Positions 1-64,000 of a DNA stretch of 64,000 nt are shown here, in pieces. Made by a program: the position numbers and the translations under genes. Within the stretch, counting starts at the first letter, position 1. Each line of letters opens with the position of its first letter. Under the pieces are notes generated by a model. The model saw only the letters and a list, made by a program, of their open reading frames with translations, was not told where the DNA came from and made no database searches. The DNA is from an uncultured Ruminiclostridium sp. (GTDB lineage: Bacteria; Bacillota; Clostridia; Oscillospirales; Ruminococcaceae), in assembly GCA_947624435.1 (NCBI GenBank), contig CANQKE010000006.1, positions 1-64,000 of the forward strand, in the 5' to 3' direction.

Positions 1-1
1 G

Positions 2-838
2 GCAGTAGAGGATTTCGCCGACCTGCTCGCCGAGCCTGCGGAAAAACCGGTTGAAGAAAAGCCCGCTCCTGCGGCGGCAGTTGAGGATTTCGCCGACCTG
101 CTCGCTGAGCCTGCGGAAAAGCCTGTTGAGGAAAAGCCCGCTCCGATGGTAACGCCGGATGATTTTGCCGACTTACTTTCCGAGCCCGCAAAGGAACAGC
201 CCGCCCAGCCCGTAAAGACAGAGGTCGACGATTTTGCCGATCTGCTTGCGGCTCCCGCTCCGAAGCAGGAGGAAAACCCCGTTAATCAGACCGCGGTGGT
301 AGACGATGATTTTGCGTCGCTGCTGGCCGACCCGTCCCCGGTCGTATCCGGAACTACGGACGCACAGCCGACCGTCACCGCAGACGATTTTTCGTCACTG
401 TTAGCGGACGCGCCCGCGGTAGAACCTGTAAAGGAAGAGCCGGCCGCGGCTATATCGGATAACGATTTTGCTTCTTTGCTTGCGGAAAAGCCTTCTGCAA
501 TACAAGCCGATCAGCCGAACAACGATATATTCAATCATGTTGAAAGATTGAACGAGAGCAGAGATATGGGCGTTGCGAGAAAGAACACCAACGAAAACGA
601 CCCGTGGAAAGAGCTTGAAGCGCAGCTGAACGGCGTAACGTTAGACCCGCCTCCGTCGGAGAATAAAGCGCCCGCAGAGCCGGAGCCTACGCTGCCCTCT
701 ATGTCCACTAACGACGAGATGAACGGCAATACCGCGGTATACGATCCGTCCTGGGATTTCAAGCTGATGCAGGGCGGCGCTGACGACGACGATAACGACG
801 AGATGAGCAGCGACAACGTCGGCTTCTTTGACTTATAA
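2..838 (+). CDS. Acidic, Pro-rich repeat protein, 5' end missing
   Basis: The frame is open from base 2 to the TAA at 836-838, so the start lies upstream of the window. The visible 278 residues are low-complexity and very acidic. At least seven spaced copies of a short motif of the form [DE]DFA[DS]LLAxP are separated by Pro/Glu/Lys/Ala linkers. The first two units (2-145) are almost identical at DNA level, which suggests recent tandem expansion. After about residue 175 the repeats stop and a unique acidic tail (DDDDNDEMSSDN) follows. There is no signal peptide, membrane segment or catalytic motif in the visible part. The next gene starts 5 bases after the stop and has no ribosome site of its own, so the two are probably translationally coupled. 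The tail of the chemoreceptor at 10.2-13 kb is similar in style, so this could be the disordered tail of a signalling protein. Function not recognised. Confidence 0.75.
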   Translation, partial: AVEDFADLLAEPAEKPVEEKPAPAAAVEDFADLLAEPAEKPVEEKPAPMVTPDDFADLLSEPAKEQPAQPVKTEVDDFADLLAAPAPKQEENPVNQTAVVDDDFASLLADPSPVVSGTTDAQPTVTADDFSSLLADAPAVEPVKEEPAAAISDNDFASLLAEKPSAIQADQPNNDIFNHVERLNESRDMGVARKNTNENDPWKELEAQLNGVTLDPPPSENKAPAEPEPTLPSMSTNDEMNGNTAVYDPSWDFKLMQGGADDDDNDEMSSDNVGFFDL

Positions 839-843
839 TAAAT

Positions 844-1410
844 ATGGGTGTTATTGAGCTAGATACAAGCGCTATCACGCAGGCCGCTCCCACGCTTAAC
901 GCCGGTGACAAGGTGGAATTGTCCGGCATAGTATACACCGCAAGGGACGCCGCGCATAAGCGTTTGGTGCAGATAATAGAAAACAACGGCACACTGCCGT
1001 TTGAACTTAAAGGCGCGGCGATATATTACGCCGGTCCTACCGCCGCTAAAGAGGGAATGGTAATAGGCTCCTGCGGGCCTACCACCTCCGGACGCATGGA
1101 CGTTTACGCGCCGACTCTGCTGGACAGAGGTCTTGCCGCGATGATAGGCAAGGGCGAGCGTTCACAGCAGGTCAAAGACGCGATGGTGCGCAACAACGCG
1201 GTGTATTTTTGCGCGATAGGCGGCGCGGGCGCGCTTGCCTGTCGGTGTATCACCGAATGTGAAGTGATAGCCTTTGAGGAGCTGGGCTGCGAAAGCGTAA
1301 AGCGGCTGCGTTTTGAAAAATTCCCGCTGATAGTGGCGATAGACAGCCACAGGGGAGATATTTTCCTTACCGGCAGGAAGAATTACGAAAAGCGCACGGT
1401 CACCGGCTGA
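844..1410 (+). CDS. Fumarate hydratase, class I, beta-subunit type (FumB/TtdB family)
   Basis: This 188-residue protein matches the C-terminal (beta) domain of [4Fe-4S] class I fumarases and tartrate dehydratases. In this family the beta subunit pairs with an iron-sulfur alpha subunit to interconvert fumarate and malate. Family features visible are GDKVELSGIVYTARDAAHKR near the N-terminus, the segment IYYAGPT, the glycine-rich GSCGPTTSGRMD, and AIGGAGAL in the second half. Length is normal for a stand-alone beta subunit. The matching alpha-subunit gene is not in the window and may lie upstream of the repeat protein. The ATG at 844 has no good ribosome site; coupling to the stop at 838 is the likely start mechanism. 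L-tartrate dehydratase is an alternative activity that sequence alone does not exclude. Confidence 0.9.
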   Translation: MGVIELDTSAITQAAPTLNAGDKVELSGIVYTARDAAHKRLVQIIENNGTLPFELKGAAIYYAGPTAAKEGMVIGSCGPTTSGRMDVYAPTLLDRGLAAMIGKGERSQQVKDAMVRNNAVYFCAIGGAGALACRCITECEVIAFEELGCESVKRLRFEKFPLIVAIDSHRGDIFLTGRKNYEKRTVTG

Positions 1411-1473
1411 AAACGGCAGGATTTTTTACCAAGGGGAAGAGCCCTTATTCAAACAGCAGCACGCGGAGGAAAT

Positions 1474-2040
1474 ATGCAGGTCGCTGAATTTTCCGGTCTT
1501 ACGGACGAACAGCTTGCGATAAGCGACATAGACGGAAGCGAAAGAGAGCTTGTGCGCCGTTATATGACGCCTGTGCGGATAAAAGCGCGGGTAATGGCGA
1601 AAAATTGCCCGTATGCCGACGCGGACGACCTGTTTTCCGAGGGGCTGCTGGGCTTGCTCAAAGCGATACGCCGCTATGACGCGTCAAAGGGCGCCAGCTT
1701 TGCGACCTTTGCGGACGTGTGCGTTTCCAACAGCATAAAGACCGCGCTCACTAAGCTGTCGCGGGGCGGAGAGATGTCAAAGGAGTACGACTTCGATTTT
1801 GACAAGCTGGTGGACGGTTCGGCCTCCACCGAAGATACCGTCATAGACAGAGAGCTGGACAACAAGCTGTATGAAAAGCTGTCGCAGATACTCACCGAGA
1901 GGGAATTTGAAGTATTGTGGCTGTATTTGCGGCATTATTCATATAAAAGCGCCGCCGAGCGGCTAGGCACCGATGAAAAATCGGTGGATAACGCTTTACA
2001 AAGGGCAAAAGCCAAGATAAAGCGCAATTTGGGGAAATAA
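1474..2040 (+). CDS. Sigma-70 family RNA polymerase sigma factor (SigH-like)
   Basis: The 188-residue protein has the layout of a short sigma factor. Region 2 (about residues 25-90) contains YADADDLFSEGLLGLLKAIRRYD and the DNA-melting segment GASFATFADVCVSNSIKTAL. Region 4 (about residues 130-185) carries a helix-turn-helix ending in SVDNALQRAKAKIKRNL. Order and length resemble the sporulation sigma factor SigH more than extracytoplasmic factors. GGAGG at 1464-1468 supports the ATG at 1474. No anti-sigma gene is adjacent; the next gene is a small zinc-ribbon protein. The regulon cannot be read from the sequence, and identity with sigma-H is inference from region 2 similarity. Confidence 0.88.
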   Translation: MQVAEFSGLTDEQLAISDIDGSERELVRRYMTPVRIKARVMAKNCPYADADDLFSEGLLGLLKAIRRYDASKGASFATFADVCVSNSIKTALTKLSRGGEMSKEYDFDFDKLVDGSASTEDTVIDRELDNKLYEKLSQILTEREFEVLWLYLRHYSYKSAAERLGTDEKSVDNALQRAKAKIKRNLGK

Positions 2041-2097
2041 AGCGCGAGCTTTATAATAAATACACGCAATGCGTGAGAAAAATTGAGGTATTTTACG

Positions 2098-2376
2098 ATG
2101 TATGAGGACAAGACATTAAAATGCAAGGAATGCGGGGCTGACTTTGTGTTTACCGCCGGCGAGCAGGAATTTTATGCGGAAAACGGCTTTACCAACGAGC
2201 CTAAGAGATGCAAGGCATGCCGTGACGCAAGAAAGAACGGCGGAAAGCGCGAAAAGTTCACCGCTGTTTGCGCAGACTGCGGCGGCGAGGCTATTATACC
2301 GTTCCAGCCGCGCGACGACCGTCCCGTTTATTGCAGCGCTTGCTTTGAAAAGAGAAAACAAAACGAGCAGCTGTAA
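2098..2376 (+). CDS. Small zinc-ribbon protein, two CxxC pairs per half
   Basis: The 92-residue protein has two zinc-ribbon-like halves. The first half has CKEC (near residue 9) and CKAC (near residue 40); the second has CADC (near residue 60) and CSAC (near residue 79) with the family segment RPVYCSACF. This matches the small clostridial and cyanobacterial zinc-ribbon (zf-Tbcl type) family of unknown function. I chose the ATG at 2098 because GAGG at 2085-2088 lies nine bases upstream; an in-frame TTG at 2083 would sit on that ribosome site. It probably binds zinc; a nucleic-acid or protein-binding adaptor role is inference. It is the last gene before the terminator at 2567. Confidence 0.8.
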   Translation: MYEDKTLKCKECGADFVFTAGEQEFYAENGFTNEPKRCKACRDARKNGGKREKFTAVCADCGGEAIIPFQPRDDRPVYCSACFEKRKQNEQL

Positions 2377-2566
2377 GCTGTACGAACGAGTTTCGTTTTT
2401 CTGTTACACTGAATACAATTCCGATAGGGTGCAGTGATCTATCCATGCAGACAAATCTATACATACGTCGGCTGACTGCCGAACGTATTATTTCCCGCAG
2501 CTGAGTGTTCTTGTTCCCGCATTTATCCAATCGTATACAGTATAAAAACAAAGCGAAGTAAAAACC

Positions 2567-2598
2567 TATCCCGCTGTTAAAAACAGCGGGATATTTTT
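2567..2598. terminator. Bidirectional hairpin terminator
   Basis: A 12-bp inverted repeat (2567-2578 with 2582-2593) has a three-base A loop and a T-rich 3' flank; the opposite flank is A-rich. It separates the plus-strand zinc-ribbon gene from the minus-strand GH26 gene and can serve both. The rest of 2377-2614 shows nothing I can name. Confidence 0.85.
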
Positions 2599-2614
2599 GT
2601 ATTAAATATGTTTT

Positions 2615-3955
2615 CTAAAATTTAGGAAGCTCGTCAAGCGTTATCACATTATCGTCGTTGTAAACGTTTTTAAGATTCTTGACGTTGTTTTGGGTTATGT
2701 AATCGGTATGCCATATCATGAACCACGACCAGACGGCGCCATCCTTTTGAAAACGCAGCACCTGCGGGATATTGCCGCATTCATGGAACGCGAGCGGCTT
2801 ATCCGCGTTAGTTACATTAAGCAGACGAGCCCACGCGGTCTTATTAGTGGTGTTATCGTAAGTATCGGAGCCTATCACGTCGCAGTATTCATCACCGGGA
2901 TACCAGCCGTTTTTGACTTCACCCGAATAGCCGAGCACCCAGATAAGATTGTTCAGCTTGTACTCGTTGGTGAATTTATCATACATCAGCCGCCACAGCT
3001 TGATGAAATTGCTGCCGCCGCCTTTGCCCCACCAGAACCATCCGCCGTCAAACTCATGGAACGGCCGCCACAGCACGGTAACGCCTGCGTCCTGCAATTT
3101 TTGCAATGCCTTTGCCGCCTTATCCCAGCTGTTCATAAGCTGCTTGTATTCGGTTGTGCCCTCTTTGAGCAGCTTTGAGTAATCCGGCTTGTCGTCCAGC
3201 GATTCCTGATAGCCGCTGTTCTGTACGCCGGTATGCCAGCAAATAGTGACTAATCCGCCTTTTTTATCCCATTCTATCGCGCGGGATACCACCCCGTCGA
3301 AATCGTTGTTCATGAAATCCAGTCCGCGCATTGCGGGCAGCTTGCCGGTGGTACGCTTGATATAATCCATCTCGTAGTCCGGCGAACCCATCCAGGTGGA
3401 TTCCTGCTGACAGGAGAGCATTTGCTTGCCGAAATTTTCGCACAGATAAGAATATATCTTCTTGGTCTTTGCGTCCGCTTTGGGATTCGAGATCGAGTAA
3501 TTAGTAAGCTCCGGTATTTCGGGCAGCGGCGCGGTAGTCGCGGGCTTTTTGGTAGTCGCGGGTTTTTGAGTAGTGGTAGCGGGTTTTTGAGTAGTAGTCG
3601 CGGGCTTCTGTGTAGTGGTAGCCGGCTTTTGAGTGGTGGTCGTGGGTTTTTGTGTAGTGGTAGCCGGCTTTTGAGTGGTAGTAGCGGGCTTTTCGGTGGT
3701 GGTAGCGGGCTTTTCAGTGGTGGTCGCCGTGCTAGAGCCGGTTTCCTCTTTAGATTGCTCCGTTTCCGAGCTGTTCGTATCAGACGAGCTTTCCGAGCTG
3801 TCCTCTGCGGGCTTATCGGAGCTTTCCGGCGCAGTTTCGGTGATACTGCTGTCGGAGGACGGTACAGATACCGTGTTCTGCGGTTGGCAGCCGGTCGCAA
3901 AGGATATCAGCACAGCGGCGCAGATAAGCGCGGCTGTTATACGTGTTTTTTTCAT
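2615..3955 (-). CDS. Secreted GH26 beta-mannanase lipoprotein
   Basis: The 446-residue protein begins with a lipoprotein signal peptide whose lipobox is FATGC, so it should be anchored on the outer face of the membrane. Residues about 27-145 form a Ser/Glu then Thr/Pro/Lys linker with about ten copies of an ATTTQKP-type unit. The remaining 300 residues are a glycoside hydrolase family 26 domain. The general acid/base glutamate is in WRPFHEFDGGWFWWG and the nucleophile in PLAFHECGN; GLVTICWH is another family segment. Such enzymes cleave beta-1,4-mannan. An AAGGAGGGG ribosome site and a TTGAAA-N17-TATAAT promoter precede the gene. It appears monocistronic. Other GH26 activities (for example on mixed-linkage substrates) remain possible. 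Confidence 0.93.
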   Translation of the reverse strand: MKKTRITAALICAAVLISFATGCQPQNTVSVPSSDSSITETAPESSDKPAEDSSESSSDTNSSETEQSKEETGSSTATTTEKPATTTEKPATTTQKPATTTQKPTTTTQKPATTTQKPATTTQKPATTTQKPATTKKPATTAPLPEIPELTNYSISNPKADAKTKKIYSYLCENFGKQMLSCQQESTWMGSPDYEMDYIKRTTGKLPAMRGLDFMNNDFDGVVSRAIEWDKKGGLVTICWHTGVQNSGYQESLDDKPDYSKLLKEGTTEYKQLMNSWDKAAKALQKLQDAGVTVLWRPFHEFDGGWFWWGKGGGSNFIKLWRLMYDKFTNEYKLNNLIWVLGYSGEVKNGWYPGDEYCDVIGSDTYDNTTNKTAWARLLNVTNADKPLAFHECGNIPQVLRFQKDGAVWSWFMIWHTDYITQNNVKNLKNVYNDDNVITLDELPKF

Positions 3956-3981
3956 TAGGTTTTCCCCTCCTTGATATATTA

Positions 3982-4010
3982 ATTATAGCATGGCGGACTG
4001 AGTTTTTCAA
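3982..4010 (-). promoter_or_regulatory. Sigma-A promoter of the GH26 gene
   Basis: Read on the minus strand, TTGAAA (4005-4010) and TATAAT (3982-3987) are separated by 17 bases, just upstream of the GH26 ribosome site. Confidence 0.75.
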
Positions 4011-4080
4011 CCTGTTTTAATCATATATCATACTGTAATTTTTTGTATTTTAACAAATTTACCGCCGCCGCTTTCAACGC

Positions 4081-4109
4081 TTGACTTTTTTATAAGATAG
4101 AGTTATAAT
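4081..4109 (+). promoter_or_regulatory. Sigma-A promoter of the ilv operon
   Basis: TTGACT (4081-4086) and TATAAT (4104-4109) are 17 bases apart. Only about 35 bases of leader remain before ilvB, too short for a T-box or peptide attenuator, so no leucine or isoleucine leader control is visible. Confidence 0.85.
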
Positions 4110-4150
4110 AAAAGGTAATAAAAAACAGAACTTAAGGAAAGGGTGAGCGC

Positions 4151-5782
4151 ATGGCGGCGGAAAAGATGACGGCGGCACAGGCAATGGCTATGGCGCTGAA
4201 AGCGGAGGGCATAACGACGGTGTTCGGTTATCCGGGAGCGGCTATCTGCCCGTTTTACGATGAATTATACAATGCGGGGATACGTCATGTGCTGGTGCGC
4301 CATGAGGTAAACGCCGGACATGCTGCCAGCGGATACGCCCGCATGACTGGAAAGCCCGCGGTAGCGGTGGCGACTTCAGGCCCCGGCGCTACCAATCTTA
4401 TTACGGCGATAGCTACCGCGTATATGGACAGCATACCCATGGTGCTGATAACAGGACAGGTCAGCAGCGAGATGATAGGCCGCGACGTGTTCCAGGAGGC
4501 GGACATTACCGGAGCGGCAGAGCCGTTTGTAAAGCACAGCTATCTGGTAAAGGACGCTGACGATATCGCGGTAGTGTTCAAAAACGCGTTTTACATCGCG
4601 GGCAGCGGCAGACCCGGCCCGGTGCTTATAGACGTCCCCTTTGACATACAAAAGACCGAGATAGAATTTGAGTATCCCGAAACTGTGAATATACGTTCCT
4701 ACAAGCCCAGCGTTGAGGGCAACAAGCTACAGATAAAGCGCGCCGCCGCGGCTATCGCAAAGAGCGAGCGTCCGCTTATATGCGCGGGCGGCGGACTTTT
4801 CACAGCGAACGCGGTAGGACTTATGAGAGAGCTTGCCGAGCGTGCAAATATCCCGGTGGTAAATACCATGATGGGATTAAGCTCTATGCCCGCGTCCCAT
4901 CCGCTGTTTTACGGAATGATAGGAATGCACGGCTGCCGCGCGGCGAATTACGCGATAAATCACTGCGATCTGCTGATACTTCTCGGCGCGAGAGTGGGCG
5001 ACCGTGCGGTCACCGCGATAAACCGGCTGGAGGGCGCGACGGTAATACACATCGACGTTGATCCGGCGGAGATAGGTAAGAATTTATCGGTAAATATACC
5101 GGTGGTGGGCGACCTTAAAAATATCCTTGCGGGACTGCTCACGCAGATCGAGAATTACGACCATTACGAATGGCTCCAGCAGTTGACCGGAGAAAAAGAG
5201 TCGCAGGACAAACCGACGGTAAGGCCAAAGGACGGCTGCGTTAATCCCAAGGAATTTATCCGAATGCTCGGAAAAAGCCTGCCGGACGGCACGGTGATAT
5301 GTGCCGACGTGGGACAAAACCAGATCTGGACCTGCGCAAATATAAACCTTGAGAACGGCAGACTGCTTACCTCCGGCGGTATGGGTACTATGGGATATTC
5401 CGTACCCGCGTCGGTAGGAGCAAAGGCGGCGTCACCAAACAGCGAGGTCATTGCTATATGCGGCGACGGCAGCTTTCAGATGGAGTTCATGGAGCTTGCG
5501 ACCATGCGGCAGCACGGAATATTCTCCAAGATAATAGTAATGGTGAATAACCGGCTCGGCATGGTGCGGGAGGTACAGACCAATATGTACGGCGACCGTC
5601 AGATAGCGGTGGCACTCGACGGCAGCCCGGACTTTATCAAGCTGGCGGAGGCTTACGGCATACCCGCCTCAAGAGTTACCGATATCTCACAGGCTCAGCA
5701 GGCGATAGACGCTTTGCTTGCGGCAAAGGAGAGCTATCTTATCGAGGTAACGGTAGACGAAAACGAGAAAACGATACTGTAA
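4151..5782 (+). CDS. ilvB: Acetolactate synthase, large (catalytic) subunit
   Basis: The 543-residue enzyme is a thiamine-diphosphate enzyme. It condenses two pyruvates to acetolactate, or pyruvate with 2-oxobutyrate, as the first common step of valine, leucine and isoleucine synthesis. The N-terminal domain (about 1-175) contains FGYPGAAICPFYDEL and the catalytic glutamate in RHEVNAGHAASGYAR. The central FAD-binding domain follows, and the C-terminal domain has the ThDP/Mg motif beginning GDGSFQMEF and ending VMVNN. Length is close to the usual 550-570. The AAGGAAAGGG ribosome site lies eight bases before the ATG. It is followed by ilvN after 12 bases and by ilvC, so the holoenzyme and next enzyme are made together. 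Confidence 0.97.
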   Translation: MAAEKMTAAQAMAMALKAEGITTVFGYPGAAICPFYDELYNAGIRHVLVRHEVNAGHAASGYARMTGKPAVAVATSGPGATNLITAIATAYMDSIPMVLITGQVSSEMIGRDVFQEADITGAAEPFVKHSYLVKDADDIAVVFKNAFYIAGSGRPGPVLIDVPFDIQKTEIEFEYPETVNIRSYKPSVEGNKLQIKRAAAAIAKSERPLICAGGGLFTANAVGLMRELAERANIPVVNTMMGLSSMPASHPLFYGMIGMHGCRAANYAINHCDLLILLGARVGDRAVTAINRLEGATVIHIDVDPAEIGKNLSVNIPVVGDLKNILAGLLTQIENYDHYEWLQQLTGEKESQDKPTVRPKDGCVNPKEFIRMLGKSLPDGTVICADVGQNQIWTCANINLENGRLLTSGGMGTMGYSVPASVGAKAASPNSEVIAICGDGSFQMEFMELATMRQHGIFSKIIVMVNNRLGMVREVQTNMYGDRQIAVALDGSPDFIKLAEAYGIPASRVTDISQAQQAIDALLAAKESYLIEVTVDENEKTIL

Positions 5783-5794
5783 AAAGGAAGATAT

Positions 5795-7380
<1,586 letters not shown>

Positions 7381-7402
7381 ATAATTATCGTTTATATTAC
7401 GA

Positions 7403-7430
7403 ACTCCGCCTTTCACGGGCGGAGTTTTTT
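7403..7430 (+). terminator. ilv operon terminator
   Basis: An eight-bp GC-rich stem (7403-7410 with 7418-7425) is followed directly by six T. Confidence 0.88.
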
Positions 7431-7474
7431 ATGATAAATTTGATAAAATTAACGTAAAAACCTCGGTAAAGATA

Positions 7475-7503
7475 TTGCAAAAATTCACGGATTATGGTAT
7501 ACT
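7475..7503 (+). promoter_or_regulatory. Promoter of the SAH/SIH recycling operon
   Basis: TTGCAA (7475-7480) and TATACT (7498-7503) are 17 bases apart, about 50 bases before the deaminase start. The -10 is preceded by ATTATGG, resembling other promoters here. Confidence 0.72.
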
Positions 7504-7552
7504 AATCATATATATTGGGAAATTGTCGGTTTGAGCAGGAAAGGCCGGAAGT

Positions 7553-8869
7553 ATGAACACGCTTATAAAGGGAATAACCGCCGTTTTACCGGACAAAAAC
7601 GGGTATAAAGCCCAGCTTTGCGATATTTTTGTGATGGGGGATACTATCGCTAAGATCGCTAAAATAGACGCAAAAACAGAAAATAATTCGGACGCGCCCG
7701 AAGCGTATAACGCGGACAAGGTGATAGACGGCGGCGGAAAGCTCGCGATACCGGGGCTTATAAACGCACATACTCACAGTTATATGTCGTTATTCCGCAA
7801 CAGCGCGGACGATCTGATGTTTCATGACTGGCTGTTCGGTCGGATAATGCCGATGGAGGATAAGCTGGTATGGAACGACCTTTACTGGGGTACGCAGCTT
7901 GCCTGTCTTGAGATGATAAAGACCGGAACTACCGCGTTTTTGGATATGAATATCTGCCGTGACGCGGTCACCAAAGCGATAAGTGAGAGCGGGCTGAAAG
8001 CGGTCATAACGCGCGGTTTAGTCGGAAACGGGAAAAACGATCCCGGCGGGATAGAGCGAATAGAGGACACTCTGTACGATCTGCGCACCTACGGGGAAAA
8101 CCGCAGGCTGGCGTTTGCTATGGGACCGCACGCGATATACACCACCGACAGAGAATATTTAGAGCTTGTCATGGATAAGGCGGCGGAACATGGTCTTTGG
8201 ATAAACGTACATTTAAGCGAGTCGGTCAAAGAGATAGAGGACTGTTACAAGGAACACGGCTGTTCTCCGGTGGAATATCTTGACGGTATGGGCATGTTTG
8301 ATTTTCATACGGTGGCGGCGCACTGCGTTCAGCTTAGCGACAACGATATAAATATTCTTGCGAAAAAGAACGTATACGCCGCAAGCTGTCCGATAAGCAA
8401 CGCGAAGCTGGGCAACGGGTTTGCACGAATACCGGATATGCTGAATGCCGGAGTAAAGACAGCGCTCGGAACGGACAGCGCGGCAAGCAATAACACGCTT
8501 AATATGTTCAGCGATATGATGTTCATGGCGCTTTGTCATAAAGGCAATACCCGCACCGCGGACGCGGTTACCGCAAGACAGATACTTAAAATGGCGACCG
8601 AGACCGGAGCGGAGGCTTTGGAACTTAAAAATACCGGCGCGCTTAAAGAGGGCATGAGGGCGGATATAGCGATACTTGATATGAACACCCCGTCTTTCCA
8701 GCCGATAAACGACCCGATAGCGGCGCTGTGCTATTCCGCGAACGGCAGCGAGGTGGAAAGTCTTATGATAGACGGCGAGCTGCTTATGGAAAACCGTGTT
8801 ATCCCTCACATGGACGAGGAAAAAATATATTACGAATGCAACAAGGCGATGGAACGCATCGACGGCTGA
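7553..8869 (+). CDS. Amidohydrolase: S-adenosylhomocysteine / methylthioadenosine deaminase family
   Basis: The 438-residue protein is a metal-dependent amidohydrolase of the MTA/SAH deaminase group. This group removes the 6-amino group of adenosyl compounds to give the inosyl form. The metal-binding HxH is in INAHTHSYMS (about residues 69-78), another metal histidine is in AAHCVQLSD (about 259), and the catalytic aspartate is in LGTDSAASNN (about 307). The N- and C-terminal strands form the usual composite beta domain. The ATG is preceded by AAAGGCCGGAAG, a moderate ribosome site. It is followed after 18 bases by an SAH-hydrolase-family gene, which strongly suggests SAH is the physiological substrate. 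5'-deoxyadenosine or MTA are other possible substrates. Confidence 0.9.
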   Translation: MNTLIKGITAVLPDKNGYKAQLCDIFVMGDTIAKIAKIDAKTENNSDAPEAYNADKVIDGGGKLAIPGLINAHTHSYMSLFRNSADDLMFHDWLFGRIMPMEDKLVWNDLYWGTQLACLEMIKTGTTAFLDMNICRDAVTKAISESGLKAVITRGLVGNGKNDPGGIERIEDTLYDLRTYGENRRLAFAMGPHAIYTTDREYLELVMDKAAEHGLWINVHLSESVKEIEDCYKEHGCSPVEYLDGMGMFDFHTVAAHCVQLSDNDINILAKKNVYAASCPISNAKLGNGFARIPDMLNAGVKTALGTDSAASNNTLNMFSDMMFMALCHKGNTRTADAVTARQILKMATETGAEALELKNTGALKEGMRADIAILDMNTPSFQPINDPIAALCYSANGSEVESLMIDGELLMENRVIPHMDEEKIYYECNKAMERIDG

Positions 8870-8887
8870 TGGCGAAAGGAATCTGAT

Positions 8888-10141
8888 ATGAGCGAGATAA
8901 GAGATCCCGGACTGTATAAAAGCGGCGAGGTCAAGATAGCATGGGCAATGTCAAATATGCCGCTGCTGTCCGGAATTGAAAAGGAATTTGAAAAGGAAAA
9001 GCCGTTCAAGGGGCTTAAAATAGCGCTGTCGGTGCATCTTGAGGCAAAGACCGCTTACCTTTGCAGGGTATTGGCGGCGGGCGGCGCGGAAATGTACGTC
9101 ACCGGAAGCAACCCGCTTTCCACTCAGGACGACGTTGCGGCGGCGCTGCTGTTCGGCGGGATAAACGTTTTCGCCTGCCACGGAGCCTCCGAAAAAGAAT
9201 ACCGCCGTCACCTCTGTGCGGTGATAGAGGCGGGGCCGGATATAATAATAGACGACGGCGGCGATCTGGTAAATCTTATACATAACGAATATCCTAATTT
9301 GCTGTCGGGAGTGATAGGCGGCTGTGAGGAGACCACTACCGGAATAATGCGGCTGAGGGCTATGGAAAAGTCCGGCGCGCTGAAATTCCCGATGATGCTG
9401 GTAAACGACGCGGACTGCAAGCACCTGTTCGACAACAGGTACGGTACCGGTCAGTCAGTATGGGACGGGATAAACCGCACGACTAACCTTATCGTCACGG
9501 GGAAAAACGTCGTTGTCGCGGGCTACGGCTGGTGCGGAAAGGGCGTTGCGATGCGCGCGAAAGGTATGGGCGCGTCGGTAATAGTCACCGAGATAGACCC
9601 GATAAAGGCTATGGAAGCGGTGATGGACGGCTTTAAGGTAATGCAGATGAACGAGGCGGCAAAGCTCGGCGATATATTCGTGACGGTGACAGGCTGCTGT
9701 GATGTTATAGGCGAGCAGGCGTTTTTGAATATGAAAGACGGCGCGGTGTTGTGCAACGCGGGTCATTTCGACGTCGAGGTAAATATGGCGAAGCTGCGTC
9801 AGATCTGCGTACAAAGCGGAGAGGCAAGGAACAACATCACATATTATAAGCTGAAAAACGGCAGGAAGATAAACGTCATCGCCGAGGGCAGACTGGTAAA
9901 TCTCGCGGCGGGCGACGGACATCCCGCAGAGATAATGGACATGAGCTTTGCGATACAGGCGCTGTCGGCGAAATACCTTGTACAGCACAAGGCAGAGCTT
10001 CATTCCGGCGGGAAAAAGCTGATAAACGTCCCCAAGGAGATAGACCGCGAGGTCGCATTCCGAAAACTCGGCTATTGGGGAATAACGATAGATAAACTGA
10101 CTGCTCAGCAGGAGGAATATCTTAACGGCAGAGAGAATTAA
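8888..10141 (+). CDS. Adenosylhomocysteinase-family enzyme, probably S-inosylhomocysteine hydrolase
   Basis: This 417-residue protein is an NAD-dependent hydrolase of the SAHH fold. The NAD motif is [11 protein letters not shown] (about residue 209), with family segments [22 protein letters not shown] and IGHFDVE-like [10 protein letters not shown]. The classical C-terminal KPDHYRY tail of animal SAHH is absent. Where human SAHH has HMTVET (H55-T60, whose T57 and E59 contact adenine) this protein has HLEAKT, placing Glu and Lys at those positions; the M351 equivalent is Asp (GDGHP). Hypoxanthine has a 6-oxo group, so a Lys donor there would suit S-inosylhomocysteine. With the upstream deaminase, this resembles the pathway described in Methanocaldococcus jannaschii. 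Substrate choice is inference; ordinary SAH hydrolysis is the alternative. Confidence 0.88.
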
Positions 10142-10184
10142 TAATCTCACGAAAGGAGAAGTGCTTTCGGGCACGATCGCAAGT

Positions 10185-12998
10185 ATGAAGAAAAAGCATA
10201 AGCTGTCCGGTAAAATATTCCGGTGGATGTGTGTGGTAGTAGGCGGTTCGCTGCTGCTGGTAAGCGCGCTGAATATATTTATCAGCTATACCTTCCTTAA
10301 CAGCGCATTGGAAAACGAGATGGCGGAGGTAGACGCCACCGCGGCAAACATCATCTCAAACCAGCTTTCCAGCGTGGTGGAAATGGTAAACCAGATAGCC
10401 TCCGATTCCAATATACAGGATATAGACGACAGCTCCGCGGTACGCTCAAAGATAATCGTGGCGATGAAGACTTACGACATTTATCCGGCATTGTACGCGG
10501 TGAATATGTCCGCTGAATGTATAAACGATCCCGACAAGGATTTCAGCGAAAACGAGTATTACAAAAACACCTCCAAGACCGGTGAGATATCTATAAGTCC
10601 GGTATATTATTCCGACGAATTTCAAAAGACGGTCATAGAGATATACACCCCGATAATCACCAACGACCTGCATAAGATAAGAGTCGGCGTATTCTGCGCG
10701 GTAGTGGATATCAAGGTATTCTCCGACGTGGTAGGACAGATAACCATCGGAGAAAGCGGCTACGCTATGGTGATCGACAGTCACGGCACGGTGATAGGTC
10801 ACCCGAATCCCGACGTTATAGACCAGAGGATAAATTATATCACGATGGCGCAGTCAAACTATGCGTTCTCCAGTATAGCAGAGGTATTAAAACATGCGAT
10901 AAGCGGCAATGAACAGCAGACCGCAGCCGGTCAGACCGAAAGCGGCGCGCAGGATACCGAGGCGGATATAGAAGCACGCTCCGGATTCGGTCAGGCGGTA
11001 TTGGACGGCGTAAACAAATTCTTATACTACACGCCTATAGAGGATACCGACGGCTGGAGCTGCGTGCTGGTAGCTACTCCGTCGGAGCATACCGGAAAGA
11101 TATACCTTTCTGTTATCATCAGCGCGACAGTGGCGATAATCTGCTTTGTTATCTCTATAATAGTCATACTCGGCATAATCAAGCGCATGATACTGCCGGT
11201 CACCAAGTGCTCCGAAAGATTGATACAATTATCGGAGGGCAACCTGCACCAAGAGCCGTTTAATACCGAGGGCATGGATAACGAAATAGGAGAGCTCGGC
11301 AACAGCACCAACCTTATTTCCGAGCGGCTCAATGCGATAATCGGCGATATCGATAAGCTGCTGACCGCGTTCGGCGAGGGCGATCTGTCGTTCCGTCCGG
11401 CGGACGTATATCTCGGCGACTTCTCACCGCTGCGGGATTCCTACGCAAGGATACAGCTTTCACTCAATACCGCGATGGACAACATAAAGAGAGCGGGACG
11501 CGAGGTCTCCGCAGGTTCGGAACAGGTATCCGACGCGGCGGGGAACATGTCCTACGGCGCGGCTAAACAGGCGGCTTCGGTACAGCAGCTTTCCGCTTCG
11601 ATAACCGAGATAGCCGACAAGGTAAACAAGAACGCCGAACGTGCTAACAACGCGGCGGACAGCTCCGGTAGGGCGAAGATGCTGGTCGCTTCCGGCAACG
11701 AGCAGATGCACCTGCTGCTTGAGGCGATGAATCAGATACAGGAATCCTCCTCGCGCATCGCAAGCATAACCAGAACGATAGAGGATATCTCGTTCCAGAC
11801 CAACATATTAGCGCTCAATGCCGCGGTAGAGGCGGCGAGAGCGGGAGAGGCCGGCAAGGGCTTTGCGGTAGTAGCGGACGAGGTAAGACTGCTCGCAAGC
11901 AAGGTCGCGGGAGCGGCAAGCGATACCACCGAGCTTATCGGCAATTCGATAAAATCCGTGGAAAACGGCACCGGACTTGCGGTAAAGACCTCTCATACTC
12001 TTGAAAATATCGTAAAGGCTACCGAGAATATCACAAAGCTGGTTACCGATATATCCGCCGCGTCCAACGAGCAGGCGGAATCACTGCGGCAGATAACCGC
12101 CGGAGTAGATCAGATATCCTCGGTAGTACAGACAAACACCGCTGTCGGAGAGGAATGTGCGGCGTCCGCGCAGCAGCTTTCTTCTCAGGCGGTAATACTG
12201 GAAAAGATGGTCGGCATGTTCAAGCTGGACAGAGAGCTGCTTGACAGTCAGAACGGCGGTTCTTCCTATAAGGAGAATATACCGTTTGAACAGCCCGACG
12301 AAACTGAAATTGATGAAAATATCGACGAATCTGTAGATGAGACCGCAGACGAAAACATAGAAGCTGTAGACGAGACCGCAGCTGCTCCTTTAGCTGACCA
12401 GCCCGCTCCTGTAGATGAATCAGAATCTGTTGAGCAAGAACCGGAAGAGCTTGTCCCTACAGATGATTTCGGTGTGCCGATACCGTCGGTCGAGGATTTC
12501 CCGGACAGAGCGCCTATTGTAGAGCAACCCGCGCAGGATTCCATTGAGAGCGTGCCTATCGCAAAACAGCCCGCGCAGGATATCGCCGAGAGCGTTCCCG
12601 TTGCAGAACAGTCCTCGCAGGATATCACCGAGAGCGTTCCCGTTGCAGAGCAACCCGCGCAGGATATCACCGAGAGCGTTCCCGTTGCAGAGCAACCCGC
12701 GCATACAAAACAGCCGGCACAACCGGGAATACCCACGGCGGCGGATTTTGCCGAGGCGGCGGTAGTAAGAGAAAAACCCGCTCCGGTAGAAAAACCCGCT
12801 CCGGTTGAGCAGCCCGCTCCGGCAGAGCAGCCCGCTCCGGCAGAGCGACCCGCTCCGGCAGAGTCTGTTAAGCCGAAAGAGCAGGAGCCGAAGGAAAAGC
12901 CCGGCGCGTTCAACGAGGGATTCGGCTGGGAAAGCAGCTATTTCGGCGCGGTGGACGATATAAAGGATTTTAAGGAAGACCCCGACGATAAATATTGA
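10185..12998 (+). CDS. Methyl-accepting chemotaxis protein with long disordered tail
   Basis: The 937-residue receptor has a first membrane helix (about 16-40), an extracellular double-Cache-type sensor (to about 304), a second helix (about 305-335) and a HAMP region. The long coiled-coil signalling domain has the conserved tip [20 protein letters not shown] and [10 protein letters not shown] (about residues 530-570). Beyond about residue 690 comes an acidic Pro/Gln-rich tail of nearly 250 residues with four or five copies of a unit like [13 protein letters not shown], ending in an acidic [11 protein letters not shown] segment. It probably couples an external ligand to CheA/CheW. Start is uncertain: AAAGGAG at 10152-10158 is too close to an in-frame GTG (10161) and 26 bases from this ATG, with a small hairpin between. 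No che genes are nearby. Confidence 0.92.
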
Positions 12999-13009
12999 TA
13001 AAAAATGAT

Positions 13010-13057
13010 ATATTGCCCGATTTTTAAGCAGTTTATTGCTGGGTCGGGCAATATTTT
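13010..13057 (+). terminator. Nested hairpin terminator after the chemoreceptor
   Basis: An 11-bp stem (13010-13020 with 13044-13054) encloses a second small stem (AGCA...TGCT near 13027-13040) and is followed by a short T run. It separates the chemoreceptor from prmA. Confidence 0.65.
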
Positions 13058-13085
13058 CGGTCAGCGTTCTGAAAACGGAGGAAAT

Positions 13086-14057
13086 ATGAAATTCAAAAAG
13101 CTGGATATATATACAAAAAGCGACGCGGTGCAGGTGCTTATAATGCAGCTGTCGGAGCTGGGCATAACCGGATTTGAGATATATGACAAGGCGGATTTCG
13201 AGGAATTTGCCAAAGGCGGGGAATATCACTGGGATTACATCAGCGACAGCCTTTGCAAGGAAATGGAGAATATCAAAACTCATATTACCTGCTATGTCCA
13301 GCATAACGAGCAGGGCATGGAAATGCTGAATGCTGTATCCGGCGTGCTGGCTCAGTTAAGGGAGAACGACGGCGAGTTTTACGGAAGTTTAGAGCTTGTC
13401 GTTGACGAGGTAAACGAGGAGGACTGGGCTAACAACTGGAAGCAGTATTATAAACCGTTTACGGTGGGAGAAAGACTGCTGATAAAGCCGAGCTGGGAGA
13501 AAGTCGAGGATACTTTCGGCAGAAAGGTGCTGGAGATAGACCCCGCGTCCTCTTTCGGCACGGGGCAGCACCATACGACAAGGCTGGTATTGGAGCTGCT
13601 GGATAGGCTTATACACGGCGGAGAGCGCGTGTTGGACCTTGGCACGGGCAGCGGGATACTTGCGACGGCGGCGTTGCTGCTCGGCGCTGAGGAGGTCACG
13701 GCGACCGACGTTTTCTTAAACAGCGTAAAGACCGCGCAGGAAAACGCCGGAAAAAACGGCTTCGGCCTGGACAGGGTGAAAGTATTCTGCGGAAACGTCG
13801 CGGACGATGAGGAGCTCCGCGGTAAAATAGGCAACGGGTACGATGTTATAACCGCAAATATCGTTGCGGACGTTATAATAAGCATGTCGCCTTACTTTGC
13901 GGGATTTCTGAAGCCGGACGGCGTGCTGATAGTTTCCGGCATAATAACCGAACGGCTGGAGGAAACTCTTGCGGCGCTGAAGGAAAACGGCTTTGAAGTG
14001 ACCGAGCGGCAGGAAAAAGAGGACTGGAACGCGCTTACCCTGCGGCAAACAAAGTAA
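13086..14057 (+). CDS. prmA: Ribosomal protein L11 methyltransferase
   Basis: The 323-residue enzyme trimethylates ribosomal protein L11 using SAM. The N-terminal substrate-recognition domain (about 1-100) is followed by EEDWANNWKQYYKPF and a linker containing EIDPASSFGTGQHHTT. The SAM-binding motif VLDLGTGSGILATAALLLGA starts near residue 181, and the ANIVADVI motif (NPPY-like site) near 258. GGAGG six bases upstream fixes the start at 13086; an earlier in-frame ATG at 13005 would read through the terminator hairpin and is rejected. Length is slightly above the usual 290-315. Confidence 0.94.
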   Translation: MKFKKLDIYTKSDAVQVLIMQLSELGITGFEIYDKADFEEFAKGGEYHWDYISDSLCKEMENIKTHITCYVQHNEQGMEMLNAVSGVLAQLRENDGEFYGSLELVVDEVNEEDWANNWKQYYKPFTVGERLLIKPSWEKVEDTFGRKVLEIDPASSFGTGQHHTTRLVLELLDRLIHGGERVLDLGTGSGILATAALLLGAEEVTATDVFLNSVKTAQENAGKNGFGLDRVKVFCGNVADDEELRGKIGNGYDVITANIVADVIISMSPYFAGFLKPDGVLIVSGIITERLEETLAALKENGFEVTERQEKEDWNALTLRQTK

Positions 14058-14115
14058 CCTGTTCTCCGTTTTCGCCATATAATAAAAGAAAGAGTATGGC
14101 GAAAGGAGAATATAT

Positions 14116-14415
14116 ATGCTCGGTTGGATAAGCCTTTTTGTACCTATTTTTCTTGTTATCTGCGGGATAATCGCCGTATTTAATACGGTGAGGGAGTTTT
14201 TCCTGCCGCCCGCTCCGGCAACATATATAAAGGCGGCGGACTGCGACGGTCTGGAATATCGGGTGCGCAGAGCGCTTTTAGGCAGCAGGGGCGACGTTGT
14301 AGTCATAATTCCCGCCCGCATGGTAAAAAACAGGGAATTTATACTTATATGCAAAGCGCTTATGCGGGACGAACCGCGGGTGCGGCTTTTGGAATATCAA
14401 AGGAAAGGACAATGA
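14116..14415 (+). CDS. Small single-pass membrane protein, unknown function
   Basis: The 99-residue protein has one N-terminal membrane helix (about residues 4-24, ISLFVPIFLVICGIIAVF) followed by a mostly hydrophilic, probably cytoplasmic domain with LEYRVRRAL and DVVVIIPAR. AAAGGAG precedes the ATG. Its stop is three bases before the recD2 start, so the two are coupled. No family recognised. Confidence 0.72.
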   Translation: MLGWISLFVPIFLVICGIIAVFNTVREFFLPPAPATYIKAADCDGLEYRVRRALLGSRGDVVVIIPARMVKNREFILICKALMRDEPRVRLLEYQRKGQ

Positions 14416-14418
14416 TTT

Positions 14419-16671
14419 TTGGAAAAATTTGAAAAACAGGACATATCGGCAGAGCTGTCCGGTTCGGTAGAAGGCGTAATATTCAAAAATCCGGAAAACG
14501 GCTACATTGTCCTGGAGCTGGGCAGCAACGAGGGGCTTGTCACCGTCGTGGGAGTATTGGGCGATATCTGCGAGGGAGAGCGGCTGGAGCTGCGCGGAGG
14601 CTGGATAAACAGCGCGCGTTACGGCAGACAGTTCAAGGCGGTGCTGTGCGAACGCTCCATGCCGTCTACACCGGAGGAGATAACCGCTTATCTCGGCTCG
14701 GGCGTGATAAAAGGGCTAGGCCCGTCGCTTGCAAAGAGGATAGTAAAACAGTTCGGCGAGGAAACGCTGGATATAATAGACAACGACTGTATGCGTCTTA
14801 CCGACGTTAAAGGCATAAGCGCGGATAAAGCGCTGTATATCGGTAATGAATACCACAAGATAACCGGAGTAAACGAGGTGATAAAATTCCTCGGCAATTA
14901 CGACCTCGGTCCTGCTCACGCGGTCAGTATCTGGGCAAAATACGAGTACGACAGCATAGACAGTATCAAAAGGAACCCATACATACTATGTGAAAAGGGG
15001 ATAGAGATAAACTTTTTTCAGATAGACAGGATCGCGGCGGATCTGGGATTTGACGCGGAAAATGTAAACCGCGTCCGCGCGGGGATAATATATACTTTAA
15101 GGGAAAACGCGTTCGCCGGACATACCTGCCTGCCGAGGGATAAGCTGCAAATGTCGGTCTGTGATAACCTCGGAGTGGAGCGCAAAAAGTTCAATTCCTG
15201 CCTGAAAGACTGTCTGGACTATGAAGAGATCGTCAGCGTCGAGATAGCGGGCAAGGAGTTTATTTATCTGCCGGAATATTATCAGGCGGAGGACTATATC
15301 ACCAAAAAGCTCGCGTTCATGCTGAAAACCTCCGCGCAGTACGAAAAGGATTATTCCAAAGAGATACACGGCGTGGAATTTTCCGAGAATATAAAGTATG
15401 AACAGCTTCAGCGCGCCGCGATAAGCGCGTGTCTTACCGGCAGTGTGTTTATCCTGACCGGAGGTCCCGGAACAGGTAAGACCACCACGCTCAACGGCGT
15501 GATACAGATACTTAAAGGCATGGGAAAGCGTATACTGCTGTGTGCGCCGACCGGACGCGCCGCTAAGCGCATGACCGACCTTACCGGAGAGCCGGCGCGC
15601 ACGATACACCGCTTGCTTGAGGTGGATTTTACCGCGGCGGGCGAGCTTAAATTCAAGCGCAACGAAGATAATCCCCTGCCGGCGGACGTCGTGATAGCGG
15701 ACGAAATGTCGATGGTGGACGTGCTGCTGATGGAAAGCCTTGTCAGGGCGATAAAGCCGGAATCGAAATTTATCATGGTGGGCGACAGCAACCAGCTCCC
15801 CTCGGTGGGAGCGGGCAACGTGCTGAGAGACCTTATAAATTCCCACCGGATACCCACCGTCGAGCTTACCGAGATATTCCGTCAGGCGGCGAGCAGCCTG
15901 ATAGTAACTAACGCCCACCGGATAGTAAGGGGCGAATATCCCGACCTAAACGACCGTACCAACGACTTTTTCTTTATGAAATGCCAGGACGAGGGGAAGA
16001 TAGCAAGGCTGGTAGTGCAGCTTGCGCAAACGCGGCTTCCGACTACTTACGGCTACTCCCCGATAGACGATATACAGGTGCTTTGCCCCACGAAAATGGG
16101 TCCGGCAGGCACGGCGGAGCTTAACCGACAGTTACAGTCGGCGCTGAACCCGCCGTCACGAAATAAGCCGGAGCTTAAAAATTTCGATACGGTGTTTCGC
16201 GTCGGGGATAAGGTCATGCAGGTGAAAAACGACTACGACGTGCTTTGGAGGCGCGCCGGCGAAAAAGGCTCGGGTATCTTCAACGGGGATATCGGCGTTA
16301 TCCGCGAGGTGGACAGGTTTTCCCAGAACATCACGGTGGATTTTGAGGGCAGAGTGGCGATATACACCACGGAGATGCTGCGGCGGTTAGAACACGCCTA
16401 CGCCGTCACGATACATAAAAGTCAGGGCAGCGAGTACGAGGCGGTGATAATGCCGATAACGGGCTTTACAAAAAATCTGCTGTACAGAAATCTTTTGTAT
16501 ACCGGCGTTACCAGAGCGAAAAAGCTGCTTATCCTCATCGGCGCACAGGAGCATATAAAACAAATGGTGGATAACGATAAAAAGGTATTGCGTTATTCGC
16601 TCATGCGGCCGCTGCTGGAAATAGAAATGCGAAAAGCCGAAAAACAGAAAAACGCCGAAAATAACGAATAG
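14419..16671 (+). CDS. recD2: ATP-dependent RecD-like 5'-3' DNA helicase
   Basis: The 750-residue protein is a stand-alone RecD2-type superfamily 1B helicase. An N-terminal OB-like region (about 10-80) precedes helix-hairpin-helix segments (about 95-200: GVIKGLGPSLAKRIVKQFG, LTDVKGIS). Walker A is GGPGTGKTTT (about 349), Walker B is DEMSMVD (about 430), and the C-terminal motif is AVTIHKSQGSEYEAV (about 660). RecD2 proteins act in DNA repair outside RecBCD. The start is TTG at 14419, with AAAGGA ten bases upstream. The final G of its TAG stop is also the first base of the tRNA-like element at 16671. Confidence 0.95.
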   Translation: MEKFEKQDISAELSGSVEGVIFKNPENGYIVLELGSNEGLVTVVGVLGDICEGERLELRGGWINSARYGRQFKAVLCERSMPSTPEEITAYLGSGVIKGLGPSLAKRIVKQFGEETLDIIDNDCMRLTDVKGISADKALYIGNEYHKITGVNEVIKFLGNYDLGPAHAVSIWAKYEYDSIDSIKRNPYILCEKGIEINFFQIDRIAADLGFDAENVNRVRAGIIYTLRENAFAGHTCLPRDKLQMSVCDNLGVERKKFNSCLKDCLDYEEIVSVEIAGKEFIYLPEYYQAEDYITKKLAFMLKTSAQYEKDYSKEIHGVEFSENIKYEQLQRAAISACLTGSVFILTGGPGTGKTTTLNGVIQILKGMGKRILLCAPTGRAAKRMTDLTGEPARTIHRLLEVDFTAAGELKFKRNEDNPLPADVVIADEMSMVDVLLMESLVRAIKPESKFIMVGDSNQLPSVGAGNVLRDLINSHRIPTVELTEIFRQAASSLIVTNAHRIVRGEYPDLNDRTNDFFFMKCQDEGKIARLVVQLAQTRLPTTYGYSPIDDIQVLCPTKMGPAGTAELNRQLQSALNPPSRNKPELKNFDTVFRVGDKVMQVKNDYDVLWRRAGEKGSGIFNGDIGVIREVDRFSQNITVDFEGRVAIYTTEMLRRLEHAYAVTIHKSQGSEYEAVIMPITGFTKNLLYRNLLYTGVTRAKKLLILIGAQEHIKQMVDNDKKVLRYSLMRPLLEIEMRKAEKQKNAENNE

Positions 16672-16711
16672 GCATCGTCGTGAGGCGGCTCGGGTTCGAT
16701 TCCCGCATGCC
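16671..16711 (+). repeat. tRNA-like 41-nt element, copy A (no anticodon arm)
   Basis: The 41 bases fold as an acceptor-like stem of five bp (16671-16675 with 16707-16711), a D-arm-like stem of four bp (16677-16680 with 16686-16689) and a T-arm of four bp (16691-16694 with 16702-16705) with loop TTCGATT. No anticodon arm and no CCA are present. A near-identical copy lies at 27378-27418 on the minus strand. It sits between the recD2 stop and its terminator. Confidence 0.6.
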
Positions 16712-16723
16712 TAAGAATTTCAT

Positions 16724-16767
16724 AAACTACCGCAAATTAACGGATAAAATTTGCGGTAGTTTTTTTA
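16724..16767 (+). terminator. recD2 operon terminator
   Basis: A perfect 15-bp stem (16724-16738 with 16748-16762), nine-base loop and seven T. The following 16768-16960 holds no gene that I can support. Confidence 0.92.
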
Positions 16768-16918
16768 TTTTTTAAGAAAATACTAAATGCAAGGCGGGAA
16801 AGCTGAGATATGAAGATAACTAAAATACCCGAAATATTTTATTATAGACGTGCCGCGAAAAAGCTAAATGAAAGAATAGTGTATTTCTTGAAAAAAGTGG
16901 AAGCATAATCGGAAAACT

Positions 16919-16968
16919 TTGTGTGATTTGCTACAAAAAATCGCACAAATTAGGAATATTTTGTGTGT
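16919..16968 (+). promoter_or_regulatory. TTTGTGTG-type repeats upstream of surface-protein gene 1
   Basis: An inverted repeat TTTGTGTGAT / ATCGCACAAA (16919-16928 and 16939-16948) and a further TTGTGTG (16961-16967) lie just upstream of the -35. The second paralogue has TTTGTGTG at 18025-18032 in the same place. A shared regulator-binding site is plausible but unproven. Confidence 0.4.
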
Positions 16969-16978
16969 AATTTGTATA

Positions 16979-17007
16979 TTGCTTTTTTCGCCGTTTTAAG
17001 ATATACT
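16979..17007 (+). promoter_or_regulatory. Promoter of surface-protein gene 1
   Basis: TTGCTT (16979-16984) and TATACT (17002-17007) are separated by 17 bases; leader of about 70 bases. Confidence 0.75.
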
Positions 17008-17080
17008 AAAGTTAGCGTAGAATAGTCCGGTTATCCGGAAAAAACCACGTTAACCTAAAATTTTATGGAGGTAATTGAAC

Positions 17081-17893
17081 ATGAAGAAGTTCACCAAGGT
17101 TATCAGCTCTATAGCTGTAGCCTCAGCTCTTGCAGCAACTGTATGCGTTGCAGCAAGCGCAGAAAAAGCAGGTATTACTTTCCAGATGGCCGGAAACTAT
17201 GTATTCCGTGACACCATCGCTCAGGAAAAAGTAATCGTTTACGATCAGAATTATCTTAACGACAGCGGCGAAGTTGGTCAGTATCCCGATGTTGAAGATG
17301 ACATCTATGATCTGGACGGCACTTTCACCGATGTAGATATCACCGGTGACGGCACCTACACCGTAAGCGTTAATCAGCACGCTACCGCTAACATGACCGG
17401 CGACTCCAGCATTGGCTACAACATGGTTAAGCTGGCTACCAACATCGATACTGCTCAGTATCCCGACCTCAAGGTTACTATCAACAAGGTAACTATCGCA
17501 GGTCAGGAGCTCACTCCTACCACTACCGTATTCAGCGCAGCTGATGAGACTCTCCAGTGCGAGAAGCAGTCCGGTAAGTTTGATACCACTGATCTCGGAT
17601 TCACTGATACCGACCTCGTTATAAGCCTTATCAACACTTACGGCGATTCTGTTGTTGACGCTTCTCTTATCGACGCTGACGGCAACATCACCGTTGAGTT
17701 CACCGTTGAGGGTATGGGCGCAGCAGCAACTGAAGAGCCCGCAGCATCCGAAGAGCCCGCTGACACCGACGCTCCTACTACCGGCGACTCCAGCAAGCCC
17801 AGCACCAACACCGGCGCTGAGGGCATCGCTCTCGCAGCAGGTGTAGCAGTTCTGGCTACCGGCGCAGCGATCGTTGCTAAGAAAAGAAAGTAA
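17081..17893 (+). CDS. Secreted cell-surface protein 1 with sorting-like C-terminus
   Basis: The 270-residue protein has a Sec signal peptide (about residues 1-27, ending ASA) and an extracellular beta-rich domain (about 28-215). A Glu/Pro/Ala/Asp linker leads to a C-terminal anchor: KPSTNTG, a hydrophobic stretch of about 20 residues, then KKRK. That resembles an LPXTG-type sorting signal with a divergent motif, so covalent or membrane attachment at the surface is likely. GGAGG lies nine bases before the ATG at 17081. Codon use is strongly biased (GCT, CTC, GGC, ACC), as in highly expressed genes such as ilvC here. It is 50-60% like the next gene overall and almost identical in the last 110 residues. 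Domain function not recognised. Confidence 0.85.
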   Translation: MKKFTKVISSIAVASALAATVCVAASAEKAGITFQMAGNYVFRDTIAQEKVIVYDQNYLNDSGEVGQYPDVEDDIYDLDGTFTDVDITGDGTYTVSVNQHATANMTGDSSIGYNMVKLATNIDTAQYPDLKVTINKVTIAGQELTPTTTVFSAADETLQCEKQSGKFDTTDLGFTDTDLVISLINTYGDSVVDASLIDADGNITVEFTVEGMGAAATEEPAASEEPADTDAPTTGDSSKPSTNTGAEGIALAAGVAVLATGAAIVAKKRK

Positions 17894-17921
17894 TTAATAG
17901 GTATTAATTTACCGAAATAAA

Positions 17922-17985
17922 ACACACCGGTTTCCCTGTTTTCAAAAAATGGATTTGAGAACGGGGGAGTTGGTGTGTCTTTTTT
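17922..17985 (+). terminator. Terminator of surface-protein gene 1
   Basis: ACACACC (17922-17928) pairs with GGTGTGT (17972-17978), with a further inner stem, followed by CTTTTTT. Confidence 0.75.
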
Positions 17986-18043
17986 GTGCAATTTTACCTA
18001 TTTTTGTACACAAAAAAGTCATAATTTGTGTGAATATTGTATA

Positions 18044-18072
18044 TTGAATTTTACCTCTGTTTCCGTTATACT
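18044..18072 (+). promoter_or_regulatory. Promoter of surface-protein gene 2
   Basis: TTGAAT (18044-18049) and TATACT (18067-18072) are separated by 17 bases. A palindrome TTTTGTACACAAAA lies at about 18002-18015 and TTTGTGTG at 18025-18032. Confidence 0.75.
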
Positions 18073-18138
18073 TAATCTAAGGTTATAAAATCTGTTGGAT
18101 TTTATACGAAAAACGCAGAAATTTGGAGGTAAATTTCA

Positions 18139-18975
18139 ATGAAAAAGGTTACAAAAGTAATCAGCGCGGCCGTTATAGCCGCAGCACTTACCGCCACCAT
18201 GGTGGCAGGCGCAAGCGCAGAGAAGGCGGGCGTCACATTCCAGACGGCAAACTGGATTTTCCGCAACACATTATTCCAGAGTAATGTTCTTGTGCCTGAT
18301 GAAGATTATTATGCGGATACCGGCGAAGAGCCTTTTATCGAGGCAAACGGTTATTTCTATAAGTTGGACGGTACTTTTAATGATGTTGAAATTACCGGCG
18401 ACGGCTCTTACACCGTTTCGGTTAAAGGTCACAGCATGGAGACAAAAAGCGGCGATTCGGCTGTGGGATATAACATGGTCAAGTTAGCTACCAACATTGA
18501 TCCTACTAAGTACCCCGACCTCAAAATAACCATTGATAAGGTGACCATCGCAGGTCAGGAGCTTACTCCTACCACCAGCGAGTTTACCGGCGAAAATCTC
18601 CCCACCGAGCCTTTCGCTTCGAATGACTCGTTTATGGATCAAGATGTTGATTCGCCTTCAGCCCCGGTTACTATAAGCATGATAAACATCTGGGGCGACA
18701 CTATCGTTGACGCAGCTCTTATAGACGCTAACGGCGACATCTCTATTGACTTCACCGTTGAGGGTATGGGCGCAGCAGCAGCTGAAGAGCCCGCAGCATC
18801 CGAAGAGCCCGCTGACACCGACGCTCCTGCAACCGACGCTCCCGCAACCGACGCTCCTACCACCGGCGACTCCAGCAAGCCCAGCACCAACACCGGCGCT
18901 GAGGGTATCGCTCTTGCAGCAGGTGTAGCAGTTCTGGCTACTGGCGCGGCTATCGTTGCTAAGAAGAGAAAGTAA
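18139..18975 (+). CDS. Secreted cell-surface protein 2, paralogue of the preceding gene
   Basis: This 278-residue protein repeats the design of the gene at 17081: signal peptide ending ASAEKAG, the same extracellular domain (VTFQTANWIFRNTL, LDGTFNDVEITGDGSYTVSV, VGYNMVKLATNI, VTIAGQELTPTT), a linker with three DAPATDAP-type units, and the C-terminal KPSTNTG anchor with KKRK. GGAGG precedes the ATG. The middle of the domain differs more than the ends, while the last roughly 200 bases are about 95% identical in DNA, suggesting recent duplication or gene conversion. Each paralogue has its own promoter and terminator, so they can be expressed separately. Confidence 0.85.
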   Translation: MKKVTKVISAAVIAAALTATMVAGASAEKAGVTFQTANWIFRNTLFQSNVLVPDEDYYADTGEEPFIEANGYFYKLDGTFNDVEITGDGSYTVSVKGHSMETKSGDSAVGYNMVKLATNIDPTKYPDLKITIDKVTIAGQELTPTTSEFTGENLPTEPFASNDSFMDQDVDSPSAPVTISMINIWGDTIVDAALIDANGDISIDFTVEGMGAAAAEEPAASEEPADTDAPATDAPATDAPTTGDSSKPSTNTGAEGIALAAGVAVLATGAAIVAKKRK

Positions 18976-19007
18976 TAAAAGCTTGGTTTTATGAATCGAT
19001 AATGTTG

Positions 19008-19044
19008 AATCTCCCGTGTTCTTACGAATGCGGGAGATTTTTTG
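19008..19044 (+). terminator. Terminator of surface-protein gene 2 (left copy of a duplicated hairpin)
   Basis: A nine-bp stem (19008-19016 with 19031-19039) is followed by six T. The 33-base core at 19010-19042 recurs at 19237-19269 with one difference. Confidence 0.88.
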
Positions 19045-19269
19045 TTATAGAAAAAGTTTTCAAAAGCCGGAAGGAAAGAGGTGTATGAGGGGAAAACCAT
19101 CAGGGTTTTCACCCTCATTAGTGATAAGTGCCGCTCGCAGAGCGGCAAAAATGTTCAAGTATGTACTGACATACTTGAACATTTTTTGGTCAGCTTGTCG
19201 AAAAATCCGACCATAGGGAGGTTTTTCGACAAGCTGTCTCCCGTGTTCTTATGAATGCGGGAGATTTTT
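19010..19269 (+). repeat. Insertion of four hairpins between duplicated terminators
   Basis: Direct repeats at 19010-19042 and 19237-19269 (32 of 33 bases identical) flank about 194 bases. These hold four hairpins: 19085-19098 with 19104-19118; 19130-19135 with 19141-19146; a perfect 16-bp stem 19149-19164 with 19169-19184 ending in T; and a perfect 15-bp stem 19191-19205 with 19222-19236. Almost every base is in a stem. The arrangement suggests a small non-coding element inserted in, or duplicating, the terminator of surface-protein gene 2. Confidence 0.6.
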
Positions 19270-19300
19270 ATTATAAGGAAAGCCGTTTGTAAAATTTGTC

Positions 19301-19329
19301 TTGATTTATTCTGTATACCGTGGTACAAT
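19301..19329 (+). promoter_or_regulatory. Promoter of the 19.3-21.2 kb operon
   Basis: TTGATT (19301-19306) and TACAAT (19324-19329) are 17 bases apart, 32 bases before the GTG start at 19362. Confidence 0.7.
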
Positions 19330-19361
19330 AGAATTAACAACTTTAGCGGGAGGGAATAAGC

Positions 19362-19607
19362 GTGGAGCTGTGCCGAAAATGTCTTACCGAGCAGCTGAGC
19401 GAACAGGCGTATCGTACGGTGAGCGAATATATCTCGCTTATACCCTCGGAAAAAAAGACCGATGATATCACCTACCGCGAAAGACTAAAGCAATGTCAAA
19501 GCTGCGACGAGCTTATCAACGGCATGTGCAGAAAATGTGGCTGCTTTGCGGAAATACGCGCCGCATACTCTGTCCGGCATTGTCCGCACGAGCAGCGGCG
19601 GTGGTAG
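19362..19607 (+). CDS. Small Cys-rich protein (DUF6171-like)
   Basis: The 81-residue protein starts with GTG, preceded by GGGAGGG at 19348-19354. Cysteines occur as CRKC near the N-terminus, CQSC, then MCRKCGCF in the second half and a final HCPH. This pattern resembles the small DUF6171 family of clostridia, whose function is not known to me; zinc binding is likely. It is the first gene of a run followed by the PH-domain protein 19 bases later. Confidence 0.7.
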   Translation: MELCRKCLTEQLSEQAYRTVSEYISLIPSEKKTDDITYRERLKQCQSCDELINGMCRKCGCFAEIRAAYSVRHCPHEQRRW

Positions 19608-19626
19608 GTAAAGAAAGGAATTAATT

Positions 19627-20070
19627 ATGGCTAATCTGGAAAAACTCAGGCGCAATTACGGCGAGGTGCTTTGGACGGGCAAAAAGTGCATATGCGGGCT
19701 GCCGATATCCTTTACCCGTTATATCCTGACCGAGACCTCGCTTTACACCAAGGTCGGCTTGCTCAATATAAAAGAGGACGAGATAGACCTGTACAAGATA
19801 ATGGATAAGAACATGAAATTCTCTCTGGGCCAGCGTATAGTGGGAGTAGGCACGATAATCATCTCCGCCCGTGACCGCGATACGCCGGAAAAGCTGCTGC
19901 AATCCATAAGAAAGCCCCGCGAGGTAAAGAGGATACTCGACCAGGCGGTAAAGGCGCAGTACGATAAATACAGAGTGCGCGGCAGAGATATGGTCGGCGC
20001 GGTATTAGGCGGCGGCGCTGATATGGATATGGATATGGACAACGACGGTATACCGGACGATATGGAATAA
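19627..20070 (+). CDS. Bacterial PH-domain protein with Asp-rich C-terminus
   Basis: The 147-residue protein has a bacterial PH-like (bPH2/DUF304-type) domain over about residues 20-120: GKKCICGLPISFTRYILTET, YTKVGLLNIKEDEIDLY, TIIISARD, then a helix with AREVKR-type segment REVKRILDQAV. There is no membrane helix, unlike many relatives. The last 20 residues are DMDMDMDNDGIPDDME, like a thrombospondin type-3 or dockerin-like calcium loop. AAGAAAGGAA precedes the ATG. The stop overlaps the start of the GtrA gene by one base (TAATG), so the two are coupled and may work at the same membrane. Confidence 0.8.
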   Translation: MANLEKLRRNYGEVLWTGKKCICGLPISFTRYILTETSLYTKVGLLNIKEDEIDLYKIMDKNMKFSLGQRIVGVGTIIISARDRDTPEKLLQSIRKPREVKRILDQAVKAQYDKYRVRGRDMVGAVLGGGADMDMDMDNDGIPDDME

Positions 20071-20597
20071 TGCTGAAAGAATTTTTTCGTCTGGCGATAC
20101 ATCCCAAAAACTGGGGAGAATTGTACAAAAAATACCGTGAAATAATATCTTATGTGTTCTTCGGGGCGCTTACTACGCTGGTTTCCATCGTTACTTATTT
20201 TATTATAAGAACGGTGTTCCCGAACGAGGAAAGCGCGCCGTGGATACTGAAATGGACCTATCGGCTGACCTTTACCGACGGGGATTCCTCCACGGTGCTG
20301 CCGAATATCATAAGCTGGATAGTGTCGGTAACATTCGCATATATCACTAACCGTATCTGGGTATTCAAAAGCAAGGTCACCGGCGCGGACAAAATACTGA
20401 TGCAGGCGCTGTCGTTTTACGGCGCAAGGCTTTTCACGCTGTTTGTAGACCTTATTATAATGTACCTGCTGGTAAATCTTCCCGCGATAGATAACGGCAT
20501 ATATGAGCTGTGCGTAAAGGTATTTTCAAATATCGTAGTATTGGTGCTGAACTACGTGTTCAGCAAGCTGTTCGTTTTCAAAAAGAAAGACAGTTGA
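20070..20597 (+). CDS. GtrA-family membrane protein
   Basis: The 175-residue protein has four predicted membrane helices: about 26-46, 88-108, 118-140 and 148-168. Family segments are YVFFGALTTLVSIVTYFI near the N-terminus and ITNRIWVFKSK and FSKLFVFKKK at helix ends. GtrA proteins are thought to help move lipid-linked sugars across the membrane or act in cell-wall glycosylation. A soluble loop of about 20 residues between helices 1 and 2 is longer than usual. It overlaps the PH-domain gene by one base. Confidence 0.9.
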   Translation: MLKEFFRLAIHPKNWGELYKKYREIISYVFFGALTTLVSIVTYFIIRTVFPNEESAPWILKWTYRLTFTDGDSSTVLPNIISWIVSVTFAYITNRIWVFKSKVTGADKILMQALSFYGARLFTLFVDLIIMYLLVNLPAIDNGIYELCVKVFSNIVVLVLNYVFSKLFVFKKKDS

Positions 20598-20614
20598 GTT
20601 AAGGGGGCGTGGAT

Positions 20615-21226
20615 ATGCCGGACAATTCCGATAATATAGAGGAAAAGCTGGAAAAGCTGAGACAGGAGTCCTTGCAGGATCCTAAAAAGCCGAAAAATCC
20701 TCTTATCTATATCGCGATAGCTGTCTGCGCGGTGGTAGTACTTGCGGGGATATCGCTGGCGGTAGTCCTTACAATGCAGAGCGGTCAGACAGACGACGGC
20801 GGTCAAAGCACACTTGCGTCTTATGATGAGGATATAGCGCTGTTATACGAGGACATTACCGTTTATTATCTGGAAAACGGCGAGGAAAAGTCCGAGATAA
20901 AGCACCTGCCTTCCACCCCGCAGGATATTTTCAATGCCTGGGCGGAGCTTAACAATATAGACGAAAAGGCAGGGGAAAAGGTGGAGCTGCTTTCCGCCTC
21001 CGTCAGCGATAACGGCTGGGAGGAAACGACCGACAGCACGGCGGTTTACCACACCGGCACGGAGTTTACGCTGACTCTCATGGTGTCAGACAGCATGTTA
21101 AAATGTGATGACAGCGACGCATTGGCAGAAACCTTGAAAAAGACCATGTCTACAAGCGGCGGTATCACCTATAATAAGGTGAGTCTGCTGTTTGGCGGAA
21201 CGGTAAAACAACCGAATTTGAAATAA
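20615..21226 (+). CDS. Single-pass membrane protein with extracellular domain, unknown
   Basis: The 203-residue protein has a charged cytoplasmic N-terminus (about 1-29), one membrane helix (about 30-52) and an outside domain of about 150 residues. That domain contains ITVYYLENGE, LPSTPQDIFNAWAELN and a repeated-strand pattern loosely like GerMN domains of sporulation proteins, a weak resemblance. AAGGGGG at 20601-20607 is seven bases before the ATG at 20615 and only one base from an alternative GTG at 20609. Last gene before the terminator. Confidence 0.72.
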   Translation: MPDNSDNIEEKLEKLRQESLQDPKKPKNPLIYIAIAVCAVVVLAGISLAVVLTMQSGQTDDGGQSTLASYDEDIALLYEDITVYYLENGEEKSEIKHLPSTPQDIFNAWAELNNIDEKAGEKVELLSASVSDNGWEETTDSTAVYHTGTEFTLTLMVSDSMLKCDDSDALAETLKKTMSTSGGITYNKVSLLFGGTVKQPNLK

Positions 21227-21230
21227 TAAA

Positions 21231-21270
21231 AAACGACTTCCGATGTGATTTATCGGAAGTCGTTTTTTGT
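21231..21270. terminator. Bidirectional terminator
   Basis: A perfect 14-bp stem (21231-21244 with 21252-21265) with T run on one side and A run on the other, between convergent genes. Confidence 0.9.
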
Positions 21271-21316
21271 TTATTAAGGTAGCGGTTTTATCGGCAAGCT
21301 GTTTATTAAAGTCGAA

Positions 21317-22006
21317 TTATTCGGGTCTGCTTATCGCTGCTATATCGTTCATGCTGTCTATTTTCATAAGATAATCGACCTTTTTGGTTTCGCCGTTTTG
21401 CTCCGAAACGCCTATCTGCTCCATAGAGGTGCAGTAGCCCGCGCTGTCCAGCGTATAGATAACGGTAAATTCTTTCAGCGTGCTGTCAGCGCCGAGCTGA
21501 GCGGAAAGCATGTCGCTGAGTTCCTCCGGGCGGTAGACGTGCGTTATCACGGTATCGCTGCCGTTTTGCGTTACGCTGCCGCTTTCTATGCTTTCCGGCT
21601 TAATGAATATCATACCGGCGTCGGTCATAGAAAACCGCGCTATTCGATTATAGGTGCGGTAATTCGGTTCGCCCTCTTTTATTGTTATCCATTCGCCGTT
21701 TTCGTCGGTGTAGCTGTAATCGTAGCCGTCGTGAAATTCCCTGTATACCGTCTTGCCGTCGGTGCCGTAATAGCTGTATTGCAGCCTGTCCACATCGTTA
21801 TATAAAAACGTCAGCTCCTGGGTGACTAGATCGTTTTCCACGTCGGTTATCGTAAGATGCGCCGCATAAAGCCCGGTGTAAAGCTCTCTGGCTTTCATTA
21901 TTCGGTCGTACCCGTCTATATTTGAATAATCAGCCGAGCAGCCGCACAAAAACACCGCCGCCGAAAATACAATCGCCGTTAGCTTTTTGATCATTTTTAT
22001 TATCAT
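21317..22006 (-). CDS. Lipoprotein, unknown function
   Basis: The 229-residue protein has a lipoprotein signal peptide with lipobox FLCGC, followed by an extracellular domain like the LolA/outer-membrane-lipoprotein-sorting fold in layout: AAHLTITDVENDLVTQELTFLYNDVDRLQYSYYGTDG and strands with paired Tyr. Fold assignment is tentative. I start it at the ATG at 22004-22006; a second ATG four codons later is possible. A longer frame upstream reads into the structured repeat (22000-22118) and is rejected as coding. The ribosome site GGAG at 22024-22027 is 17 bases from the ATG with a small stem between. Confidence 0.75.
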   Translation of the reverse strand: MIIKMIKKLTAIVFSAAVFLCGCSADYSNIDGYDRIMKARELYTGLYAAHLTITDVENDLVTQELTFLYNDVDRLQYSYYGTDGKTVYREFHDGYDYSYTDENGEWITIKEGEPNYRTYNRIARFSMTDAGMIFIKPESIESGSVTQNGSDTVITHVYRPEELSDMLSAQLGADSTLKEFTVIYTLDSAGYCTSMEQIGVSEQNGETKKVDYLMKIDSMNDIAAISRPE

Positions 22007-22118
22007 GCTTGCAAAGAAGCTTTCTCCTTTCAGGTTTTGTAGGTTTTGCGAAGCAAAATTGCTGACCGTACTCAGCAAAGTGCAAAACTCACAGTCTGAA
22101 AAATTTATTTTTCAGACT
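22000..22118 (-). repeat. Structured intergenic repeat, copy 1
   Basis: Minus-strand copy of the three-member element. It has the AGTCTGAAAAA / TTTTTCAGACT hairpin, P1 (22080-22088 with 22034-22042, six to seven pairs), P2 (TTGCTGA with TCAGCAA, seven pairs), P3 (TTTTGC-TTC-GCAAAA) and a GAAAGGAGA segment. It forms the leader of the lipoprotein gene downstream of ptsH. Confidence 0.8.
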
Positions 22119-22127
22119 AAAATACTT

Positions 22128-22153
22128 AAAGCCGCCGGCAGAGCGGCGGCTTT
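22128..22153 (-). terminator. Terminator-like hairpin after HPr
   Basis: A nine-bp stem (22128-22136 with 22145-22153). The T run after it on the minus strand is interrupted, so termination may be partial and the lipoprotein gene could receive read-through. Confidence 0.6.
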
Positions 22154-22177
22154 AGCTTAATCTACACTCAAATTTGA

Positions 22178-22441
22178 TTATTCGGTAAATCCGCTTTCTA
22201 CCAGCTTTACCAAACCGTCAACAGCCAACTGCTCGTCGGTGCCGTCTGCGATAATACGGATAGGAGTACCGCCTACGATGCCGAGAGAAAGAATACCCAA
22301 AAGGCTCTTTGCGTTGACTCTGCGTTCCTCTTTTTCAACCCAGATCGATGATTTGTATTCGTTGGCTTTCTGGATGAAGAAAGTTGCAGGTCTTGCGTGT
22401 AAACCGACTTGGTTCTTAACGCTCACTTCTTTGACAAACAT
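22178..22441 (-). CDS. ptsH: Phosphocarrier protein HPr
   Basis: The 87-residue protein carries both HPr regulatory sites: the catalytic His15 in GLHARPA and Ser46 in KSLLGILSLG. His15 is phosphorylated by enzyme I in sugar PTS transport and Ser46 by HPr kinase for CcpA-type catabolite control in Gram-positives. Presence of His15 argues against Crh. GGAGG precedes the ATG, and the promoter is at 22511-22539. Enzyme I is not adjacent. Confidence 0.95.
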   Translation of the reverse strand: MFVKEVSVKNQVGLHARPATFFIQKANEYKSSIWVEKEERRVNAKSLLGILSLGIVGGTPIRIIADGTDEQLAVDGLVKLVESGFTE

Positions 22442-22510
22442 GAATAACTACCTCCATCGTTTTACTGTTTTCTTTCCTTTGTCGGGCTGTATGTCTGCCC
22501 TGCACTTATT

Positions 22511-22539
22511 AGTATAGCCATAAAGTATCTGTTCGTCAA
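22511..22539 (-). promoter_or_regulatory. ptsH promoter
   Basis: On the minus strand TTGACG (22534-22539) and TATACT (22511-22516) are 17 bases apart. The rest of 22442-22691 shows no other clear feature. Confidence 0.8.
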
Positions 22540-22691
22540 CAGGGATTTTCGCTTTTGTCAATTTTTCTGCAATTATTCTTCACATTCGCTCAATAGCGAT
22601 TGCCGTTTATTCATTTTTTTGTAAGAAATGCACAAAAAAACCTTATGGTGAATATTGAACATATACAGAAGTTTTCCACCGATATATATAC

Positions 22692-23735
22692 TTAAGTGTC
22701 AGTATTGTCCTCGGTCACAACGAAAATTTCGCTCTCCTGTATTATTTTACCCGGAAAATCGGTGTATATTATATTAAAATTCAGGTTATGCGCCGAAAGG
22801 ATATCGCACAGCGGGAGAAAACTCTCTATCACTTCCTGAGCGTCCGCCTTTAAGAATATACGCTGTTTTCCCGTTCTAAGCGGCAGGATATTATGGAGAT
22901 ATTCGGCATTTTTCACAAATATTTTCTTTTCCTTTGAAGAAAGCAGCTTATTTCTGGATAACATTGTAAGCGCTTCAAAAATATCCTCCGGCAATTCCGT
23001 CTCCGCGGCTTTTATCGTAAGATATTTTGCATACGGTGAGCCGTCGTTCCTCCTTGCGGCGAGCAGCTCCGGGCGCTTTTTGAGCGTGACGGCGGTCTCC
23101 ATGTTTTTCTGCCACTCCTCTACAAGCTTATGGTCGCCGGAAAGCAGCACCTGCGGCACCGAACGCCCCCTCCATACCTCCGGACGGGTGTATTGAGGAT
23201 ACTCCAGCAGCCGCTGATAATGACTTTCCAGCGAGTACGCGTCGGAATTAGGAAGTACCCCCGGCTGCAATCTTGCGACCGCGTCGGTAAGTATCAACGC
23301 CGGAAGCTCTCCGCCGGTCACCACATAATCCCCGACAGAGATCTCCTCCGCGTCAAGCTCCTCTATCACGCGGCAGTCCACGCCCTCATAATGTCCGCAT
23401 AGGATTATAAAGCCGTCAAGATTAGCGAGCTCCTTAACTTTCTGCTGAGTGAGCGGCCTGCCCTGCGGTGACATGTATATTACACGGCGGTCGGAGCCTG
23501 CCTGCGCCTTTATAGCGCTTATACAGTCGTATATCGGCTGCGCCTGCATCACCATGCCGGTGCCGCCGCCGTAAGGCTTGTCATCAACGCGGTTATGCTT
23601 GTTATCGGCATAGTCGCGTATATCGTGACAGAACAGCTCTATATATCCGCCGCGGCGCGCACGCCCGATTATGCTTTCGGATAAGACTGCCTCGCACATC
23701 TGCGGGAATAATGTTGCGATATCTATTCGTATCAT
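22692..23735 (-). CDS. trmD: tRNA (guanine37-N1)-methyltransferase with C-terminal extension
   Basis: TrmD methylates G37 of tRNAs using SAM and prevents frameshifting. The first 235 residues are a complete TrmD: IDIATLFPQMCEAVLSESI, the SAM-knot segments ILCGHYEGVDCRVIEE and EISVGDYVVTGGE, and VLLSGDHKLVEEW. The usual protein stops there at about 240 residues, but this one runs to 347. The extra 110 residues (RNDGSPYAKYL, RTGKQRIFLKADAQEV, FNIIYTDFPGK) are unlike anything I recognise. The start overlaps the rimM stop by four bases (ATGA), a standard gene pair. The extra domain could be an added regulatory or RNA-binding part. Confidence 0.94.
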   Translation of the reverse strand: MIRIDIATLFPQMCEAVLSESIIGRARRGGYIELFCHDIRDYADNKHNRVDDKPYGGGTGMVMQAQPIYDCISAIKAQAGSDRRVIYMSPQGRPLTQQKVKELANLDGFIILCGHYEGVDCRVIEELDAEEISVGDYVVTGGELPALILTDAVARLQPGVLPNSDAYSLESHYQRLLEYPQYTRPEVWRGRSVPQVLLSGDHKLVEEWQKNMETAVTLKKRPELLAARRNDGSPYAKYLTIKAAETELPEDIFEALTMLSRNKLLSSKEKKIFVKNAEYLHNILPLRTGKQRIFLKADAQEVIESFLPLCDILSAHNLNFNIIYTDFPGKIIQESEIFVVTEDNTDT

Positions 23736-24253
23736 TCGGTATCTCCGTCGTCGAACAAGCCTTTCAGCGGGCGGATAGTTATTACCCCGCCGTCTATATC
23801 CCTGCTGATGAGCACCTCCGGTATCGCCGGGAACATAAGCTGTTTACCCTCCGAGGTTTTTATGGAATATACGTCGGCGGCGCCGTTTTGGTAGATATCG
23901 TCCACCACGCCATAGACCTTATCGCTGTCGGCATCCCTTACCTCAAGCCCTATAAGGTCCTGCAAAAAATACACGCCCTTTTCCAGCTTGACGTCGTCGC
24001 GGTTTATATACAGCAGCTTTCCGACCAGCGGAGTTACCTCCTCGCGGGAATTTACCCCCTCCAGCTTTAATACCGCAAGATTTCCGTGCGGACGGGAGCT
24101 TATCAGCTTTATCTCCTTTTTCTCGCTGCCGAGGAACAGGCGGCCGAGCTTACGGAAAAATTCCGCGTCGTCGCAGTAATACTGAACTCTGACCTCGCCT
24201 TTCAGCCCCTGCGCCGCTACTATTTTCGCTGTTTCAAGATATTGTTTTTTCAT
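23732..24253 (-). CDS. rimM: 16S rRNA maturation factor RimM
   Basis: The 173-residue protein has the RimM N-terminal barrel (LETAKIVAAQGLKGEVRVQ, then KLEGVNSREEVTPLVGKLLYI) and C-terminal PRC-barrel (GVYFLQDLIGLEVRD, VYGVVDDIYQNGAADVYSI). RimM binds S19 and helps 30S head assembly. It overlaps trmD by four bases and follows the phosphatase gene after one base, forming a gph-rimM-trmD run. Confidence 0.95.
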   Translation of the reverse strand: MKKQYLETAKIVAAQGLKGEVRVQYYCDDAEFFRKLGRLFLGSEKKEIKLISSRPHGNLAVLKLEGVNSREEVTPLVGKLLYINRDDVKLEKGVYFLQDLIGLEVRDADSDKVYGVVDDIYQNGAADVYSIKTSEGKQLMFPAIPEVLISRDIDGGVITIRPLKGLFDDGDTE

Positions 24254-24254
24254 A

Positions 24255-24917
24255 CTATCCCCGCTTTTTCAGTATGCTGAATATTTCGTCCGGCCGGCTT
24301 ATTATGTACTTTGCGCCGTTTTCCTCCAGTTCCTCCCGCTTGCGAAAGCCCCACAGCACTCCGCAGGGGGTAAATCCGGCGTTTATTGCCGTTTGCATAT
24401 CGGTTTTGGTATCGCCGAGATAAAGCACCTCGGCGGGGGATACCTTAAGCCGCTCGGCCACCTGCAAAGCGCCGTCGGGAGCGGGCTTTGCCTGTATTGT
24501 TTCGTCCAGTCCTCTTATGCACTCAAAGCGCCCTTTGCCGAAATAATGCTCCACTACCTTGACCGCTATCTCGTGAGCCTTGTTGGTTATCACGCCGAAT
24601 GGCAGCCCCATTTCGTGAAGCTTTTCCAGCGTTTCGGGTATTCCGTCATACGGGGCGGTCTTGTCCTCACTGTGCGCGTCGTATCGCTCGATGAACATTT
24701 TCAGCGCCACAGCGTGAAGCGCCTGCTTGTCGGCGGGCAAACAGCGCTGTATAAGCTTTGGTATGCCGTTTCCCACAAAATATTTATAGCTTTCTATATC
24801 GTGAGTGGGAAGACCCAATTCCTCCAGCACATTATTCGCGCTGTCCGCAAGGTCGTCTATCGTATTCAGTAAAGTGCCGTCCAGATCAAAAATGACGGCT
24901 GAAAAAATTCTCTCCAT
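24255..24917 (-). CDS. HAD-superfamily phosphatase, phosphoglycolate phosphatase type
   Basis: The 220-residue protein has the HAD motifs: FDLDGTLLNT near the N-terminus, threonine motif GVITNKA (about 117), lysine in QAKPAPDG (about 150) and YLGDTKTDMQTA (about 172). The cap between motifs 1 and 2 is the helical C1 type seen in Gph and pyrophosphatase PpaX. Substrate cannot be fixed; phosphoglycolate and pyrophosphate are candidates. It is the first gene of the rimM-trmD run. Confidence 0.87.
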   Translation of the reverse strand: MERIFSAVIFDLDGTLLNTIDDLADSANNVLEELGLPTHDIESYKYFVGNGIPKLIQRCLPADKQALHAVALKMFIERYDAHSEDKTAPYDGIPETLEKLHEMGLPFGVITNKAHEIAVKVVEHYFGKGRFECIRGLDETIQAKPAPDGALQVAERLKVSPAEVLYLGDTKTDMQTAINAGFTPCGVLWGFRKREELEENGAKYIISRPDEIFSILKKRG

Positions 24918-24950
24918 ATCTTCTCTTTTCTCTGTTTTTCTTTTGAAAAT

Positions 24951-24978
24951 TTTTGACGGGGAATGTTCCCCGTCAAAA
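24951..24978 (-). terminator. Terminator of the GH74-type gene
   Basis: A 13-bp stem (24951-24963 with 24966-24978) with a very tight loop, followed on the minus strand by TTTT. It separates this gene from the phosphatase. Confidence 0.82.
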
Positions 24979-24991
24979 CGGAATTATTATT

Positions 24992-27241
24992 TTATTCTGC
25001 AAGATCGGCGTATACAAGTCCCATGCCGACCGTACTCATATAGCATCTGCCGTATACGTTGAAATCGCCGTACACGAAATTGCCGTTGCCGGGGCCGCCG
25101 TACTGGTGCTGAGCGTCGTTTATTCTTTCCCAGGTCTTGCCCTCGTCCTCCGACCAGTAAAGTCCCAGCTCGTCGTCAGCTTTAGGCTTGCCCCAGATAA
25201 ATATCGTTGCAGGGTCGCCGTCGTTTTTGCCTCTGCCGAGACCTACGACAAGGCACGCCGCGACGTTTTCAACTCTGGTAAAGGTCTTGCCGTGATCCTC
25301 GGAGACCTGAAGTCCCATCGCCGCAAAGTATACCTTGCCCTCCTTGCCGGGCTCTACTATCGGTTTTGCAAGGGTGAATATGCTGAGGCTGTTATTCATG
25401 GTAAAGGTCTTGCCGCCGTCCTCACTGTAATAGAACATGCCGGAGCTCGACGCATATACATAATCGGGATTGACGGGGTCGCACGCCACCTTTTTAACGG
25501 AGAATGCGCCTTCGCTGGTGTTCCAGGTCTTGCCGCGGTCGGAGGTGTAATACAGCCCTACGCCGTTGTCCGGAGCCCAGTATATCACCGAGCCGTCCGG
25601 AGATAACGCCACGCTGCCGCCGTGGGAGACCTTGCTGTCCTCTACCGGCGAGGTCTTGATATTTACCCAGGTCTTGCCCGCGTCCTCGGTATACCACAGA
25701 CCGGGAGTGCTTTCGTCACCGCCGCATTTTACCCAGACGTCGGGCGCTTGCGCCGCCGCCGCTATGCCTTGCATAGAGCCTGCTACGGAATTGTGTACCG
25801 TGCCGTATTCCGCCGCGTCGTCCTGTGCAAAGCCGTCATAGTCGCCGATAGCGGTTATCAGCTTGCCGCCGGGTATGCTTACCATCTCAAGCGGCACGGT
25901 CTCCTCTATGCCCTTGGAATTGAAGTAAAACTCTGGATGTTCGTCCCAGATATTATCGCAGGCGAAAATTCCGTTGCCGGAAACGGTCATTATCTTATCG
26001 GTGTTGTTAGGGTCTATGCACAGACAGCTGCTCCAATGCATGGAGGCGGTATTTATCCACTCTATGCCGCCGTCCGACATGGTCATAACGTCGTTGAGCA
26101 GCGTCCAGGTCTTGCCGCCGTCGGTGGTGGTATAAAATTCATCGCCGTAAGCGCCGTTGGGCTGGAGCATATAGAGGTTTTCGGTGCAGGCCACCATTTT
26201 ATTCGGGTCGTTCGGGTCGGATACCACGTCGCCGTACGCCTGCTTTTTAGGTGAAATGTCGGTCATTTCTCCGGTTTCGGGGTCGTAAAGCGATATCCTG
26301 CCGGAGGCACGGTTGTTGTTCCACGGCCCTTCGGTATCCGCGTAAGCGAACAGTATCTTGCCGTCGGAGCGCATTCTCATTCTCTGTATCATCAGCCCCT
26401 GCGGAGCGCTCTCCACCGCCGTCCAGCTTTCGCCTGCGTCCTTTGAGCAGTACAGCCCCGGCTCTCCGGTGCGGGAAATAGCCGCGTATACGGTAGTGCA
26501 GCTGCCGTCGTCGCCGGAATTAGGGTCTATCAATATGCTGCATATACCGTTGCCGTTAGAGGTGGTAGTTTTCGTACCCATATCGATCGCGGTAAAGGTC
26601 TTGCCGCCGTCGGTGGATTTTATCATACCGCCGGTCCTGCCGCCGATATAGATTATATCGCTGTTTTTGGGGTCTACCGCTATCCTTTCGCCGTTGCCGC
26701 GGCCCATTCCGTTGCCGTGTGCCTTTATCTTGTCAGTCAACTCGACTACTTCAAAGGTATCGCCGTAATCGTCGGATATAAGCAGACAGGTCTTGCCGTT
26801 ACTGAAATAATCGGTGCCCGCCAGCAGATAGAGCTTATTCGGCTCGTTCTCGGCGAACGCAAGTCCGTCTATGCCGAGCAGGCCGCGATCGTCCTCGCTG
26901 ACCCATGCGCTCAATGTTTTCCATCTTTCGCTTTCCTTGTCGTAGCGGTAAGCGCCGCCGACGTCGGTGCGGGCGTAGTACAGCCCCTCTTCCTTAGTGG
27001 CGAAAACGCCGCTGACAAATCCGCCGCCGCCCATCGCTACCTGTCCGAACGTCCAGTTCGACTGAGGAGTAGAGCCGGAGGAGTTGCTTTCGGTGCTGCT
27101 TTCATCTAAGGTTTGAGAAGTTTCCGATGTTCCGGTATCGGATTGCCCGCCTGCCGAAGAGGTAGTTTCGGTCTGGGCGCAGCCGCTTGCCAATGCGATA
27201 GACGCGGCTAAAAATATAGGGATTATCTTTTTAAGCTTCAT
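24992..27241 (-). CDS. Secreted GH74-type xyloglucanase-like lipoprotein
   Basis: The 749-residue protein has a lipoprotein signal peptide with lipobox LASGC, a Ser/Thr/Glu linker (to about 60) and two seven-bladed-propeller halves rich in BNR/Asp-box units (SxDxGxTW: STDGGKTFTA, SKDAGESWTA, TEDAGKTWVN, SEDHGKTFTR, SEDEGKTWER). This is the GH74 layout. The first catalytic aspartate region is YARTDVGGAYRYD near residue 85, and the second candidate is AIGDYDGFAQDD near residue 460. GH74 enzymes cleave xyloglucan. With the GH26 gene it shows hemicellulose use. Start at 27241 is supported by AAAGGAAG; an earlier GTG-type start is not. Confidence 0.88.
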   Translation of the reverse strand: MKLKKIIPIFLAASIALASGCAQTETTSSAGGQSDTGTSETSQTLDESSTESNSSGSTPQSNWTFGQVAMGGGGFVSGVFATKEEGLYYARTDVGGAYRYDKESERWKTLSAWVSEDDRGLLGIDGLAFAENEPNKLYLLAGTDYFSNGKTCLLISDDYGDTFEVVELTDKIKAHGNGMGRGNGERIAVDPKNSDIIYIGGRTGGMIKSTDGGKTFTAIDMGTKTTTSNGNGICSILIDPNSGDDGSCTTVYAAISRTGEPGLYCSKDAGESWTAVESAPQGLMIQRMRMRSDGKILFAYADTEGPWNNNRASGRISLYDPETGEMTDISPKKQAYGDVVSDPNDPNKMVACTENLYMLQPNGAYGDEFYTTTDGGKTWTLLNDVMTMSDGGIEWINTASMHWSSCLCIDPNNTDKIMTVSGNGIFACDNIWDEHPEFYFNSKGIEETVPLEMVSIPGGKLITAIGDYDGFAQDDAAEYGTVHNSVAGSMQGIAAAAQAPDVWVKCGGDESTPGLWYTEDAGKTWVNIKTSPVEDSKVSHGGSVALSPDGSVIYWAPDNGVGLYYTSDRGKTWNTSEGAFSVKKVACDPVNPDYVYASSSGMFYYSEDGGKTFTMNNSLSIFTLAKPIVEPGKEGKVYFAAMGLQVSEDHGKTFTRVENVAACLVVGLGRGKNDGDPATIFIWGKPKADDELGLYWSEDEGKTWERINDAQHQYGGPGNGNFVYGDFNVYGRCYMSTVGMGLVYADLAE

Positions 27242-27283
27242 TTGTTGCTTCCTTTCGGATAAATTGCCATAGTTTACAATAGT

Positions 27284-27312
27284 ATTATGCACCATTTCAG
27301 GAAACTTTTCAA
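27284..27312 (-). promoter_or_regulatory. Promoter of the GH74-type gene
   Basis: On the minus strand TTGAAA (27307-27312) and CATAAT (27284-27289) are 17 bases apart. Confidence 0.65.
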
Positions 27313-27377
27313 TAGGATTTTCTGCTTTTTATATATAATATACAATTTGAAAAAAGCCGAATTATACAATTTGCCCA

Positions 27378-27418
27378 GACATGCGGGAGTCGAACCCGAG
27401 CCGCCTCACGACGATGCC
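27378..27418 (-). repeat. tRNA-like 41-nt element, copy B
   Basis: The minus strand repeats the 16671-16711 element with two differences: one in the T loop (C for T) and one in the acceptor 3' strand (ATGTC for ATGCC, still pairing as G-U). GCCCA/TGGGC pairs outside it (27373-27377 with 27421-27425) lengthen the acceptor stem. Confidence 0.6.
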
Positions 27419-27649
27419 TTTGGGCGCTTTTCGTCCCTTTCGGCTTGACAGGCGCCAGCCTGCCTGCGCCTCAAGAAACAAAAATTACCTCAAATTCATT
27501 CGCCGTAGAGGTTAGTTTTTACGGAGCAGATTTTTGTCAAGACAAGGAGACCGAACGAAGGCATACTCGCGTATGTCGAGCGAGGTCGACGCAGTATTGG
27601 CGGAAATATGCCCGTAAAAACCGACTTGTGTTCGACTCCCGCATGCCCA
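27378..27649. mobile_element. Possible non-autonomous element with terminal inverted repeats
   Basis: The ends carry a 16-bp perfect inverted repeat (27380-27395 with 27630-27645), which on each side reads GTTCGACTCCCGCATG outward. Inside are a GGCGC hairpin (27451-27470), a long 14-base helix (27511-27524 with 27612-27625, one wobble, one mismatch) and, within that, a CATAC-TCGC-GTATG hairpin (27562-27575). No transposase is encoded and no clear target duplication is seen. A structured RNA gene is the main alternative. Confidence 0.45.
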
Positions 27650-27721
27650 ACCATTTTTTCTTGACAAAATCCCCTTGCGGCGGTAAAATTTTTTTAGGGC
27701 TTAAAGAAAGGGGGCGGCGAT

Positions 27722-28423
27722 ACGAAAAGGACGGTAATTATAGACGGCAGGACGCTGGAATATGAGTTTATCAGAAAGCATATAAAGAATATCCATATCA
27801 GGACAAGACCGGATATGACCGTGGTGGTATCCGCCCCGTATTCCGTTTCCGGCGCGTATGCGGACAAGCTGGTGATAAAGTACCATAAGAATATATTCGA
27901 CGCGTTGGAATATTACGGCAAGCGCCGCAAGCCGCCGGAGCTTAAATACGAAAGCGGCGAGGTAGTAAGGCTGTTCGGCAGGGATAGACGGCTTGCGGTG
28001 ATACACGGGGAAAAGGACAGCGCGGAGCTGTTCGGCGACGTGATAATACTGACGGTCACCGAAAACGTTACCGAAAAAAAGCAAAAGCTACTGGACGGCT
28101 TTTTAAGAAAAGAGCTGCTTACCAAGGCGGAAAGTATCTGCCGCGAGCTGTTCCCGTATTTTAAGCGGCGGGGCGTTTCCTTTCCGAAAATAGCGGTCAG
28201 GCGCATGAAAGCCTCCTGGGGCAACTGCTCTACGTTAGGGAAAATAACCTTTAGCATGGAGCTTGTCGATAAGCCTTTGGAGTGTATAGAATTTATCGCG
28301 GCGCATGAGCTTACTCATCTGCTGCATCCGGATCACTCGAAAGACTTTTACGCCGAGCTGGAAACGGTAATGCCGGACTGGAAAGCGCGGAATAAAAAGC
28401 TGAACGAGTGTATGCAGCGTTAG
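27722..28423 (+). CDS. YgjP-like zinc metallopeptidase (M48-type, DUF45)
   Basis: The frame encodes a DUF45/YgjP-like protein with the zinc motif AAHELTHLLHPDH (about residue 193) and the family segments MKASWGNCSTLGKITFS and RPDMTVVVSAP. The family N-terminus (VIIDGRTLEYEFIRKHIKNI) is coded upstream of the first ATG (27815), so a start at 27815 would remove about 31 conserved residues. No ATG, GTG or TTG lies upstream in frame after the stop at 27695. An ACG at 27722 sits seven bases after AAAGGGGGC and is the best candidate start. Either a non-standard start codon is used or the gene has lost its start. Nothing else is broken. Confidence 0.82.
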   Translation, partial: TKRTVIIDGRTLEYEFIRKHIKNIHIRTRPDMTVVVSAPYSVSGAYADKLVIKYHKNIFDALEYYGKRRKPPELKYESGEVVRLFGRDRRLAVIHGEKDSAELFGDVIILTVTENVTEKKQKLLDGFLRKELLTKAESICRELFPYFKRRGVSFPKIAVRRMKASWGNCSTLGKITFSMELVDKPLECIEFIAAHELTHLLHPDHSKDFYAELETVMPDWKARNKKLNECMQR

Positions 28424-28431
28424 TTATCGGT

Positions 28432-28460
28432 TTGCATTTTTTGCGGGAATATGGTATACT
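28432..28460 (+). promoter_or_regulatory. Promoter of the YifB gene
   Basis: TTGCAT (28432-28437) and TATACT (28455-28460) are 17 bases apart, with AATATGG before the -10. Confidence 0.75.
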
Positions 28461-28495
28461 TAAATAAATAACCTCAGGATAAAGGAAGTGCTGAT

Positions 28496-30025
28496 ATGTA
28501 TGCACAGGTAAACGGCATGGGTCTGTTCGGTATGAACGCGTTTAAGGTCACGGCGGAGATAATCACCGGACGCGGTCAGCCGGCATTCGATATAGTGGGA
28601 CTCGGCGACGCTGCCGTACAGGAAAGCAAAATGCGGATAAAAGGCGCATTGTCCGGCGTTGGGATAAGTATCGGCGGTCAGCGGCTGACGGTGAACCTCG
28701 CGCCCGCCGACGTGAGAAAAAGCGGCTCAATGTACGATTTTACTATAATAGCGGCGATACTGTCGGTAAATAATATAATCAGCGACGAGCTTGACGACTG
28801 CGCTTTTTTGGGCGAGGTATCGCTGGGCGGCGCGCTGGTATATACTAACGGCGTATTAAGCATGGCTATCGAGGCGAAAAACAGCGGGATAAAAAAGCTG
28901 TTCGTCCCGATAGAAAACGCGCGTGAAGCGTCGGTAGTTGACGGCCTTGAGGTGTACGGAGTAAGCGATATAGCCGCGCTGATAGATCATTTTTCGGGAC
29001 AGAAGCTTATCCCGCGCGAGCCGGTATACCGCGCCGACCCCGCGCTTACGTTGTTAGAGGATTTTTCCGACGTAAAGGGTCAGCCCTTGGCAAAACGCGC
29101 GCTGGAGGTAGCGGCGGCCGGCTTTCATAACGTGCTGCTTATAGGCCCTCCCGGCACGGGAAAGAGCATGATATCAAAGCGTATCCCCTCTATACTTCCG
29201 CCTATGAGCTTTGAGGAGAGCATAGAAACTACCGGAATATATTCGATAGCGGGACAATTGGACAGGAAAAACCCGATGATAACGCAGCGCCCTTTCCGTG
29301 CGGTATCCCATACAGCCTCCGCGGTGGGGCTTATCGGAGGCGGCAGCGTGCCTAAGCCGGGCGAGATATCACTTGCGCATAACGGCGTGCTGTTTTTGGA
29401 CGAGCTGCCGGAGTTTGACCGCCGCACACTGGAAACTCTGCGCCAGCCGCTGGAGGACGGCGTTATCACCATTTCCCGCGCTCAGGGCTCGGTAAGCTAT
29501 CCCTGCGATATCATGTTAGTGGCGGCGATGAATCCCTGTCCCTGCGGCAATTTCGGCAATCCGCGCGGACACTGCACCTGCTCCGAAAAGATGATACAGA
29601 GCTATCTTGGGAAGATCAGCCGTCCGGTGCTGGACAGGATAGATATACAGGTGGAGATGCCGCAGCTGGGCTATGACGAGATAAGCAGCTCCAAACCGGG
29701 CGAATCCGGCGAAAAGGTGCGCGAGCGCGTGATGAAAGCCCGCGAGATACAAAAAGAGCGGTTCAAGGGAACGGGGATACGTTCCAATTCAAAAATACCC
29801 GCCTCGGCATTGCACAGCATGTGCCGTATGGAGGACGACGCTAAAAAGCTGATAGCCGGCTGTTTTGACAAAATGGGGCTGTCCGCAAGAGCATACGACC
29901 GTATACTAAAGGTCGCCCGCACCTGCGCCGACCTTGCCGGAAGCGAGATAATCCGCAAAAAGGATATAGCCTCCGCGATAAACTTCCGCAGTCTTGACCG
30001 TAAATACTGGTCGCATAACGATTGA
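28496..30025 (+). CDS. YifB/ComM-family Mg-chelatase-like AAA+ ATPase
   Basis: The 509-residue protein has an N-terminal Lon-protease-like domain (about 20-140), then an AAA+ domain with Walker A IGPPGTGKSM (about 215), Walker B LFLDELPEF (about 300) and a zinc-type segment NPCPCGNFGNPRGHCTC (about 345), then a C-terminal Mg-chelatase helical domain. ComM is a hexameric branch-migration helicase used in natural transformation; whether this host is competent is unknown. AAAGGAAG precedes the ATG. Confidence 0.94.
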   Translation: MYAQVNGMGLFGMNAFKVTAEIITGRGQPAFDIVGLGDAAVQESKMRIKGALSGVGISIGGQRLTVNLAPADVRKSGSMYDFTIIAAILSVNNIISDELDDCAFLGEVSLGGALVYTNGVLSMAIEAKNSGIKKLFVPIENAREASVVDGLEVYGVSDIAALIDHFSGQKLIPREPVYRADPALTLLEDFSDVKGQPLAKRALEVAAAGFHNVLLIGPPGTGKSMISKRIPSILPPMSFEESIETTGIYSIAGQLDRKNPMITQRPFRAVSHTASAVGLIGGGSVPKPGEISLAHNGVLFLDELPEFDRRTLETLRQPLEDGVITISRAQGSVSYPCDIMLVAAMNPCPCGNFGNPRGHCTCSEKMIQSYLGKISRPVLDRIDIQVEMPQLGYDEISSSKPGESGEKVRERVMKAREIQKERFKGTGIRSNSKIPASALHSMCRMEDDAKKLIAGCFDKMGLSARAYDRILKVARTCADLAGSEIIRKKDIASAINFRSLDRKYWSHND

Positions 30026-30059
30026 AAGTGAAAGTACGGTGATAATTCCGTTTTAGCTG

Positions 30060-30087
30060 TTGACTTTAACGGAAAATATGCTATACT
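30060..30087 (+). promoter_or_regulatory. Promoter of the foldase gene
   Basis: TTGACT (30060-30065) and TATACT (30082-30087) with a 16-base spacer. Confidence 0.75.
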
Positions 30088-30125
30088 TAAATAGTTGAGT
30101 AAAAACACTAGGAAGGAACAAAAAC

Positions 30126-31481
30126 ATGAAAAAGACATTGACCGCAGCGGCGTTATTCACCGTTATGGCTATGGGAATATCCGGCTGCGCGGAAAGCATA
30201 CTGACTTCAAAAACCGATACGACTGCCGACATCTGGACGGCTCAGCCCGACGACGTGGTGGCGTGGGCAGGCGGAGAGCTTTCGGAGGAAGAAAAGGCGT
30301 ACTACGATATCGCTTTCAAGGATTTTTATTCGGAATATTCGCTGTATGTAGACCTTAACGGGCTGGACGAGACTAATTCAAGCGACGAGGGCACGCTGAA
30401 AAATCTCCGTCAGGGAATGATGGAAAGCCTTGCCCGCGAAAGAGTCGTTATGAAAAAGGCGGAGGAGCTGGGACTTGACGTTCTCACCGACGAAGAGGCC
30501 GCCGAGATCAACGAGGATTACGAGGATTATATCGGGCAGTTTTACACCATGTTCGAGGAGGACGCGCAAAACGAGCTTGGCGACACCTCGGACATCGCCG
30601 AGGAAGAGCTTAAGGCAAAACAGCAGGAGTTAGTGGCGGACTACCTCGCTAAATTCGACCTTACCGAAGAAAACGTCCTTAAATGGGTGACGAATAATTA
30701 TGTATACAGTAAAGTGGTGGACTATATCGGCAAGGACGTTACCGTTACCGATAAAGAGGTGGAGGATTATATAACATCCTTTACCGAGGAAGCGAAAAGC
30801 GCCTATGAAAAGTCTGTCAGCGACTATGAGGGTAAGACCGAGTATCAGGCGGTATGGGTGCCGGAGGGCTCACGTCGGGTAAAATATATCCTTATCGCCA
30901 TCGATAATGCCGACGCCGCGGAGCTTGCGGCGGAGCGCAACGAGAGCGACGCGGACAATTCCGCTCTTGACGCAAGACGCGACGAGCTGTTAAAAGATAT
31001 CCAGGGTCAGGCTGACGCCGCTTTGGAAAAGCTGAAAAACGGCGATGATTTTGACGCGGTGTTAAAAGAATACGGCGCTAACTATTACGAGGGCGCGGAG
31101 GATCAGACCACTCTTTTGATATACAAGTCGGAGCGCACTATACCGGAAGTTTACGAGGCGGCATACAAGCTTGAAAAGCCGGGAGATATATCGGGACTTA
31201 TCGCCGCGGACAACGGTTATTTCATCTTGAAATATGTTTCCGATGCGGAGATAACCGAGGAAAATATGGAAGATGTGCGCAAAGCGACCCGCGACGGTAT
31301 GATATCCGATAAAAAACAGCAATTGCAGCAGGAAACGCTTACTAAATGGCTGGACGAGATCGATTACCAGTACGATTACGAGAATTTGAACTATGATAAA
31401 CCCGAAGAGGAAGCTTCCTCAACGGAAAGCACCGAAGCTGCAGAAAGCACAGAAAGCACACAAAGCACCGAAAGTGAATAA
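30126..31481 (+). CDS. PrsA/SurA-like peptidyl-prolyl isomerase lipoprotein
   Basis: The 451-residue protein has a lipoprotein signal peptide (lipobox GISGC), an acidic helical SurA_N-like chaperone region (about 30-230) and a parvulin (PpiC-type) rotamase domain (about 245-400: RRVKYILIAIDN, LEKLKNGDDFDAVLKEYG, LEKPGDISGLIAADNGYFILKYV). The tail is Ser/Thr/Glu-rich. PrsA-type foldases help secreted proteins fold at the membrane outer face, which fits the secreted hydrolases in the window. AAGGAA precedes the ATG. Confidence 0.88.
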   Translation: MKKTLTAAALFTVMAMGISGCAESILTSKTDTTADIWTAQPDDVVAWAGGELSEEEKAYYDIAFKDFYSEYSLYVDLNGLDETNSSDEGTLKNLRQGMMESLARERVVMKKAEELGLDVLTDEEAAEINEDYEDYIGQFYTMFEEDAQNELGDTSDIAEEELKAKQQELVADYLAKFDLTEENVLKWVTNNYVYSKVVDYIGKDVTVTDKEVEDYITSFTEEAKSAYEKSVSDYEGKTEYQAVWVPEGSRRVKYILIAIDNADAAELAAERNESDADNSALDARRDELLKDIQGQADAALEKLKNGDDFDAVLKEYGANYYEGAEDQTTLLIYKSERTIPEVYEAAYKLEKPGDISGLIAADNGYFILKYVSDAEITEENMEDVRKATRDGMISDKKQQLQQETLTKWLDEIDYQYDYENLNYDKPEEEASSTESTEAAESTESTQSTESE

Positions 31482-31548
31482 CATCATGCCCAAGCTCCGG
31501 GCGTTGTTTTAAGCAAAAGGATCCCGCAAAAAGGAGAGCTTAAAAAAT

Positions 31549-32430
31549 ATGGCAAAATGTTATCAATGTCCGAGAAAATGCGGGATAGATAGAGATAAAG
31601 CAATAGGCTACTGCGGGGTAAGCGGTCTTAAAGCGGCGCGCGCGGCTTTGCATTACGGGGAAGAACCCTGCATATCCGGAACGCGGGGCAGCGGCGCGAT
31701 ATTTTTTTCGGGGTGCGTATTAAAGTGCGTTTTCTGTCAGAACGCCCCTATAAGTCACGGCGGGCAGGGCATGGAGATAAGCGAGCAACGTCTCGGCGAG
31801 ATAATGCTAGAGCTTTACGATAAGGGAGCGCATAATATAAATTTAGTCACGCCGACGCAGTTTTCGATACAGATAGCAAGGGTCTTAGAAAAGGTAAAGC
31901 CAAAGCTTGATATACCCGTTATATGGAACTGCGGCGGTTACGAGAGTGTGGAAACGTTGCGTATGCTCGACGGGCTGGTAGACGTTTATCTTCCCGACTT
32001 TAAGTATGCCGACAGCGTCCGCGCGGAAAAATACTCCTTCGCTAAAGATTACCCCGAAACAGCGCTTTCTGCGATAAAGGCGATGTACAACAGCGTTGGA
32101 AAGGTGCGGTTAAATGCCGACGGGATCATTACCCGAGGGGTGATGGTGCGCCATTTGGTACTGCCTAACGGAAGACACGACAGCATAAAAGCGCTGGATA
32201 TGCTCGCCGCTGCGCTGCCGGTGGAAAATATCCTGCTCAGTCTTATGCGGCAGTATCTTCCGTGTCATAAGGCAAATGAAATAAAAGAGCTGTCAAGAAA
32301 GCTGACTACCTTTGAATATCAGTCGGTGGCAGAACACGCGGCAAGCCTCGGCTTTTTAGGCTACACACAGGAAAAGGAGAGCGCCGACGCCGAATATATC
32401 CCGCAGTGGGATATGACCGGGCTTACTTGA
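31549..32430 (+). CDS. Radical SAM protein, PflX-type (COG1313-like)
   Basis: The 293-residue protein has the radical-SAM cluster motif CVLKCVFC (CxxxCxxC, about residues 57-64) in a setting typical of the pyruvate-formate-lyase-activase relatives (GSGAIFFSG, then NINLVTPTQFSIQIARVLE, IPVIWNCGGYES, DVYLPDFKYAD). An extra N-terminal cysteine set (CYQCPRKC and GYCG) is typical of this subgroup and may hold a second cluster. Its target is not known to me; AmmeMemo-type homologues occur elsewhere. AAAGGAGAG precedes the ATG. The queT promoter lies in its last codons. Confidence 0.88.
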   Translation: MAKCYQCPRKCGIDRDKAIGYCGVSGLKAARAALHYGEEPCISGTRGSGAIFFSGCVLKCVFCQNAPISHGGQGMEISEQRLGEIMLELYDKGAHNINLVTPTQFSIQIARVLEKVKPKLDIPVIWNCGGYESVETLRMLDGLVDVYLPDFKYADSVRAEKYSFAKDYPETALSAIKAMYNSVGKVRLNADGIITRGVMVRHLVLPNGRHDSIKALDMLAAALPVENILLSLMRQYLPCHKANEIKELSRKLTTFEYQSVAEHAASLGFLGYTQEKESADAEYIPQWDMTGLT

Positions 32431-32455
32431 CAATTTACCGTAAGTGTGTTATCAT
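32427..32455 (+). promoter_or_regulatory. queT promoter
   Basis: TTGACA (32427-32432, overlapping the preceding stop codon) and TATCAT (32450-32455) are 17 bases apart, just before the riboswitch. Confidence 0.75.
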
Positions 32456-32462
32456 CATAAAC

Positions 32463-32503
32463 GTGAGTTCGCAAAATCCTCACATTAAACAAAACTACGG
32501 AGG
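32463..32503 (+). ncRNA. preQ1-I riboswitch controlling queT
   Basis: P1 is GTGAG (32463-32467) with CTCAC (32479-32483). The loop has TTCGCA and the C at 32478 directly before the 3' P1 strand, where the ligand-pairing cytosine lies in this class. The A-rich tail ATTAAACAAAACTA (32484-32497) leads to CGGAGG, the queT ribosome site. The layout matches the compact class I preQ1 aptamer, and use of the ribosome site in the 3' pseudoknot region implies translational control: preQ1 bound, queT off. Confidence 0.82.
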
Positions 32504-32511
32504 AAAATCAA

Positions 32512-33009
32512 ATGAGAAACAAAAAGGTCCTGTTCATTGTACAGGGCGCGGTCATTGCGGCTGTTTACGTCGTGATGACGTGGCTTACTAACCTTATGGG
32601 GCTTGCAAGCGGAGTGGTACAGGTACGGCTCAGCGAGGCGCTGACGGTACTCCCCGCGTTCACCCCCGCCGCTATACCGGGTCTGTTCGTCGGGTGCGTC
32701 ATCTCAAACACCATTACCGGCGCGGTGATATGGGATATCGTCTTTGGCAGTCTGGCGACGCTTATCGGGGCGATATTTACTTATCTGCTGAAAGACAAAA
32801 ACAGATGGCTTGCGCCGCTGCCGCCGATAATCGCAAACACGCTGATAGTGCCGTTCGTGCTGGTTTATGCCTACGGAGTGCCGGACGCGCTGTGGTTCGT
32901 ATTCCTTACGGTGTTTGCCGGAGAGGTCATCTCCTGCGGATTTGTAGGAATGTGCCTCTATCACGGATTGGACAACAAAGCGGTCCGCAGGATAATTTCA
33001 TATCAATAA
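32512..33009 (+). CDS. queT: QueT-family queuosine precursor transporter
   Basis: The 165-residue protein has five or six membrane helices and the QueT segments YVVMTWLTNLMGLASGVVQ and VRLSEALTVLPAF, FVGCVISNTITGAVIWDIVFG. QueT proteins are substrate-binding subunits of ECF-type transporters for queuosine precursors. The riboswitch directly upstream, GGAGG included, supports this substrate. The ECF energising module is not in the window. Confidence 0.93.
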   Translation: MRNKKVLFIVQGAVIAAVYVVMTWLTNLMGLASGVVQVRLSEALTVLPAFTPAAIPGLFVGCVISNTITGAVIWDIVFGSLATLIGAIFTYLLKDKNRWLAPLPPIIANTLIVPFVLVYAYGVPDALWFVFLTVFAGEVISCGFVGMCLYHGLDNKAVRRIISYQ

Positions 33010-33046
33010 AAATATACCGGCTACCATGTGATAGCCGGTATATTTT
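33009..33046. terminator. Bidirectional terminator after queT
   Basis: Perfect 15-bp stem (33009-33023 with 33032-33046), A-rich and T-rich outer arms, between convergent genes. Confidence 0.88.
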
Positions 33047-33080
33047 ATTGGGAGAATCACTGTAAAGAAACAGTAAAGGT

Positions 33081-34847
33081 TTAATCTAAAACGTTTATTT
33101 CGGTGAAGTCGGTGATGAATATTCCGCTGTATGAGCTGTTGTCGTTGAAGTTAAAGGATATTTCGTTTGCGGTGATGGACACGCTGTAGGTCTTATCCTG
33201 CTCAAACTTGCTCATATCCGCTTCGCTGTCGTCTATTATAATTTTCGGATAGCCGCTTTCGGCGACCGACTCATAGTTAGAATCGACGGCTGCGCTCGCT
33301 CCGCTTATCCCTATCGGGAGGTACGGAAGAATAGTGTCGAAATTCTCAGGATTTGCGCAAAGCTCATATCCGTTTTCCGTGTTATAGCTCAGCGTTCCGG
33401 TGATAGTTATTTCACCCTCTAAGGTGAGACGGTTGTAGCCGTCCGGATTTATAGTAAGCTGATTTGAAAGCGCGTAAAGCTGCATTCCAGCTTCGGTGAC
33501 GGTCATGTTGCCGACCTTGTCGCCTACTTTCAGAATAGTGTCGTCCGGCTCTTTGGTAAACGGCGGGTGCTTGTCAAGATCGCCGAACTCGCTCTTGTCC
33601 GTGGTGTACCACAGCTCGGAGCTGTCCAGCTTTCTTACTGCCGAGTAGTCGTATACGAACTTCTCGCCGTCGTACTTGGACATATCGGTGTCTATCATTA
33701 CACTGTCAAACGGCATTTTGATGGGGAACTCGGCTCCGTCCTGCTGTTCGCACTTTGTCTCGTTCACGTTTATCCTGTCAACCTTTGCCTTTATTCCCTT
33801 ATCGTCGTCGTAGCCGATGAAATCCATCGTGCTGACGGTTATCTCCACGTCGTATATTCCGGTGTTCCGCGGCAGAATATCACTGTCGGCGTCAAGCGCT
33901 ATGATAGGATAGCCGGACGCGGCGGCGAACCAGAACTGGGTGGTATTTGCCGGCGGTATAGTTCCGCCCTTGAAATTCAGCGTATGGGGCAGATACGGCA
34001 GCTTTTCCTTAAGTCCGCTCGTGTCCGCGCAGAAGTCGGCGATGTTTTGGTCAGGGTCATAGTACAGGAAACCGTGCAGCGTCAGGCTGCCCTCAACAGA
34101 GAAGCTGATATTCTCTTTAGAGAAGTAGTAGGACAGGCTTCCGTCGCTGCTTTCGCTGGTATTTATTTTTAAGTCGCTGCTTGCCTTGGTGACGGTCATT
34201 CCTCCGAATTTGTCGCCGACGTACAGCTTTGCCTGCGGGATATTGCTGTAGGTTATCTCGTCGGTGACGCCGTCCTCGCCGTATTCTCCGTTAAAGAAGT
34301 TGTTCGGCGACTGTTCGTTGTTGTCAAAATAATCGTGACGGTTGCCGTTTGTATCCTGCGGGAATACCTCGTCCGCTATCGCAAAATCATAGTGGCACCA
34401 CTCTTCTCCGCTTTCATCGACATAATATGCGTCCTTTGTGGGAAGAGTCTCTCCTCCGCCGCCTAAATTGCGCTCTATATATTCAGGCAGCTCGTTGTTG
34501 ACCGAAGTCGAAATGTTTGTGCTTTCGTTCGAGGGATCCGTGTTGCCGGGGATCACTGCCGGATTATTTATCATACGCACCAGCACCGCGCCTCCCACGG
34601 CGGCTATGCACAGGCAGGCGGCCGCTGCGGTCCATTTCAGCCATACTAATTTTTTCTTCACCGGCTTTACCTCTTTGAAGTCGTCTTCCTGCACGACCTT
34701 GTTCTTTTCGGCGGAACGTATAAGGTCTTTCATTTTTCTTTCAAATTCGGGGGAGAACTCATGATGAGGATCCTCTGCCGCGTTCATTTGATCGAATCTT
34801 TCGCGGAAGGTTTCTTCCAAAGCCTTTTTTAACTCGTTGTTATACAT
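33081..34847 (-). CDS. Anti-sigma-type membrane protein with two extracellular repeats
   Basis: The 588-residue protein has a charged cytoplasmic N-terminus (about 1-70), one membrane helix (about 73-93) and about 490 residues outside. The outside part holds two related domains of about 150 residues (about 211-360 and 439-588). Each starts with VGDKxGxMTVTxA and contains an ITGTLSY-like or LTLHGFLYY strand pair, LPYLP and SGYPxIxxD, and ends in a sheet. The gene overlaps the sigma factor by eight bases, so it is presumed to be its regulator, holding it until an external cue. It lacks a visible zinc anti-sigma (HxxxCxxC) motif. The extracellular domains are not recognised. Confidence 0.82.
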   Translation of the reverse strand: MYNNELKKALEETFRERFDQMNAAEDPHHEFSPEFERKMKDLIRSAEKNKVVQEDDFKEVKPVKKKLVWLKWTAAAACLCIAAVGGAVLVRMINNPAVIPGNTDPSNESTNISTSVNNELPEYIERNLGGGGETLPTKDAYYVDESGEEWCHYDFAIADEVFPQDTNGNRHDYFDNNEQSPNNFFNGEYGEDGVTDEITYSNIPQAKLYVGDKFGGMTVTKASSDLKINTSESSDGSLSYYFSKENISFSVEGSLTLHGFLYYDPDQNIADFCADTSGLKEKLPYLPHTLNFKGGTIPPANTTQFWFAAASGYPIIALDADSDILPRNTGIYDVEITVSTMDFIGYDDDKGIKAKVDRINVNETKCEQQDGAEFPIKMPFDSVMIDTDMSKYDGEKFVYDYSAVRKLDSSELWYTTDKSEFGDLDKHPPFTKEPDDTILKVGDKVGNMTVTEAGMQLYALSNQLTINPDGYNRLTLEGEITITGTLSYNTENGYELCANPENFDTILPYLPIGISGASAAVDSNYESVAESGYPKIIIDDSEADMSKFEQDKTYSVSITANEISFNFNDNSSYSGIFITDFTEINVLD

Positions 34848-35415
34848 AAGACCTTTCCTCCTTTTCTATGCTTTCATCTTCTTCAAGAAGCTTCAACAGC
34901 CTTTGACGCGCTCTGCGCAGCCGCTGCCTTACCGTACCGGCAGGCTCGTTGTAAAAGGCCGCTATGTCGGCAGGAGTTTTATCCATGTATGCCGTAAGGA
35001 AAATTATCTCGTAATCTTTATCGGACAATCTGGTAAGAGCAGCCTTTATCCGCTCCACCCCGTAAGAGGATAATACGTCGTCCTCAACGTTGTCGTCGCC
35101 CGCAAGATCGTACATTTCATCAATGCTCGTCTTGATAGTTTTGTTGTCTTTCCTTTTGTTGTATTCGGAAATCGCGATGTTTCTTGCGGCGCTGCAAAGA
35201 TAGCAGCTGCGCACCTCGTCGCTCATTCCCGACAGCATATCGGCCTTTGAGAACACCTTCATGAACGCGTCATGCACGGCGTCCTCAGCGTCGCCGGAGT
35301 TTTTAAGTATACTGAAAGCAATGCTGTACATTTTATTTCTGTTGGAAATATACAACTGCTCGAACAGACTTTTTTCTTCCGGCGAGTCAGCCATGGACAT
35401 ATACATGCCTAACAT
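34840..35415 (-). CDS. ECF-type RNA polymerase sigma factor
   Basis: The 191-residue protein has sigma region 2 (about 20-90: LYISNRNKMYSIAFSILKNSGDAEDAVHDAFMKVF-type segment) and region 4 (about 130-180: LSDKDYEIIFLTAYMDKTPADIAAFYNEPAGTVRQRLRRAR-type helix-turn-helix). Start at 35415 follows GAGGGGG by six bases; an upstream ATG at 35430 overlaps that ribosome site. It is followed by the membrane anti-sigma gene. The perfect consensus promoter upstream suggests steady sigma-A transcription rather than pure autocontrol. Confidence 0.92.
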   Translation of the reverse strand: MLGMYMSMADSPEEKSLFEQLYISNRNKMYSIAFSILKNSGDAEDAVHDAFMKVFSKADMLSGMSDEVRSCYLCSAARNIAISEYNKRKDNKTIKTSIDEMYDLAGDDNVEDDVLSSYGVERIKAALTRLSDKDYEIIFLTAYMDKTPADIAAFYNEPAGTVRQRLRRARQRLLKLLEEDESIEKEERSYV

Positions 35416-35459
35416 ACTATTCCCCCTCATGTTTCTTTTTTAAGGAAACTTATATTTGT

Positions 35460-35488
35460 ATTATAAAACAGCCTGTACCGATTGTCAA
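35460..35488 (-). promoter_or_regulatory. Consensus promoter of the ECF sigma operon
   Basis: On the minus strand TTGACA (35483-35488) and TATAAT (35460-35465) are 17 bases apart, an exact consensus. Confidence 0.85.
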
Positions 35489-35896
35489 ACATCTGCATAT
35501 CGCGGCGGATATCGTCATACCCGCCGCGTGCCGCTGAGGGTGTACGGCTATATAAACCGCTTACGCGGTCTATACCGGTATTTACCTCATCTGCTGTATG
35601 CAGATATAAGGACGTTTGGTGTGGTTTTGCGATGTCTGCTTTGCTGCTGCGACCTGCCCTTATCATCGGAATTTCGGAAGGCGATCGTCCGGCATCAAAG
35701 CTCGTGACAGCGTTATTGACTTGCAGTACTGTTTCGTCCGGCGGTTTTTTCCGCCTTCATAAGCTAAGACAAAAAAACAGGCTCAGCGTTACCGTATTTT
35801 TGCAAAATATTTTTTGTTTGTTGGTTTTTCACAAATAATTCGACTTAAGATTATGCAATGTGCTGTGAAAAATCGCCGTGTTTTGACATTTTCGGC
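35489..35896. other. Intergenic stretch without a supported gene
   Basis: About 400 bases between the sigma-factor and phosphohexomutase promoters. Short frames exist on both strands but none has a ribosome site or family match. A GGCGG-TTTTTT-CCGCC hairpin lies near 35742-35757, and the sequence becomes AT-rich from about 35765. I see nothing else to name. Confidence 0.6.
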
Positions 35897-35925
35897 TTGA
35901 CTGAAATATAAAAATATGATATACT
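35897..35925 (+). promoter_or_regulatory. Promoter of the phosphohexomutase gene
   Basis: TTGACT (35897-35902) and TATACT (35920-35925) are 17 bases apart. Confidence 0.78.
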
Positions 35926-35978
35926 TATTATAATTATTAACTACGGCAAAAAGCCGCAATACGGAAAGGAAGATCATC

Positions 35979-37697
35979 ATGGATAAAACAATGACCCTTT
36001 ATGCCGAATGGATGGAAAAGGCGGTGCAGGATCCCGACCTTAAAACGGAGCTTATAAGCATAGACGGAAAGGCGGAGGAGATATCCGACCGTTTTTACCG
36101 CGACCTCGAATTCGGCACCGGCGGATTGCGCGGCGTCATAGGCGCGGGCACTAACAGAATGAACATATACACGGTAGGCAAGGCTACTCAGGGACTTGCG
36201 AACTACCTTAAAAATACAGGAAAAGCCGACCTCAGCGTGGCGATAGCTTACGACAGCAGAATAAAGTCCGACGTGTTCGCGCGTCATGCGGCTTCTATTT
36301 TCGCGGCAAACGGGATAAAGGCTAATATTTATCCCGAGCTTATGCCTACCCCGATGCTGTCCTTTGCGGTGCGCGCGCTGGGCTGCGACGCGGGCATTAT
36401 AGTTACCGCAAGCCACAATCCCGCAAAATACAACGGCTACAAGGTGTACGGCAGCGACGGCTGTCAGGTGACGTTGAACGCCGCGGAGCAGATACTCAGC
36501 GAGATAGAAAAGCTGGATATCTTTTCCGACGTAAAGACCGTTGATTTTGACAAGGCGGTATCCGACGGCAGCATAAGCTATATAGGTCAGGAAGTTATAG
36601 ACGATTATATCGCAAACGTTAAAAAGCAGTCGATACATCCGGAGCTTTGCGCCGCAAGCGGGCTTAAGGTGGTATACACTCCGTTAAACGGCGCGGGAAA
36701 CAAGCCGGTACGCCGTATTCTTAAAGAGATAGGCATAACCGACGTTACGGTAGTTAAGGAACAGGAAATGCCGGACGGCAATTTCACTACCTGTCCTTAC
36801 CCCAATCCCGAGATACGCGAGGCGCTTGAGCTCGGACTTAAGCTGTGCGAGCAGGTAAAGCCGGATCTGCTGCTTGCGACCGACCCGGACAGCGACCGCG
36901 TCGGAATAGCCGTGCCGGACGGCGACGGATATGTATTGTTCACCGGTAACGAGGTGGGCGCGCTGCTGCTCGAATATATCTGCCGTGAGAGGATAGCAAA
37001 AGGCACTATGCCTAAAGCCCCCGTTGCGGTAAAGACGATAGTTACCACCGAGATAGTCCGCAAAATAGCCGCAAAATACGGCGTACAGCTTATCGACGTG
37101 CTTACCGGCTTTAAGTTTATCGGCGAGCAGATAGGCTTCCTTGAGGCAAAGGGAGAGGCGGACAGATACATCTTCGGCTTTGAGGAGAGCTATGGCTACC
37201 TCGCAGGCTCTTATGTAAGAGATAAGGACGCTGTGGTAGGCTCTATGCTTATATGCGAGATGGCGGCGTTCTACCGTTCAAAGGGCATTTCTCTGGTGCA
37301 GGCGCGCGCGGATATGTATAAGGAATACGGCTACTACTGCAACAAGCTGGAGAACTTCGCGTTTGAGGGCGAAAGCGGCATGAAGAAGATGAACGGCATC
37401 ATGGATACTCTGCGCACCGATTATCCCAAGACTGTAGCGGGCAAAAAGGTCATCGGCCTTGCGGATTATAAGCAGAGCGTTAAGTACGATCTCGTTTCGG
37501 GCGAGCAGGAGGTGCTTACCCTGCCGAAATCCAATGTTATCACATTGTATCTTGAGGACGACGCGAGCATAGTTATCCGTCCCTCCGGAACTGAGCCGAA
37601 AATAAAGCTGTACTACACCACCGTCGGCAAGGACGGCGAGGAGGCTGCCGCAAAGCAGGCGGCGCTTTCGGCGGATTTCACAAAGATAATAGGCTGA
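35979..37697 (+). CDS. Phosphoglucomutase / phosphomannomutase
   Basis: The 572-residue enzyme is an alpha-D-phosphohexomutase of the PgcA type. The phosphoserine is in TASHNPAKYNGYK (about residue 143), the metal loop is DPDSDRVGIAV (about 301), the sugar loop FEESYGYL (about 400) and the phosphate loop RPSGTEPKIKLYY (about 532). It interconverts hexose 1- and 6-phosphates, feeding glycogen, cell wall and surface glycans. AAAGGAAG precedes the ATG. It stands alone behind its own promoter. Confidence 0.95.
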   Translation: MDKTMTLYAEWMEKAVQDPDLKTELISIDGKAEEISDRFYRDLEFGTGGLRGVIGAGTNRMNIYTVGKATQGLANYLKNTGKADLSVAIAYDSRIKSDVFARHAASIFAANGIKANIYPELMPTPMLSFAVRALGCDAGIIVTASHNPAKYNGYKVYGSDGCQVTLNAAEQILSEIEKLDIFSDVKTVDFDKAVSDGSISYIGQEVIDDYIANVKKQSIHPELCAASGLKVVYTPLNGAGNKPVRRILKEIGITDVTVVKEQEMPDGNFTTCPYPNPEIREALELGLKLCEQVKPDLLLATDPDSDRVGIAVPDGDGYVLFTGNEVGALLLEYICRERIAKGTMPKAPVAVKTIVTTEIVRKIAAKYGVQLIDVLTGFKFIGEQIGFLEAKGEADRYIFGFEESYGYLAGSYVRDKDAVVGSMLICEMAAFYRSKGISLVQARADMYKEYGYYCNKLENFAFEGESGMKKMNGIMDTLRTDYPKTVAGKKVIGLADYKQSVKYDLVSGEQEVLTLPKSNVITLYLEDDASIVIRPSGTEPKIKLYYTTVGKDGEEAAAKQAALSADFTKIIG

Positions 37698-37745
37698 TAA
37701 CGGTGTGATTTTTGCGGCTGTTCCTAAAATATTTTCAAAAAGGGC

Positions 37746-37774
37746 TTGCATTTTGCGTTTTAATGTGATAAAAT
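37746..37774 (+). promoter_or_regulatory. rpmE promoter
   Basis: TTGCAT (37746-37751) and TAAAAT (37769-37774) are 17 bases apart. The roughly 90-base leader could hold an L31-type autoregulatory structure, but I cannot fold one with confidence. Confidence 0.68.
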
Positions 37775-37871
37775 AATAACCTGGGCGCTTAAAACGCCGA
37801 AAACAATGACAATTACGGCAACAGCTGTATTTACATGATTTCTCATGATGAATTTTAGGAGGTGTTACAGC

Positions 37872-38075
37872 ATGAAGGAAGGGATCCATCCGGAGTATGA
37901 GGAGACCACCATCACCTGCGCTTGCGGTGAGGTGATAAAGACCCGTTCTACCAAGAAGGATATCAAGGTGGAAATATGCTCCAAGTGCCATCCGTTCTTT
38001 ACCGGTAAGCAGAAGCTCGTAGATTCCGGCGGACGTGTGGATAAGTTCAAGAAGAAGTACAATCTCGGAAACTAA
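37872..38075 (+). CDS. rpmE: Ribosomal protein bL31, zinc-binding form
   Basis: The 67-residue protein matches bL31: [12 protein letters not shown] at the start, CACGE and [13 protein letters not shown] (the cysteines of the zinc-type C+ form), and [11 protein letters not shown] at the end. GGAGG at 37859-37863 selects the ATG at 37872, not the in-frame ATGs upstream. The zinc form implies no obvious Zur-type replacement here. Confidence 0.96.
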
Positions 38076-38087
38076 ACAACAATTATT

Positions 38088-38118
38088 ACGGGAGGCCGGT
38101 GCCTCCCGTGTTGTTTTT
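38088..38118 (+). terminator. rpmE terminator
   Basis: A nine-bp GC-rich stem (38088-38096 with 38101-38109), CGGT loop, then GTTGTTTTTT. Confidence 0.88.
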
Positions 38119-38133
38119 TAAGGATAGTTAAAG

Positions 38134-38195
38134 TTGATTTTTATATAGGAATATGGTAAAATAAAAATTGAGCGTTTTATAGAATATGGTAAAAT
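38134..38195 (+). promoter_or_regulatory. Tandem promoters of the two-component operon
   Basis: TTGATT-N17-TAAAAT (38134-38162) and TTGAGC-N16-TAAAAT (38168-38195) are arranged in tandem. Both -10 boxes lie in a direct repeat GAATATGGTAAAAT at about 38149-38162 and 38182-38195. Confidence 0.6.
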
Positions 38196-38253
38196 TGTTA
38201 ATCTTGCGTTAATTTTTCCGTGATAGTATTATCTCCGCGAAAGGAGAAATCTG

Positions 38254-38928
38254 ATGTTTCATATAATGGTGGCAGAGGACGATACCAATACAAGAAAGCT
38301 TATGTGTACTGTGCTAAGTCAGAACGGGTACGAGCCTGTTCCGGCGGTGGACGGTCTGGACGCTTTGGAGGTAATGGACCGGCAGCATATAGACCTTATC
38401 CTGCTGGACGTTATGATGCCGCGCATGGACGGTTATGAATTTGTCCGTACTTTAAGAGAGGGCGGCTGCAATATACCGGTGCTTATGGTAACGGCCAAGG
38501 AGACCTCTACAGATAAGATACAGGGCTTCAAGGCGGGCACGGACGATTATATGGTAAAGCCGGTGGATGATGAGGAAATGCTGCTTAGGATAGCGGCGCT
38601 GCTTAGACGCAGCAACATCGCAAATTCCCACAAGCTGACCGCGGGCGATACCGTGTTGGATTACGACGCGCTTACGGTAAGCTGCGGAGGGAACGTACAG
38701 GAATTGCCGAACAAGGAGTTTATGCTGCTGTTCAAGCTGTTAAGCTATCAGAATAAGATATTCACCCGCCGCCAGCTTATGGACGAATTATGGGATATGG
38801 AATCCGAAACGGACGAGCGGACGATAGACGTACATATAAACCGGCTGCGCGAGCGGTTCCGCGACAATAACGATTTTGAGATAGTTACCGTGCGCGGTCT
38901 TGGATATAAAGCAGTTATAAAAGTCTGA
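38254..38928 (+). CDS. OmpR-family response regulator
   Basis: The 224-residue protein has a receiver domain (1-115) with the acidic pair D9/D10, phosphorylation site D52 (LILLDVMMPRMDG), T80 and K102, and a winged-helix output domain (about 125-224: MDELWDMESETDERTIDVH, RGLGYKAV). It should control the kinase and ABC genes that follow. AAAGGAG precedes the ATG. The first stem of the structured repeat overlaps its stop codon. Confidence 0.95.
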   Translation: MFHIMVAEDDTNTRKLMCTVLSQNGYEPVPAVDGLDALEVMDRQHIDLILLDVMMPRMDGYEFVRTLREGGCNIPVLMVTAKETSTDKIQGFKAGTDDYMVKPVDDEEMLLRIAALLRRSNIANSHKLTAGDTVLDYDALTVSCGGNVQELPNKEFMLLFKLLSYQNKIFTRRQLMDELWDMESETDERTIDVHINRLRERFRDNNDFEIVTVRGLGYKAVIKV

Positions 38929-39044
38929 AAACAAATTTTTCAGACTTTGCGTTTTGCGCTTTGCCGAATACGGTCAGCAATTTTGCTTCGCAAAACCGCG
39001 CAAAACTTGAAAGGAGAGATGCATGCTTTGCAAAGCATGGTCAT
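38921..39044 (+). repeat. Structured intergenic repeat, copy 2
   Basis: Contains the AAGTCTGAAAA hairpin (38921-38931 with 38937-38947), P1 (GTTTTGCGC 38951-38959 with GCGCAAAAC 38998-39006), P2 (38961-38967 with 38974-38980, one mismatch), P3 (TTTTGC 38981-38986 with GCAAAA 38990-38995) and GAAAGGAGA. An 11-codon frame (39020-39055) starts after that ribosome site and ends in TGA overlapping the kinase ATG. Confidence 0.85.
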
Positions 39045-39050
39045 AAAAAA

Positions 39051-40163
39051 ATGAGCAAGGGCAACTACATTCGCAGATACGGCTCTATCAACGCACATGT
39101 CGTGCTGTACGTCTTTTTCATAATGGTGACCGCGAATGCGCTGTGCATGATACTGTTCAATATCCTTTACGCCGCGGGAGTGGTAATGGGTACCGCGCCG
39201 ATGCTGCTGCTGCTTATAACGCTCAGCGTCAGCACGATAATCGGCAGCGCGCTGACTTATGTATTTTCCGGCGTGGTATTAAGACCGCTGCTGCAATTGT
39301 CGGCGGCTATGCAGAAAGTGGCGAAAGGGGATTTTACCGTAAAGATAGGAGAGCTTAGCTCAATGTATGAGATAAGGCTGCTCCAGGAAAATTTCAATAT
39401 AATGACCAGAGAGCTCGGCGGCACGGAAATGTTCCGCAACGATTTTATAAACGGCTTTTCCCACGAGTTCAAGACCCCGATGGTGTCGGTTTACGGCTTT
39501 GCAAAGCAGCTTAAAAAGGGTGGACTTACCCCGCAGCAGCAGGAGGAGTATATAGACATCATTTTAAGCGAGTCGCAGCGGCTTATCAATATGTCCGGCA
39601 ATATCCTGACGCTCAATAAGCTGGAAAATCAGGAGATAGTTTCGGATAAGACGGTGTTCAGATTGGACGAGGAGATACGCCGCAGCATACTTTTGCTTGA
39701 ACAGCAGTGGAGCAGGAAGAACATCACCGTGATACCGGAGCTTGACGAGCTGGAGTTTTACGGCAGCGCCGAAATGTTAAGGCAGGTATGGCTGAACGTT
39801 ATCGGCAACGCCATAAAATACACCGATGAAAACGGCGAGATAAAGATAACTCTTAACCGCAGCCGCTCGGACGAAAACGAGGTCGTCGTTGCGGTATGCG
39901 ACAACGGCATAGGCATGGATAAAAATACCGCGGAGAGGATATTTGAAAAGTTCTACCGCGGAGATACCTCCCGAACTTCCAGCGGGAACGGGTTAGGTCT
40001 GCCGATGGTAAAGAGGATAGTGGAGCTATGCAAGGGTACTATAAGAGTGACAAGCGAGCCGGGAAAGGGTACGGAGTTTTACATTTATCTGCCCGATGAA
40101 AGATTTGCCGAGGAGGAACGTCCGACCAGGCGCAAACGCGGCGCGGATCGCGTAACGGCATAA
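39051..40163 (+). CDS. Sensor histidine kinase
   Basis: The 370-residue kinase has two membrane helices (about 17-44 and 54-78) with a very short outside loop, then HAMP (about 78-130), HisKA with the phospho-acceptor in GFSHEFKTP (about H138) and HATPase_c (NVIGNAIKYTDENG, DNGIGMDKNTAERIFEKFYRG-type box, GNGLGLPMVKRIVE). The tiny sensor loop is typical of intramembrane-sensing kinases paired with ABC exporters that respond to envelope-active peptides. The start at 39051 is set by ATGA overlap with the upstream mini-frame; a longer TTG-started frame reads through the structured repeat. Confidence 0.93.
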   Translation: MSKGNYIRRYGSINAHVVLYVFFIMVTANALCMILFNILYAAGVVMGTAPMLLLLITLSVSTIIGSALTYVFSGVVLRPLLQLSAAMQKVAKGDFTVKIGELSSMYEIRLLQENFNIMTRELGGTEMFRNDFINGFSHEFKTPMVSVYGFAKQLKKGGLTPQQQEEYIDIILSESQRLINMSGNILTLNKLENQEIVSDKTVFRLDEEIRRSILLLEQQWSRKNITVIPELDELEFYGSAEMLRQVWLNVIGNAIKYTDENGEIKITLNRSRSDENEVVVAVCDNGIGMDKNTAERIFEKFYRGDTSRTSSGNGLGLPMVKRIVELCKGTIRVTSEPGKGTEFYIYLPDERFAEEERPTRRKRGADRVTA

Positions 40164-40214
40164 AGACAATGCGGGTATCCGCTTGAATAAAAACTATACA
40201 AAGAGGTTTAGACT

Positions 40215-42887
40215 ATGCTCGAACTAAAAAACATAACCAAGGATTATAAGATAGGAGGCGGCACCGTAAACGCTTTGCGCGGGGTGAGCATACAATTCCG
40301 CGAGAGCGAATTTGTATCGGTGCTGGGTCAGTCCGGCTGCGGCAAGACTACGCTGCTTAATATAATCGGAGGACTGGACAGATATACCGACGGCGATCTT
40401 ATCATCGGCGGGAAATCTACCAAGGAGTTCAAAAATTCCGACTGGGACGCTTACCGAAACCATTCGATAGGCTTCGTGTTCCAAAGCTATAATCTTATAC
40501 CGCACCAGACGGTGCTTTCAAACGTCGAGCTTGCGCTGACCTTATCCGGCGTATCCAAAGCGGAACGCAGAAAACGCGCAAAGGACGCGCTTTGTCGGGT
40601 AGGGCTGGGCGATCAGCTCAATAAAAAGCCGAATCAGATGTCCGGCGGACAGATGCAGCGTGTCGCTATAGCGAGAGCGTTAGTAAACGATCCGGATATA
40701 CTGCTTGCCGACGAGCCTACCGGCGCGCTTGACAGCGATACCAGCATACAGATAATGGAGATATTAAAAGAGATATCCGCCGATAAGCTGATAATAATGG
40801 TAACGCACAATCCGGAGCTTGCCGAAAAATATTCCACCCGTATAGTAAGGCTGCTGGACGGCAGGATAACCGACGACTCCGACCCGTATTCGGCAAGCGT
40901 GGTAGAGCCTATCGAGAAGAAAGAAAAGGCTCAAAAGAAGCAGAAAAAGCCGTCGATGTCGTTTTTTACCGCGCTGTCGCTCAGTCTTAACAACCTGATG
41001 ACTAAAAAGGCGCGTACCTTTATGACCTCCTTTGCGGGAAGTATAGGAATAATCGGCATTGCGCTGATATTAGCCATTTCCTCCGGCGCGAGAATGTATA
41101 TCTCTTCGGTGGAGGAGGACACCCTGTCCAGCTATCCTATAGCAATAGAGAGCAGCGCGGTGGATATGGCTACCATGATGACCTCCATGGCGAAGACGCG
41201 GCAGGAGAGCATTGAGCGTGAGCCGGAGGACGGCAAGGTATATTCCCTTAACGTGATGGGAAATATGATAAACGCTATGCTGACTCAGATACAGTCCAAC
41301 GACCTTAAGAGCTTTAAGGAGTATCTTGAGGGCGACGGCAAGGAGATAAACGATTACGTCAGCGATATAAAATACAGCTACTCCACCACCATGAACGTTT
41401 ACCGCGCCGATACCGAGGAGGGTATATTCCAGGTAAATCCCGCACAGCTTTTCGATAAGCTGGGCATGACTAACGAGGCGAACTCCGCGCAGGCTATGAG
41501 CATGGTGATGAATTCCACCACCGGCGTATGGTCGGAGCTGCTGGACAACGAAGACCTTATCAAGGATCAGTATGAGTTGCTGGAGGGCAAATTCCCCGAA
41601 AATTACGACGAGGTCGTGATAATCGTCAATGAGCGCGGCGAGATAACCGACTACAGTTTGTACTGCCTCGGACTTATGGAGGAGGATGAGCTGGTACAGG
41701 CGGTAAAGGACGCGTTCGCCGGGGATACCGACAAGATAGACTTCGAGAGCAAGGACGAATCTTTCACTTACGACGAGCTTATGGGAATGGATTTCAGGCT
41801 GGTGGTAAATTCCGATTATTTTGCCAAAGAGGACGGCAAGTGGGTGGATAAGTCGGAGGACGACATCTACATGACCGACATTGTCAAAAAATCCGAGCCG
41901 ATAAAGGTAGTGGGTATAGTAAAGCCCGCCGAAAACGCCATACTGAACACAAATTCTTCCGTGGCGGTAGGCTACACTCATGCGCTGACCGAATATCTTA
42001 TCAATAAGGTGAACGACAGCGAGATAGTAAAAGAGCAGAAAGACAATCCCGACACCGACATATTCACCGGACTGGAATTTCCCGACCCGAATGAGGAAAA
42101 GCCTAAGCTCACCATGGAGGATATACAGGCGTATATAGCTACTCTTCCCGAAGAGGAGCAAGCCGGGGTTATGCAGCAGCTCCAGCAGGCGCAGGAGATG
42201 GGCATGACCGAAGAACAGATAATCGAGTCGTTTTCCAAGAATATGCCCAGCAATACCACCGACGCGACTTATGACGGCAATCTTGAAAAGCTGGGCGTGT
42301 CCTCTTTGGATTCGCCGTATAGGATAAACATCTACCCCAAGGATTTTGAATCCAAGGAGAAGATAGAGGGCATTATCGACGATTACAACGACAAGGTAAA
42401 GGCGGATGGCAAGGAAGAGCTTGAGATACGCTATACCGACGTGGTAGGGCTGATGATGACCTCCGTCACTACCATTATCGACGCTATAAGCTATATCCTT
42501 ATCGCGTTCGTGGCGATCTCGCTGGTCGTTTCCTCGATAATGATAGGAATAATCACCTATGTATCGGTACTCGAGCGTACAAAGGAGATAGGCATACTGC
42601 GTGCGATGGGCGCGTCAAAGCGGGATATCTCACGCGTGTTCAACGCCGAAACGCTGATAATAGGATTTGCGGCGGGCGCTATAGGAATAGGCGTTACACT
42701 GCTGCTGTCGATACCGATAAACATTATTATAGAAAGCCTTGCGGATATTTCCGGAATCTGCGCTTTGCCGTGGCAGGGCGGCGTGATACTGGTGATAATC
42801 AGTATGCTGCTTACATTGATAGCGGGACTGATACCCGCAAGAGTAGCGGCAAACAAAGACCCGGTAGCCGCATTGAGGTCGGAATGA
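40215..42887 (+). CDS. ABC transporter, ATPase fused to FtsX/MacB-type permease
   Basis: The 890-residue protein has an N-terminal ATPase (about 1-230) with Walker A GQSGCGKTT, signature MSGGQMQR and Walker B LLADEPTG. A Lys/Gln-rich linker is followed by a MacB/FtsX permease: one helix near 270-295, an outside domain of about 450 residues, then three helices near 755-875 (TYVSVLERTKEIGILRAMGASK, PARVAANKDPVAALRSE). ATPase and permease are usually separate genes in clostridia; fusion as here is known in MacB-like systems. It lies 51 bases after the kinase gene and probably exports or removes a peptide or lipid ligand sensed by the two-component pair. GAGG precedes the ATG. Confidence 0.92.
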   Translation: MLELKNITKDYKIGGGTVNALRGVSIQFRESEFVSVLGQSGCGKTTLLNIIGGLDRYTDGDLIIGGKSTKEFKNSDWDAYRNHSIGFVFQSYNLIPHQTVLSNVELALTLSGVSKAERRKRAKDALCRVGLGDQLNKKPNQMSGGQMQRVAIARALVNDPDILLADEPTGALDSDTSIQIMEILKEISADKLIIMVTHNPELAEKYSTRIVRLLDGRITDDSDPYSASVVEPIEKKEKAQKKQKKPSMSFFTALSLSLNNLMTKKARTFMTSFAGSIGIIGIALILAISSGARMYISSVEEDTLSSYPIAIESSAVDMATMMTSMAKTRQESIEREPEDGKVYSLNVMGNMINAMLTQIQSNDLKSFKEYLEGDGKEINDYVSDIKYSYSTTMNVYRADTEEGIFQVNPAQLFDKLGMTNEANSAQAMSMVMNSTTGVWSELLDNEDLIKDQYELLEGKFPENYDEVVIIVNERGEITDYSLYCLGLMEEDELVQAVKDAFAGDTDKIDFESKDESFTYDELMGMDFRLVVNSDYFAKEDGKWVDKSEDDIYMTDIVKKSEPIKVVGIVKPAENAILNTNSSVAVGYTHALTEYLINKVNDSEIVKEQKDNPDTDIFTGLEFPDPNEEKPKLTMEDIQAYIATLPEEEQAGVMQQLQQAQEMGMTEEQIIESFSKNMPSNTTDATYDGNLEKLGVSSLDSPYRINIYPKDFESKEKIEGIIDDYNDKVKADGKEELEIRYTDVVGLMMTSVTTIIDAISYILIAFVAISLVVSSIMIGIITYVSVLERTKEIGILRAMGASKRDISRVFNAETLIIGFAAGAIGIGVTLLLSIPINIIIESLADISGICALPWQGGVILVIISMLLTLIAGLIPARVAANKDPVAALRSE

Positions 42888-42900
42888 TTTGAATAAAAAC

Positions 42901-42935
42901 AAACCCGACGGGTAAAATTCATACCTGTCGGGTTT
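42901..42935. terminator. Bidirectional terminator
   Basis: A 14-bp stem with one G-T pair (42901-42914 with 42922-42935), A run on one side and T run on the other, between the ABC gene and thiM. Confidence 0.87.
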
Positions 42936-42938
42936 TTG

Positions 42939-43751
42939 TTATATCTCTTCTATTTTCGCTTTTTCTAAAATAACGGAGCCGTCCATTACCGTCAGCGCGT
43001 CCAGCAAACCGACGTAAAAGCTGCCGGTGCCTTTTGCGTTTACGGCGGCGAGCTCTCCGGCTATTCCCATAGCGGCGACCGCCGTCACAGCGGCGATATA
43101 ATTATCCCCCACGGCGCACAGCGCGGCGGTAAGTCCCGATGCGAGGCAGCCTGTTCCGGTGACGCGGGAAAGCATATCCACGCCGTTATTTACCAGCGCG
43201 AGCCTGTCTTTTTTGCATACGATGTCGGTTTTGCCGGTCACCGATACCGCGCAGGAGAATTTTTCCGACGCGTCCTTGGCGAGCTGCTTTGCGCCGTCGG
43301 TGCCGACGTATGCGCTGTCAACGCCTTTTTCCGAGCGCTGGGCTATAGACGGCGCGTTAGCCAGCGCGGCTATCTCCGAGGCGTTGCCGCGTATCGCCGC
43401 AAAGCGAAACTGCCGCAGCATATATAAAGCGTTTTTCAGTCGGTATTCGGTAGAGCCCGCGCCGACCGGATCCAACACGACCGGCTTTTTGGTAAGCCCC
43501 GCCTCCTGACCGGAGGTAAGCATAGCGCGGCAGCGGTCTTTCCCGAAAGTGCCCATATTAAACAGCACCGAATCCGCTTTTTTCGTGATATCCACCGCGT
43601 CCAGCGGACTGTCCGCCATGACGGGAGAAGCACCCGCGGCAAGCAGACCGTTCGCCACGGTGTTTGCGGTGACATAGTTTGTTATACAGTGCACCAAAGG
43701 GCGGCGGGCGCGCATTTCATCCCACAGCGCGGCACATTCTTCATTTATCAT
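42939..43751 (-). CDS. thiM: Hydroxyethylthiazole kinase
   Basis: The 270-residue enzyme phosphorylates 4-methyl-5-hydroxyethylthiazole for thiamine salvage. Segments are PLVHCITNYVTANTVANGLLA, VLDPVGAG, RGNASEIAALA, and the catalytic-cysteine loop SRVTGTGCLASGL. No thiE or thiD is adjacent, and I found no TPP riboswitch in the 44.7-44.8 kb leader. It is co-transcribed with the AEC transporter 13 bases upstream, which might move a related substrate; that link is inference. Last gene before the terminator. Confidence 0.95.
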   Translation of the reverse strand: MINEECAALWDEMRARRPLVHCITNYVTANTVANGLLAAGASPVMADSPLDAVDITKKADSVLFNMGTFGKDRCRAMLTSGQEAGLTKKPVVLDPVGAGSTEYRLKNALYMLRQFRFAAIRGNASEIAALANAPSIAQRSEKGVDSAYVGTDGAKQLAKDASEKFSCAVSVTGKTDIVCKKDRLALVNNGVDMLSRVTGTGCLASGLTAALCAVGDNYIAAVTAVAAMGIAGELAAVNAKGTGSFYVGLLDALTVMDGSVILEKAKIEEI

Positions 43752-43764
43752 AATAAGCGTCCTT

Positions 43765-44688
43765 TCATTTGAGCAGCTGTTCCGATATCGTAAGGATCAG
43801 CGGCAGCGTTATACATGACAGTATCGTCGCGGCGGCAAATAATTCCGAGCTGTAGCCGGGAGATTTTTCGTATTTTATCGCAAACATAGTGCATGCCGCG
43901 GCGGTAGGGCAGGCGGCGGCGATAATGTTTACCCCGCTTATCAGTTTGTCAAAGCCGCATACCGTGCAAAGTACGAGCAACAGGATCGGTATCGCTATCA
44001 GCTTGATAAAGCATACCAGATACAGTTTCGGCTTTTTTACAGTGTCGCGCAGCCGTACCGTCGCTATCGTCGAGCCGGCGACTATCATCGCAAGCGGCGT
44101 GTTCAGTCCGGCGAGCTGCGTGCATACGTCCAGAATAAGCTGCGGCAATGTGATGTTAAGTAAAAACAATATAAGTCCTATCGCGATAAATATTACGCAG
44201 GGGTGAAGCAATGCCTTGCCCAGGGTTTTAAGCGTGAATTTTTCTCCGCTGAACGTCAGCGCTCCGTGGGTGAACATCAGCGCGTTAAAAAGCGTTATGT
44301 ACGCGGTGAGATAAAATACCCCGTCGCTGCCGAATATACCCTGTATCAGCGGTATCCCCATAAACGCGCAGTTTGAATAGACTGCCGCCGCCCGCTCGTT
44401 TATAACGCCGTCCTTGCTTTTATTCCGGAAAATAAGCGGTATTATAAGCAATGAGGAAACTATGCTTATCCCCGCAAGCGCAAAGCTTAACAGCAGTCCG
44501 CCGAGCATCTCCTCTCCGAACGGCTTTTGATAAGACACCAGTATAACTACCGGTATAACTATATTCAGCAGCAGCGCGGACAGCTTTTTGGTACTGTTTT
44601 CGTCTAATATGTCTGTTTTTCGGCAAAAATAGCCGACAGCGGCTAGCAATGCCATTACCGCTACCTGCTGTATCACCGTCATGTTCAT
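43765..44688 (-). CDS. AEC-family (auxin efflux carrier type) transporter
   Basis: The 307-residue protein has about ten membrane helices and the AEC motifs YFCRKTDILDENSTKKLSALLL near the start and GVNIIAAACPTAAACTMFA and TILSCITLPL near the end. Relatives export or import organic acids or auxin-like compounds; substrate unknown here. Its position before thiM suggests a possible link to a thiamine precursor. AAGGAAAAG precedes the ATG. Confidence 0.9.
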   Translation of the reverse strand: MNMTVIQQVAVMALLAAVGYFCRKTDILDENSTKKLSALLLNIVIPVVILVSYQKPFGEEMLGGLLLSFALAGISIVSSLLIIPLIFRNKSKDGVINERAAAVYSNCAFMGIPLIQGIFGSDGVFYLTAYITLFNALMFTHGALTFSGEKFTLKTLGKALLHPCVIFIAIGLILFLLNITLPQLILDVCTQLAGLNTPLAMIVAGSTIATVRLRDTVKKPKLYLVCFIKLIAIPILLLVLCTVCGFDKLISGVNIIAAACPTAAACTMFAIKYEKSPGYSSELFAAATILSCITLPLILTISEQLLK

Positions 44689-44721
44689 GGCTTTTCCTTC
44701 TTTTGTTCTTTTCTCTAATCT

Positions 44722-44750
44722 ATTATACTATATTTCAAAAATAAAATCAA
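44722..44750 (-). promoter_or_regulatory. Promoter of the AEC-thiM operon
   Basis: On the minus strand TTGATT (44745-44750) and TATAAT (44722-44727) are 17 bases apart. The -35 shares three bases with the stem of the terminator at 44748-44781. Confidence 0.7.
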
Positions 44751-44781
44751 CTGCGCTCCCTAAAAGCAGGGAGCGCAGTTG
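44748..44781 (-). terminator. Terminator of the solute-binding-protein gene
   Basis: Perfect 13-bp GC-rich stem (44748-44760 with 44769-44781) followed on the minus strand by ATTTTATTTTT. Confidence 0.85.
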
Positions 44782-44803
44782 AAATTATTTATATCGCAGA
44801 GGT

Positions 44804-46366
44804 TTATTCTAATGCTGCGAGAGAATCTCTGTACGGCTGGAGGTAGCCCTCAACAGTACCGAAATACTTGTCGCGGATGGTGGTATAGGAATCACCGAAC
44901 ATGAACGGTCCGCCGAGGATAGCTTCTTCGCCGTCGGCATTACCGGTCTGGAACAGAGTGGTAAGCTCGCTGTTGAAGCCGAAGCAGTTATCGAACAGGA
45001 ACGAGAATTCCTCGCTCTCGGGGTTCTTAAGCTCCATAGACAGGTCGTACAGCTCTTCCGGCATTGCAACACGGGTGGTGTTTTCTCTCATAGCTGCGCC
45101 GCAGTTCGGGCAGGTGGCGAGAGTCTTGTCGGGAGAAGTTTCCTTGCACTCCTGGCATTTCGGATAGTACAGCTTTTCAGCGGTAGCTTCCTTCTTGGCG
45201 TTCTCAAGTCTTTGAGGATCGATCTCGTTTTCACGGGAGATCTCCATGTATCTTACGGCAGCCTTGATATTCTTTGCACCGGACGGGCAGAGATAGCCGT
45301 AAGTATCGGTGTTCATGTAATACTTGTCGGCGCTTTCATCTCTCGGGATAGGAACGAATCTTATATCCTGATCCTTCATCGCGTTCTGAGCGGTGGTAAA
45401 GCCCCAGTCAAGACCGAATTCCGCAAACAATGTTTTGCCGTCTATCAAAGCGGCGTCGGGGTTAGCGTAGGTGGTCTGGATCATACCCTGTCTTGCCAGC
45501 TCCTGCAGGAAGTCCTGACATCTCTGAACGTTAGCGTCCTGCATGTTGTTGAGTATCTTCTTTTCCTCTCCGACAACGTCGATGGTCTTAGTGCCGGTGG
45601 AAACGATGAACGGCATTGCAACGAAGCCGGTCGGCATGATACCGTAGTAATCCTCGCCGAGGTCGCACCATTCGGTCATAAGGTCTTTCCAGGTGTTCCA
45701 GGTCCAGTCGCCGTCAACGTAAAGCTCATACGGATCGGTGGAGATACCCTCGTTTTCCAGAGCGGTAGCATTGTAGATAAGTACAACGCCGGAACGCAGC
45801 TGGTAGGGTATGTAATAATGCTTTCCGCCGTAGTTGTAATCGTCGGCAGTCTCCTTGATACCGCTCCAAAGAGCGCTGTCAAGATCGATGTAGTTGTCCA
45901 TCGGCTCATACAGATTCTGCTGTATGCCGTGCGGGAATACCTGCCACTCGTAGTTGACAAGATCCGGGGGATCGCCGGACGCAAGCAATGTAGCCTGTTT
46001 TACCAAATATTCTGCCGAGGTAGTCTGTATATACTCTATGGTATAACCCTCGTCGTTGAATTTTTCGGCGAGATCCTTATCCTGAGTGTTGAGGTCGTAG
46101 TATCCGCACCATTTAAGTACGCTGCCGTTGCTGGGCAGTTCAACAGTATCGCCGCCCGTCGAATCAGCCGCGGATTCTTCTCCGGAAGCGGATTCTTCTC
46201 CGCCGGTCGACGCTGTTGCATCGGTAGAAGCGGCGCTTGAGGTATCCGCGGTATATCCGCCTGTAGAAGCAGCTCCGGAGGTACCGGTGCTCTGGCACGC
46301 GGTAAGTGTGGAAACTACCATCGCAGCGGACAGCAGACAGCAAAGCGCCTTTTTGTTAAGCTTCAC
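44804..46366 (-). CDS. ABC-type solute-binding lipoprotein with an inserted zinc ribbon
   Basis: The 520-residue protein has a lipoprotein signal (lipobox LTAC), a Ser/Thr/Gly/Glu linker (to about 75) and a family-1 solute-binding domain (LKWCGYYDLNTQDKDL, LASGDPPDLVNYEWQVFP, YYIPYQLRSGVVLIYNATAL). Such domains bind oligosaccharides for ABC import. At about residues 402-424 there is an insertion with CQEC and CPNC, a compact zinc-ribbon pattern unusual in this family. No permease or ATPase genes are adjacent, so the partner transporter is elsewhere. AAAGGA precedes the start region, and two inverted-repeat operators lie upstream. Confidence 0.88.
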   Translation of the reverse strand: MKLNKKALCCLLSAAMVVSTLTACQSTGTSGAASTGGYTADTSSAASTDATASTGGEESASGEESAADSTGGDTVELPSNGSVLKWCGYYDLNTQDKDLAEKFNDEGYTIEYIQTTSAEYLVKQATLLASGDPPDLVNYEWQVFPHGIQQNLYEPMDNYIDLDSALWSGIKETADDYNYGGKHYYIPYQLRSGVVLIYNATALENEGISTDPYELYVDGDWTWNTWKDLMTEWCDLGEDYYGIMPTGFVAMPFIVSTGTKTIDVVGEEKKILNNMQDANVQRCQDFLQELARQGMIQTTYANPDAALIDGKTLFAEFGLDWGFTTAQNAMKDQDIRFVPIPRDESADKYYMNTDTYGYLCPSGAKNIKAAVRYMEISRENEIDPQRLENAKKEATAEKLYYPKCQECKETSPDKTLATCPNCGAAMRENTTRVAMPEELYDLSMELKNPESEEFSFLFDNCFGFNSELTTLFQTGNADGEEAILGGPFMFGDSYTTIRDKYFGTVEGYLQPYRDSLAALE

Positions 46367-46393
46367 TATAGATCAATCCTTTCATTTGCGAGG

Positions 46394-46411
46394 TTACAAA
46401 AGCAATTGTAA
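46394..46411 (-). promoter_or_regulatory. Inverted-repeat operator 1 of the solute-binding gene
   Basis: TTACAA (46394-46399) and TTGTAA (46406-46411) with a six-base centre, in the leader of the gene; half-site resembles operator 2. Confidence 0.5.
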
Positions 46412-46429
46412 TACCCTCGTTATTGAGGC

Positions 46430-46448
46430 AATGTAATCGTTTTACATT
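46430..46448 (-). promoter_or_regulatory. Inverted-repeat operator 2 of the solute-binding gene
   Basis: AATGTAA (46430-46436) and TTACATT (46442-46448), perfect seven-base arms with a five-base centre, 11 bases downstream of the -10. Position suits a repressor. Confidence 0.6.
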
Positions 46449-46459
46449 ACTACAATAAT

Positions 46460-46488
46460 ATTATATCTCATTGCAAATAGAATTTCAA
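46460..46488 (-). promoter_or_regulatory. Promoter of the solute-binding gene
   Basis: On the minus strand TTGAAA (46483-46488) and TATAAT (46460-46465) are 17 bases apart. Confidence 0.75.
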
Positions 46489-46600
46489 TAAGAAAATAAG
46501 ACGATTTTTACAACTTCAAATTGTGGATTGTGCATAAACTTGTGAAGATTTGATATATAAAGTTACAAAAAATACCTTACGAGATTTATTTTGCGTTTTA

Positions 46601-46629
46601 TTGACAACGGGTATTTTTTATGATATAGT
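46601..46629 (+). promoter_or_regulatory. Promoter of the zinc-ribbon membrane protein
   Basis: TTGACA (46601-46606) and TATAGT (46624-46629) are 17 bases apart, 57 bases before the ATG. Confidence 0.78.
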
Positions 46630-46686
46630 TTAATTATCGAATTAAATCGCCTTAGATCGGCGATGAAACAAGGGGGAATTTTTAAT

Positions 46687-47490
46687 ATGTTCTGCAACTA
46701 CTGCGGAAAGCAAAACGACGACGGCGTAAGATTCTGCACCTCATGCGGAAAAGAGCTCCAGCCGGATATACCGTCAAGCACCGTACAGCAACAGCCATAT
46801 ACGCAGCAACAGCCTGCACAGAAGCAATATGCTCAGCAGCCTGCACAGTATACCACGCAGCAGCCTGTACAGCAGCAATATGCTCAGCAGCCTGCACCGT
46901 ATACCGCACAGTATCAGGAGAACTCGGGCGCTCCGGTACAGATACCGGGAAATTTCGTTCCCGACCCGAACTATGTGCCTCCGGTTGCCGCTCCGGTACC
47001 GGTAAGGTCCAATCCTTTGCTCGGTATAATCGGCGCGGTGCTGTTCGGCCTTATTGCCTGCGTGGTATGGGTACTTATCGGAATGCTGGGATATATCGCC
47101 TACATAGGCGGATTGCTGATGGGCTTTTGCACCGTTACCGGCTACCGGATATTCGGCAAGAAGTTTGACGTTTACGGTATAATATGCTGTATAATCGTGA
47201 TACTGCTCGCGGTATTTTCCTGCAACGTTATTATAGAGACTATCTCTCTGTTTATGGGAGAGGGCGGTGCAGAGGCGGCGCAGCTGCTCGGCTTTGACGG
47301 CTTCTTTGACGTGCTGTTCAATTTCTTCAGCTTTGCCAGTCGTGCAGACATGCTGCTCGGCTTAGCCGGCATGGATCAATCGATAATGGGCGAGTTTATT
47401 CTCAATACGGTCATAGGTTATGTGCTTTCGGGCGTAGGCTTTTTGATCTGCGCTATCCCGCAGTTCAGAGCGAGAAACGTCGCCGGTTGA
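46687..47490 (+). CDS. Zinc-ribbon membrane protein
   Basis: The 267-residue protein begins with a zinc ribbon (MFCNYCGKQNDDGVRFCTSCGKEL), then a Gln/Pro/Tyr-rich low-complexity linker (about 30-85) with three AQQPAQYTTQQPVQQQ-type units, and about four membrane helices (about 115-138, 140-160, 165-185, 235-257). This zinc-ribbon plus linker plus membrane plan is common in clostridia; function unknown. AAGGGGGAA selects the ATG at 46687 over an in-frame start 24 bases upstream. The structured repeat copy 3 begins two bases after its stop. Confidence 0.78.
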   Translation: MFCNYCGKQNDDGVRFCTSCGKELQPDIPSSTVQQQPYTQQQPAQKQYAQQPAQYTTQQPVQQQYAQQPAPYTAQYQENSGAPVQIPGNFVPDPNYVPPVAAPVPVRSNPLLGIIGAVLFGLIACVVWVLIGMLGYIAYIGGLLMGFCTVTGYRIFGKKFDVYGIICCIIVILLAVFSCNVIIETISLFMGEGGAEAAQLLGFDGFFDVLFNFFSFASRADMLLGLAGMDQSIMGEFILNTVIGYVLSGVGFLICAIPQFRARNVAG

Positions 47491-47491
47491 T

Positions 47492-47617
47492 AAGTCTGAA
47501 AAATAGATCTTTCAGACTGTAAGTTTTGTTCTTTGATGAGTACGGTCATCAATTTTGCTTCGCAAAAACGAACAAAACTTGAAAGTAGAAATGCTTACTT
47601 TGCAAATATGTTCATAA
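47492..47617 (+). repeat. Structured intergenic repeat, copy 3
   Basis: Hairpin AGTCTGAAA (47493-47501 with 47510-47518), P1 GTTTTGTTC (47523-47531) with GAACAAAAC (47570-47578), P2 TTGATGA (47533-47539) with TCATCAA (47546-47552), and P3 TTTTGC/GCAAAA (47553-47558 with 47562-47567). The GAAAGGAGA of the other copies is GAAAGTAGA here, and no plus-strand gene follows. Confidence 0.85.
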
Positions 47618-47629
47618 AACCGAATACAA

Positions 47630-47657
47630 AAAACTCCGGAGAAATATCCGGAGTTTT
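47630..47657. terminator. Bidirectional terminator
   Basis: An 11-bp stem (47630-47640 with 47647-47657) with A and T runs, between the repeat and the convergent ABC-F gene. Confidence 0.87.
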
Positions 47658-47679
47658 GTATTTTAAGGATATAAGATCA

Positions 47680-49293
47680 TCAAAGAGTGAATTTTCCGCC
47701 GTGAGCTTGTTTTCTCCATTCGATAAATTCCTCATAGCTGCCCTGCCTGTCATAGCAGCCTTTTTCCGCAAGCTCTATTATGCGGTTGGCGCTGGTCTGG
47801 ACTATCTCGCGGTCATGAGAGGCGAACAGGATATTACCCTTGAAATCCCGCAGAGCGTTATTCACCGCGGTAATGCTTTCTAAGTCGAGGTGGTTGGTGG
47901 GGCGGTCGAGTATCAGCACGTTTGAGCCGAAAAGCATCATGCGCGAAAACATACAGCGCACCTTTTCTCCGCCCGACAGTACCTTTACCGGCTTGTACAC
48001 CTCGTCGCCGGAAAAAAGCATTCTCCCTAAAAATCCGCGCAGGTATGTTTCAGTCTCGTCTTTTGAATACTGACGTATCCAGTCGATGATAGATTTATCG
48101 CAGTTTTCAAAAAACGAGGTGTTGTCCTGCGGGAAATAGCTTACGCTGACGGTGCTGCCCCATTTGTAGCTGCCCGAATCCGGCTGCTCTTCTCCGTTCA
48201 ATATCTTAAATAAAGTGGTAACGGCTATCTCGTTTTCCCCTACAAAGGCTATTTTATCGCCCCTGCCGACGGTAAAGCTGACGTTGTCCAGCACCTTTGC
48301 TCCGTCTACCGTTTTTGTTATGCCGTCTACCGAGAGGATATCCTTTCCGACCTCGCGGTCAGCCTCAAACGCGATGAACGGGTATCTTCTGCTGGACGCG
48401 GGCAGCTCCTCCACCGTCAGCTTTTCTATCAGCTTTTTGCGGGAGGTAGCCTGCTTTGACTTGGATTTGTTGGCGGAAAACCGCTGGATAAAGCTCTCCA
48501 GCTCTTTTATCTTCTCCTCCGCTTTTTTGTTCTGCTGCTTTAGCATGCGCTGGATGAGCTGCGATGACTCATACCAGAATTCATAGTTGCCAACGTACAT
48601 CTTTATCTTGCCGTAATCTATATCCACGGTATGGGTGCAGACGTTGTTAAGAAAATGCCGGTCATGCGATACCACTATCACCGTTCCGAAATATTCGGCG
48701 AGAAAATCCTCCAGCCATGCTACCGCGTCTATATCAAGGTGGTTGGTCGGCTCGTCCATAAGTATTATATCGGGATTGCCGAACAATGCCTGAGCCAGCA
48801 GCACCTTGACCTTTTCATTTCCGGCGAGGGAGGACATCTGCGAATACAGTATGCCTTCGTCCAGTCCCAGCCCCTGTATCAGCTTTGACGCGTCGCTTTC
48901 CGCCTCCCAGCCGCCGAGCTCGGCGAATTCGCCCTCAAGCTCGCTTGCTTTTTCGCCGTCCTCCTCCGAGAAATCCTCCTTGGCGTAAAGCTCGTCCTTT
49001 TGCTTCATTATCTCGTACAGCCGCGCGTTGCCCATTATCACGGTCTCCTGCACGGTGTATTCGTCATAAGCGAAGTGATCCTGCTTAAGCACCGACATGC
49101 GAAGCCCCTCCGGTATGCTGACGCTGCCCGCCGCGGGTTCAAGCTCTCCGCATAATATTTTAAGAAAGGTGGATTTGCCCGCGCCGTTAGCGCCTATTAC
49201 GCCGTAGCAGTTTCCGGCGTTGAATATAAGATTTACGTCTTTGAACAGTGTCTGTCCTCCGAAGTTTATTGCAAGATCTGAAACAGTTATCAT
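47680..49293 (-). CDS. ABC-F family ATPase, YkpA/YbiT-like
   Basis: The 537-residue protein has two ATPase domains joined by a basic linker and no membrane part, the ABC-F plan. Domain 1 has Walker A IGANGAGKST, signature SLAGNEKVK and Walker B ILMDEPTNHLD. Domain 2 has GENEIAVTT in place of a normal Walker A (GxxGxGKST), signature LSGGEKVR and LILDRPTNHLD, where the catalytic glutamate is Arg. Domain 2 is therefore probably unable to hydrolyse ATP. ABC-F proteins act on ribosomes; this subgroup is housekeeping rather than clearly antibiotic-resistance. AAAGGAT precedes the ATG. Confidence 0.9.
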   Translation of the reverse strand: MITVSDLAINFGGQTLFKDVNLIFNAGNCYGVIGANGAGKSTFLKILCGELEPAAGSVSIPEGLRMSVLKQDHFAYDEYTVQETVIMGNARLYEIMKQKDELYAKEDFSEEDGEKASELEGEFAELGGWEAESDASKLIQGLGLDEGILYSQMSSLAGNEKVKVLLAQALFGNPDIILMDEPTNHLDIDAVAWLEDFLAEYFGTVIVVSHDRHFLNNVCTHTVDIDYGKIKMYVGNYEFWYESSQLIQRMLKQQNKKAEEKIKELESFIQRFSANKSKSKQATSRKKLIEKLTVEELPASSRRYPFIAFEADREVGKDILSVDGITKTVDGAKVLDNVSFTVGRGDKIAFVGENEIAVTTLFKILNGEEQPDSGSYKWGSTVSVSYFPQDNTSFFENCDKSIIDWIRQYSKDETETYLRGFLGRMLFSGDEVYKPVKVLSGGEKVRCMFSRMMLFGSNVLILDRPTNHLDLESITAVNNALRDFKGNILFASHDREIVQTSANRIIELAEKGCYDRQGSYEEFIEWRKQAHGGKFTL

Positions 49294-49446
49294 TTCGTTT
49301 ATCCTTTCGGGAAAGTTCTGCCGCTGCAGGCATTATGCCTAACTATTTTAACACATCGTGCCCAAAAATGCAATGCTAAAAATGAAAAATTACCGTAATA
49401 TATCTGCGCGGCCTTAAATTCCCTGTCATATAACAATAAATTTCAC

Positions 49447-49475
49447 TTGCATTTATCTAAAGTATAGTGTATAAT
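49447..49475 (+). promoter_or_regulatory. Promoter of the activase gene
   Basis: TTGCAT (49447-49452) and TATAAT (49470-49475) are 17 bases apart. Confidence 0.8.
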
Positions 49476-49543
49476 TATAATCGGGTGCAGTATCGGCAAA
49501 AGCCGCGCACCGACATTATTCCGAAAAGAGAATGAGGTCTTAA

Positions 49544-52500
49544 ATGTTACATATTGGACTTGACGTCGGTTCTACCACCGTAAAGATAGCGGTCACCGAC
49601 GACGAAAAAAAGCTGATATATAAAAATTACCAGCGCCATTATTCAGATATAAAAAAGACTATCGCCGAGGTGCTCGGCGGCTGTCTTGACACGATAAGCG
49701 ACCAAACAGTCACCGTCGCGGTGACCGGTTCGGGCGGAATATCCGTATCCCATTGGCTGGATATCCCGTTTGTACAGGAGGTAACGGCGGGGACAGAGGC
49801 GATACAGGAGCTTATCCCGAAAACCGACGTTGCTATCGAGCTTGGCGGCGAGGACGCGAAGATAACCTACCTGCGCGGCGGCGTGGAGCAGAGAATGAAC
49901 GGCACCTGCGCGGGCGGTACCGGCGCGTTCATCGACCAGATGGCGGCATTGCTCAACACCGACATCACCGGACTTAACGAGCTTGCTAAAGATTACACGG
50001 TGATATATCCGATAGCGTCGCGCTGCGGCGTGTTCGCTAAAAGCGATATCCAGCCGCTGCTCAACGACGGCGCTAAAAAAAGCGACGTTGCGGCGTCGAT
50101 ATTCCAGTCGGTGGTAAACCAGACGATAAGCGGACTTGCCTGCGGTAAGCCGATACGCGGCTATGTGGCGTTTCTCGGCGGGCCGCTGCATTATCTGTCG
50201 GAGCTCAGAAAACGCTTTATAGAAACGCTGCACCTTGACGACGAGCATATAATCTTCCCCGAGGACGCGAATCTTTTCGTGGCGATGGGCGCTTCTTTCT
50301 CGGATAACCGCGGAGAGTCCGACGTGTCGGAGCTGCGGGAGAGATTAGCGGCGCTGTCTACCGTAGAGGTACACGAGGTGGAGCGGCTCGCTCCGTTATT
50401 CAAGGACGAGCAGGAGCGGGAGGAATTTACCGCGCGGCACGCAAAGGCCGTGATACCGGTAAAAGACCTTTCAACCCATTCGGGCGCGTGCTATCTCGGC
50501 ATAGACGCGGGTTCTACCACCACCAAAGCGGTGCTTACCAACAAGGACGGGGAGATACTGTATTCACATTACGGCAACAACATGGGCGATCCGCTTAAGT
50601 CCGTGATAGGGATATTGCAGGATATATATTCCAAGCTGCCCAAAGACGCTTATATAGCGAAAGCCACCGCCACCGGTTACGGCGAGCATCTTATCAAGGC
50701 CGCGCTCAAGGTGGATTACGGCGAGATAGAGACGATGGCGCATTATAAGGCGGCGGAAAAGGTACTGCCGGGCGTTCAGTTTATACTGGACATAGGCGGT
50801 CAGGACATGAAGTGCATGAGAGTAAAAAACGGCGAGATAGAGAGCATACTCCTTAACGAGGCCTGCTCCTCCGGCTGCGGTTCGTTTATACAGAATTTCG
50901 CGGCGGCGCTTGGTATGGAATCGTCGGAATTTGCCAAAATAGGTTTGGAGGCAAAAAATCCGGTGGACTTAGGCTCACGCTGCACGGTGTTCATGAACAG
51001 CCGCGTAAAGCAGGCGCAGAAAGAGGGCGCGAGCGTCGCGGATATTTCCGCCGGACTTTCCTACTCGGTAGTGAAAAACGCGCTGTTCAAGGTAATAAAG
51101 ATACGCGATCCCAAGGCGATGGGCGAGAAAATAATCGTGCAGGGCGGAACGTTCCTCAATGATTCGGTGCTGCGCGCGTTTGAGCTTACCTGCGGCAGAG
51201 AAGTGGTAAGACCGGACAAGGCGGGGCTTATGGGAGCTTACGGCAGCGCGCTCACCGCTATACAGCGCGACGACGGAAAGGGCAGCACGATAGCTTCTGC
51301 CGATCGTCTGGAAAACTTTAATATCACCAAGACCACCGCGCGCTGCGGACGCTGCTCAAATAACTGCCTGCTTACCATCAGCAGATTTGACGACGGTACG
51401 AAATTCATCACCAACAACCGCTGCGAACGCGGCGCGGGCGGCGGGGCAAAGCGCTCCGACCTGCCGAACCTGTTTGAATATAAATATAACCGGCTGTTCG
51501 ACTACACGCCTATTCCCGAAAGCGAGGCAAAGCGCGGAGTGGTAGGCCTGCCGAGAGTGCTCGGAATGTATGAGAACTACCCGTTTTGGTTCACGTTCTT
51601 TACAAAACTCGGCTACAGTGTGAAATTATCGCCGAAATCCGGAAGAGACGTGTACGACAGGGGAATAGAGACTATGCCGTCGGAGTCGGTATGCTATCCG
51701 GCAAAGCTGTCCCACGGACATATAATGTCATTGCTTGCCGACGGGGTGAAATTCATCTTCTACCCCTCGCTGCCGTATGAAATGGACAACGGCGGCGGTG
51801 GCGACAATCATTACAATTGTCCGGTGGTAGCGACCTACAGCGAGGTAATAAAAAATTCCGTGCCGGAGCTGAGAGAGGAGGACGTTACTTTCCTCAATCC
51901 TTTCCTGCCGATATACGACGAGGAAAGAATGCTCGAGCGGCTTATCGAGGTGTTCCATCCGCTGGGCATAGGCGGCGAGGAGATAGGCCCCGCGCTGAAG
52001 GCGGCTTATGAAGAGGACAGGCGGTTCAAGGCGGATATACGTTCTAAGGGCGAAGAGATACTTAAAATGCTCAAAGAGACCGGAAGAAAGGGCATAGTGC
52101 TTGCCGGCAGACCGTATCATGTAGACCCGGAGATAAATCACGGCATACCGGAAATGATAAACGGCTATGGCTTTGCGGTGCTGACGGAGGACAGCGTGGC
52201 GCATCTCGGCAGCATCGTCCGTCCGATAAGGATAGTGGATCAGTGGATGTACCATACCCGTCTTTACGCGGCGGCGTCGCTGGTGGGGAAAACTCCGGAG
52301 CTTGAATTGGTACAGCTCAACAGCTTCGGCTGCGGTCTTGACGCGATAACCACCGACGAGGTGCAGGAGATACTTCAGGGCTACGACCGCATGTATACGG
52401 TGCTCAAGATAGACGAGGTGAACAATCTCGGCGCGGCAAGGATACGCCTGCGTTCGCTCATCTCGGTAATGGAGGAGCGCGAGCGCAACGGCATAAAGCC

Positions 52501-53827
52501 AAGCGGAGAATTTACCCCCTATAAGCGGCAGCCGCTGTTCACTAAGGATATGAAAAAGCGGCATACTATCATAGCGCCGCAGATGTCTCCGATACATTTT
52601 GAACTGCTGGAGGCGGCGTTCCGCTACTGCGGATACAATATCGTGATACTTAAGGACTACTCAAAGCAGGTAGTGGACGAGGGACTGAAATACGTCAACA
52701 ACGACGCATGCTATCCCGCGATAATCACGATAGGTCAGCTGCTGCATGCGTTGAACAGCGGAGAATATGACAAAGACAACGTGTCCGTGCTGATAACCCA
52801 GACCGGCGGCGCTTGCAGGGCGACAAACTATGTCGGTATGCTGAAAAAGGCGCTTAAGGACGCGGGACTTACCCAGATCCCGATAATCTCGCTGAATATC
52901 GTCGGAATGGAGAAAAATCCGGGCTTTAGCATTTCCGTGCCGATGGTGCTGCGCGCGTTTATGGCGCTGATATACGGCGACGTGCTGTCGCGCTGTCTGT
53001 ACAAGGTAAGGCCCTACGAGGTGGAAAAGGGCGCGGCGCAGGCGATGTATGAAAAATGGAACACCTATCTGAGAGAGGATATCAAGCACCTTTCTATAGG
53101 CAGGTTCAATAAAAACGTCCGCAATATCGTGCAGGATTTCGATTCTATCCCGTGCCTTGACATAGTAAAGCCTAGAGTGGGACTGGTGGGCGAGATACTG
53201 GTAAAATATCACCCGGCGGCGAACAACTTCGCGGTAGACCTTGTGGAGAGCGAGGGCGCGGAGGCGGTAGTACCCGATCTTATGGGATTTATCTATTATA
53301 TATGCGACCATGCGAATACCCGCCGTGAGCTGCTGACCGTTTCCAACGCGAGATATGTGCTTTCAAACGCCGCGATACACTTTATCGAGTGGATGCAAAA
53401 TTCCTACCGCAAGGCGATAGAGGGTACGAAATTCGGTTCGTTCGTGAAGATAAGCGATATGCGGCGGTTAGTAGAGGGCGTCGTATCCACCGGAAATATC
53501 GCCGGCGAGGGGTGGTTCCTTTCGGCGGAGATGATAGAGCTTATCCACAGCGGGGTAAACAATATAATTTGTATGCAGCCGTTCGCCTGCCTGCCGAATC
53601 ACGTTACCGGCAAAGGAATTATAGGCGAGCTGAGGCGGCAGAACCCGCAGTCTAACATTATCGCAGTTGATTATGACCCCGGCGCGTCGGAGGTCAATCA
53701 GATAAACCGTATCAAGCTTATGCTTGCGCAGGCGTTCAGACAGCTTAAGACGCTGCCGAATGAACAGCCCGAAGCCGTATCCGTTACGGTGGAGGATAAA
53801 TATTCGGCGATCGCGCAGGATGCTTAA
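49544..53827 (+). CDS. Large 2-hydroxyacyl-CoA dehydratase activase-type protein (BadF/HgdC ATPase, DUF2229)
   Basis: The 1427-residue protein has two ASKHA ATPase domains in tandem. The first (from residue 3: [14 protein letters not shown]) has the cluster cysteine in [14 protein letters not shown]; the second ([14 protein letters not shown], about 320) has [11 protein letters not shown] cysteine set [11 protein letters not shown] (about 605) follows. The C-terminal 700 residues combine DUF2229 and 2-hydroxyglutaryl-CoA dehydratase-like parts (SYPAKL-like [29 protein letters not shown]). Relatives hydrolyse ATP to push one electron onto a dehydratase. No separate dehydratase subunits are adjacent, so the partner may be the protein's own C-terminus or a distant enzyme. 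GAATGAGG precedes the ATG. Confidence 0.92.
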
Positions 53828-53844
53828 GAAAGGAACTAAAAAAT

Positions 53845-54789
53845 ATGCCAAACATGAAATTTTCTACCGAGGACAACGCAAAGACCGTCAAGGTAAACGG
53901 CAAGAAGACCGCGATCATAGTGCTGATAGTCATTATTGCGGTAATAGTGCTTATAGCGCTGTTCAACAGCATTACTATCGTGAACGAGGGCTTTATCGGA
54001 GTGAAGTACACCTTTGGAAAGATCACGCAGGATAATCTTTCACCGGGACTTAATATGTGCATACCGTTTGTAGAAGAGATAAAGCAGGTTGACACCCGTG
54101 AGCAGGTATACAGCGTCACCGAGGACGCATACACCAGCGACACCCAGAACGTGGAGGAGCTTAGACTGAAGCTCAACTACTACTACGACACCTCCAAGCT
54201 GTCCGATATAATCAGGACGATAGGTATAGACAATGTTGAGGCCAAGCTGCTCGTGCAGAATGTCGCGAAGATAGCCAAAAACGAGATAGGCAAGATAAAG
54301 GCGGAGGATCTGGTACAGTCCAGAGCCGACGTACAGCAGAAGATACAGGATTCTCTTTCCACCGCTTTAGAGCCGGACGGTATAATCGTTGCGGCGTTCG
54401 CTATCGAGAACCTCAGCTTTGACGAGGCGTTTGAAGAATCTATACAGGCAAAGGTCATTGCCGAGCAGGACGCGCTGAAGATGGAGAACAAGACCAAGGA
54501 AAAGCAGGAAGAGGCTAAACAGCGTGTCATCGCCGCACAGGCGGAGGCGGACAGCACCAAGCTCGCCGCAGACGCTCAGGCTTACGCTATCAAGGCGGTC
54601 CAGGAACAGCTTGCGAACAGCCCGAACTATATCGACTATCTCAAGATAAATAACTGGAACGGCGAGCTTCCTCAGATAATCGGGGACGGCGTAAATCCGT
54701 TCGTAAATCTGGATAATTCCGCAAATAATGCGTCCGGCAGTGCTGCGTCGAGCGGTACTGCCTCCGGAAGTGAAAAGCAGGATAGTTAA
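53845..54789 (+). CDS. SPFH/Band 7 membrane protein (prohibitin/HflC-like)
   Basis: The 314-residue protein has one N-terminal membrane helix (about 18-42), then a Band 7 domain (EGFIGVKYTFGKI, LSPGLNMCIPFVEEIKQVDTRE-type segment) and a long coiled-coil rich in KEKQEEAKQRVIAAQAEADS (about 205-240). The tail is Ser/Ala/Gly-rich. SPFH proteins form membrane microdomains or partner FtsH; no FtsH or NfeD gene is adjacent. It lies 17 bases after the activase gene and may be co-transcribed. Confidence 0.9.
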   Translation: MPNMKFSTEDNAKTVKVNGKKTAIIVLIVIIAVIVLIALFNSITIVNEGFIGVKYTFGKITQDNLSPGLNMCIPFVEEIKQVDTREQVYSVTEDAYTSDTQNVEELRLKLNYYYDTSKLSDIIRTIGIDNVEAKLLVQNVAKIAKNEIGKIKAEDLVQSRADVQQKIQDSLSTALEPDGIIVAAFAIENLSFDEAFEESIQAKVIAEQDALKMENKTKEKQEEAKQRVIAAQAEADSTKLAADAQAYAIKAVQEQLANSPNYIDYLKINNWNGELPQIIGDGVNPFVNLDNSANNASGSAASSGTASGSEKQDS

Positions 54790-54868
54790 GAAAGAATATT
54801 TAATAATGCAGTCCGGCGCGCTTGCGTGCCGGATTTGTCGGTGTAGAAGCTGATAAAGGGAGAGAATA

Positions 54869-57211
54869 ATGGACTATACCACACTGAAAAAGCAGGTGCT
54901 GGAAAAATACTTCGGTCATATGAACGATATGCAGCGAAAAGCGGTGTTCACCGTAAACGGAGCGCTGCTGATAATCGCCGGAGCGGGCAGCGGCAAGACC
55001 ACCGTTCTGGTGAACCGCATAGCAAATATCATACTTTTCGGCAGCGCTTGTGAAAGCAGTGCCGAGCGTGAATTGTCCGAAAGCGACTATCGGTTTGTTC
55101 AAAGCTATCTTGACGGCGAGGTGGATAATTCAGTTGCCGCGTCAAGGTTATCCGAGATATTCGCGGAGGATAAGGTCATGCCGTGGCGGATATTGGCGGT
55201 GACTTTTACTAACAAAGCGGCGTCGGAGCTTAAGGAAAGGCTGCTCTCGCTGGGGGCGAACGTGGACGGGATATGGGCGTCTACCTTCCATTCCGCATGC
55301 GTGAGGATACTCAGAACGGACATCGAGGAGCTGGGACTGGGCTACAAGTCGAACTTTACGGTCTACGACGCGGACGACAGCCTCAGGGTGATAAAAAACG
55401 TCATGAAAGAGCGCGGGCTTTCCGAAAAGGCGATACCGCCGAAATCGGTGCAGAACGCCATTTCTCGCGCAAAAGACCAGCTTATCACGCCGGAAAAGTT
55501 CATCACCGCCGGCAAAAACGGCGAGGACTATATTTTGTCCATGGTAAAAACGATATACACCGATTACCGCGACCGCCTGCTCAGCGCGAACGCACTGGAT
55601 TTCGACGACATAATCATGATAACGGTACGGCTGCTGGAGCAGTGCGGCGAGGTGCGCGAGCGGTGGCAGACGCGTTTTCGCTACATAATGGTGGACGAGT
55701 ATCAGGATACCAACATGGCGCAGTACCGATTGGTGTCGCTGCTTTCCGGCAAAAGCGGCAACCTTTGCGTGGTGGGCGACGAGGATCAGAGCATATACCG
55801 CTTTCGCGGGGCTACTATAGAGAATATACTTTCGTTTGAGCGGCAGTTTGACGCAAAGACCGTAAAGCTCGAGCAGAATTACCGCTCTACCGAAACTATC
55901 TTAGCGGCGGCGAACGCGGTAATAGAAAACAACACCCAGCACAAGCAAAAAACGCTGTGGTCTAAGCTCGGCAAGGGGGAAAAGGTGGCGCTGTCACGGC
56001 TTTCCACCGAGCAGGAGGAGGCCATGTTCGTCGCTGACAGGATAATGGAGTCGCTTAAAGAGGGACGGCGCTATTCGGATAACGTGGTACTGTACCGCAA
56101 CAACGCGCAGTCCCGCACGATAGAGACCGCGCTTGCGAAAAGCGGCATACCCTACAGGATAATCGGCGGCGTGCGCTTTTACGAGCGAAAGGAGATAAAG
56201 GACATAGTCGCATATCTGAGCGTGCTGAACAACAATTTCGACGAGGTGAGGTTTTCCCGCATAATCAACGAGCCGCTGCGCGGGATAGGCGCGGCGACGC
56301 AGGAGGAGATACTGAACATCTCGCACGGTATGGGGTTATCTCCTATAGAGGTCATGCTTGAAAGCGAGGGGCTGCCTACCCTGTCAAAAAAAGCAAAGGT
56401 GCTTGTGCCGCTGGGAGAACTGTTCGCCGAGCTTTCCGCGTCGGCGGACGACATCGCGGACGGCAATATAATTGACGAGGTGCTGGACATGTTCGGCTAC
56501 CGCGACGCGCTTAAAGCGCAGGGACTTGAGGGTGAAATGCGGCTTGAGAACATAAACGAGCTTAAATCCAACCTGATAACCTTTGCCAAAGAAAACGAGG
56601 GCTGCGGGTTATCGGAATTTCTGGAGCAGGTGGCGCTGGTTTCCGATATGGACAGCTACGAGCAGGACGAGGACCGCGTGGTGCTGATGACGATACATTC
56701 CGCTAAGGGGCTGGAATTTGACACGGTCTTTCTTGTAGGCGCCGAGGAGAATATCTTTCCGGGCTACCGCTCAATGCTCGATCCGACGGAGATAGAGGAG
56801 GAGCGCAGGCTTGCTTATGTTGCGATAACCCGCGCTAAGCGAAAATTACATATCACCTGTGTAAAACAGCGTATGCTGTACGGTCAGACCATGCGCAACC
56901 GCGTTTCCCGCTTTGCGGCGGAGATACCCGCGCAGTATATGGAATATAACGACAAAACTATAACACAGCAGCGCGAATATATCCCGCAGCGGCAGAACAC
57001 CGGATATCTTCAGCAGCGACCCAAGCCGGCTGTAACCGAAGCTTCCAATGAAATTTACAACGAGGGTGACCGCGTGCAGCATAAGGTATTCGGCGAGGGG
57101 ACGGTGCTTTCCGCTAAGCCTATGGGCGGAGATTGGCTGCTGGAGGTTGCGTTCGATACGCAGGGAACTAAGAAGATAGCGGCGAAATTCTCGAAAATGA
57201 AGAAGATATAG
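54869..57211 (+). CDS. pcrA: UvrD/PcrA-type DNA helicase
   Basis: The 780-residue superfamily 1A helicase has Walker A AGAGSGKTTVLVNR (about 35-48), motif II VDEYQDTN (about 275), the arginine motif QNYRST (about 335) and motif VI RRLAYVAITRAKRKL (about 640). The C-terminal Tudor-like domain (GDRVQHKVFGEGTVLSAKP) is the RNA-polymerase-contacting module of PcrA. PcrA removes RecA and works in repair and plasmid replication. About 35 extra residues lie between motifs I and Ia (SACESSAERELSESDY). AGGGAGAG precedes the ATG. Confidence 0.95.
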   Translation: MDYTTLKKQVLEKYFGHMNDMQRKAVFTVNGALLIIAGAGSGKTTVLVNRIANIILFGSACESSAERELSESDYRFVQSYLDGEVDNSVAASRLSEIFAEDKVMPWRILAVTFTNKAASELKERLLSLGANVDGIWASTFHSACVRILRTDIEELGLGYKSNFTVYDADDSLRVIKNVMKERGLSEKAIPPKSVQNAISRAKDQLITPEKFITAGKNGEDYILSMVKTIYTDYRDRLLSANALDFDDIIMITVRLLEQCGEVRERWQTRFRYIMVDEYQDTNMAQYRLVSLLSGKSGNLCVVGDEDQSIYRFRGATIENILSFERQFDAKTVKLEQNYRSTETILAAANAVIENNTQHKQKTLWSKLGKGEKVALSRLSTEQEEAMFVADRIMESLKEGRRYSDNVVLYRNNAQSRTIETALAKSGIPYRIIGGVRFYERKEIKDIVAYLSVLNNNFDEVRFSRIINEPLRGIGAATQEEILNISHGMGLSPIEVMLESEGLPTLSKKAKVLVPLGELFAELSASADDIADGNIIDEVLDMFGYRDALKAQGLEGEMRLENINELKSNLITFAKENEGCGLSEFLEQVALVSDMDSYEQDEDRVVLMTIHSAKGLEFDTVFLVGAEENIFPGYRSMLDPTEIEEERRLAYVAITRAKRKLHITCVKQRMLYGQTMRNRVSRFAAEIPAQYMEYNDKTITQQREYIPQRQNTGYLQQRPKPAVTEASNEIYNEGDRVQHKVFGEGTVLSAKPMGGDWLLEVAFDTQGTKKIAAKFSKMKKI

Positions 57212-57220
57212 GGCGAATAT

Positions 57221-57877
57221 ATGAAGATAAAAGCGGTAATATTTGACATGGACGGGCTTATGCTGGACACCGAAAAGCTGTTAGTGCGGTTTTGGTGCGA
57301 GGCGGCGCGGGAATACGGCTTTCCCATGGAGCGTGAGCATGCGCTGGCGCTGCGTTCTTTCGCGGGGAAGTTTGCCGCGCCGAGGCTTAAAGAATGGTTC
57401 GGCGATAACTGCGATTATAAAAAGATACGCGCCCGCCGCATAGAGCTGATGAACGCGTATATAAAGCAGCATCCTACTGAGAAAAAGCCGGGGCTGGATA
57501 CGCTGCTGGACTATCTTAATACAAACGGCTACCGCACGGCGGTGGCGACCGCTACCGACATTGACCGCGCGCGGGAATATCTTATCCCGGCCGGAGTGTA
57601 TGACAAATTTGAACAGGTGATCTGCGGCAACATGATACAAAACGGCAAGCCCTGTCCCGATATTTATCTTTATGCCTGCGAAAAGCTGGGATTGCCGCCG
57701 AAAAACTGCATGGCGCTTGAGGACAGCCCGAACGGCGTTGCCTCGGCGAGCGGCGCCGGCTGCGTTACGGTCATGGTGCCGGATCTTACCCCTCCCGCTA
57801 AAGAACAGCTGGAAAAGGTTTACGCCGTTTGCGATTCGCTGGATAAAGTGATAGACGTTCTTAAAAAGATGAAATAA
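57221..57877 (+). CDS. HAD-superfamily hydrolase, beta-phosphoglucomutase/sugar-phosphatase type
   Basis: The 218-residue protein has FDMDGLMLDTE (motif 1), TATDI (motif 2, about 107), NGKPCPDIYLYA (motif 3, about 141) and ALEDSPNGVASA (motif 4, about 166). The helical cap matches beta-phosphoglucomutase-like sugar phosphatases. Substrate unknown. It follows pcrA by nine bases and ends at a terminator. Confidence 0.88.
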   Translation: MKIKAVIFDMDGLMLDTEKLLVRFWCEAAREYGFPMEREHALALRSFAGKFAAPRLKEWFGDNCDYKKIRARRIELMNAYIKQHPTEKKPGLDTLLDYLNTNGYRTAVATATDIDRAREYLIPAGVYDKFEQVICGNMIQNGKPCPDIYLYACEKLGLPPKNCMALEDSPNGVASASGAGCVTVMVPDLTPPAKEQLEKVYAVCDSLDKVIDVLKKMK

Positions 57878-57880
57878 ATT

Positions 57881-57916
57881 ATCGGCAAGTATGTTTTTGC
57901 ATACCTGCCGATTTTT
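57881..57916 (+). terminator. Terminator of the pcrA-HAD operon
   Basis: A 13-base stem with one mismatch (57881-57893 with 57900-57912), then TTTTT. Confidence 0.82.
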
Positions 57917-57943
57917 AATACTATAGGAACAGCGGCACGCTTG

Positions 57944-58498
57944 TTACTGTGCCGGTTTTTGACGGGATATCATTTTAAGCGTCTTTTTCATCGCCATAGC
58001 GGCAAGATACGCCAATACCACGCTTACCGCGTCTTTGATAAGATACGGCGCGGATACCGTCAAAAACGCCGGTATCGGCTCGGTGCCGGACAGTAACGCA
58101 TATTGAGCCGTACCTAAAAGATGAAGCGCCAAAAGTCCCGCCATGCCGAAGATCATTTTAAGCGCGGGATTTTTCACCCCGATACCGCACAGTGCCGCAA
58201 GTGCGATAAAGCCGATAATAAAGCCGCCGGTAAGTCCCATAATAGAAGCGATGCCGCCTTTGAATCCGGCGAACACCGGCACGCCTATCGCTCCTATCGC
58301 TATATATACCGAAATTGCCGCCGCGCCTTTTCCCGCGCCGAGGAAATATCCGCACAGCGCCACCGCAAAGGTTTGCAGCGTTATAGGTACGCCGCTCGGC
58401 ATAGGTACCGACACCTGCGAAAGAATAGCGGTTATCGCGGCGAATAAAGCGCACAGCACCATTGCGGTGATTTTTTCGTTTTGCTTTTGTTTACTCAT
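57944..58498 (-). CDS. bioY: Biotin transporter substrate-binding subunit
   Basis: The 184-residue protein has six membrane helices and the BioY segments PMPSGVPITLQTFAVALCG, LGAGKGAAAISVYIAIGAIGVPVF and GLTGGFIIGF. BioY is the S component of ECF-type biotin transporters. A GGTTGACAA half-site overlaps its -35, similar to half of a BirA operator, but no full dyad is seen. AAAAGGAG precedes the ATG. Confidence 0.95.
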   Translation of the reverse strand: MSKQKQNEKITAMVLCALFAAITAILSQVSVPMPSGVPITLQTFAVALCGYFLGAGKGAAAISVYIAIGAIGVPVFAGFKGGIASIMGLTGGFIIGFIALAALCGIGVKNPALKMIFGMAGLLALHLLGTAQYALLSGTEPIPAFLTVSAPYLIKDAVSVVLAYLAAMAMKKTLKMISRQKPAQ

Positions 58499-58536
58499 GT
58501 GTTCTCCTTTTGATATTGCCTTATCTAACGCTGATT

Positions 58537-58565
58537 ATTTTACCACAAAAACAAAATTTTGTCAA
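58537..58565 (-). promoter_or_regulatory. bioY promoter
   Basis: On the minus strand TTGACA (58560-58565) and TAAAAT (58537-58542) are 17 bases apart. Confidence 0.75.
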
Positions 58566-58597
58566 CCTTAAAGGGTTTGTAAATTGCGGTTTTTGTA

Positions 58598-58626
58598 TTG
58601 ACTTTTTTACCATAATATAGTATACT
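58598..58626 (+). promoter_or_regulatory. Promoter of the glycan-assembly cluster
   Basis: TTGACT (58598-58603) and TATACT (58621-58626) are 17 bases apart. The leader of about 120 bases to the first gene holds a CGGCTTTCGGCGG-type stem but no named element. Confidence 0.78.
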
Positions 58627-58749
58627 TAAAATGTATAGTTATAACTATTTACAGACATATTCGGCTTTCGGCGGAGGATAATAAGATACCGTACGGACTA
58701 AAGCCGCGGCTTAATATGCCGAAATTTTGTTTTCAGAGGGGGGAGCGGA

Positions 58750-59925
58750 TTGAGCGGCCGCGTATTATTTGTAGCGTCTGTCGCAAAAAAGCATATTCTG
58801 CAATTCCATATCCCTTATCTGAAATGGTTCAAGGAGCAGGGCTATACCGTAGACGTCTGCGCAGGAAACGATTTTGACTTTGGCGAAAAGCCTAAGATAC
58901 CGTACTGCGACCATTTTTATCAGGTGCCGTTTTATCGTTCTCCGATCGCACTGAAAAATTTCACCTCCTATAGAGAGGTAAAGAGGCTGGCGGAGAAGAA
59001 TAAATACGACGTTATACACTTCCATACTCCGGTAGCGGCGGTTATAGGCCGCTTAGCCGTGAGAAAACCCCGAAAAAAAGGCACCGTTGTGCTGTATACC
59101 GCGCACGGCTTTCATTTTTATAAAGGCGCGCCGAAGCTGTACAAGCTGTACTATCTGATAGAAAAACTGCTCGTGCGTTTTACCGACGGACTTATTACGA
59201 TAAATCAAGAGGATCACGGAGTTGCGAAAAGGATATGCAAGGGGAAAAAATGCCTGCCGTTCATTATCCCGGGAATAGGGGCGCAGCTGGACAAGGTCGG
59301 CGGCGGGGACAGACAGGCGATACGAAAACAGTTCAAAATACCGCAGGACGCTTTCCTTATAATGTCAAATTCCGAAATAAACGCAAATAAGAACGTTGAG
59401 ATGTCGGTAAAGGCGGCGGCCGAGGTAAAGAACGTATATATGCTGGTCTGCGGCAACGGAGGCATGCTGAGAAGCTGCGAGGAGCTGGCGGAGCAGCTCG
59501 GCGCTAAGGACAGGATAATTTTTGCCGGATACCGATATGACGCAAAGCAATTGCTGTCCGCCGCCGACGCGTTCATCTTCCCCAGCCGCAGAGAGGGGCT
59601 TGGTCTTGCCGCGATAGAGGCTATGGCGGCGGGACTTCCGCTTATTGCGGCGGCTAACCGGGGTACTTTGGAATACGCCGTCGACGGGGTGAACGCCATG
59701 CTGTACGCTCCCGACGATTATATGGGATTTTGCGGCGCGTTAAGACGGCTCAGCGACGATAAAGAGCTTTGTAAGATACTAGGAGAAAACGGCAAAAAAG
59801 CCGCGCAAAAATACAGTCTTGACTGTGCGACGGCGGCGATGACGGATATATACAGACAGATGCTGCCGGGGCTTACGGCAGAGAAAAAAGACGCGGCTTT
59901 GAAAGAAAACGCGTCAAAAGCATAG
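58750..59925 (+). CDS. GT4-family glycosyltransferase
   Basis: The 391-residue enzyme has the two-domain GT-B fold. The N-terminal half has HIPYLKWFKEQGYTVDVCA and DVIHFHTPVAAVIGRLA; the C-terminal half has the nucleotide-sugar motif PSRREGLGLAAIEAMAAGLP (EX7E-type, about 277-296). It resembles capsule and exopolysaccharide transferases. The start is TTG at 58750 after AGAGGGGGGAG. First gene of the cluster. Confidence 0.92.
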   Translation: MSGRVLFVASVAKKHILQFHIPYLKWFKEQGYTVDVCAGNDFDFGEKPKIPYCDHFYQVPFYRSPIALKNFTSYREVKRLAEKNKYDVIHFHTPVAAVIGRLAVRKPRKKGTVVLYTAHGFHFYKGAPKLYKLYYLIEKLLVRFTDGLITINQEDHGVAKRICKGKKCLPFIIPGIGAQLDKVGGGDRQAIRKQFKIPQDAFLIMSNSEINANKNVEMSVKAAAEVKNVYMLVCGNGGMLRSCEELAEQLGAKDRIIFAGYRYDAKQLLSAADAFIFPSRREGLGLAAIEAMAAGLPLIAAANRGTLEYAVDGVNAMLYAPDDYMGFCGALRRLSDDKELCKILGENGKKAAQKYSLDCATAAMTDIYRQMLPGLTAEKKDAALKENASKA

Positions 59926-59936
59926 GCGGAGAGAGA

Positions 59937-61268
59937 TTGAACAAGGATTATCTGAAGATACTGAAGAGCGACGCCGCGCTGGCTTCGGCGGCGGAGCGGA
60001 TACTTCGGGAAGAGGAAAAAGAAGATGTTTTCGCATGGACGACGGCTCATGTGACCGCGCCGGTGCTGTTTTGCTATGTCCTTTTTATCCTGTCGGAGGC
60101 GAAAAAGCTGGGGATAAGACGGATATATTTCCTTGCAAGAGACGGATATATAATGAATATTATAGCGCGTGAGCTGTGCGAAAGGACAGGCTTTGACATC
60201 GACTGCCGGTATCTGTACTGCTCGCGCTATTCTCTTAAAAACGCGCTGTATTATCTTTGCGATACTTCCGAAAAAGCGGAGGAGAGCGGGATATTCGGCA
60301 GATGCGCAAGACAGTCCGCGTCAAATACATTGCTGCGCGCGGGGTTCGATAAGGAGCAGCGGGGATCGGTCTACCGCGATATCGGCTTTGCGGGCAGCGA
60401 GGACGCGCAGATGACCAACGCGGAGCATGACGTATTTTGTGAAAAGCTTAAGCAGAGCGAATTGTTTTTGTCGATGTTAAGAGAGAACGCAAAGGATAAA
60501 TATGAGCTGATACAGGAATACTTTGAGCAGGAGGGGCTGTTTGAGGATATCCCTTACGCGCTGGCGGATACCGGCTGGCTCGGCTCTATCCAAAGCGCGT
60601 TTGAGCAGCTTACCGAGGGGAAACGAGCCTGCGAAGAGGTGCGCGGGTTTTATTTCGGGCTGTTCAAAGCGCTGTCGGGGGAGAAATATCACCCGTTCCT
60701 CTTTTCCGGAGAGGACGCGCACAAGGTCGTGCCGCGCTTTTGTAATAATTTGTTTGAGTGCTTTTGCTCCGCCCCTCACGGAATGACTATCGGCTACAAC
60801 AAAGAAAACGGCTTGATAGTACCTATAACGGGGACGGTGCTGCCGTCTGCGGCAAGGCCGGCTCAGCTTCAATGCGATATCGCCCGCCGCTTTGCAAAGG
60901 AGTGCACTCCTAACGCAGGCAGCATAGATATAAACAACGCAAAAAAGATATGTAAAAAGCTGCTGATAAGGCTTATGTATTCTCCTACAAAGGAAGAGGC
61001 AGAGGCGTTTTCGGTATTCAGCTTCTGTGATGATTCCACCGAGAAAAATCTTGAGCCTATCGCCGAAAAATGCGATAAGCAAAGCCTTAAAAGCCTGCTT
61101 TTTGTAAGAAGAATGCTCAACAGGCTGAGCGGAGGAAATATTTATCCCGATAAAGGGGTATATTGGCTTTACGGTACTATCGCGCTGTCCGACGTTAAGC
61201 CGAAATGCTTATACAGGCTGAGCGTTCGGCTGTGGGAAAAGCTCAGGCTGCTGCGGGAAAAGAGGTAG
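59937..61268 (+). CDS. COG5610-type C-terminal domain protein, stand-alone, glycan cluster
   Basis: The 443-residue protein shares its core with the C-terminal half of the last gene of the window: YFLARDGYIMNII (about 64-76), a CSRYSL segment (about 97), and ALADTGWLGSIQSAF (about 207-221). It lacks the HAD phosphatase domain. COG5610-type proteins are found with polysaccharide genes; their reaction is unclear. No signal peptide is present, so it is cytoplasmic. The start is TTG at 59937, preceded by GGCGGAGAGAG. Function could be transfer of a phosphate-linked group to glycans; this is inference from location. Confidence 0.75.
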   Translation: MNKDYLKILKSDAALASAAERILREEEKEDVFAWTTAHVTAPVLFCYVLFILSEAKKLGIRRIYFLARDGYIMNIIARELCERTGFDIDCRYLYCSRYSLKNALYYLCDTSEKAEESGIFGRCARQSASNTLLRAGFDKEQRGSVYRDIGFAGSEDAQMTNAEHDVFCEKLKQSELFLSMLRENAKDKYELIQEYFEQEGLFEDIPYALADTGWLGSIQSAFEQLTEGKRACEEVRGFYFGLFKALSGEKYHPFLFSGEDAHKVVPRFCNNLFECFCSAPHGMTIGYNKENGLIVPITGTVLPSAARPAQLQCDIARRFAKECTPNAGSIDINNAKKICKKLLIRLMYSPTKEEAEAFSVFSFCDDSTEKNLEPIAEKCDKQSLKSLLFVRRMLNRLSGGNIYPDKGVYWLYGTIALSDVKPKCLYRLSVRLWEKLRLLREKR

Positions 61269-61270
61269 GT

Positions 61271-62056
61271 ATGCCGCTGATATCGGTGATAATGAGCGTA
61301 TATAACAGCGACCGCGAGATGCTTACAAAATCGGTGCAGTCGGTGCTGACGCAGACATTGGGCGATTTCGAGCTGATAATATGCGATGACAACAGCGAGT
61401 CGGGCAGTCTTGATTATCTGCCGGAGGACAGCAGGATAAAAATAATTTCCTCCGGCAAAAACAAGGGGCTTGCGCGCGGGCTGAACCTTTGCTTAGAGCA
61501 TGCGGCAGGAAAATATATCGCGCGTCAGGACGACGACGACTGGTCGGTACCGGAAAGGTTTGAAAAGCAGGCGGCGTTTCTTGACGGCAGACCGGATATA
61601 GCCTTTGTCGGCAGCGACTGCGCGTTGTTTGACAGCGGCGGTAATGTACACGGCTCGCGCAGTATGCCTGCTGAGGTGGAGAAAACCGATTTTCTTTTCA
61701 ATTCCCCTTTTATACACGGCAGCGTGATGTTCCGCCGGGAGGTGTTCGATTCCTGCCGCTACCGCCTTACCGGAAGAACGAAGAAATACGAGGATTACGA
61801 CCTTTTTATGAGGCTGTACGCCGAGGGATTCAAGGCGGCGAACATCAACGAGCAGCTTTATTATTTTTATTATGATACAAATTTACGTTCCGTCCCGTTT
61901 CGTATGCGGGTGGACGAATATAAGGTCAGAATGAACGGCTTCAAAAAGCTGGGGCTGATGCCGAAAGGTTTTTTCCATGCGATAAAGCCGCTGGTGCTGG
62001 GCATTCTTCCGAGCAGGCTGCAAATGCGGCTGAAAAAGGCATTCAACAAGGTGTAA
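61271..62056 (+). CDS. GT2-family glycosyltransferase
   Basis: The 261-residue enzyme has the GT-A core: PLISVIMSVYNSDREML at the start, ELIICDDNSESGS (about 39), GLARGLNLCLEHAAGKYIARQDDDDWS with the metal-binding DDD (about 69-95), and HGSVMFRREV and KYEDYDLFMRLY (ED motif, about 177). The ATG at 61271 is chosen over an in-frame start at 61205 inside the previous gene because conserved sequence begins here. Three bases separate it from the previous stop. Confidence 0.93.
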   Translation: MPLISVIMSVYNSDREMLTKSVQSVLTQTLGDFELIICDDNSESGSLDYLPEDSRIKIISSGKNKGLARGLNLCLEHAAGKYIARQDDDDWSVPERFEKQAAFLDGRPDIAFVGSDCALFDSGGNVHGSRSMPAEVEKTDFLFNSPFIHGSVMFRREVFDSCRYRLTGRTKKYEDYDLFMRLYAEGFKAANINEQLYYFYYDTNLRSVPFRMRVDEYKVRMNGFKKLGLMPKGFFHAIKPLVLGILPSRLQMRLKKAFNKV

Positions 62057-62074
62057 GACAGGTCAGGGTGAAAA

Positions 62075-64000
62075 ATGGGACTTAAGCTTAGGCTTTATAA
62101 TTTACTGGTAAATAGGAAACGGCTTATCAAGCATAAATATGAGGCATATGTTGCGATGACCGGCGGGAAAGGCGGGATAAAGTCGTGGCTTTATCTGCTG
62201 CGGCTGAATTTCGGCTATTATATCCTGCATGACCGCAGCGTAAGCGTAAAAAAGGTAAAGCAGAAGCTGACGCTCGTACCCTGCGAAAGCGGAGAGTTTG
62301 CCGCCGGGGCGGAATCTCCCGAGCAGCTTGCAAACAGGCTGGCGGGATATGACTGCATCTCGTTCGATATATTCGATACGCTGATATTCCGCCGTACCGC
62401 AAGGCCGACAGACGTTTTTTACTTTGTCGGGGAGAAGCTGCATTGTCCGAATTTCCGCAAGGAAAGGATAGAGGCGGAAAAAGCGGCAAGAGCCTATAAG
62501 CATGATAACAGCGGGAGCTATGAGGTGAATATCTATGATATCGCCGACCGATTGAGCGATGTTACCGGCATCGAGCGGCAGACGCTTATAGATACGGAGC
62601 TTGATGCGGAAAAGGCGATGTGCCTTGCAAATCCTTATATGAAGCGGGTATGGGACGATCTTTTACAGCGCGGGATAAAGCCGGTCATACTAAGCGATAT
62701 GTACTTGCCGTCGCCGATAATGGAACAGCTGCTGTCCTCCTGCGGTTATTCCGGCTGGAGTGAGCTGCTGGTTTCCTGCGATACCGGCAAGGCGAAATTC
62801 GACGGCTCGGCTTATAAACAGCTTAAAGAAAAATATCCTGTCGGAAAATATGTACATGTGGGGGATAATCAGCGTTCAGACATAGAAAACGCCCGTAAAG
62901 AGGGATTTGACACGGTAAAATGTAAAAACCCGTCGGAGGGCTGCTATCGCACTTCGGATATGTCCGCTCTTATAGGCTCGGTCTGGGCGGGTACGGTAAA
63001 TTCCCGTCTGCACGCAAGGGAAACGGTATACGATAAGTATTTTGAGCTGGGTTACGTTTACGGCGGACTGCTGATATACGGATATTGTAACTTTATAGAC
63101 AGATATGCGCGGGAGAAAAACGCGGACTGCATCTTTTTCCTTGCGAGAGACGGCTGTATAGTTAAGGAAATATACGATAAATATTTCGGCGGCATAAGGA
63201 CGGAGTATGTGTATTGGTCGCGTACTGCCGGTTCTGTCATATCGGCGGGGAGTTTTCCAACGGATTTTGTTGAAAAATATATCTTGCAAAAAGTATCATC
63301 ATGTGATATAATAGAGAAGATTGTAGAAGAAGCGGGGCTGTCCGCGTTTTCGGCGGAATTTGGGCTTGACATGAAAGCGGCTCTGGATGAGCGCAGCGCA
63401 AAAAAGCTTGCCGACTGGGTATTCGGTAATCGTGAAAGACTGGCAAAGCACTTTGAGCCGGAAAAGAGGGCTGCCGTGCAGTATATCCGCGAAAAGCTGT
63501 CTGACTCACAGAGAGTGGTGACTGTAGACTGCGGGTGGGCAGGCAGCGGTCATATTTCGTTAAGCCTGTTGATTAACGAAATAGCGCCTTATGTAAATAC
63601 TTTCGGCGCACTTTGCGGTACGAATCACGCGTTCCACCTTAATGCGGATACCATCGATACGTTCTTTGCCGACGGCAGTATGGCGGCTTATTGCTTTTCC
63701 TCGGCTCACGACCGGGATCTGTATGAGTTCCACTCGCCCGAAATGAAACACAATCTTTTTTTTGAAATGCTGTTCAGCAGCGAGGAGGGTTCGCTGCTGC
63801 GCTTTGAGCTGCAAAACGGCAAAGCCGTTCCTGTTTTAAGCGATAATCCGAATAGCGGGTATGTGCGGCGGATACATGACGGGATAAGACAGTTCGCAGA
63901 GGATTATTCGTCGATAGGGTATGATTTTTTGAAGAATATAAGCGGACGGGACGCCTATGCCCCGTTCAAAAGCGCCGCAGAAAATCATTTGTTTGAAAGT
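62075..64000 (+). CDS. HAD phosphatase fused to COG5610-type domain, 3' end missing
   Basis: The frame is open from the ATG at 62075 to the last base (642 codons). After about 90 basic residues comes a HAD domain: CISFDIFDTLIFRR (about 90), ILSDMYLPS (about 206), KAKFDGSAYKQLKEKYP and HVGDNQRSDIENARKEGF (about 260-277). The second half (about 330-560) has the domain shared with the gene at 59937: FFLARDGCIVKEI (about 351), YWSRTA, and VDCGWAGSGHISL (about 484). This is the full COG5610 plan, found in polysaccharide and teichoic-acid-like clusters. AGGTCAGGG precedes the ATG. Its end and the rest of the cluster lie beyond the window. Confidence 0.85.
   Translation, partial: MGLKLRLYNLLVNRKRLIKHKYEAYVAMTGGKGGIKSWLYLLRLNFGYYILHDRSVSVKKVKQKLTLVPCESGEFAAGAESPEQLANRLAGYDCISFDIFDTLIFRRTARPTDVFYFVGEKLHCPNFRKERIEAEKAARAYKHDNSGSYEVNIYDIADRLSDVTGIERQTLIDTELDAEKAMCLANPYMKRVWDDLLQRGIKPVILSDMYLPSPIMEQLLSSCGYSGWSELLVSCDTGKAKFDGSAYKQLKEKYPVGKYVHVGDNQRSDIENARKEGFDTVKCKNPSEGCYRTSDMSALIGSVWAGTVNSRLHARETVYDKYFELGYVYGGLLIYGYCNFIDRYAREKNADCIFFLARDGCIVKEIYDKYFGGIRTEYVYWSRTAGSVISAGSFPTDFVEKYILQKVSSCDIIEKIVEEAGLSAFSAEFGLDMKAALDERSAKKLADWVFGNRERLAKHFEPEKRAAVQYIREKLSDSQRVVTVDCGWAGSGHISLSLLINEIAPYVNTFGALCGTNHAFHLNADTIDTFFADGSMAAYCFSSAHDRDLYEFHSPEMKHNLFFEMLFSSEEGSLLRFELQNGKAVPVLSDNPNSGYVRRIHDGIRQFAEDYSSIGYDFLKNISGRDAYAPFKSAAENHLFES

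Follow-up and report, generated by a model that had tools for sequence, protein, structure and literature searches.

A miniature structured element at gene starts of a Ruminiclostridium genome, probably derived from an IS110-family lineage that targets the gap from Shine-Dalgarno sequence to start codon

What is the folded sequence of ∼127 nt that separates a response-regulator gene from a sensor-kinase gene in an uncultured Ruminiclostridium: a regulatory RNA that has been copied from gene to gene, or a piece of DNA that moves? The sequence lies, with two further copies, in a stretch of 64,000 nt which we call the window, and which is contig C6 of the genome designated G000. The element itself contains no transposase gene and has no room for one. 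The copies and parts on which our argument depends are as follows.

38922–39048, + strand: copy 2 of the element (model match, 134 bits), between the response-regulator gene (38254–38928) and the sensor-kinase gene (from 39051).
38922–38946, + strand: H1, the left-terminal hairpin AGTCTGAAAA...TTTTTCAGACT of copy 2, which starts with the end sequence common to IS110 elements (AA-GTCTGAAA).
38951–39006, + strand: three-way junction of copy 2, with P1 (38951–38959/38998–39006) around P2 and P3; covariation.
38961–38967/38974–38980, + strand: P2 of copy 2, inside P1; covariation.
38981–38986/38990–38995, + strand: P3 of copy 2, inside P1; covariation.
39009–39016, + strand: element-borne Shine-Dalgarno (SD) sequence GAAAGGAG of copy 2, the core of which is retained across copies.
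39022–39039, + strand: H4 hairpin of copy 2, in the interval from SD to start codon; some subfamilies are without it.
39039–39050, + strand: right end GGTCATAAAAAA of copy 2, abutting the start codon at 39051 (cf. GGTCATAA-NN-ATG, the right end in IS110 elements).
39051–40163, + strand: histidine kinase gene abutted by copy 2 (HATPase_c, HisKA and HAMP by Pfam).
21995–22118, − strand: copy 1 (model match), with its SD at 22024–22031 and the gene start at 21994; present in the relative G031 too, where H1 has decayed.
21317–21994, − strand: gene started by copy 1, ∼225 aa, with a lipoprotein-like N-terminus by eye and no Pfam match.
47493–47619, + strand: copy 3 (model match), not at a gene start, with a mutated SD (GAAAGTAG, 47581–47588); absent at this site in G031.

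The initial annotation had described three intergenic copies. All three are present, but the word intergenic understates their position, since copies 1 and 2 each run up to a start codon and copy 3 alone does not. The helices had been read correctly: P1 is GTTTTGCGC/GCGCAAAAC in copy 2 and GTTTTGTTC/GAACAAAAC in copy 3, while P2 is TTGCTGA/TCAGCAA in copy 1 and TTGATGA/TCATCAA in copy 3, and carries one C-A mismatch in copy 2 (TTGCCGA/TCAGCAA). Of the layout that had been proposed, a hairpin followed by a three-way junction, the individual hairpins occur in all copies, but minimum-free-energy folding of single RNA sequences returns the full junction for copy 3 only. Copies 1 and 2, folded singly as RNA, prefer partly different folds; copy 2 folded as DNA comes close to the three-way junction. 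The fold may act as RNA or as folded DNA. We conclude that the element is not a product of chance, because the P3 core is matched three times in the window against 0.07 times in shuffled sequence, and because the structure is supported by covariation. No bridge RNA is recognisable inside the window's element.

In order to find further copies, we used a covariance model (R1) built from an alignment (A4) of 41 copies. Far from being a three-copy element, the sequence has 49 model matches in G000, arrays of three or four included, and we regard it as a mobile element instead of a three-copy regulatory RNA. The 49 matches fall in 42 places, which we count as 41 because an array at one contig end (C36) and a copy at another (C16) appear to be a single site, judging by the orthologue in G031. 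A tandem array of truncated units with a period of ∼91 stands at these contig ends (C36:1–332 and C16:47857–47962), before what looks by eye like a nucleotidyltransferase gene; that G031 has a single copy here points to local expansion and a broken assembly.

Across the 41 copies of A4, 94.3% of cells pair, and double changes are seen at 16 of the 40 pairs, compared with 6.4 (sd 1.4) in shuffled alignments and 1–4 in slid controls. Divergent subfamilies contribute 32 of the 42 copies in a second alignment (A6); fitted to the model, and so favouring the fold, this alignment shows double changes at 34 of the 40 pairs and in 371 cells, whereas shuffles give 111 such cells and slid controls no more than 65. 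In H1, P1, P2, P3 and H4 alike, the letters change while the pairing is kept, P3 varying least. The covariance-model check that had been suggested at the outset, run on the genome and its relatives, has yielded both many further copies and covariation, in the 41 copies and in the 42 divergent ones, and the claim of selection on a fold stands on 16 double-change pairs within the first set and 34 across subfamilies. H4 is absent from the copies of three genomes (G007, G080 and G017), which keep the SD, the spacer and the ATG. One fixed position of P1 (A4 columns 43/86) is non-standard in 30 of the 41 copies, mostly C-A, and is perhaps a functional bulge. That the element belongs to no named RNA family is upheld against Rfam 15: there are no matches at gathering score within the window, and none on the element at five loci with E values up to 5, so a known Rfam RNA was discarded as a candidate.

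The position of the element in G000 is highly regular. At 35 of the 41 places its right end meets the start codon of an open reading frame in the same orientation (the shortest of these frames has ∼56 codons, and some stay open to the end of the available sequence); as a chance level, 6.4% of intergenic positions and strands in the window lie within 16 nt upstream of a start. The six places that are not gene starts are copy 3, L018, L025, L028, L062/C36 and L064. We listed 46 downstream proteins from G000 and its relatives and scanned 40 of them in Pfam, leaving out six. Pfam matches were obtained for 31 of the 40, almost every one to a family of its own. They include seryl- and tyrosyl-tRNA synthetases, a MurG-type glycosyltransferase, ThiI, aspartate decarboxylase, threonine synthase, guanylate kinase, dehydroquinase and histidine kinase, and no transposase was found among the 31. 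Such unrelated families do not make up the coherent set of controlled genes by which a riboswitch would be recognised. One copy (L059) starts a gene for a HicA-type toxin (PF07927).

An SD core is present within the element in all 35 gene-start copies, compared with one of the six others (L018; Fisher p ∼8e-6). Degenerate orthologues in G031 show the same preference: those before murG, at the copy 2 site, before a DUF1540 gene (L057) and before an rsmD-like gene (by eye) retain the SD while other parts decay, whereas the SD is gone at L025, which is not a gene site. H4 and the start codon are 10 nt apart in 39 of the 47 copies measured. Of the 31 gene-start copies tested on the other flank (four of the 35 were left out), 21 have an SD-like motif in the 16 nt that precede the element, compared with 40 of 155 control stretches; the remaining 10 of these 31 copies have no SD-like motif left just upstream of H1. 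Ribosomes would, on this evidence, use the element-borne SD. Three other translational features were considered and rejected: a small leader frame, ATGCTTGCTTTGCAAGCATGGTCATAA, the ATG of which is too near the SD or missing in several copies; the ATG after the hairpin as the true start, which is mutated in many copies; and complementarity to the 16S tail outside the SD itself, which is not consistent.

Does the element move? The genome G031, which is 94–96% identical to G000 at four loci, carries 22 copies of its own. When 31 sites were compared between the two, 16 were empty in G031 and 15 were shared, degenerate or remnant; with 16 of 31 sites empty in a genome that is ∼95% identical, we conclude that it does. 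The clearest empty sites are that of the seryl-tRNA synthetase gene (TATAGGAGATAAAAA-ATG), that of L061, which reads TTTTAGGTGATAAATATG where the filled ends read AGGTGATAAGTCTT and AGTGATAAATATG, and that of L020 (GGAGAATAATAATG). The site of copy 2 is empty in G030, G009 and G018 and degenerate in G031. In relatives the response-regulator and sensor-kinase genes overlap at ATGA; copy 2 splits this pair, and the response regulator upstream is now a few residues shorter, with a stop codon supplied by H1. At L006, L008 and L022 the SD of the empty allele is missing from the filled one, so that insertion, or later change, is not always clean, and at these three loci, as at L024 and L030, the junction bases differ from the empty allele. 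We looked for a fixed target-site duplication and saw none beyond the dinucleotide, with a longer repeat at L061.

Model matches (R1) occur in 21 of the 71 genomes of the genus. In five of these 21 (G092, G016, G079, G001 and G008) the matches are weak, resemble another GC-rich palindromic family and do not lie at start codons, and we left them out of A6. Searching the order with a broader model (R2) gave matches in 16 of 295 genomes, and in 13 of 148 sampled genera, this genus included. Of 19 order-level loci displayed in register (L331 and L335, out of register, being left out), 11 were judged by eye to run up to a start codon, and several of the remainder form arrays or are located elsewhere. 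Exact matches to the right end AAAGGAATGGTCATAANNATG number 47 and come from 18 of the 295 genomes; the reversed pattern has none in the 295. The form of the element found in G000 had no match in plasmids, in phage records or in one pattern search of viral contigs. Elements of the window's miniature family, which we term type A, do stand in two viral contigs, directly before genes that resemble phage structural genes by eye (L345, 8136–8259; L354, 1307–1435), and this position indicates that the elements also ride on phages or prophages.

A probable origin of the element was suggested by its right end. Among 30 of the 47 AAAGGAATGGTCATAANNATG sites that we displayed, several have no three-way junction before the right end but another repeat instead. 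At L368, in G131, this other repeat forms the non-coding end of a transposon of the IS110 family that is oriented away from the gene; a Pfam scan of L368 identifies DEDD_Tnp_IS110 (PF01548, 4e-23) and Transposase_20 (PF02371, 3.7e-19). At L377, in G193, a truncated IS110 lies between TTTAAGGAGATAA and the right end before an ATG. Recruiting other IS110 elements as relatives of L368, we assembled a set of 19, comprising 18 from distinct viral contigs and a host copy, L416. Their gene-side end is readable in 14 of the 19 (L447 has no clear end, that of L454 is lost, and those of L450, L453 and L455 lie beyond the available sequence), and each of those 14 ends leads directly into an ATG. Ten of these ATGs open a reading frame of 30 codons or more; the other four are the short frames of L439 (7 codons), L442 (∼20) and L452 (10), and that of L441, where the contig ends.

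The left end, read in eight IS110 elements, has the same dinucleotide as the right, with an SD-like motif just before it, although for L444, L445 and L451 the search itself required the dinucleotide and the motif; no convincing left end was found in L443, and none in L446. In five elements (L416, L436, L437, L438 and L439) the two ends bear the same dinucleotide, and the flanks are an SD-like motif on one side and an ATG on the other. The IS110 ends read AA-GTTTGAAA or AA-GTCTGAAAC on the left and GAAAGGAATGGTYAT-AA on the right, with TA or TT as variants. The same terminal sequences, AA-GTYTGAAA on the left and GAAAGGAATGGTYATAA on the right, are found in L416, L436, L437 and L438 and in the type A elements L345 and L354. 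Type A and IS110 elements have 17 bases in common at the right end (in L345 and L354) and 8–9 at the left; H4 splits the right end in the window's subfamily, so that the unbroken run of 17 comes from L345 and L354 instead. Beyond these terminal bases the IS110 elements do not resemble the miniature element. The insertion target is nevertheless alike in both, namely SD-element-ATG, with exceptions. The initial annotation had named a match to a known transposable-element end as grounds against its reading of an RNA (or hairpin DNA) fold; the ends of the element do match those of IS110-family transposons. A tblastn search of 721,678 bases of G000 (∼31%) found no relative of the L368 transposase.

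IS110 elements of the kind described as IS621 use a bridge RNA, and the non-coding ends of the present set contain candidate guides. A stretch containing GAGG, for example GGAGGTGAGT, is followed after ∼30–50 nt by a 7-mer that is complementary to core+NN+ATG. In a set of 12 elements, among which several cores and NN pairs occur, 83 of the 84 7-mer positions pair with this target when G:U is allowed. At variable positions 48 of 48 pair, compared with a mean of 26.7 when sites are permuted, and 48 was reached in 0 of 200,000 permutations (run without L446, a near copy of L444, and without L456); this significance is overstated, because the guides, although at similar places, were placed by hand with the match in view, three of them by eye, and because matches of 7 in 7 occur elsewhere in the same stretch for L436, L443, L444 and L446. 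A 6-mer complementary to the core and to the element's own left end is present in the non-coding stretch of all five complete elements tested. The putative SD-like left guide is the weakest component of the predicted guide model. Where this guide lies, an uninterrupted identity with the native left flank is seen in L437 (8 bases), L438 (6) and L416 (5), and in neither L436 nor L439. Set against their own flanks, and again placed with the match in view, the predicted right target and right donor guides fit, and the left target guide fits partly. The strand logic of the guides is that reported for IS621 (PMC11208160).

Our favoured reading of these results is that the window's element is a non-autonomous miniature which derives from an RNA-guided lineage of the IS110 family and inserts between SD and start codon, and we consider this probable. 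At the level of sequence, the many copies, their presence or absence between relatives, the fixed start-codon position and orientation, the retention of the SD, the covariation and the IS110 elements with matching ends are all established. Much of this would suit a cis-regulatory RNA as well, like a riboswitch or leader, copied before many genes because it regulates them: covariation across subfamilies is strong, the position before the start codon is strict, the orientation is single and the SD is retained. We nevertheless think a regulatory RNA unlikely, given that the downstream genes are unrelated (the 31 of 40 with Pfam matches being nearly all of different families), that 16 of 31 sites are empty in a genome ∼95% identical, that copy 3 and five other places lie away from gene starts and some copies form tandem arrays, and that the ends match a transposon.

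It might also be supposed that the miniature is moved by an unrelated transposase, whether a REP-associated Y1 enzyme or a reverse transcriptase, and that the likeness to IS110 ends reflects a shared target or convergence. Terminal hairpins and small size are reminiscent of REP and IS200-type elements, the 31% of G000 that was examined yielded no relative of the IS110 gene, and the reverse-transcriptase domain RVT_1 is present in other element-bearing genomes (G017, G090, G002, G070 and G091). Against this, the sole Y1 match (PF01797) in G000 is a canonical-looking IS200 with different end hairpins, and G031, rich in the element with its 22 copies, has no Y1 at all, so we rejected a Y1/IS200 partner. 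A reverse-transcriptase partner was likewise set aside: RVT_1 has no match in the five closest element-bearing genomes (G000, G031, G030, G018 and G009), though present in some others. Together with the 17 right-end and 8–9 left-end bases held in common with IS110, these results leave us sceptical of an unrelated enzyme, which we rate as improbable. An ordinary terminator or assembly repeat without special meaning might account for the copies at some contig ends and in tandem arrays; it is very hard to reconcile with the start-codon position, the covariation, the clean empty sites in another assembly and the copies in other genomes and in viral contigs, and we give it almost no weight.

If the element is indeed an IS110 derivative, an IS110 recombinase and its bridge RNA would move the miniature copies in trans. 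The target loop of the bridge RNA would then act as a generic detector of gene starts, with an SD-like left guide (e.g. GGAGGTGA) and a right guide complementary to core+NN+ATG. The SD at the gene-side end could keep the interrupted gene translated, H4 being bridged between SD and AUG, and the folded leader upstream of the SD might have a separate role, such as sparing the new ribosome-binding site from pairing with upstream sequence. We lean, with less assurance, towards a more general form of this idea: that the IS110 guide RNA is a universal gene-start finder, combining a guide that repeats the SD with an anticodon-like guide for the start codon, such that pairing by itself would suffice to place insertions in the SD-to-ATG gap of almost any gene, with a spare SD provided, and that miniatures with a three-way-junction leader have spread this RNA-guided safe-harbour strategy across the order and its phages.

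Several known systems share features with the element. Among bacterial MITEs and small interspersed repeats, the BOX and RUP elements of pneumococcus and the Correia elements are, like it, short, structured, present in many copies and without a gene of their own; the fixed orientation, the start-codon position and the replacement SD set the present element apart, and we know of no such start-codon or SD rule for BOX, RUP or Correia. REP and REPIN elements, which are associated with Y1 (RAYT) transposases, are likewise short repeats ending in hairpins, but here there is no matching Y1 partner and the position is different. In phage T4 gene 38 a hairpin lies between SD and AUG, and there, too, the hairpin would bridge a long distance from SD to AUG; in the present case SD and hairpin belong to a mobile element.

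The nearest systems appear to be IS621/IS110 with its bridge RNA (PMC11208160) and the seekRNA elements (PMC11187229). The partner transposons described here are like them in their domains (PF01548 and PF02371, scanned in L368), in their long non-coding end and in having the same dinucleotide on both sides, and the two predicted guide pairs follow the strand logic given for IS621 (PMC11208160). The target here is neither a REP sequence nor one fixed site but a general layout, SD-spacer-core-NN-ATG; in addition, the gene-side end here supplies an SD, and the window's element has neither a transposase nor a recognisable bridge RNA. A word search of PMC11208160 does not find 'start codon', and in PMC11187229 'start codon' and 'ribosome binding site' occur once each. 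Among the literature matches listed, which are titles and beginnings of abstracts and mostly do not cover subscription journals and preprints, none describes elements between SD and ATG.

Should our reading be correct, base pairing to the translation-start signal itself would be a means of transposon targeting, insertion would be paid for by a new ribosome-binding site that the element supplies, and it would become clear how a single guide can lead RNA-guided transposons to a great number of safe sites. Transposons would then have made some of the 5' leaders of these gut bacteria, which could serve as a natural test set for the effects of SD spacing and hairpins on initiation; a structured element family outside Rfam 15 would also be defined.

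Two neighbouring repeat families were noticed in the course of this analysis. The genus contains a second GC-rich palindromic repeat family with a similar core of hairpin and three-way junction (e.g. TTTGCGGACT..AGTCCGCAATTTTGCTTCGCAAAACC), seen at L036, L037, L038, L043, L046, L297, L304, L309, L310, L312 and L315; it does not lie at start codons, and at some loci it adjoins a tRNA gene. The other is a leader that we term type B (GCTGCGTTAGAGGCAC..GGTGCCTTGGAGCGCAGCGG), which has no transposase in view and shares the right end AAAGGAATGGTCATAANNATG (L349, L356, L367, L378, L379, L384 and others). It is probably derived from an IS110 end, and in G048 it stands at several contig starts.
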